26,217 bases of DNA. Origin: a virus. The stretch spans positions 1-26,217 of IMG/VR virus record IMGVR_UViG_3300050014_000540; one strand, given 5' to 3'. The translations under genes were made by a program, and so were the position numbers. Shown piece by piece: positions 1 through 26,217 of this stretch (its first letter is position 1; each line of letters opens with the position of its first letter). The notes under the pieces are model-generated. The model searched no databases. It worked only from the letters and a program-made list of their open reading frames with translations, and was not told the origin of the DNA.

Positions 1-997
1 CTACAACGTAAGAATCTATTATAACGCCTTGTATAACATTATATGTACTATGAATACTTCCTGTTGCGTCTGTTAATTTAATTTCATCATAAGTATTATT
101 TGTAGTTGCACCGTTTGCTCCTACTGTGCCTCCTATTACACTACAATGAATACATCCCATTAGTTTGATTCCTTCTTGGTTGTTTGCTATTGCATTACAA
201 TTCATAATAGAAACCTTACTCATATTATTTACAAGAATTCCTATCAGATTATGGTTGAAATGTGAATTTGACACAGTTATTTTTGTTGAATTTCCTCCAC
301 CGGTGGGTTCAATGTTTAAACCTGCACCAACACAATCTGTAACCATTGTATTTGTTATTGCTACATTTCCCGCTCCATATATGTTTATTCCTTCAGCTCC
401 TCCAGCAGCCCCTACAACATTACAATCTGATATACGTACATATTCTCCATAATTATTTAAGAGTATAGCAGTTCTACAATCGAGGAACTTGCACCCTTTG
501 ATTGATTGTCCTTGATGATTTCCAGTCGTTCCCATTATCTGTATTGCCGCTGCACGCATATGCACGAAAAAGATTCCCTCTATTGTACAATACATACAAT
601 TTCCTTGATATATTCCTGATTTAGCGTTAAATGTAGTGTATGTTTGCGGAGTTCCATCCATCATAAAATTTTTTAGAACAACATCATTAGCTGTAAAAGA
701 GATAGTATGTCCGGAACAATTTGTTACTAATTTTGTTCCCCATCCTTGTCCTTCTAAAGTTGATAATGATGTAGGAACTATGCTTGCACTTATGTTGAAT
801 GTACCTTCAGTAAGTAATACTCTTCCTCCTATTCCTGATGGAAGTGCTGCAAATGCTGCGTTAATCTCAAGATGATCATTTGTTCCATCACAAACATAAT
901 CTGCTCCTTGTTTACTTTTTAAGGAAGCATTACTAGCAGCTACTGTTATGGTTGCAGTTCTTGTACTATTTTTTGCTTTTATAAATGGGTTTGTCAT
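1..997 (-). CDS. Tail fibre / receptor-binding protein, pectin-lyase fold (partial)
   Basis: The frame starts at the ATG at 997, behind GGAGGA, and stays open to the window edge (332 codons seen), so the C-terminus is missing. About residues 28-66 have the entry pattern of pectate-lyase-3-type proteins: QGADYVCDGTNDH, then an INAAFAALP segment and GGRVLLTEGTFNIS. After that come short beta-helix rungs rich in Asn, Gly and Cys, with many isolated cysteines such as GNCMYCTIEG and KGCKFLDC. This is what a right-handed parallel beta-helix looks like. It lies last in the tail operon, where fibres usually sit, so a carbohydrate-binding or depolymerising fibre is likely. Whether it is enzymatic cannot be judged because the active site of such folds is not conserved. 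The fold is fairly sure; the role is inferred from position. Confidence 0.8.
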   Translation of the reverse strand, partial: MTNPFIKAKNSTRTATITVAASNASLKSKQGADYVCDGTNDHLEINAAFAALPSGIGGRVLLTEGTFNISASIVPTSLSTLEGQGWGTKLVTNCSGHTISFTANDVVLKNFMMDGTPQTYTTFNAKSGIYQGNCMYCTIEGIFFVHMRAAAIQIMGTTGNHQGQSIKGCKFLDCRTAILLNNYGEYVRISDCNVVGAAGGAEGINIYGAGNVAITNTMVTDCVGAGLNIEPTGGGNSTKITVSNSHFNHNLIGILVNNMSKVSIMNCNAIANNQEGIKLMGCIHCSVIGGTVGANGATTNNTYDEIKLTDATGSIHSTYNVIQGVIIDSYVV

Positions 998-1010
998 AAA
1001 TAGTCCTCCT

Positions 1011-1532
1011 TTATGATTTCATCCTTAAAGCAACACTAGAACCTGCGAAGTTTCCAGTTCCCCCAAAGGTACATACTATTTGTAAGATATTATATGCTTC
1101 CATCATTCCCTTCCATGCTATTCCCTCGGTTGCTGTTGAAACTACAACATCAGGATAATCAGGATCTGCATGATATAGTCCATCTGCTCCTTTGAATTTG
1201 AATGATAATGTCATTGTAGGTGTGGTTGTTACTGTTCCTGTTTTATATGTTACATTAAAGTTAGTATATTCACTAAAATCTATATCTGCACTTGTTATTG
1301 TTGCATTAAATGTTGCATTGTCTATAACTTTTACAACACTATTTGAACGGCTTTGACTAATAGCCATAACATCGGTAATAGCCCCTGCAATAGTCGCTAA
1401 ATCAGGACTTGCTACATCTAATGCTCTTATTTCATCAGGTGTACCTTCATCTGTTATTGTGGTGGTGATGGTTCTCCATACTTTACGACTTTCTGCAATA
1501 CTACTTGATACTAACCCTTCTATACTTACCAT
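1011..1532 (-). CDS. Hypothetical tail-tip/fibre-associated structural protein, 173 aa
   Basis: I place the start at the ATG at 1532 because GGAGAGG lies just upstream; an 11-residue upstream extension would put that site inside the gene. The protein is rich in Thr, Val, Ile and Ala, with no signal peptide or membrane segment. It opens with a helical stretch (about residues 1-60), followed by beta-rich segments such as FNVTYKTG and TMTLSFKFKG. I do not recognise a family. It lies between the terminal fibre and other small baseplate-distal genes in a compact late operon, so a virion surface or fibre-attachment role is likely but inferred only from position. Confidence 0.6.
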   Translation of the reverse strand: MVSIEGLVSSSIAESRKVWRTITTTITDEGTPDEIRALDVASPDLATIAGAITDVMAISQSRSNSVVKVIDNATFNATITSADIDFSEYTNFNVTYKTGTVTTTPTMTLSFKFKGADGLYHADPDYPDVVVSTATEGIAWKGMMEAYNILQIVCTFGGTGNFAGSSVALRMKS

Positions 1533-1619
1533 TCTTTTCCTCTCCTTTAATTTTGTATAAAGCAATAGCTAATACAAATAGTAAAAATTTATTAAAATGA
1601 ATTAAACTTAAAAAAAGAA

Positions 1620-1745
1620 TTAAGGTGATTCTATTAAAATCCATGTACTATGTGTAACAACTGTTCCATCATCTAATGTTTCCGAATCTGTAGTCTCTTC
1701 TTGATACTCCTTACCAGTTTCAGGGTCTATATAAGTATTTGTCAT
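1620..1745 (-). CDS. Small hypothetical protein, 41 aa
   Basis: A short frame begins at the ATG at 1745 behind a near-perfect AAGGAGGT site with suitable spacing. It encodes an acidic, Thr-rich peptide that starts MTNTYIDPETGKEYQEETT and ends in a hydrophobic TWILIESP. The IDPETGKEY opening looks like a short beta-hairpin turn. It sits between two tail-tip genes on the same strand, and the strong ribosome binding site is the main reason to believe it. Small proteins in this position may be fibre caps or chaperones; no family is recognised. Confidence 0.55.
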   Translation of the reverse strand: MTNTYIDPETGKEYQEETTDSETLDDGTVVTHSTWILIESP

Positions 1746-1759
1746 AATTTATACCTCCT

Positions 1760-2245
1760 TTAGAATGATATATTTTCCCCTTCTGTAACATACATAACAT
1801 TATATATTCTACTTGCTGTTTGTGCTGCATCTGTGTTATTTATATATCTGAAATAGAGACGTAATTCATTATTAAACATTAAATTAAGTAAGGCAGTAAC
1901 AAATGCAGATATATCGGAAGGTGTATTTACATTTATAAGTGCATAATATCCCGCTGGTGAAACTCCTTGAATTACAATTGGGTGGTTATAATCGGCTGTA
2001 ATTGTTATCATTGCCCCGGCATTTGTTGTACCTGCAGCAATAACTAATGAATGTGTTCCGCTTGTGGCTCCACTAACAGCAGGGATATTAATATACATAC
2101 TGTTTACAGTACATAATTTTCCAGTAGGAGGTGCAATATAAATTAGTCCTAAACCCCCAGTTGCCGCAATACTTGTTGAAATTGTTTGCGGTAAATAAAT
2201 TAAAATTTTATTAATATCAACATTAAAATTTGCATTTACATCCAT
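1760..2245 (-). CDS. Hypothetical virion surface protein, 161 aa
   Basis: Starts at the ATG at 2245, only 2 nt after the stop of the upstream gene, with AGGAGG within that gene's end. The protein is beta-rich, with many small residues and repeated hydrophobic/Thr strands such as LVIAAGTTNAGAMITITAD. There is no catalytic motif, signal peptide or membrane helix. The composition resembles jelly-roll or beta-sandwich tail-tip modules, but I recognise no family. Its place downstream of the baseplate wedge genes suggests an accessory part of the host-recognition device. Confidence 0.6.
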   Translation of the reverse strand: MDVNANFNVDINKILIYLPQTISTSIAATGGLGLIYIAPPTGKLCTVNSMYINIPAVSGATSGTHSLVIAAGTTNAGAMITITADYNHPIVIQGVSPAGYYALINVNTPSDISAFVTALLNLMFNNELRLYFRYINNTDAAQTASRIYNVMYVTEGENISF

Positions 2246-2247
2246 AC

Positions 2248-2787
2248 TTATAATCCTCCTGTGAATTGTAAAGATAATGTATTCAAAACTGGACGGTTAC
2301 TTGAAACTTCTGTTAATGTAAAAATAAAATCAATAAATTCCAATCCCATACTTTCATTAGTTAAATCTTCAGGATTTGCAATGTTACTATGAATTGTACT
2401 ATTATTACTTACCCTTTTAATATCACATGTTACAGTTCCCGTTGTAGCGGTTTTAACCCATGATAATAAATTCCATTGTTTAAATGGTTCAAAGTTAGGA
2501 TATGCCCTAAAAGTAGCCGTACCCGTGGTATTACCCGTTATTAATCGTATGCTATTATTATAAATTTCAGTATTAGTTAAAGTTAAATGTAGAAGCATAG
2601 GGCCCGCTTTTGTAAATAACGGATTATTATTTTGATCCGTTGTTCCAAGTACGAAATTACCGTCTTCACCAATATCATCAGGTAAATGTAATGTTATCCA
2701 TGCTTGGCCTGATGTAAAAAAGAGGATAGCCCCGTTCCATGCTTCAGCATTAAAATTATCTCCAATAGTTATAAAAGGATTAACCAC
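2248..2787 (-). CDS. Hypothetical tail-tip beta-sandwich protein, about 179 aa
   Basis: The frame overlaps the 3' end of the preceding gene. Two ATGs at 2796 and 2793 lie inside the ribosome binding site GGAGATGAT, whereas a GTG at 2787 sits 4 nt behind it. I therefore prefer GTG, although ATG initiation at 2796 cannot be excluded. The protein reads as a beta-sandwich, with alternating strands such as AWITLHLPDD and GTATFRAYPNFEPF. No catalytic residues stand out. No family is recognised; it may be a carbohydrate-binding or decoration module of the baseplate. Confidence 0.6.
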   Translation of the reverse strand: MVNPFITIGDNFNAEAWNGAILFFTSGQAWITLHLPDDIGEDGNFVLGTTDQNNNPLFTKAGPMLLHLTLTNTEIYNNSIRLITGNTTGTATFRAYPNFEPFKQWNLLSWVKTATTGTVTCDIKRVSNNSTIHSNIANPEDLTNESMGLEFIDFIFTLTEVSSNRPVLNTLSLQFTGGL

Positions 2788-3004
2788 TTCCATCATCTCC
2801 TATACCATTTACTTGAATGTATGTGTTTGCATCGTACCATATAATGAATTTAGCTGATTTAACTCTGATACATCCTTTATATTCTCCATCCGTGTCTATA
2901 GTAGCTTTTCGTGTAATTGCAGGAATATCAAATTCCCCTCGGTGTGCTTCGTGAATGTCTCCAGTTACAATTAGTTCTAAACGTTCATAATCAATATTTG
3001 TCAT
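2780..3004 (-). CDS. Small hypothetical baseplate-operon protein, 74 aa
   Basis: Starts at the ATG at 3004 behind CGGAGGT, a strong archaeal ribosome binding site. It encodes a small beta-rich protein with DIPAITRKATIDTDGEYKG and KFIIWYDANTYIQVNG; the Gly-Asp-rich end overlaps the next gene. It resembles a single small beta-barrel or OB-like domain, but no family is recognised. Its place directly after the gpI-like wedge protein suggests a fibre-attachment or carbohydrate-contact module, by position only. Confidence 0.6.
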   Translation of the reverse strand: MTNIDYERLELIVTGDIHEAHRGEFDIPAITRKATIDTDGEYKGCIRVKSAKFIIWYDANTYIQVNGIGDDGSG

Positions 3005-3021
3005 TATAATACCTCCGAAAA

Positions 3022-4725
3022 TTAGATTGGTTGGCTACTAATAGGATCAGCATCCCCTCCAAGGTCTATATCATCTGGTCCATAATCTATTAAAGGGTTT
3101 TCAGGATCTATATCATCTGAACCATAATCTATCTGAATCCCCCCAACAATTGTAACATAAACTCCAGGAATAACTAGATTATCAATAACCGATTCTAAAA
3201 GTTGAATACTTAAAAATGGAACAGTAATTGGTACCATAATAGTCATTCTTTTATTTTTTAATAGAAAATGTCCTGCAAAAGTACAGGGAGTTCCTGTTTG
3301 TAAGTTACCTCGAACATCAGCCCCTGCTCTACAATAATTAGGATACTGATTTGTAATAATAATCTCATCTACTGTAATGTTTAATATAGCATTAATAGCC
3401 TGTTTAAGTCCTGCAATTGTAGTGTCTGCCATTCTAAATGCTATAATATTGGCTCTGTAAGTATCGTCATCCATACCATTTCTTGGTATTCCAAACCAAT
3501 CTCCATAATAATCTAATTGCTTTCCAGTGGCATATTGTAATAAACGTGCACGTGCATTACTAAAAATGTCAACTTCAATACTACTAAATTCCTTACCTAT
3601 ACTTTCATCAATCATAATCCTACCAGGATTATTTTCAATTTGAAGATTACTATGTTCTGATAAACGGTTTCTTATTTCAAGTCCATAATCAATTTGTGAA
3701 CTAGATTCCATGTTAATTACATATAGTTGAGAATATATATTTGAAATATTTCCTTCTCCATCCATTGCAAAATATTTGAGGATTGTTGAATATTGATACT
3801 CTGAAATTAAAATATTATTAGTATAAATAGGACTTGACTCATCTGGAATACTACCATCAAGAGTATAATAAATAGTTCCAGGAGTATCTGTGGATAATTC
3901 TACACTTACCAAATTAGCATATTCGTTACCAGGAGGGTTACAAGTTATTATTGGTGTGAACTTTAGTGTAGAAGTGAGATATGGCCATGCCCATAAACTG
4001 TAACCATCAGGATTTACAAGTAAAACATTTTGTATATCGGATAATAAAAAATTATCATCCCATTCACTGGTAACTCGGTTAGCATCGTCACTATAAGTTG
4101 ATAATGCTGGGATAAATTTATTATTCCCTACTTGGGATTTGATATATTCTACTGCATTAATTACGAAATTGGAATCTGTATTACCATCCCGGTGTGTACT
4201 TTCTGGGAGTAAATAATCACAATGTGGTGCTATTTGACTGTATAATGCAGCATTTCCCTCATACATTGCTATTGAAAAGATAAGATTAGGGTTTGCGGAA
4301 TTTATTGTACTGTAAGAGTTAGTGGCTATATTTACCATTGTCGCTCTTTGTGTAGTGAGTTGACCTGTATGATAATAAGCAAGAGGATATACAAAATCAT
4401 TAAAACTTATACCCGTAATTCCGGGACAGTCATGTATAAAATTAGTTAAAGCATTTAATAAATTCGTTAAAAATGAAGAATCAGCAGGGTCAGAATAGCT
4501 TAAATCTGTATTATAAAACTCTTGGATAGTTGGATGAAATTTTATTCCTGCATTTATTGCATATCCTTGAATTGTATTAGTTAATGCTACACAGTTGGCA
4601 TAGTTATCAACAATATTTCCTACAATCTTACTAAAATCTGTTATACCTCTACTTGCAAGGTCATTCACAGCATCTTGGGTGACTGTTGAAGTCATATATG
4701 CCCATCTTATTTGGGGGTTTGTCAT
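3022..4725 (-). CDS. Baseplate wedge gpI-like protein fused to TIM-barrel-like and chitobiase-C-like domains
   Basis: This 567-aa protein has three parts. Residues 1-250 look like a TIM-barrel glycoside-hydrolase-like domain, with APHCDYLLP near 166-174 and IPALSTY at 205-211. Residues 265-337 match the chitobiase/FN3-associated beta domain pattern (GTIYYTLDGSIPDESSP, then FAMDGEGNIS). Residues 345-527 match phage tail protein I/YmfQ-type wedge proteins (ATGKQLDYYGDWFGIPR, then DDTYRANIIAF). The C-terminus repeats IDYGxDDID at 532-540 and 546-554. In ordinary contractile phages gpI lacks the first two domains, so this protein probably displays a wall- or glycan-contacting module on the baseplate. 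The barrel is paralogous to the N-terminus of the 802-aa hub protein. Catalytic activity is unproven. It starts 7 nt after the baseplate J stop. Confidence 0.82.
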   Translation of the reverse strand: MTNPQIRWAYMTSTVTQDAVNDLASRGITDFSKIVGNIVDNYANCVALTNTIQGYAINAGIKFHPTIQEFYNTDLSYSDPADSSFLTNLLNALTNFIHDCPGITGISFNDFVYPLAYYHTGQLTTQRATMVNIATNSYSTINSANPNLIFSIAMYEGNAALYSQIAPHCDYLLPESTHRDGNTDSNFVINAVEYIKSQVGNNKFIPALSTYSDDANRVTSEWDDNFLLSDIQNVLLVNPDGYSLWAWPYLTSTLKFTPIITCNPPGNEYANLVSVELSTDTPGTIYYTLDGSIPDESSPIYTNNILISEYQYSTILKYFAMDGEGNISNIYSQLYVINMESSSQIDYGLEIRNRLSEHSNLQIENNPGRIMIDESIGKEFSSIEVDIFSNARARLLQYATGKQLDYYGDWFGIPRNGMDDDTYRANIIAFRMADTTIAGLKQAINAILNITVDEIIITNQYPNYCRAGADVRGNLQTGTPCTFAGHFLLKNKRMTIMVPITVPFLSIQLLESVIDNLVIPGVYVTIVGGIQIDYGSDDIDPENPLIDYGPDDIDLGGDADPISSQPI

Positions 4726-4731
4726 ATATCA

Positions 4732-5868
4732 TCAGCTCGTAATTTGTGTTAAATTAACATTACCTAATTTAATGGCTTCATCATTATTAATATCTACATT
4801 AGCTACTGGAGATGTGATGGTATAATCTAAAAATGTGTTGTTAAGACTGTTTACGATAATCATTTGTAAAACACTTAAAACAATACCTTCAGCACCATTT
4901 AATCCAACATAACTAACACCATAACTGGTAGTTCCACCATTAAAATAACATGTAATATCCGCTGCTAGTAGAGGTTCAATAGTCGTCCAAGAATAACCCT
5001 CTTTAAGTAAAACAGATACATTCACATCTTGAGTTAAAAAGGTAGGTTTTACAACCAGTACATTCACACCACCAATCATGTGGTCTTCTTGTTCAAAAAG
5101 AGTTACAACAGCACTAACAACATCATCAGGAGTAGGTTTAGTGGTTCCATTAACAAGAAGTTCTATATCAAAACCGGGATCTAGCGGTTTGTTAATTACG
5201 GCAACATCATGAACACCAACAACTGTAGTGGCTTCAACTTTATACCATGTTATACTACCTGTTATGTTTCCTTTTCCAGCTTCTAATATCCTTTCTTGGA
5301 ATGGTGTATCATCTTCAACATCTGTACCATTTGTAAAGGGTTGTGGATTATTAACAGTTAAATCTTCGATAGTATTATTAAACGTGTCAATCTTACCGGC
5401 AATAACATTCCCATTAGCACCGCCTATACTAGCAGTTCCATTAAGATTTAATGTTGTTGAACCTACTATTAAAGTAGCATTCCCGACACTTTCAAAATAT
5501 AAAGTTGGATCGGTACTGCAAAGAAATAGGGTTCCATCTGGAATTAAGATATCATAAGTTTTAGTTTCAGGACTTGTAATAACAAGTGAACCGGTACTTT
5601 GAACGGTCTGTTTACGTTTGCAATTAACTAGAATACCAATACCATCTAACCAATCACCACTAGCTGTATGGACAAACCCCATACGTAACATAAAGTCGAT
5701 TAAAAATCTTTGATCACGTACTGTTATCCCTATACTTTCAAGTAGGTTTCTAGCCTCAGCACCTTCATTAAAATCTGTTATGACCGTTTGGGCTGTTCTA
5801 AAATAGTCAATTATACGTTGTGTGATAACGTCCTGGTTTTCTAATACATAAACTGGAGAATCTACCAT
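4732..5868 (-). CDS. Baseplate J-like wedge protein
   Basis: A 378-aa protein of the baseplate J (P2 gpJ/Mu gp47/XkdT) type. The N-terminus has the helical wedge pattern with GDWLDGIGILVNCKRK around 90-107. The middle carries the typical IPDGTLF and NPQPFTNGTDVEDDTPFQERIL segments, and further on a WYKVEATTVVGVHDV stretch. With the gpI-like and gp25-like proteins on either side it builds the baseplate wedges that trigger sheath contraction. It begins at the ATG at 5868 behind AAAGGAGG, overlapping the end region of the upstream gene. Length and motif order fit the family; confidence is high. Confidence 0.92.
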   Translation of the reverse strand: MVDSPVYVLENQDVITQRIIDYFRTAQTVITDFNEGAEARNLLESIGITVRDQRFLIDFMLRMGFVHTASGDWLDGIGILVNCKRKQTVQSTGSLVITSPETKTYDILIPDGTLFLCSTDPTLYFESVGNATLIVGSTTLNLNGTASIGGANGNVIAGKIDTFNNTIEDLTVNNPQPFTNGTDVEDDTPFQERILEAGKGNITGSITWYKVEATTVVGVHDVAVINKPLDPGFDIELLVNGTTKPTPDDVVSAVVTLFEQEDHMIGGVNVLVVKPTFLTQDVNVSVLLKEGYSWTTIEPLLAADITCYFNGGTTSYGVSYVGLNGAEGIVLSVLQMIIVNSLNNTFLDYTITSPVANVDINNDEAIKLGNVNLTQITS

Positions 5869-5872
5869 TCAT

Positions 5873-6256
5873 TTAACCTCCTTTTGTAAAAATAATATTT
5901 GTTGGAGTGTCTTCTCCGATTAATTGAACATTTACATTACATTCAAAACCATTAAGTGTATAAGAAACATCAATACTATTAATATCCTGTACACGAGGTT
6001 CTTGTAAAAGGCATACAGTTGTATATAGTATGATTAACTGTTTACCAACTTCGATATCCGTACTTCCTATCACTTCATCAGATTGATTACCATAGTTAAT
6101 ATAGCCAAATGCATTGAGTTCATTCAATTTTGTCATTAATCTATTATAAACTGCCTGAATAGCATTATCAACACCAAAAACCGTTAAGAAGTCCCCTTGA
6201 GGGTTGGCTTCCCAGCTTGAATTAATATCACATCCAAAATCAACATTATCAACCAT
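5873..6256 (-). CDS. gp25-like / DUF2634-type baseplate wedge protein
   Basis: A 127-aa protein in the order expected of the small wedge protein between the spike and baseplate J. It contains DFLTVFGVDNAIQAVYNRLMTK near residues 22-43 and a later beta-rich ending. The gp25/GPW (W of P2) and DUF2634 (XkdS) families have this length and arrangement, initiating sheath assembly on the baseplate. The start at 6256 has a GAGG site at normal spacing. The family call rests partly on synteny, since conservation in this group is low. Confidence 0.75.
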   Translation of the reverse strand: MVDNVDFGCDINSSWEANPQGDFLTVFGVDNAIQAVYNRLMTKLNELNAFGYINYGNQSDEVIGSTDIEVGKQLIILYTTVCLLQEPRVQDINSIDVSYTLNGFECNVNVQLIGEDTPTNIIFTKGG

Positions 6257-6269
6257 AAAAATAACCTCT

Positions 6270-6521
6270 TTAAACTTTACCTATAACAACAGGATTCCCT
6301 ATATGTCCCCCTACAAAAATAACAAGAACATTATCATTTACATTGAATGTAATACTAGAACCTGTTTGGAGAATAGGAACATTAGGAAGGTCTAAACCAT
6401 TATTAAGTGTAATATCTACCATACTCCCATTAACAGCTTGAACATTAGCCATTGTTGAAGGTTCAACAAGATTATACCAATCCTTTGTCATCCGACGGAT
6501 TTGATGTGTAAATTCTTTCAT
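6270..6521 (-). CDS. Minimal OB-fold baseplate spike protein
   Basis: An 83-aa protein with the core pattern of the gpV/gp5 spike OB domain: AxVQAVNGSMVDITLNNG, then a VPILQTG strand, then a VNDNVLVIFVGGHIGNPVVIG ending. Phage spikes usually follow this domain with a beta-helical needle and sometimes a lysozyme; both are absent here. The protein may be only the adaptor between tube and tip. Its start at 6521 directly abuts the stop of the 802-aa hub-lysin gene, and the ribosome binding site GGGGATGTG lies inside that gene's last codons, so translation is probably coupled. Confidence 0.75.
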   Translation of the reverse strand: MKEFTHQIRRMTKDWYNLVEPSTMANVQAVNGSMVDITLNNGLDLPNVPILQTGSSITFNVNDNVLVIFVGGHIGNPVVIGKV

Positions 6522-8930
6522 TTAATATGCACATCCCCTTATTTGGGTTTTAGAAGTACAACTTGTATCAAATATTTTAATTACATTATTCACATTTACA
6601 ATAACATTATAATGACCCATGCCACTACAAGTTGCATGAACTCTCTGAGCTGGATAACCCAAACCTTGGAGTAATGCTACCGCTGCCAAAGCCTGATCAT
6701 CACAATTTGCTTTACCATTAGGAGCATTAGCTAAAATATAAGTTGCAGCAGCAGTTGGAGATTCCCCATGATGTGAATCCCAATAATATGAATATGAAAC
6801 ATTATCTCGGATCCATTGATAAAGTTGGCATGGCGTTCTAACAGTTGCTGGTAATTTTGCAGCTAAACCTGTGATTGCATCGGTACTACTAACAGTACAT
6901 GTTGTACTACTTGTTACAGAACCAGGTATTTCACATACTGGTCTACTACTTGGGGTAGGTCCTGATAATTGGGTTAAACGAAGACCTTGTCCACTCATCT
7001 TGATTTTTCCTTTGGTGGCGTCATAATCACGATCACAACCATTATAAGGGGGTCTACCTATACCGCATGTTAATTCACCTTCAGGAACACCTTTCGGGTT
7101 AAAATGTAGAGTTCCATCCTTACCACAACCCGGACAATGATTATCAAAACAAGATGCATAATTACTGTAACTTAAACCAGTACCGCCAACACTAGGTTTA
7201 CCAACAACACAAATACTATTATTAGGATTACCTCCGGCGGTTGTAGTACAAACAGTTGCCATATTAGTAATAGGATCAACATATATCCAGTTACTCGGTA
7301 ATGGCGGTTTACCATCAAGACATGTTATAATAGTTTCTTCACCACTTGGATCAATCTTTACTTGTACTTCCTGTGTATAATAAGCTTTAGTTGCAATATT
7401 ACTCCATTTTGGAGGTACAAATATGCACCATTCCCCTTCACCAATATTTAAAGCTTGAGGTATTGTTATTGTATTTGTCCATCGTCCACTATTATCATCT
7501 TTAAAGAGTTTATCAGCAGCAGTTTTAGCCATACCAGTATCTGTAATATTACTATCCTCAAGTATATCATCTAAATTCCCATATTTAAGAACATACGATA
7601 CATTTGAATCATTGTATAATAATTCTCCATCCTTTCCTAATACTACAATACCTGTAACCACATTGGTATCATTAAGATCTATAGTATAATCTGATACACA
7701 TTCTTCTGCAACAAAAACATATCCCATCGTTGATTGGGGTGTTTCTCTAAGAATGGGAATCCCATCTTGATTCATTAAAAATTCAAGACCTTCAATATTA
7801 GCTAGTTGATGCATTATATCAAGATTTGTTGCGGTACTTCCTGCAAGCATTGTATGTACTGTACTTGTTTCCATTATCCCTTGTGTTGGCAGACCATCTG
7901 CAGCTAATAAATCCTTTATTATCTTACTTATTTTGATATTGTTATATTGATAATAGGTTTTATCAAAAAGCAGTCGATTATAATCTAAGCAAGTATATGT
8001 ATAACCATTCTGTGTTTCTTTATTTTCTGTAATTTGTCCTCCGAATGATTTGTGTTCCCCTGTAATATTAACACGGCTCATATTGTCATAATAGTTTGGA
8101 CTTTCAAATTCAACACTATTAGCTGCAAAAAGAGTATAAGTTAAAGTGCAACTGTAAAATGGTGCTGTATAAGTTCCATAGATTTGTGATTTAGTAGTTG
8201 GTGTTATAGTAGAAGGTCCAACATAGATATTGGTTCTAGGTTTCTCAGGGGTGACGGATGGGGATGTTGGAGATGTTGGTGTTATACTTGGAACTTCTTT
8301 AAAGTTACTTAATCCATATCTAAAGAGTCCTAATCCTTCTATATACGGTTTAATTGCATCTATTTCATAAGTTAGAATAGTATTAGTTTTAGCTACTACA
8401 TTGTTATCACTTACATATGTTTCGAGTGCTGGATAGATTTTACCAGGATATGTAGTGTTATATGATTTGATATAATTATTTAAATCAGTTATAGACTTAT
8501 TATAATCCCCTAAATAGAGCATGGGCATAAGGTAATCACATAATGGTGCTAATAAATCCCATCTTTGATTTCCATCCCATCCATCTGCTTTTGTGCATAT
8601 TATAAGAGTTTTCCCTTGTGTATCGGTTCGGAGTTGTTCAACTTCATTGATATAACTAGCCATATCGTAGGTTTCCAAATCCATAACAGTATGAAATCCC
8701 ATAGCTGTAACTTCTTCAGCATGACTGAATCCTTCCCAAACCCAAGCAAATGGTGATATCCCGGCTGAAACTATCTTAGAATAGTAATGGTTAAGATTAG
8801 TATAAATTGTTGAACCTGAATTTGTTGCCCTAATATATACCGCGGATATTCCAGACCGTTTAAGTGCACCAAAATCTATCTGTGATAAGGGTGTTACATC
8901 CGGATTTATAAAGTATCCTACTGTTGTCAT
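6522..8930 (-). CDS. Baseplate hub (gpD/XkdQ-like) fused to pseudomurein endoisopeptidase-like domain
   Basis: An 802-aa multi-domain tail-tip protein. Residues 1-210 form a TIM-barrel-like domain (VMDLETYD at 82-89, CDYLMP at 131-136, IYPALETY at 165-172). A Ser/Thr/Pro linker lies at 213-232. Residues 235-550 resemble the hub ring protein gpD/XkdQ (TYTCLDYNRLLF at 311-322). A zinc-ribbon-like segment has C599, C602, C622 and C632. The C-terminus (about 670-802) is a transglutaminase/papain-type domain with C743 in GKANCDDQA, H773 in GMGHYN and D788 in IFDTSC. This fits pseudomurein endoisopeptidases (the PeiW/PeiP/PeiR group), which cleave the peptide cross-links of methanobacterial walls. 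Location at the hub suggests local wall opening during DNA entry. A free lysin for exit is not visible in the window. Starts at the ATG at 8930 behind AAGGGGAA. Confidence 0.85.
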   Translation of the reverse strand: MTTVGYFINPDVTPLSQIDFGALKRSGISAVYIRATNSGSTIYTNLNHYYSKIVSAGISPFAWVWEGFSHAEEVTAMGFHTVMDLETYDMASYINEVEQLRTDTQGKTLIICTKADGWDGNQRWDLLAPLCDYLMPMLYLGDYNKSITDLNNYIKSYNTTYPGKIYPALETYVSDNNVVAKTNTILTYEIDAIKPYIEGLGLFRYGLSNFKEVPSITPTSPTSPSVTPEKPRTNIYVGPSTITPTTKSQIYGTYTAPFYSCTLTYTLFAANSVEFESPNYYDNMSRVNITGEHKSFGGQITENKETQNGYTYTCLDYNRLLFDKTYYQYNNIKISKIIKDLLAADGLPTQGIMETSTVHTMLAGSTATNLDIMHQLANIEGLEFLMNQDGIPILRETPQSTMGYVFVAEECVSDYTIDLNDTNVVTGIVVLGKDGELLYNDSNVSYVLKYGNLDDILEDSNITDTGMAKTAADKLFKDDNSGRWTNTITIPQALNIGEGEWCIFVPPKWSNIATKAYYTQEVQVKIDPSGEETIITCLDGKPPLPSNWIYVDPITNMATVCTTTAGGNPNNSICVVGKPSVGGTGLSYSNYASCFDNHCPGCGKDGTLHFNPKGVPEGELTCGIGRPPYNGCDRDYDATKGKIKMSGQGLRLTQLSGPTPSSRPVCEIPGSVTSSTTCTVSSTDAITGLAAKLPATVRTPCQLYQWIRDNVSYSYYWDSHHGESPTAAATYILANAPNGKANCDDQALAAVALLQGLGYPAQRVHATCSGMGHYNVIVNVNNVIKIFDTSCTSKTQIRGCAY

Positions 8931-8943
8931 TTTTTTATTCCCC

Positions 8944-9708
8944 TTATGTTGCTGAAATTTGCCATTTGTCCCCTACTACCATTTCATTACCTGTATATGT
9001 GGGTTTAACTTGATAAGTAACAAAATTAACTTGTATCATATTGAAAACATAATCTTCTTGAAGTTTCATAGATATTTTAAACCGGTTAGGTTTGTATTCA
9101 TCACTTGTAAAGCTGGTTATATGGTAATGTCCATTATATTTTGCACTAGATAGACTCGTAAAAGCCATACGTTTACCATATTTATAGAGACCTGCAATAT
9201 TCTGATACTCGTTACCGGTTGCTAAGACACTAAGGGATAAAAGCCTTCCACCACTCCCCATATATGATGTTTGACTACCATCAGCACCTACAATGGCTTT
9301 ACTGGGACGATTAAGTTGTGGATCCAATGCTATATCTAATACTTTAACTTTTACCATTCCAAATGTAACATAATTCGTTTGGTGTAATGGTAACACGTCT
9401 CTTGGTGGGGTTACAGGTATTACAGGTTTAGGTGGTGGTGTGGGTGTAACTGGTGTGGGTGTTCCGGGGAGAATTACCCATACAAAAGCTGCAAATGTAT
9501 TATTATGACTGTAATACCAATCCCACCAACGAGTTTCCATATCCATAAATCGTGTCCATGATACCCATTCTTTATGTGCTGTTGTAATATAGACTATTAA
9601 TGGATTGGATCCATTATGATCAATTCTCCATTGACTTACACGAACATCCATATCCCTATAAACATTTTTAGGTATTTGACGTGTTTTATCGTTACTAATA
9701 TCTCCCAT
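8944..9708 (-). CDS. Hub-associated baseplate protein with N-terminal pseudomurein-binding-like segment
   Basis: A 254-aa protein in two parts. Residues 1-75 resemble a pseudomurein-binding repeat: a helical start with IPKNVYRDMDVRVSQW, an NGSNPLIVYI strand, then a helix with FMDMETRWWDWYYSH. A proline-rich linker (PGTPTPVTPTPPPKP) covers about 80-105. The rest is beta-rich, with AKYNGHYHITSFTSDEYKPN, and looks like the small baseplate protein that joins tube end and hub (XkdP/gp53 position, without an obvious LysM). LysM in bacterial phages binds peptidoglycan; a pseudomurein-binding repeat here would be its archaeal counterpart. The wall-binding call is by pattern only. It is the first late gene after the + strand cassette at 9.8-10.4 kb. 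Confidence 0.65.
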   Translation of the reverse strand: MGDISNDKTRQIPKNVYRDMDVRVSQWRIDHNGSNPLIVYITTAHKEWVSWTRFMDMETRWWDWYYSHNNTFAAFVWVILPGTPTPVTPTPPPKPVIPVTPPRDVLPLHQTNYVTFGMVKVKVLDIALDPQLNRPSKAIVGADGSQTSYMGSGGRLLSLSVLATGNEYQNIAGLYKYGKRMAFTSLSSAKYNGHYHITSFTSDEYKPNRFKISMKLQEDYVFNMIQVNFVTYQVKPTYTGNEMVVGDKWQISAT

Positions 9709-9733
9709 ATTTTTAAGTCTCCATTAGAAAGTT

Positions 9734-9782
9734 TTATATGATATAAAAGAATAATTATAATATATAGAAATTATACTATGAG
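9734..9782. promoter_or_regulatory. Divergent promoter region of moron cassette A with TATAMTATGAG motif
   Basis: This AT-rich gap separates the leftward hub-associated gene (start 9708) from the rightward AbrB-like gene. GATATAAAAG at 9740-9749 is a good archaeal TATA candidate for the + strand, placing initiation near 9770. The sequence TATACTATGAG at 9772-9782 recurs with one difference (TATAATATGAG, 20680-20690) in front of the second AbrB-like gene. It could be an operator or initiator element. Promoter activity is inferred; the sequence match is seen directly. Confidence 0.45.
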
Positions 9783-9791
9783 GTGGTAAAT

Positions 9792-9923
9792 ATTAAAAGA
9801 GCTGAAACAACAATACAAATAAAGAAAGGTTTTAGACACCATATTCCACGAACCATATTCGAGGCTGTTGGTGCGAAAGAAGGGGACTATGTAAAAGTGA
9901 TAATAATAAAAGAAGGTGATTGA
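9792..9923 (+). CDS. AbrB-like DNA-binding protein, probable ATT start
   Basis: A 43-44-residue frame with the AbrB/MazE swapped-hairpin pattern: short beta strands TTIQIKK, HIPRTIFEAVGAK, then EGDYVKVIIIKEGD. The family binds DNA as a dimer and often autoregulates. No ATG or TTG is available in frame; a GTG at 9783 lies inside the Shine-Dalgarno GAGGTGG. I therefore place the start at ATT 9792, 4-5 nt behind that site; a GTG leaderless start is the alternative. The stop lies just before the lipoprotein ATG (9926), whose ribosome binding site is within this gene, so the two are coupled. It is paralogous to the frame at 20711-20848 (17 of 43 residues identical by eye). Confidence 0.7.
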   Translation: MKRAETTIQIKKGFRHHIPRTIFEAVGAKEGDYVKVIIIKEGD

Positions 9924-9925
9924 AG

Positions 9926-10363
9926 ATGAAAAAAGTAATAATAGGAATAATGGGATTGTTATTAGTAGTTGTAATGATATCAGGATGTACTAGTTCGGGA
10001 GATTCAACTTCAAATAAAATGTTTAACGGAAGTAAAATGTCATTTCAATATACGGCGGATTATAATGCAACCGAATCCACAGCAATGGACGGTATGGCTA
10101 TTCTTCAAAAAGAGGGCCATGAGGTTACTGTTGAAAAAATGAATATGTCTCTAATTGATGATTCTTTTTCAGCCCTTTTAGATGGTTATACTTACAGTGG
10201 AATGTACAGAAATAATGCCACAAATACTACATACAAGGTTTATACTATGAAGGATGGCAATCCTACGATTTATATGTTTGAAAAGAATGGTAAAGTCTAT
10301 GAAATTATTGGTGGGCCGTTAGATCTTGATGTTATGGAAATAATAGTTGAAACTATTAAGTAG
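9926..10363 (+). CDS. Lipoprotein, PsbP-like, moron cargo
   Basis: A 145-aa protein with a classic lipoprotein signal: MKK, a hydrophobic core to residue 18, and the lipobox ISGC with the lipidated cysteine at 21. A Ser/Thr-rich spacer follows, then a domain beginning FNGSKMSFQYTADYN that resembles PsbP-related lipoproteins common in methanogens. It would sit on the outer face of the cytoplasmic membrane, under the pseudomurein. I chose ATG 9926 over an upstream TTG because GGTGAT lies at correct spacing. It is read against the late operon and follows the AbrB-like gene. A role in blocking superinfecting virus DNA entry is suggested by analogy with prophage lipoproteins such as Ltp of TP-J34; not shown. 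Confidence 0.75.
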   Translation: MKKVIIGIMGLLLVVVMISGCTSSGDSTSNKMFNGSKMSFQYTADYNATESTAMDGMAILQKEGHEVTVEKMNMSLIDDSFSALLDGYTYSGMYRNNATNTTYKVYTMKDGNPTIYMFEKNGKVYEIIGGPLDLDVMEIIVETIK

Positions 10364-10412
10364 GTGATTTAAGGCAGTACAATGGCAATACCTACAATGG
10401 ATAATGGGATAA

Positions 10413-10433
10413 AAGAGAGTTTAATTCCCTCTT
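10413..10433. terminator. Possible weak bidirectional terminator hairpin
   Basis: The arms AAGAGAG and CCCTCTT can pair with one mismatch around a 7-nt loop, between the end of the lipoprotein gene and the last codons of the tape measure gene. A T-rich stretch follows on the + side. It lies where two converging transcripts meet, which fits a terminator, but the stem is short and the signal is weak. Confidence 0.3.
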
Positions 10434-12670
10434 ATATTATTTTCTTTTGTAAATCTTTGGATAACCTGATCAACAAGATAATCAGCTGTTTCTTTACTAT
10501 CTACACTTCCAATGTTCCATGTATGGTTATGTGTTACATTTGTTGAACTACTAGAATTAGTTAGGTTAGTTGCTATATGTGCACTTCCAGATGCTCCACC
10601 TGTTAAGTTATTAGCAGTATGAGGATCACCCGCAGCACCTCCTCCGAAGAGTGCCTGTACTGCACCAGATAACTGATTCCAAGCGTCTACTACAGCCTTT
10701 ATAATACTCTGTACATAAGCCCATGCAGCAGCTAAAGCAGCTACAACTGCATTATATATGCCCCAGAATGCATTTGCACCCGCAGCATATATCTGTTGAG
10801 CACCACCAACGATAAAAGCGATAGTATTATTCCATGCTCCCATAATATATGCAACAGTATTAGCCCACGCTCCTCCAATGTATGCAACTGTATTATTCCA
10901 TACACCTTGGAAAAATGCTGCTGTATTATTCCATGCTCCTTTCATATAAGCTAATGTTGGTAAAAGCATACGGGTATAGATACGTTGGCCTATTAATGTT
11001 ATTGTAGAAATGGTATTAGTCCATGCACTTTTTAAAAAGGAACCCGTGTTATTCCATCCTCCTTTAATAAGTGCCATTTCTCTGTTCCATTCTGTGCCTA
11101 CTTTTTTAGCATCTGCTGACATTTTAGTGAATGGTGAACTTACAGCACCTCCTATATTTCCTAAAGCCCCTTTAATTCCGCTGTTTTGTCCTTGTTGGTC
11201 ATTCACATATTTTTGTGGATTATTTGTAGGGTCTTGGTTACCAGTTAATTTACTCATAAGGTAAGGTAGAGGTAAATGAGATGCGAAACTTGTGGTAAAT
11301 CCTTCTGCTTGTATTAATGGGCTATCTCCACCAGGTATTTTCTTAATTTCATCAACTTTATGTAAAGCCTGTGCCACATCAAGAGCAACATAAACAGTAA
11401 TTAATCCTAAACCAGCAATTAATCCTAAAGTTCCTAATAATGCTGCTGCTGGAATTTCTGCTATACCTGCCGCAGCTCCTATTGCTATAATTGCAGGCCA
11501 TAATGGTGCCAACAATAGTGCAGCCCCACCAATAAGTAGTAATACACCTAACACTAGAGGTAATACTAATAGCAATGTTTTAACAGGCCCCGGTAATGCT
11601 TGGAATCCCTTTAATAGTCCGGTAAGTATTGGGAGTGCCCAACTTGCAAATTCTTTTAGGATAGGGAGCATTTCATAACCTACACTTGTTATAAATTGAC
11701 TCCATAAGTCGGTTAATTGTGCCATTATTCCCTGATAACTATGTCTATATGCCTCGTTGGCAGCTGCTCCACCTTGTAATGCTACTGTCTGGTTAAGTAA
11801 AGCGGTTCTTTGATCAGTAGTGAGGTTAGTCCAATCCTTCATAGTTAGTCCATTCTCTTGTAGGACTTGATCAAACTTTTTAGTATCAATACCAAGCGTT
11901 GTTAAACTTTTAGCCATAATTGTGGGCTTGTTAATTAAATTAGTCCAAGCCTCAGCGATTGTATTAAAACCCGCAGGATCTCCAGGATATTTTAGCATTG
12001 CAAGGGCACCCATAGCCTCAACACTTGTTTGGGCTATCTCTTTATTAACAACACCTACACGTGCCAAGTTACCAATAGCACTTATAATCTCTCCACGTGA
12101 TCTAGCAGTGTTAGATGCAATACTATCTACCATATCTTTATAATCTGCCTTAACCGAGTCCATTTCCATACCAGTTTTACCAAGAGCAACGGTAAGTCTG
12201 CCCCAGTTCTGTTCAGATGCTGAAGCGGCCTGAATAGCCATATAGGCAATCATAGCATAGGCAGCTATTATTACACCACCTGTAGCTACCATACCCATTC
12301 CTAATTGTTTGGTGGATATGCCTAATTGGTCCATAACCCCTCGAAGTTTACTTGTTTTAGTGGATGTGGTTTCCATATCTACACCCATTTGTTGAAGTTT
12401 AGACGTGTCCATTCCCATCATTGCGGGAGTTAAACCTCCAGTAATTTGTTTTGTAGCAGCGTTTGAAGCAATATTAAAATCTGTCATTTCTTTGCGGGCA
12501 TATGTCATTGCTTTGCCATTAGATTCCCAATATCGAGCTCCGGTAGCATTAATGGCATTTAAACTCTGAGACTCCTTACTCAAGCCACCCATAGCTGTAC
12601 TAGCCTGTACAAATCCATTATTATCCATTTTGGACGTGATTTTTATGAGTAATTCTTCTACCATAGACAT
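10421..12670 (-). CDS. Tail tape measure protein
   Basis: A 749-aa protein, the longest single-function tail gene here, placed after the tail assembly chaperone as usual. It has a helical N-terminus, a middle hydrophobic block at about 364-432 (LLLVLPLVLGVLLLIGG and later AAALLGTLGLIAGLG) that would form membrane-inserting helices, and a repeat zone. Trp recurs at 528, 539, 550 and again at 580, 591, 602, 613, exactly 11 residues apart (GAWNNTVAYI-type units), as in known tape measures. At roughly 1.5 A per residue, a common rule of thumb, the tail would be near 110 nm. The start at 12670 lies behind AAGGTGA; a second ATG two codons on is possible. Confidence 0.93.
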   Translation of the reverse strand: MSMVEELLIKITSKMDNNGFVQASTAMGGLSKESQSLNAINATGARYWESNGKAMTYARKEMTDFNIASNAATKQITGGLTPAMMGMDTSKLQQMGVDMETTSTKTSKLRGVMDQLGISTKQLGMGMVATGGVIIAAYAMIAYMAIQAASASEQNWGRLTVALGKTGMEMDSVKADYKDMVDSIASNTARSRGEIISAIGNLARVGVVNKEIAQTSVEAMGALAMLKYPGDPAGFNTIAEAWTNLINKPTIMAKSLTTLGIDTKKFDQVLQENGLTMKDWTNLTTDQRTALLNQTVALQGGAAANEAYRHSYQGIMAQLTDLWSQFITSVGYEMLPILKEFASWALPILTGLLKGFQALPGPVKTLLLVLPLVLGVLLLIGGAALLLAPLWPAIIAIGAAAGIAEIPAAALLGTLGLIAGLGLITVYVALDVAQALHKVDEIKKIPGGDSPLIQAEGFTTSFASHLPLPYLMSKLTGNQDPTNNPQKYVNDQQGQNSGIKGALGNIGGAVSSPFTKMSADAKKVGTEWNREMALIKGGWNNTGSFLKSAWTNTISTITLIGQRIYTRMLLPTLAYMKGAWNNTAAFFQGVWNNTVAYIGGAWANTVAYIMGAWNNTIAFIVGGAQQIYAAGANAFWGIYNAVVAALAAAWAYVQSIIKAVVDAWNQLSGAVQALFGGGAAGDPHTANNLTGGASGSAHIATNLTNSSSSTNVTHNHTWNIGSVDSKETADYLVDQVIQRFTKENNIRGN
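10802..11089 (-). repeat. 11-residue tandem repeat zone within the tape measure gene
   Basis: The stretch encodes residues 528-623 of the tape measure protein. Units of 11 residues begin with W (WNNTAAFFQGV, WNNTVAYIGGA, WANTVAYIMGA, WNNTIAFIVGG), with an earlier block at 528-550 in the same spacing. The two blocks are 30 rather than 33 residues apart, so the phase shifts between them. An undecad Trp period is a known feature of tape measure proteins. Confidence 0.8.
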
Positions 12671-12754
12671 GGATATTTCACCTTTTATAATTTTGATAAG
12701 ATTTAATAAATAAATTTAAATATAAAAAATAATAGTAATGTATAAATATTATTC
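12671..12754. promoter_or_regulatory. Divergent promoter region of moron cassette B
   Basis: This AT-rich gap separates the tape measure start (12670, leftward) from cassette B (rightward). TTTAAATATAAAA near 12715-12727 is a good TATA candidate for the + strand, with an expected start about 25 nt downstream, just before the ATG at 12755. On the minus strand TATTTAAATTTATTTA overlaps the same place and could serve the tape measure gene, which the cassette would otherwise cut off from its upstream promoter. Inferred from composition and spacing. Confidence 0.4.
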
Positions 12755-12887
12755 ATGAGAACTACATATAAGTCCAAAAACAAGAGATCGTATTAAAAAA
12801 TATGGAAAACTTGGAGAAACTCATGAAGACGTAATAATAAAACTTTTAAATTTTTATGAGGAATATTATGAAAAGGATGTGAAATAA
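12755..12887 (+). pseudogene. Antitoxin-like (DUF7557-like) gene, apparently frameshifted near its start
   Basis: The frame ending at the TAA 12885-12887 reads ISPKTRDRIKKYGKLGETHED followed by VIIKLLNFYEEYYEKDVK. This is the pattern of small archaeal antitoxin-like proteins (SEETRDRLxKYGKxGETxDxII). That frame has no ATG, GTG or TTG; its first usable codon after a stop is ATA 12768. The ATG at 12755 reads MRTTYKS and then leaves the frame. Adding one TA to the short TATA run at 12767-12770 would join MRTTYI directly to SPKTRDR. The gene is therefore probably broken by a 2-nt slippage deletion, unless it starts at ATA or the reference has an error. Its stop overlaps the next ATG (TAATG). Confidence 0.55.
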
Positions 12888-13060
12888 TGACAGACCGTAA
12901 ATGGAGAATAATACAAAAAAGGGATAAAAAAAGCTTTTATACAAGTGTAGAAAAATATGAAAAATTAGGATACAAATTGCACCCAGATAGTTTTGGATTT
13001 GCTACAAGTTACGCAGGTACTGGACATTATTATTACGCTTTAATGTCTAAAAAAGAATAA
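12887..13060 (+). CDS. Small DUF1737-like protein, 57 aa
   Basis: Starts at the ATG at 12887 within the overlapping TAATG of the gene before, with AAGGATGTGA upstream as ribosome binding site. The sequence MTDRKWRIIQKRDKKSFY, then VEKYEKLGYKLH, and a YYYALMSKKE ending matches the short DUF1737 pattern (an early Trp/Tyr strand, a helix with L-GY/W, and a Y-A-M strand near the end). The function of this family is unknown. It is cargo of cassette B on the strand opposite to the late genes, and ends only 10 nt from the convergent end of the chaperone frameshift extension. Confidence 0.65.
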   Translation: MTDRKWRIIQKRDKKSFYTSVEKYEKLGYKLHPDSFGFATSYAGTGHYYYALMSKKE

Positions 13061-13069
13061 GAAAGGTTT

Positions 13070-13249
13070 TTAAGGTTGTTCACGTTTATTAATCTCACTA
13101 TAAACCTGTTCTACAACATTTAAAAATAATATTTGGGTATCCGTTAGATCCCGTATCAAAGGTTGAAGATGATATCGCTGTCCTTTTATTAACATTAAGA
13201 GATAATACCATCTACCATCTAATTCTGGATCTAGGAACTCCCAAAAACC
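13070..13249 (-). CDS. -1 frame extension of the tail assembly chaperone (programmed frameshift product)
   Basis: Directly overlapping the 3' end of the chaperone is a 59-codon frame in the -1 phase without its own start codon. It is bounded upstream by TAA at 13252-13250, and the zero frame stops at TAG 13233-13231, so any shift must happen within about 18 nt. That short window holds GTTTTTGGG, where tRNA-Phe on TTT can slip back onto TTT. The product would be the first 155 chaperone residues joined to WEFLDPELDGRWYYLLMLIK and onward, about 212 aa in all. Two-product chaperones (lambda G and GT) made by -1 slippage are widely conserved in tailed phages, and the gene lies just before the tape measure, as expected. 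Slippage itself is inferred. Confidence 0.72.
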   Translation of the reverse strand, partial: GFWEFLDPELDGRWYYLLMLIKGQRYHLQPLIRDLTDTQILFLNVVEQVYSEINKREQP

Positions 13250-13707
13250 TTATCTAATGCAGCGTCTTGCCATCTGTCAGTAAATCCACCGGATATGAAT
13301 TTGATTTCATCTGCTACGCTTTCTGTTACGCCATCGGGTACTTTTCGTATATCATCGGGGTCAAATTTGACTCCGTCCTTGTTTTGTACCCATCCATATT
13401 CACATAATAGTTCTGTAAGGTTAGCGGATACTTTACGTTTGTTATCACTTATTTTACGTTCTATGATGTTACGCTGTGCTCTGGTGATAGGTTTAACAAA
13501 TACAGGCATTTTCATTTTAGTTTTAGTTTTTATATCAAAGAATTCTATTTCCCGTTCTATTATAGCATCTTTACCTTCTGTGATTAATCTTTCAAAATCA
13601 AATTCAGGTAATGATTCTAATACTTCATCAATATCAACATCTACTTCTTCTGGGATGTCTTCAGTGTATTCTTCTCCAGAAAATTCATTTATTTCATCTT
13701 TAACCAT
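13231..13707 (-). CDS. Tail assembly chaperone (XkdN-like)
   Basis: A 158-aa acidic protein with the XkdN-type chaperone pattern: an acidic N-terminus, then EFFDIKTKTKMKMPVFVKPIT at about 65-85, RAQRNIIERKIS, and an LCEYGWVQNKDGVKF stretch. These proteins coat the tape measure protein and help tube subunits assemble around it. The ATG at 13707 lies 1 nt after the stop of a 23-aa leader frame, with AAAGAGGATGTGA as a ribosome binding site inside that leader. The 3' end carries the probable -1 frameshift signal described at 13070-13249. Confidence 0.85.
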   Translation of the reverse strand: MVKDEINEFSGEEYTEDIPEEVDVDIDEVLESLPEFDFERLITEGKDAIIEREIEFFDIKTKTKMKMPVFVKPITRAQRNIIERKISDNKRKVSANLTELLCEYGWVQNKDGVKFDPDDIRKVPDGVTESVADEIKFISGGFTDRWQDAALDKVFGSS

Positions 13708-13708
13708 A

Positions 13709-13780
13709 TTATTTCACATCCTCTTTGACTTGTGGTTTCATATCAGAATCATAAACTATTTTTAATATTTCAGATTCCAT
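13709..13780 (-). CDS. 23-aa leader peptide upstream of the tail assembly chaperone
   Basis: An ATG at 13780 stands 7 nt behind a perfect GGAGG and opens a 23-codon frame, MESEILKIVYDSDMKPQVK and EDVK, which stops 1 nt before the chaperone ATG. The chaperone's own ribosome binding site is inside it, so its translation would couple to, and could tune, chaperone synthesis. It may be a leader peptide, a tiny structural protein, or a remnant. The strong site and exact junction argue that it is translated. Confidence 0.55.
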   Translation of the reverse strand: MESEILKIVYDSDMKPQVKEDVK

Positions 13781-13807
13781 AAGTAAGCCTCCAAATTAGT
13801 TTAAATA

Positions 13808-13858
13808 GGAATCGGATAGGTTCGAACTATCAAATAGGCTTTAACTTTCTACGATTCC
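13808..13858 (-). ncRNA. 51-nt tRNA-like element (acceptor/T-arm minihelix)
   Basis: Read on the minus strand, GGAATCG (13858-13852) and CGATTCC (13814-13808) form a perfect 7-bp acceptor-like stem. Immediately 5' of the 3' strand lies GATAG-TTCGAAC-CTATC (13831-13815), a perfect 5-bp T-stem with a canonical TTCGAAC T-loop and no spacer, exactly as in tRNA. Instead of D and anticodon arms there is a 20-nt linker. CCA is not encoded. It lies in the 98-nt gap between the tail tube and chaperone leader genes, on the transcribed strand. It could be a maturation site for RNase P or RNase Z, a tRNA mimic, or a decayed viral tRNA. No standard tRNA can be folded from it. Confidence 0.6.
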
Positions 13859-13867
13859 AAAAAAAAA
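13859..13867 (-). terminator. T9 tract after the tail tube gene (possible archaeal terminator)
   Basis: Nine consecutive T on the minus strand lie 11 nt after the tail tube stop and directly before the tRNA-like element. Archaeal RNA polymerase terminates at oligo-T tracts without a strict hairpin requirement. This tract may cut or reduce the transcript between abundant tube/sheath and less abundant chaperone/tape measure products. Partial read-through would be needed unless a downstream promoter exists. Confidence 0.45.
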
Positions 13868-13878
13868 TAATAAATAAT

Positions 13879-14253
13879 TCATCTCGCTTTCCATGTACGG
13901 GTACGTTTTAATGATGTGAATGACAAATCTTCTGTACCTTTCTTGCCCGGTGAAGCATCACCACCTAAACTATCTAAGTATCCACCAGTATAGTAGTCAA
14001 CGAAGTTTTTATTACCAAGAGTACCACTGACAACTATGGGGATATTAGCGATTAATGCTTTTGTGAGATTATTTTCAAAATTGGGATCGAAACTTAATAC
14101 ACGACTAATTTTTATTGTCCATTGTCCGAATTCATCTTCACTAATATCTGGTCCATCGAAGGTGTCTACAATATCATTCTTCTTTTTAAGGTCATAAGTG
14201 TACTTGGTTCCTTTACCTACTTTCACACCATTTATTAATATAATAACAGACAT
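13879..14253 (-). CDS. Tail tube protein
   Basis: A 124-aa protein immediately after the sheath gene, the standard position of the contractile-tail tube. It begins MSVIILINGVKVGKGTKYT and continues with beta-rich segments, including FGQWTIKISRVLSFDPNFE, and ends in a basic SLKRTRTWKAR. Length and order resemble XkdM/P2 FII-like tube proteins, although some related proteins are longer. The ATG is 2 nt after the sheath stop, with GGGAGGT in the last sheath codons. The identification depends mainly on synteny plus fold-like pattern. Confidence 0.8.
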   Translation of the reverse strand: MSVIILINGVKVGKGTKYTYDLKKKNDIVDTFDGPDISEDEFGQWTIKISRVLSFDPNFENNLTKALIANIPIVVSGTLGNKNFVDYYTGGYLDSLGGDASPGKKGTEDLSFTSLKRTRTWKAR

Positions 14254-14255
14254 TT

Positions 14256-15680
14256 TCAGACCTCCCTTGTAAGTTTTACACGGATATCTATATGTTTAAC
14301 AATTCCAGGGATGATAATTTCAAGGTCTGCATATACGGCTCTACTGTTTGTGCTGTTTTCTACTAAGTTAATAATAATATCTTTAACAATATTATTGGTT
14401 ACAAGGTCCTCTTTACGATTTTCAAGTTCTCCCTGAGCAGATTCTATACTTGTTGCTATACCTGTTTGTCCTAACCAATCTGTCATGTCAAAGTAGTTCA
14501 CAACAGCACAGAGAATACCTACCACATATCCTTCACTAGTTATAACTTTCTGACCTAGGTCCTCAACATCTCTTATACCAGTTACATCACTTACAATACC
14601 ATAAGTCCTATTTTCACGACTTATGAGTTTTAACATCATAACTCCACCATCAACTAATGCATAACCTGTGTCGGTTGGTCCAAAGTTAAATTCTGTACTT
14701 AAACCTGTAATATCGGATATGATTTTATTAGTCATTGATTCATTAACGGGCATTCCTGCATTGAATGATGCTATACGAGCAACACTTTCGGCTTGTGTTA
14801 AGGTATTTCCATCTACATCTATTGGTTGGTATACATATTTCATGAATAGACTGTCAGCAGTGGCTTCATTGGTTAATGTTGTACCAACACTGTTGCTACT
14901 GAGTAATGGGAATATTCCCCGGCTTGGTTTTGCTAGTGCTAATCTATTGTTTAGATAGGTTTCAATGCTTGGAAGGTATGTTGGATCTGGAGTGTCGGTA
15001 AATATTAGGAAATCAAATTTTTCATTTACAATTGTTGCGAGTGCTGTTGTTAACATAGCAGTTGTTATACCTTCTGCTGCTGTTTCTGTTCCATCTGTTA
15101 ATGCGGTATCAGATACTGTTACTATCGTTCTTGCAAGTTCGGCTGAACTACCATTTGCTATTATAAATCGAGAGGAAGCATTGATTTTGTTCATCATATC
15201 TGTAGCGGATAGACAGTTATCATACTCTTCAACTATTACATCATTTAATTTAAGTGTGAATTTCTGTCCAGATACGCTCCCGGCGGCTACACTTATTTTT
15301 AATCCATTGGTTGCACCATTTGCCCATATACCACCACTATTAGCGGTTATATGTAAGGCTATTGCCGGGGTTACATCATTTAGTACAGCTGATGCTTTGA
15401 CGGTTGTTCCTGCTTTTACACATACACAACCAGTTGCACCATAGTTATTATTTTGAAGGTCTTGTTTGAATGCATATTTAATTACATTAGATCCTGAATA
15501 GGATGGGTTTGATCCCATAGCTTCTTGAGCAATTAAAGCATTAGGGAAAAAGTATGGTACATTACTATCTCCACGTTCAAAGTTTCCTACTATCGCAATT
15601 TTACCGGCAGTTCCAAAGGCGCGTGATACATCTGGTTGTACTATTTCTGCACTAATACCAGGTATTACTGTGTTTACCAT
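14256..15680 (-). CDS. Contractile tail sheath protein
   Basis: A 474-aa protein of the tail sheath family. The N-terminus (MVNTVIPGISAEIVQPDVS, then GKIAIVGNFERGD) is typical of sheath proteins, as is the C-terminal order: DGGVMMLKLISRENRTYG, a helical WLGQTGIATSIESAQGELENRK part, and an IPGIVKHIDIRVKLTREV ending. It surrounds the tube and shortens to drive the tube through the wall. Its presence defines a myovirus-type tail, noteworthy because cultured viruses of pseudomurein methanogens (psiM-type, Drs3) have non-contractile tails. It starts at the ATG at 15680 behind AAAGGAGG. Confidence 0.92.
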   Translation of the reverse strand: MVNTVIPGISAEIVQPDVSRAFGTAGKIAIVGNFERGDSNVPYFFPNALIAQEAMGSNPSYSGSNVIKYAFKQDLQNNNYGATGCVCVKAGTTVKASAVLNDVTPAIALHITANSGGIWANGATNGLKISVAAGSVSGQKFTLKLNDVIVEEYDNCLSATDMMNKINASSRFIIANGSSAELARTIVTVSDTALTDGTETAAEGITTAMLTTALATIVNEKFDFLIFTDTPDPTYLPSIETYLNNRLALAKPSRGIFPLLSSNSVGTTLTNEATADSLFMKYVYQPIDVDGNTLTQAESVARIASFNAGMPVNESMTNKIISDITGLSTEFNFGPTDTGYALVDGGVMMLKLISRENRTYGIVSDVTGIRDVEDLGQKVITSEGYVVGILCAVVNYFDMTDWLGQTGIATSIESAQGELENRKEDLVTNNIVKDIIINLVENSTNSRAVYADLEIIIPGIVKHIDIRVKLTREV

Positions 15681-15684
15681 GATT

Positions 15685-15900
15685 TTATTCCTCCTTTATT
15701 TGTATGAATCCTGGCATTCCCAGGTATTTTTTATAAGATTTAGTTAATTCTTGTTTATCGTGATTATCTTGTAATTTACTTTGTAGATATGTTTTTAATC
15801 CTGCTAATGTCATGTCGGATATATTATTCTGTATTGCAAAGTTTTGAAGAGTTATATCTTCTTTAACTTTCTTAACCGGTTTTTCATCTTTACTTGTCAT
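15685..15900 (-). CDS. Small neck/tail protein, 71 aa
   Basis: I start the gene at the ATG at 15900 because GAGGAGGT lies just in front; five further upstream codons would overlap that site. The product is highly charged (MTSKDEKPVKKVKEDITLQ) and mostly helical, ending KKYLGMPGFIQIKEE. It overlaps the tail terminator gene by 11 nt and precedes the sheath by 4 nt. Small proteins of unknown role (XkdJ/YqbJ-like position) often occur here. No family is recognised. Confidence 0.65.
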   Translation of the reverse strand: MTSKDEKPVKKVKEDITLQNFAIQNNISDMTLAGLKTYLQSKLQDNHDKQELTKSYKKYLGMPGFIQIKEE

Positions 15901-16453
15901 CTGTAACCTCCTCAATTATCTCTGTTGTACCTACCCTTATCTCATTAAACCCTTCCTCGGTAATACTGTAATCTTCTTCAACATTAAATGAAACATACAT
16001 CTCTTCCGTCTGGAATATTATATTATCATCTTCATCTGGCTGATAATAGGGTTTAATATCATCAATACTCATAGTTTCAGAATCATTGTAACCACTTAAT
16101 ATTGTACTGTAAATCAGGGTTTGTATCAATGCATTTTCTATTTGATTTAATCTGTCCAATACACTAATATAATCGGTAGTATCCTTTATTTGGAGATGGA
16201 AATAGAAAGTTAATTTACGTTGTTCAAAATCAAATCCTTCACTATCTTTTTGGTTATTAGCTCGGCCAAATACTATCCTTTCTGTGAGGGCAGATTGCAT
16301 ATTTTTATCACCAATAAAGAAGCATGGAATGTCTGATAAGAGTTTTGCAGGTTTAAGTATAACATCTTCTTCGTCTACAACCGCAGGGGTTACAATTTTA
16401 TTACTTTCTTCTACGGCTTGTTTAATTAGTTTGTCTAATGTTGTATCTACCAT
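15890..16453 (-). CDS. Tail terminator / tail completion protein
   Basis: A 187-aa protein. The start is set at the ATG at 16453, 8 nt behind GGAGG; the frame could be extended five codons only by using a TTG within that site. It follows the HK97 gp10-like gene and precedes the sheath, which is where the ring that caps the tail is encoded. The middle has the alternating pattern typical of this fold: RKLTFYFHLQIKDTTDYIS followed by a helix DRLNQIENALIQTLIYS. An acidic beta-rich end follows. Called largely by synteny. Confidence 0.65.
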   Translation of the reverse strand: MVDTTLDKLIKQAVEESNKIVTPAVVDEEDVILKPAKLLSDIPCFFIGDKNMQSALTERIVFGRANNQKDSEGFDFEQRKLTFYFHLQIKDTTDYISVLDRLNQIENALIQTLIYSTILSGYNDSETMSIDDIKPYYQPDEDDNIIFQTEEMYVSFNVEEDYSITEEGFNEIRVGTTEIIEEVTDDK

Positions 16454-16495
16454 GAATCCATCCTCCAAAAAAATAGTGAATAAATTAATATGATT

Positions 16496-16933
16496 TTAAC
16501 TTAAAGCTTTGTGCATATTCTCTTGCATCAAACGAGGATAATAAACCTTTAAATATTGATAAGTAGGTTCCATAAATGGGTAAGGCTTTGTTCCGGGGTG
16601 TTTAACACTACGTACTGGGTGTTTGGCTCCTTTCCAATAGAGGTAACCATCAAAACTTTTAGGTATAATTAGATGTGGTTTTGATCCCTTTTCTATGATG
16701 ATACCATACCATTTTTTAGGGCCTATCCAACGTTCATTATCTCCTATCTTGGTAATATCTATTGAGCCCCGTAATGCACCAGTTTTAACACGGACTAATT
16801 TCTTAGCCATAGACTCACCCATATGAGCGGCTTGATCTAATGTTTTACTAGGTACTTTACTTACACGTTCACGGCGTTGTTCAATACTCTTAAGTACAGA
16901 TGTAAAGTTACCAGTTATACCTACGCCTAACAT
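16496..16933 (-). CDS. HK97 gp10-like neck protein
   Basis: A 145-aa protein with the gp10/YqbI pattern: an N-terminal helix, AAHMGESMAKKLVRVKTGALRGS near residues 35-57, an EKGSKPHLIIPK segment, and the end PYPFMEPTYQYLK. The VKTGALRxS and EKGxxPH motifs are hallmarks of this head-tail joining family. It forms part of the neck ring between connector and tail terminator. The start at 16933 lies 6 nt downstream of the previous stop. Confidence 0.88.
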   Translation of the reverse strand: MLGVGITGNFTSVLKSIEQRRERVSKVPSKTLDQAAHMGESMAKKLVRVKTGALRGSIDITKIGDNERWIGPKKWYGIIIEKGSKPHLIIPKSFDGYLYWKGAKHPVRSVKHPGTKPYPFMEPTYQYLKVYYPRLMQENMHKALS

Positions 16934-16939
16934 TGTTAA

Positions 16940-17434
16940 TCACCATAGATTAGGATTGAAGACCCTGTTATCTTCATCGTCTTCATAGGTTTCTTCGTTG
17001 ATTGTGAACATTCCAAATGGACTGTCTATTGATGAATCAATAATTTTAGGACTACAAATTGCAAGGTCGGTTCTTATTTCAGGGGTGAATGGATTGTTGG
17101 TTACTGGTTTGACACTGTAATCATTTACTTTAATAATAGGACTTTTACGGTTTAATTTAGCACTATTAGCCATATTAATAGTGATACGTCTAGCAATATC
17201 ATCGATACATACTGGAATTTCTGTTATTGTCCCATCTGCTAATTCTACATTAAAATTTTGGTCACATTCACTGTCAATATAACTTTTAGCGATTACTAAC
17301 CATTTGATTATCTTAACTTCTAATTGTTCATCTGCTGTTAAATTATCAGTATCACTGAATCCTATGTCTACTGGTTGAATACCACTATCTTCTATTACTT
17401 CCTGTACGGTGCTGTAATATACTTCATCTACCAT
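16940..17434 (-). CDS. Head-tail connector (gp6/YqbG-like)
   Basis: A 164-aa protein with the helical adaptor pattern of head completion proteins: short N-terminal helix, then ADEQLEVKIIKWLVIAKSYID around residues 34-54, where a long helix carries the ring contacts, and DDIARRITINMANSAKLNR around 80-98. The C-terminal acidic tail ends DNRVFNPNLW. Its position right after the capsid/decoration genes fits the ring that sits under the portal. The ATG at 17434 follows GGGGAGGT. Confidence 0.78.
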   Translation of the reverse strand: MVDEVYYSTVQEVIEDSGIQPVDIGFSDTDNLTADEQLEVKIIKWLVIAKSYIDSECDQNFNVELADGTITEIPVCIDDIARRITINMANSAKLNRKSPIIKVNDYSVKPVTNNPFTPEIRTDLAICSPKIIDSSIDSPFGMFTINEETYEDDEDNRVFNPNLW

Positions 17435-17469
17435 AGTTCACCTCCCCAAAAAAGGAATAAAGGAATTAT

Positions 17470-17943
17470 TTATACTCCATCTGTCATTAATGTAGCAGCA
17501 TATTTAGCCCCATTACAAGCACACGAATAGATTTTAGTAGGTGCTGATGAATCATTATAGATTCCAGTTACACCTGCATTACCACTTACAGCTCCAAAGG
17601 CAGTTATCATCTGTGCATTTGTTGGGGGTGTACCCACTAAAGCGGCTGTTGCATAGTTACCAGGTCCTATAAATTTATTAGCAATTACATTTCCGTCACT
17701 ATCTACACTAAATACAAGTGTATCAGCACTATCTATTACTTCTAATTTCCTTGCACCAGCGGCGTCTGTAAGTTTAACTTTAACATCCTTACCAGTTGCT
17801 CCGTTAATTGCAAGGTCGGCTCCGCTTGCAGCGGTTAGGTTTCCTGTTACATTCCCTTGAAGATCCCCATTTACTCCACGGTCTTCTATTGCTTCTCGAA
17901 GCATTTTAACTTCAAGTGCAATATTCAATGGTGTTCTTACCAT
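17470..17943 (-). CDS. Head fibre / decoration-like protein
   Basis: A 157-aa protein downstream of the capsid gene. I set the start at the ATG at 17943, 7 nt behind GGAGGAT. A short helix (about 8-22, IALEVKMLREAIEDRG) could trimerise. A glycine/asparagine-rich stretch follows (GDLQGNVTGNLTAASGADL), then VFSVDSDGNVIANKF, and a C-terminal part with GTPPTNAQMITAFGAV and a Cys pair, YSCACNGAKY. Such proteins often project from capsids. No enzyme motif is present. The role is inferred from order and composition. Confidence 0.6.
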   Translation of the reverse strand: MVRTPLNIALEVKMLREAIEDRGVNGDLQGNVTGNLTAASGADLAINGATGKDVKVKLTDAAGARKLEVIDSADTLVFSVDSDGNVIANKFIGPGNYATAALVGTPPTNAQMITAFGAVSGNAGVTGIYNDSSAPTKIYSCACNGAKYAATLMTDGV

Positions 17944-17989
17944 AATTATATCCTCCAATATTATAAAATAAAATAAGTAGAATCCTTAT

Positions 17990-18988
17990 TTAGGATTCCA
18001 AGTCAAGGAATGCAGCAACAGCAGCGTCTTCATCTTCGAAGTGAACATCCGCTTCAACACTGAGAACATAATCGGTTCTACGTGAACGTGGTATCCTATC
18101 CGGTTCAACAGTAATTTCATGGAAAACACCCCAAACCGTATTATCTGGATTGGTTAATAGTGCTGCATTTCCACATCTGTTATCACTTGTTACGGTTGAA
18201 CGTGCAAGTCGTGGTAAGTATTTAACTTGTATTCCTTTATATTTCGGTAATATACCTTCTGTTATAACCTGGTCTCCAAGAGTTGTACCTCTAGCAGCTA
18301 ATATATCCCTGTAACCATCAGCTACAGCCCAGTTTACATAAAATGCATACTGGTCCGGGTTTTCTAAATATTTCTTATCAAGTTCATCTATCATTGCATC
18401 AAACATGTCGGTTGGTGCACTGAGTCCATCTGGATCGAAATCTGTAGCAGCACTGCCTCCAAAGACTTTGCATCCTGCCTTTTTCATGTATCCATCGGTC
18501 TGATGTAATACGTCATCAATAGCGTAGAGTATATCTGTATCACCAAAGAGTCCTAACTCTTCCATATCCCTACCAGCGGCGGAACTTATCATTTGTATAA
18601 GAACATTAGTAAAATTATCTTTTCCTATAATCCTTCTTAATGCTTTATCGTATATACCTGTGACTGTCTGGAATTCTTGTGCAACAAGTTGATTCATACT
18701 GAAATCAGGTTTAGCCATTTCAGCATCGGTTATATCCCTGTGAACATCTGAAGTATCTCTTCCACTTCTTAGGACACGGTCACTCATTGATATACGGTCT
18801 ATGTTGACTTTAGATTCTGTCATTTTCATGAATCTTGCATCGTTAAGTAGTACATTGTCAGCTTCTACGGTCTGTATAAAGTTATCAAACTGTGCAGGGT
18901 TTAATATTGCATCTCCCGCGTCGGTTACATCTATAGCTGCTTTAAATGAGCTTTCTAATTTATTTAATAATTGGTCTTGTGTTAACAT
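17990..18988 (-). CDS. Major capsid protein (HK97 fold, XkdG-like)
   Basis: A 332-aa protein directly after the protease-scaffold gene. The sequence has the order of HK97-type capsid proteins of the P2/XkdG kind: N-terminal helix, TESKVNIDRISMSDRVLRSG, a spine-helix-like DKALRRIIGKDNFTNVLIQM, then the P-domain DAMIDELDKKYLENPDQYAF, and the LPKYKGIQVKYLPRL segment. The end carries an HEITVEPDRIPRSRRTDYV beta strand typical of the A-domain. It starts at the ATG at 18988 behind GGAGATG, preceded by its own promoter and a hairpin, consistent with the need for many copies. Confidence 0.9.
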   Translation of the reverse strand: MLTQDQLLNKLESSFKAAIDVTDAGDAILNPAQFDNFIQTVEADNVLLNDARFMKMTESKVNIDRISMSDRVLRSGRDTSDVHRDITDAEMAKPDFSMNQLVAQEFQTVTGIYDKALRRIIGKDNFTNVLIQMISSAAGRDMEELGLFGDTDILYAIDDVLHQTDGYMKKAGCKVFGGSAATDFDPDGLSAPTDMFDAMIDELDKKYLENPDQYAFYVNWAVADGYRDILAARGTTLGDQVITEGILPKYKGIQVKYLPRLARSTVTSDNRCGNAALLTNPDNTVWGVFHEITVEPDRIPRSRRTDYVLSVEADVHFEDEDAAVAAFLDLES

Positions 18989-19043
18989 TTATTTGTACAT
19001 CTCCTTCATTTGTTAGGAGAACCCAAACTTACAACACAAATTT

Positions 19044-19053
19044 ATTTATATGA
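19044..19053 (-). promoter_or_regulatory. Candidate TATA box for the capsid gene
   Basis: On the minus strand CATATAAATAAATT reads as an archaeal TATA box. An expected start about 25 nt downstream gives a leader of roughly 30-40 nt with GGAGATG before the capsid ATG at 18988. The 164-nt gap holds no gene, and a hairpin with a T6 run lies upstream, so the capsid gene is probably a separate transcription unit. Confidence 0.5.
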
Positions 19054-19063
19054 TTAAAAACAA

Positions 19064-19088
19064 ACCCATTCTTTGTACAAAAAAGGGT
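19064..19088 (-). terminator. Inverted repeat with T6 run upstream of the capsid promoter
   Basis: ACCC at one end pairs with GGGT at the other; inside, a T-rich arm pairs with an A-rich arm (one T-T mismatch, one G-U) around GTACA, about nine base pairs in all. One arm has six T on the minus strand. It could terminate protease-scaffold transcripts before the capsid promoter, or act as an operator for a dimeric regulator. Confidence 0.4.
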
Positions 19089-19152
19089 GATTCAGTTAGT
19101 AACCATGATAATATAATTGGTTGCTTTTGGATCTCCTTTTAAATTTAAAACA

Positions 19153-19584
19153 TTAATCTTTTATTTTCCTTCCAAAGGCATCTCTGTCTTCTCTTCCTTT
19201 ATAAACTTCATCTTTGGTTTTGTCTGGTTCATCTAATTTCTGACTTGCAGGGTCTATACCAAGTTTATCAAGAATGGATTTAATTACCGGATTCTCTTCT
19301 AATGATTCAGGGTCTTCTTTAACAACTACACCCGCACGGTTTAATGCTCCGCATGATGCGACTTTTCCAGCTTTACATTCTGCTATTAAGGTTTTTATTT
19401 CAGCAGGGGTAAGTTTAGGTGCGGCTACTGCTTTTTTAGCTTCTAAATCTTCAGGTTCTTCTGGTTCTGGTTTGCCTTTTAGTGATTCAATTTCATCTTT
19501 AAGTTCATCTATTTCTTTTTTAGATTCTGTGGTTGCTTTTGTAACCGCTTCATCTATCATCTTCATTACATCTTTTTCTTCCAT
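19153..19584 (-). CDS. Nested in-frame scaffold protein
   Basis: Inside the protease gene, the ATG at 19584 (Met345, MEEKDVMKMIDEAVTK) stands 8 nt behind a perfect GGAGG, as strong as any true start in the window. It would yield 143 aa containing only the coiled-coil and C-terminal capsid-contacting parts. The position falls exactly at the domain border. This resembles lambda C/Nu3, where the scaffold is made from an internal start within the protease gene. Inferred from site strength and domain boundary. Confidence 0.65.
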   Translation of the reverse strand: MEEKDVMKMIDEAVTKATTESKKEIDELKDEIESLKGKPEPEEPEDLEAKKAVAAPKLTPAEIKTLIAECKAGKVASCGALNRAGVVVKEDPESLEENPVIKSILDKLGIDPASQKLDEPDKTKDEVYKGREDRDAFGRKIKD

Positions 19585-20616
19585 ATCTAAAACCTCCAAT
19601 GGTTTACTTTTATTTATATTGTTAGTGTTATCTTGTGCTTTGAGTAATGCACCAATAGCATCATACGCTTTCTGTAATGTGGCACTATTAACACTACTTA
19701 TCATCCTTCCGGCCTTTATAACGAGACTATCATCAGATTTAATCGCTGTAAAAATAGCATTTGTTACACATGGACGGTCTACAAAACTAACAGTTACACA
19801 AACTGGTTTTTCAATATCTGCAATGTTGGTTCGTTTAGATGCATACACATTGCTTAATACATCTGATTCATTTTTATTAGCAGATAATGATTTTAATAGT
19901 TTGTTAGCGTCTTCTTCTGGTATGTATGTGCCACTGTAACCTTTTAATACTTTATTCTGTACATCAAGCCATGTTTTATCATTTGTAACCTTACTTGTTA
20001 TCATCCAAGTACCAATAGGATAGGTAACTTCATCACCGAGTACATTGGTTTCGGTTAACTCTCTTTTGAGTGTGTAATTCTCGACTACATCACCTGTTTG
20101 TTCTCCATTACTTCCATAGGTATGCATATCATCATTAATACGGAATGTATTAAATTTATGACAGAATGCCTCTACTTCATCAGCATTAAATACTTTCTCA
20201 CCACGTCCAAAATCACAATCAGGACAATCAGGTATCATTACAGGCCCATTCACTAATCGTTTACTCTCATCTTTACTAGCAAATGCTCCCATTTTAACTG
20301 GATTCATTTTCTGATTAGTTGGAACATAGTTAGTTTCCTTTTCTACTTCCACTGGTGTTCCTAATGTTATGGATCCATCTGCATTATCAGTGTAAGGATA
20401 TTCATACCTCTTCGGTTCTGTATCTACCATAGGCATGTTATCTGTGTTATATGGACATATTATAATGATTGCATGATCTGAAAATGTTGCTTTAACATGA
20501 ATGTCATAGTTACCAGTTCCTATTTGTGTGGCTGCTGCTTCGGTGATACGTTCTTTTAGGTCTTCATAAGAGCCTTCTATTGATTTGAATACTGGTTTAT
20601 CTTTATTTGTTGTCAT
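19153..20616 (-). CDS. Prohead protease (XkdF-like) fused to scaffold
   Basis: A 487-aa protein. Residues 1-110 are an N-terminal extension (SIEGSYEDLKERI). The protease part follows: GPVMIPDCPDCDFGRGEKVF near 123-142, NDDMHT with a probable catalytic His, WMITSKVTNDKTW, and GYSGTYI with the probable catalytic Ser, corresponding to the GFS motif of XkdF/S78-type proteases. From about 345 on the protein is a charged, coiled-coil-rich scaffold (ESKKEIDELKDEIESLKGK), with a Pro/Glu-rich hinge and a C-terminal helix region. It would scaffold and then clear the procapsid. The start at 20616 is behind AAAAGGAGGT. An internal start (19584) probably makes free scaffold. Confidence 0.83.
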   Translation of the reverse strand: MTTNKDKPVFKSIEGSYEDLKERITEAAATQIGTGNYDIHVKATFSDHAIIIICPYNTDNMPMVDTEPKRYEYPYTDNADGSITLGTPVEVEKETNYVPTNQKMNPVKMGAFASKDESKRLVNGPVMIPDCPDCDFGRGEKVFNADEVEAFCHKFNTFRINDDMHTYGSNGEQTGDVVENYTLKRELTETNVLGDEVTYPIGTWMITSKVTNDKTWLDVQNKVLKGYSGTYIPEEDANKLLKSLSANKNESDVLSNVYASKRTNIADIEKPVCVTVSFVDRPCVTNAIFTAIKSDDSLVIKAGRMISSVNSATLQKAYDAIGALLKAQDNTNNINKSKPLEVLDMEEKDVMKMIDEAVTKATTESKKEIDELKDEIESLKGKPEPEEPEDLEAKKAVAAPKLTPAEIKTLIAECKAGKVASCGALNRAGVVVKEDPESLEENPVIKSILDKLGIDPASQKLDEPDKTKDEVYKGREDRDAFGRKIKD

Positions 20617-20710
20617 GGTATATTCTACCTCCTTTTAATTAATTTTAATAAAGTATAAATATAATAACAGTTAATATAGTATAATATGAGATAACAAAGG
20701 ATGTGATAAT
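20617..20710. promoter_or_regulatory. Divergent promoter region of moron cassette C
   Basis: This gap separates the leftward protease gene from the rightward AbrB-like gene. AGTATAAATATAA (20652-20664) is an almost symmetrical TATA-like element that could serve both directions. For the + strand, initiation is expected near 20683, at TATAATATGAG (20680-20690), which matches the motif in front of the other AbrB-like gene at 10 of 11 positions. An AbrB operator or initiator is suspected. Confidence 0.45.
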
Positions 20711-20848
20711 ATAAAAGAATCTAAAATAACATTGAACGTGAAAAAGGATCTAAAAGTATATATCCCAAAGAATATTCTAAGGGCTATTAATGCCAAAGAA
20801 GGGGACTGGATAGATATAATAGTTAAAAAGGGTGGTAATGATGAATAA
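20711..20848 (+). CDS. AbrB-like DNA-binding protein, apparent ATA start
   Basis: A 45-residue frame: IKESKITLNVKKDLKVYIPK followed by NILRAINAKEGDWID and IIVKKGGNDE. It has the AbrB/MazE hairpin pattern and is paralogous to the frame at 9792-9923. No ATG, GTG or TTG exists between the upstream in-frame TGA (20687-20689) and ATA 20711. GGATGTGAT, one mismatch from the ideal GGAGGTGAT, lies 3 nt before ATA, the normal spacing here. A TTG at 20732 would remove the first beta strand. The gene overlaps the following ORF by 8 nt, so translation is coupled. It is likely an autoregulator of the cassette; no toxin partner is recognisable. Confidence 0.68.
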   Translation: MKESKITLNVKKDLKVYIPKNILRAINAKEGDWIDIIVKKGGNDE

Positions 20849-21029
20849 AGTTGATATGGAAAAAATGAAAGATTGTTTGATAGATAAAATTAATCGTATG
20901 TATGAATCAGATCCAAAACACTTCCATATTTCATTTAATAATAATTATCCTTCTGGAAGTTTCTGGTGTGTAGTTACTAATGATAAATATAAACAAAAGA
21001 ACTTAGAACAAATTTTAGGTTTTGATTAA
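20841..21029 (+). CDS. Hypothetical moron protein, 62 aa
   Basis: Starts at the ATG at 20841 (a second ATG at 20838 is equally possible), behind GGGTGGT and overlapping the AbrB-like gene. The product MNKVDMEKMKDCLIDKINRM is helical at first, followed by FHISFNNNYPSGSFWCVVTND, a strand-turn-strand part, and a short basic helix. No family is recognised. Position after an AbrB-like gene allows a toxin or regulated effector role, but nothing in the sequence shows this. Confidence 0.6.
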   Translation: MNKVDMEKMKDCLIDKINRMYESDPKHFHISFNNNYPSGSFWCVVTNDKYKQKNLEQILGFD

Positions 21030-21030
21030 C

Positions 21031-21180
21031 ATGATTGATGAAACTGAACTTGTAAATTATTTAAAACGTCAAAGAGTTAGATTTTATGCAGAAAGGAATA
21101 TGGATCATTTTATGCCTATTATTGGTTTGTTTGATGAAATTTTGGAGATAATAAATAAGAGTAAAATTGGGGATGATTAA
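21031..21180 (+). CDS. Hypothetical moron protein, 49 aa
   Basis: A frame from the ATG at 21031, 1 nt after the previous stop, to the TAA abutting the next ATG. The product is helical: DETELVNYLKRQRVRFYAER, then PIIGLFDEILEIINKSK. It looks like a two-helix hairpin. An upstream ribosome binding site is poor (only the AT-rich end of the previous gene), so translation is probably coupled. No family is recognised. Confidence 0.5.
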   Translation: MIDETELVNYLKRQRVRFYAERNMDHFMPIIGLFDEILEIINKSKIGDD

Positions 21181-21393
21181 ATGGATTTTAAATTAGATTG
21201 GTATCGTGAGGCAGAGAGTAAGGAAACTCATGTAGGTATTAGAATAATGTTTACTGACTTAGATTTAAATAAATTACCTAAAAGTGATTTTGATAGATTA
21301 ATACATACGGAAACTGAAAAAAAAGATTCTAATAAACTGTTAGAATTGGCACATTTTCTTAGGAAATTAGAAGCGATAAATGAAGGTGATTAA
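21181..21393 (+). CDS. Hypothetical moron protein, 70 aa
   Basis: The ATG at 21181 directly follows the preceding TAA, with GGGGATGAT just upstream as ribosome binding site. The product has a beta-rich opening (DFKLDWYREAESKETHVGIR), a middle FTDLDLNKLPKSDFDRL, and a helical end KLLELAHFLRKLEAINEGD. Its length and strict junctions fit a real operon gene, but I recognise no family. Confidence 0.6.
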   Translation: MDFKLDWYREAESKETHVGIRIMFTDLDLNKLPKSDFDRLIHTETEKKDSNKLLELAHFLRKLEAINEGD

Positions 21394-21633
21394 ATGAGTG
21401 AAGTAGATTGGGAACAATATACTGAAATAAGTAAAGAATTAAATGAAATATTACAAAATCATGAATGGAATATATTTTATGATGCACTAAAAAGACAAAT
21501 CCAAATGATGGATTTTGTTGTAGAACAACATAACAAAAAACATAATAACCCTGTAAAAGTAAAACCTGTTGGTGATGCATCTGGAACAATGCATATTGAA
21601 AAACAGATGAGTGATGTAAAAAAATATAGATAA
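21394..21633 (+). CDS. Hypothetical moron protein, 79 aa
   Basis: The ATG at 21394 abuts the previous TAA; GAAGGTGAT lies at ideal distance inside the gene before. The product is helical and hydrophilic (EQYTEISKELNEILQNHEWN, then DALKRQIQMMDFVVEQHNKK), with a flexible end. It is the last gene of cassette C and ends 14 nt before the convergent end of a minus-strand gene. No family is recognised. Confidence 0.6.
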   Translation: MSEVDWEQYTEISKELNEILQNHEWNIFYDALKRQIQMMDFVVEQHNKKHNNPVKVKPVGDASGTMHIEKQMSDVKKYR

Positions 21634-21643
21634 GAATGTAATA

Positions 21644-21671
21644 GAATTTAATTCAATTTTTCCATCTTTTT
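21644..21671. terminator. Convergent gene end: short palindrome and T-tracts
   Basis: Between the + strand cassette C and the minus-strand 47-aa gene lies the palindrome GAATTTAATTC followed on the + strand by T5 runs at 21656-21660 and 21667-21671. T-tracts suffice as archaeal terminators, so this may end the cassette transcript. Weak evidence. Confidence 0.3.
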
Positions 21672-21791
21672 ACTTAACAATTCCATTTTATCAAGACATG
21701 ATTGTAACTCAGCACTTGTTTCCGTCTTCTTAGCACGATCCATTAATTTACTCATTTCTAACATTAATTTTAATTTCTTCAAAGATTTCAT
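21648..21791 (-). CDS. Small coiled-coil head-operon protein, 47 aa
   Basis: The ATG at 21791 lies 6 nt behind GAGGTGAT, which spans the stop of the MuF-like gene. The product MKSLKKLKLMLEMSKLMDRA and CLDKMELLSKKMEKLN is almost entirely amphipathic helix with heptad-like Leu/Met spacing, so a small coiled coil is likely. It lies between the minor head protein and the protease-scaffold, interrupted only by cassette C. A role in procapsid assembly is possible; no family is recognised. Confidence 0.6.
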   Translation of the reverse strand: MKSLKKLKLMLEMSKLMDRAKKTETSAELQSCLDKMELLSKKMEKLN

Positions 21792-21804
21792 AAACAAATC
21801 ACCT

Positions 21805-22692
21805 CTAAACTTCTATAACAGGTGTTTCACCTTGTAATACAAGATTAACATAGGTGTCTGGGTCTATTGCACCTTCAATATTAGGGGAATCTGCAGGACT
21901 GTAAGTGCAGACACAATTGGGATGAGCGGGTAATTCAGGCATATTAGGATCATTTATATCATATGGATTGCCATCTGGAAAATCAGCACATTCATCGTCT
22001 GGGTCACCTATAAGTATATCTACTTTTTCAACTCCATATTGCTGGTAAGACATAAGATGTCCTTGATTCATAGCCCTCATGGACTCGGTACGGGCTGTGG
22101 ATTGGGCACGTACTTCAGAGCTTATCATACGTCCATCAACTGTTTTTAATGGTTGTATTAATATCTCCTTAGCAATGCTTTGAACACTGTCGCCACGTGC
22201 TGTTCCTTGCCAGACAGCTTCACGTATATTGTTTTGATGATTTTGGCTTAGATTTCGTATTAAATCAAAATTATAATTCTTTAATGTATACAGTGCATGT
22301 TTGTCGGATTCTCCAAAAAAGGATGCTACCTTCATTTCATTGAAACCAGATGTTTTACCTACATTATAGAATCCTTCAATATGTTTTTCCATACTTGGAA
22401 CACTATCATATAGTATCTTGTTTAGTTCGGGTTGTATTGTATCAAAGAAGGTATAACGGTCTTTAAGCATTCCCTCCCAATCTTTAACATGATTACTTAC
22501 CATTGTGGCTTGTTCTGTGAGGACATTGTTAATGGTTTTAGTGTAAGCTTTTTCACCTTTGATTAATTTAGGATTAACGGCTTTGATAGAATAATAATCA
22601 TAATGGTTGTGATGTTCTGTACCTTTTAATTCTAATATAGCTTTGTCTGTTAAGGCGTTAATGTTATTGAGTAGATTTAATCTCGGTTTCAT
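21805..22692 (-). CDS. Minor head protein, MuF-like
   Basis: A 295-aa protein with the phage Mu gpF-like C-terminal signature: AQSTARTESMRAMNQGHLM around 200-218, YGVEKVDILIGDPDDECADF, then ELPAHPNCVC near 255-264. Its helical N-terminus would contact the portal. In Mu and SPP1 relatives these proteins sit inside the head at the portal and are injected or aid head assembly. The gene overlaps the portal 3' end by 29 nt, and its AAGGAGG site lies within the portal gene. No extra toxin domain is fused, unlike in some MuF proteins. Confidence 0.88.
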   Translation of the reverse strand: MKPRLNLLNNINALTDKAILELKGTEHHNHYDYYSIKAVNPKLIKGEKAYTKTINNVLTEQATMVSNHVKDWEGMLKDRYTFFDTIQPELNKILYDSVPSMEKHIEGFYNVGKTSGFNEMKVASFFGESDKHALYTLKNYNFDLIRNLSQNHQNNIREAVWQGTARGDSVQSIAKEILIQPLKTVDGRMISSEVRAQSTARTESMRAMNQGHLMSYQQYGVEKVDILIGDPDDECADFPDGNPYDINDPNMPELPAHPNCVCTYSPADSPNIEGAIDPDTYVNLVLQGETPVIEV

Positions 22693-24262
22693 AGGATTTC
22701 ACAGCCTCCTTAACACCAACTTTTAAATCTTCTAATACCTTAACAACATTATTAACCTCTGCGGGTTGTATATCTAAGGTAATAGGACTATTATTAACAT
22801 AATAAGCATTTAATGCAGGATGTGTTTTCATCTCTTCAGATATGGTAAACCCACGTTTAGCCGCCCACTTATTTATTATATCCACTGGTCTTGCACCAGC
22901 TATCATAAATAAACCTTGATCAATTCTAAAGTCTTGTTCATCGTCATCAGTGTCTATCTCTTTTAATTTAAAACTCCAATCCTTAAATCCAAAGCCAGTA
23001 TCAGCCCAGATTATATGTTTATTAATCAAAGCTTCCCATCTACGCTGTCTAGGAGTAACAACACGATTCTTATAATTCTTATTACTTTGTTGAGCAGTAT
23101 CCCCACCCAATGTTCCTGTGAGAATAACCCCTATCTGATGAGGATCCATACGGTGACTTGCAAGGATTTCATTACGATTAGCTTCACGATAGAATCTGAA
23201 ACTACTATCTTTGATTTCAACGGATAACTTTTCGAAACGAACTTCAACTTTAATTTCATTGTTATCGTTTGGTAGCATTAATATCATACCGCTACCGGGT
23301 TCTCCAATGGTTTTCTTAAATTTATCTTCTATTGCTTTTTGAAGTACAGATGTTCCTTTTATTGGATTTCCATCATTATCTTTTACGGCTTCGTCTTTAA
23401 AATCACCTGTGATGAATATGGCGTAGGCGGGTAGTCCAAAGTTTTTAAACCATACTAGATTGTAATCTACAGCACTCTGGTCTCCTATCATTGTACGAAT
23501 AGCGGGGATATAATCGGGTGTGCCATAGTAACCTGTTTTAGATGTGTAATTGTAATCATAGATTAGGTCATTAGCTAATTGTTCTGGTGGTAATTGGTTT
23601 TCACGTGGTAATATTTCCCCTGTTTCAGCGTGTACATCAAATGGTTTATCATTAGCGTCGGTTTCATCGATATATTTGAACCATCTTCGGTTGATCCCAT
23701 CCCATGTTTGCATGAAACGGTTCTTTTCCATGTGGATACGTATGGTATGTCCGTGGATATGTTCTAATCTTTTGGGTTTCCCTGTGGATAAGCCGCCTTC
23801 ACGTATAAGTTCTAAACATCCATATCCTATCTGTTCTTCATCTTCTGCTGCTCGGTTTAAAACTTCACTTAGTAATGGTTTACAGTTATTAAAGAACTCA
23901 TTTAAAGCCATTTCCTCTTTGGGTGAGGGTTTGTCGACTAATGGTTCTAATCTCCAGCCTAACCCTGCGACATCAACAGCTTTGGTCTTTACTGAACTGC
24001 TATGGTAGGTGTTTAAGTCGGTAAGACTTGCCAATAATAGTGGATTAAAGGGTGGTTCAATTAGTCCGTACATACCATAATTTGTATTTAATACTTCTGG
24101 AGTTTGTTTACTGTTTTCATTTGCATTGCTTTTTTCTGCTGAAACTTTTATCTGGAATGGATCCTTTTCATCTTGGTAGTTGGTTTTGATAGCATATTGA
24201 TCCAAAGTTTCTTTTAGTACAACAGCTCCTCCTTTGGTTGCAAATGCAAATGGCTCGTTCAT
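22664..24262 (-). CDS. Portal protein (PBSX/HK97-like)
   Basis: A 532-aa portal protein. After a variable N-terminus come the family segments: YHSSSVKTKAVDVAGLGWRL at about 86-105, EDEEQIGYGCLELIRE near 139-154, the wing with LEHIHGHTIRIHMEK, IYDYNYTSKTGYYGTPDYIP, NLVWFKNFGLPAYAIFITG, and the C-terminal HRMDPHQIGVILTGTLGGDT. Length and order fit the PBSX-type portal family. It forms the dodecameric DNA channel at one vertex and binds the terminase. The start at 24262 has AAAAGGAG upstream. Confidence 0.92.
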   Translation of the reverse strand: MNEPFAFATKGGAVVLKETLDQYAIKTNYQDEKDPFQIKVSAEKSNANENSKQTPEVLNTNYGMYGLIEPPFNPLLLASLTDLNTYHSSSVKTKAVDVAGLGWRLEPLVDKPSPKEEMALNEFFNNCKPLLSEVLNRAAEDEEQIGYGCLELIREGGLSTGKPKRLEHIHGHTIRIHMEKNRFMQTWDGINRRWFKYIDETDANDKPFDVHAETGEILPRENQLPPEQLANDLIYDYNYTSKTGYYGTPDYIPAIRTMIGDQSAVDYNLVWFKNFGLPAYAIFITGDFKDEAVKDNDGNPIKGTSVLQKAIEDKFKKTIGEPGSGMILMLPNDNNEIKVEVRFEKLSVEIKDSSFRFYREANRNEILASHRMDPHQIGVILTGTLGGDTAQQSNKNYKNRVVTPRQRRWEALINKHIIWADTGFGFKDWSFKLKEIDTDDDEQDFRIDQGLFMIAGARPVDIINKWAAKRGFTISEEMKTHPALNAYYVNNSPITLDIQPAEVNNVVKVLEDLKVGVKEAVKSYETEIKSTQ

Positions 24263-24296
24263 AAGACTCTAAACTCCTTTTAAACTATTATTAATA

Positions 24297-25667
24297 TTAA
24301 ACATATACACTAGCACCTTTCTTTCTAAGTTTGTTATATCCGTAAGCAATAGCATCTATAATATCATCATGTGTTCCTTCAGGGAATGATTTAAATTCCC
24401 TATTAACCGCATCAATGATTTTGTTATCAGTTATATCTAAAAAGAAGAGTTCATCATTTAATCCGTTCTTTAATGGTGTTGCACGGTCTGGTTTACTAGT
24501 AATGGCTTTGGATCGTCTTACACGATACCCTTCTAATTGCATCTTCCATTCATCAAATAATAAACTACCTGCTGCAGCTACACCCGTTTCTATTAATATT
24601 ATAACATTAGGTCCATCTTTTCCAGCGGTGTCTAATACTGTTCTCTTTGTTAGGTTATCAAATTGACCACGTACTATATCAATTACTCCAATACGGTCTA
24701 AGGATGTTCGTATCATTTTAACACCAACAGTACTATCAGAGTGTAGAGATGCTCCTTTGCTTATATCCCAGCTTCGTACTGTTTGGGTTATCGTTTCATC
24801 CTTTTTTAAACATGTATATTGTAGTTTGTCAGTATCAAAGAAGTCAGATGTTTCATCTAATGGTTTTTGTTGAAATATTGCACTAAATAGTCGTTCTTTC
24901 ATTATTTCTAATTTTTTATTTAAATCTTTTAAGGTGTATTGTTCAGGCCATAAGGGTTTACCATCTTCTAATATGGCAGGGAATGTGATAAATTTGAAAT
25001 CTTCTTTTAATTCTTCTTTGAAGTATCCTATAAGGTCTTGACTATGCCATCTTGTGTGTAATACTAATAGTTTGGTGTGTGGTTCTATTCTTTGAATGAT
25101 TATACGTAAGAACCAGTCTATCTTCTTTTGTAGTGCTGTTGGTGTTAGTTCGTCTTCTTCGCCTTTGTATGGGTCGTCTATGATGATATAGTCTGCGTCT
25201 TGTCCTGTTATTGAACCCGATGCACCGGTAAGTCTAATTGAACCATTGTATAGTTTACCTTGTTTATCACAGAACTTTAAATGTGTACTGCTATGTTTAA
25301 CATCAGATAGGTAAACATTAAAACGTGGTCCATGTTTGATAATCAATTCACGTATGTCTATACCAAACTTTTCAGCTAATTCTTTTGTATTAGTAACAAT
25401 GAGAATGTTTAAATCATGATTCTGGAATATAAGCCATAATGGATATGCTAATGTAATCATACTAGACTTTGAATGTCTAGGAGGCATACTTACTGCTAAA
25501 TGTTTATCTAACTTACCAAGTTTTAAAGCCATTAAATGTCTTGATAACTTCTTGATATGTTTTGCAGGTTTACTCTTAACTCCAAACTTTTCCTGTGCTA
25601 CAAATAAACGATAAAAGAGGTATAAATCATTTAAGAAGCGTGGATCCAACTCTTCATTTGTCATCAT
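24297..25667 (-). CDS. terL: Terminase large subunit
   Basis: A 456-aa two-domain packaging motor. The N-terminal ATPase has Walker A MPPRHSKSS near residues 60-68 and Walker B ADYIIIDDPY near 158-167. The C-terminal RNase H-like nuclease has a first acidic strand WDISKGASLHSDSTVG, a VIILIETGVAAAGSLLFDEW part, and HDDIIDAIAYGY near the end. All expected metal and ATP residues are present, so it looks intact. It cuts and pumps DNA at the portal. The gene overlaps terS by 14 nt. Two adjacent ATGs (25667, 25664) both follow GAAGGAT; either may be used. Confidence 0.95.
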   Translation of the reverse strand: MMTNEELDPRFLNDLYLFYRLFVAQEKFGVKSKPAKHIKKLSRHLMALKLGKLDKHLAVSMPPRHSKSSMITLAYPLWLIFQNHDLNILIVTNTKELAEKFGIDIRELIIKHGPRFNVYLSDVKHSSTHLKFCDKQGKLYNGSIRLTGASGSITGQDADYIIIDDPYKGEEDELTPTALQKKIDWFLRIIIQRIEPHTKLLVLHTRWHSQDLIGYFKEELKEDFKFITFPAILEDGKPLWPEQYTLKDLNKKLEIMKERLFSAIFQQKPLDETSDFFDTDKLQYTCLKKDETITQTVRSWDISKGASLHSDSTVGVKMIRTSLDRIGVIDIVRGQFDNLTKRTVLDTAGKDGPNVIILIETGVAAAGSLLFDEWKMQLEGYRVRRSKAITSKPDRATPLKNGLNDELFFLDITDNKIIDAVNREFKSFPEGTHDDIIDAIAYGYNKLRKKGASVYV

Positions 25668-26154
25668 ATCCTTCTTCTTCTAATATTTGGTTCTGATTAT
25701 TATTCTTAAAATTAATATCATGTTTCTGTGAACTATCTTCTTTGATATGTTCTGTTGGTTCACCCAATTCGAGTTTTCCCATCTTTTGGAAAACTGATAA
25801 GGCATTAGTAATCTTTTGATATTCATGATTAGATAAGTCTTTATCTTTTAAACGATTAAATCCATCATCTATACCATAATCTACAACATTTAAAATCTTA
25901 TTACTAAATTCTGCTGACTTACCAACAAGTAATTTAAGTTTAGACTCTTCAAGTGTTTGTCCTTTTTTTGTCCTATATATGTCCCTTTCTTGAGACCAAT
26001 TCTCTTCATCATTAGAAGATCTATTACGGATTGTTTTATATGCACATCCATGACGTTCTGCTAGTTCTTTTAATGTTGGACATATTAAGTTACCTTCTTC
26101 ATCTGTGTATCCTTGCACAAACTCTGATTTGATAACAACCCAATCAAATGCCAT
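25654..26154 (-). CDS. terS: Terminase small subunit
   Basis: A 166-aa protein in the expected place upstream of terL. Residues 20-50 have a helix-turn-helix pattern (LKELAERHGCAYKTIRNRSS) as in XtmA-like small terminases, which bind the packaging site. A helical oligomerisation part follows (KLKLLVGKSAEFSNKILNVV), with a charged Asn/Gln-rich end. The ribosome binding site (GAAGGA) is ordinary. Confidence 0.82.
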   Translation of the reverse strand: MAFDWVVIKSEFVQGYTDEEGNLICPTLKELAERHGCAYKTIRNRSSNDEENWSQERDIYRTKKGQTLEESKLKLLVGKSAEFSNKILNVVDYGIDDGFNRLKDKDLSNHEYQKITNALSVFQKMGKLELGEPTEHIKEDSSQKHDINFKNNNQNQILEEEGYDDK

Positions 26155-26179
26155 TGTGTATTCCTTCTTTTATGTTAAT

Positions 26180-26217
26180 TTATAGTTCTGCTATTCGATT
26201 CATGTCCTCTTCTTTTG
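26180..26217 (-). CDS. C-terminal fragment of an upstream gene (partial)
   Basis: One minus-strand frame, KEEDMNRIAEL, is open from the right edge to a TAA at 26182-26180, 25 nt before terS. It may be the end of another late or regulatory gene, but only about a dozen codons are visible. Confidence 0.3.
   Translation of the reverse strand, partial: KEEDMNRIAEL

Follow-up and report, generated by a model that had tools for sequence, protein, structure and literature searches.

The protein encoded at positions 6522-8930 of IMGVR_UViG_3300050014_000540, a 26,217-base virus contig of IMG/VR, is probably the baseplate hub of a contractile-tailed Methanobacteriales virus that carries its own wall-opening enzyme, a predicted pseudomurein peptidase serving entry. 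The open reading frame is a four-part tail hub, composed of a TIM-type barrel, a gpD/XkdQ hub, a four-Cys ribbon and a Cys-His-Asp transglutaminase-like domain. To avoid circularity, profiles were built without the window (the whole 26,217-nt stretch) and then scored on its ORFs (Z=10000), and each of the four parts of the 802-residue protein was found again by these window-free profiles. The parts are arranged as follows:

6522-8930 (-): whole hub ORF, 802 aa, intact, ATG start, AGGGG upstream
8292-8930 (-): TIM-type barrel, residues 1-213, candidate acids D84/E86
8235-8291 (-): Pro/Thr/Ser-rich linker, residues 214-232, recognized by its sequence
7251-8234 (-): gpD/XkdQ/YqbQ-type hub, residues 233-560 (PF24032, window-free profile, Foldseek)
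6966-7220 (-): four-Cys ribbon, residues 571-655, C599/C602/C622/C632 (conservation and window-free profile)
6546-6875 (-): predicted transglutaminase-like peptidase, residues 686-795 (PF01841, conservation and model), with triad codons for C743 at 6702-6704, H773 at 6612-6614 and D788 at 6567-6569

The residues singled out in the initial annotation (C599, C602, C622, C632, C743, H773 and D788) are all exactly placed. A chimeric assembly is ruled out by the intact ORF together with a syntenic relative, L076, which has the same hub-transglutaminase fusion. No match was obtained in a tRNA and Rfam search of the window or in scans of viral contigs with the whole 802-residue protein and with the barrel, and no close DNA relative was found in a phage collection. 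Neither the whole chain nor the transglutaminase domain had a relative in a phmmer search of the PDB, and the barrel had non-significant matches only.

The hub assignment rests on family, profile and fold. The YQBQ hub family PF24032 matches residues 289-489 (E 7e-11, 42.5 bits against a Pfam cut-off of 27), and the window-free hub profile reaches an iE of 1.9e-54. A hub ring had been proposed at residues 235-550, with a structural match of this segment to gpD-type hubs set beforehand as the test; such a match was found, and the domain is now placed at 233-560. The best Foldseek matches of an AlphaFold2 model of the hub, ribbon and transglutaminase parts (pLDDT 66.6, pTM 0.48) are the baseplate hubs of phiCD508, the MuSo2 43-kDa protein, Mu gp44 and T4 gp27, with E-values down to 1e-15; these are matches to the hub and bear on its fold, not on that of the peptidase. 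The protein thus resembles gpD/XkdQ/YqbQ and T4 gp27-type hubs (PF24032; Mu gp44, phiCD508) in hub fold and in its place in a baseplate operon, but its chain adds a barrel, a four-Cys ribbon and a transglutaminase-like domain. The surroundings of the ORF are a contractile tail/baseplate operon, in which the hub gene lies between that for an XkdP-like protein and the spike, sheath initiator and J genes, in agreement with the earlier idea of an enzyme on the puncturing device:

14256-15680 (-): tail sheath (phrog_279)
10421-12670 (-): tape measure protein (phrog_58)
8944-9708 (-): XkdP-like protein (PMBR at 14.2 bits, under the cut-off of 24.9; C-terminal part conserved in syntenic viruses)
6270-6521 (-): likely spike OB protein (weak PF04717 match, E 0.023; same place in L065 and L076)
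5873-6256 (-): sheath initiator (PF10934 above cut-off)
4732-5868 (-): baseplate J protein (PF04865, phrog_6)
3022-4725 (-): gpI-like protein (baseplate PHROGs at residues 337-459) whose N-terminus is another barrel, of the host DUF4015 type

The N-terminal barrel of the gpI-like protein scores 2.7e-11 with a window-free host barrel profile; the protein also has a CHB_HEX_C domain, and this second barrel is missing in L076. The N-terminus of the XkdP-like protein is weakly PMBR-like, and a peptidoglycan-binding-type repeat can be made out by eye at the C-terminus of its relatives (L080 6224-6919, L078 6154-6924, L009 3918-4730); wall-binding modules seem to be swapped among XkdP-like proteins. 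Several related viruses also encode a small secreted protein next to the tape measure gene, in antisense orientation to the tail operon (9920-10363 (+) in this contig; L078 3336-3716 (-); L080 5593-6069 (-); L066 11480-12595 (+)). In this contig and in L078, a lipobox makes it a lipoprotein, and its position and type suggest superinfection-exclusion or other surface-changing cargo.

The C-terminal domain matches Transglut_core (PF01841) at residues 701-770 (E 3e-6, 27.9 bits against a Pfam cut-off of 23), and window-free profiles detect it when built from the hubs of other viruses (6.6e-13), from host wall proteins (4.5e-12) or from Pei enzymes (2e-4), the host wall transglutaminase profile being better than that of Pei. 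Among homologues, the window included, C743 is conserved in 43/43, H773 in 42/43 and D788 in 35/43. In the model, a helix begins at C743, the next strand contains H773, and D788 comes after a further strand, an order which fits the transglutaminase arrangement at the moderate confidence of the model.

Pei enzymes are peptidases with a C-H-D triad and cleave pseudomurein at its Ala-epsilon-Lys bond (PMC2989375). The initial annotation had described the domain as Pei-like and proposed a comparison with these proteins. Its Cys-His-Asp domain stands, as does the kinship, for hub transglutaminases and viral Pei align in profile comparison (hhalign, 97%, E 3e-11), but the family does not, since the Peptidase C71 model (PF12386) gives no match to the 802-residue protein and the family found is Transglut_core. 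By sequence comparison, then, the predicted peptidase is a Transglut_core member, kin to Pei (C71) by profile and not a Pei by family test. In a tree of 53 transglutaminase domains, this hub and that of L076 stand beside Pei with modest support (81/88), but Pei, host proteins and other hubs are all candidates for the nearest kin, and AU tests rejected none of the alternatives tried. By profile comparison, PeiW, PeiP and PeiR share a peptidase superfamily with the hub domain; they are stand-alone lysins of about 300 residues with a C71 match, and PeiW and PeiP have N-terminal pseudomurein-binding repeats in the chain, whereas this protein is fused to a hub and shows no such repeats (PMBR) in its chain, the weak PMBR-like segment being in a neighbor only.

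The enzyme-bearing hub is not a one-off, a point on which the initial annotation is to be corrected. Thirteen distinct hub loci of methanogen viruses and proviruses were found, this contig included, and a transglutaminase is present at all 13, within the hub ORF in 8/13 and on the adjoining ORF of a split hub in 5/13. For seven of the 13, the hub profile was the sole means of detection, and the domain is present in every one of them (7/7), so the pattern is no artefact of detection. A hub with a transglutaminase is the rule for the hub loci found here, and the barrel alone is particular to this virus. The split hubs (L039, L078, L085, L096, L097) consist of two overlapping or adjoining ORFs, the second of which starts with the ribbon and ends with the transglutaminase.

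The closest virus, L076 (IMGVR_UViG_3300050034_000272), is syntenic across the tail, and its 625-residue hub matches at 44% in the hub and 38% in the transglutaminase domain, without barrel or ribbon and with another middle domain. In this hub (L076 5569-7446), residues from about 345 to 500 form an unnamed domain of ~150 residues in place of the ribbon, with no Pfam match. In siphovirus-type relatives, MSTV1 (L001 266-4747) and PhiF3 (L003 1-1884), profiles detect a transglutaminase-like stretch in the tape measure ORF, for which Pfam gives weak support in PhiF3 and none in MSTV1; tail-borne enzymes may therefore sit on different tail proteins in such methanogen viruses.

The four ribbon cysteines, which had been read as a zinc-ribbon-like segment, are conserved in 34/34 homologues (window included), and the window-free ribbon profile reaches 4.7e-23. 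No Pfam family covers the ribbon, which probably represents an undescribed extracellular domain common to methanogens and their viruses. It is likewise present in small proteins, where a signal-like N-terminus precedes it (L042, L047, L051, L052, L054 and L067 18544-18981). In the hub-like protein of vir249, a Cys/His stretch can be seen by eye after the ribbon, with no profile support.

The N-terminal barrel, proposed at residues 1-210, is borne out at 1-213. Its nearest relative is a secreted host protein (46-50% identity), from which a window-free profile gives 1.9e-57, and its model, of moderate confidence (pLDDT 62.6), consists of eight beta/alpha units. D84-x-E86 (nt 8673-8681) lies at the end of strand 4 in this model and is conserved in three homologues. 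Foldseek matches are generic TIM barrels, sugar epimerases first, with GH25 structures among many matches. The GH25 lysozyme family (PF01183) was rejected as the barrel family, at 18.1 bits against a cut-off of 27 over residues 17-68 only (E 0.004). A window-free profile of the host DUF4015 barrel detects the C-terminal half only (iE 4.2e-9), and no DUF4015 (PF13200) match is listed in the Pfam scan of the barrel. The fusion of barrel and hub occurs at 1/13 distinct hub loci, that of this virus only.

The nearest host barrel is encoded by a reading frame of 252 codons, seen in host genomes, that begins with a signal-like peptide and has chromosomal neighbors on its flanks in one genome (cas genes, glutamine synthetase). 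No ATG, GTG or TTG precedes the signal-like peptide in L063 9261-10019 and its equivalents in L062 and L069; in three genomes ATT comes directly after GGGGGTGTTTAG, and an ATT start is thus possible.

The link to the host is also seen in the terminase DNA of the contig, which is 67-69% identical to Methanobacteriales genomes. Methanobacteriales surface proteins combine a DUF4015 "putative glycosyl hydrolase" barrel, pseudomurein-binding repeats and Transglut_core, and in several of them the ribbon sits between those modules; TG-type adhesin-like proteins of the hosts have been described (PMC11532034). These pseudomurein-associated proteins (PMBR and Transglut_core, often with DUF4015 barrel and ribbon) have the transglutaminase, the ribbon and a related barrel in common with the hub, but they are surface proteins with Ig-like and pseudomurein-binding repeats and contain no hub. 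As related barrel, ribbon and transglutaminase occur in both, virus and host use a common stock of wall modules.

Since the domain is joined to pseudomurein-binding repeats in host proteins, and viral Pei are related to it by profile, the hub enzyme is best regarded as a putative pseudomurein peptidase. Three hub copies would surround the spike, and contraction would bring the C-terminal domain to the pseudomurein, where it would cut peptide cross-links and open a local hole for the tube. Lysis would be left to a separate Pei-type enzyme encoded outside the contig. L078 combines a transglutaminase in its hub with a Pei encoded separately, which matches C71 at 74.9 bits and PMBR slightly below the cut-off; this combination suggests distinct enzymes for entry and lysis. 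The entry reading is weakened by the C71 model giving no match, by the moderate confidence of the structures and by the role proposed for host transglutaminases, which is to make pseudomurein cross-links, not to cut them (PMC2812497). The barrel, perhaps gained in this lineage only, might bind or cleave glycan, a role for which the conserved D84/E86 and the related barrels in host wall proteins argue, and glycan cleavage by it is plausible. A fuller version is more tentative and rather doubtful as a whole: the hub as a two-enzyme pseudomurein drill, in which the transglutaminase-like domain would cut peptide cross-links and the barrel would hydrolyse beta-1,3-linked glycan, both derived from host wall-remodelling modules. 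No characterized enzyme hydrolysing beta-1,3-linked pseudomurein glycan was found in the literature searched.

Alternatively, the C-terminal domain and the barrel could be wall-binding modules for adhesion, with catalysis dispensable, so that the virion would dock and force alone would drive the tube. The weak match of the barrel to GH families, with GH25 under its cut-off, and the absence of the barrel from all other hubs speak for this, but the catalytic Cys and His persist across very divergent hubs, which binding alone would not require, and adhesion is an unlikely explanation. Less probable still is a bond-forming transglutaminase, which would tie the virion covalently to the wall or link virion proteins to one another. 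Such an activity would suit the Pfam family, Transglut_core, and the cross-linking of pseudomurein peptides proposed for host members (PMC2812497), yet Pei, the nearest enzymes with tested activity and profile relatives of the domain, hydrolyse the cross-link by the same triad (PMC2989375), and tail-borne wall enzymes are normally lytic. Marginally the least probable is an enzyme mainly for lysis, cleaved off the hub, or produced separately, late in infection: no other transglutaminase was found on the contig and five relatives have the domain on a separate, adjoining ORF, but the contig ends within a tail-spike-like ORF and a lysis gene could lie beyond, L078 encodes its C71 Pei downstream of the tail genes, and in split hubs the domain still comes after hub sequence within one ORF.

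Bacterial phages are well known to carry lysins on their tails. In tail-associated lysins such as T4 gp5 lysozyme and the Prophage_tail endopeptidases, the wall enzyme is likewise placed on the puncturing device, and the hub model matches the fold of the tail-associated lysin of phage NF5; in comparison with these bacterial lysins, the enzyme of this hub belongs to another superfamily and would act on another wall, pseudomurein. A hub-borne transglutaminase-type enzyme for the pseudomurein wall was found neither in the literature searched, which was covered in part, nor, as a fused hub-transglutaminase, in annotated phage records. Viral pseudomurein enzymes are treated in a review as serving exit (PMC4456609), and a result on SSV19 was presented in a 2025 paper as the first demonstration that an archaeal virion hydrolyses glycans (PMC12042106).

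The tail-tip peptidase and the host-like barrel suggest a route by which methanogen viruses may pass a lysozyme-proof wall, and with a named protein, its active-site Cys and a pattern seen across the family, entry through pseudomurein becomes directly testable. The barrel, ribbon and transglutaminase held in common also point to the host proteins that are likely to remodel the wall, and offer starting points in the search for enzymes to open methanogen cells.
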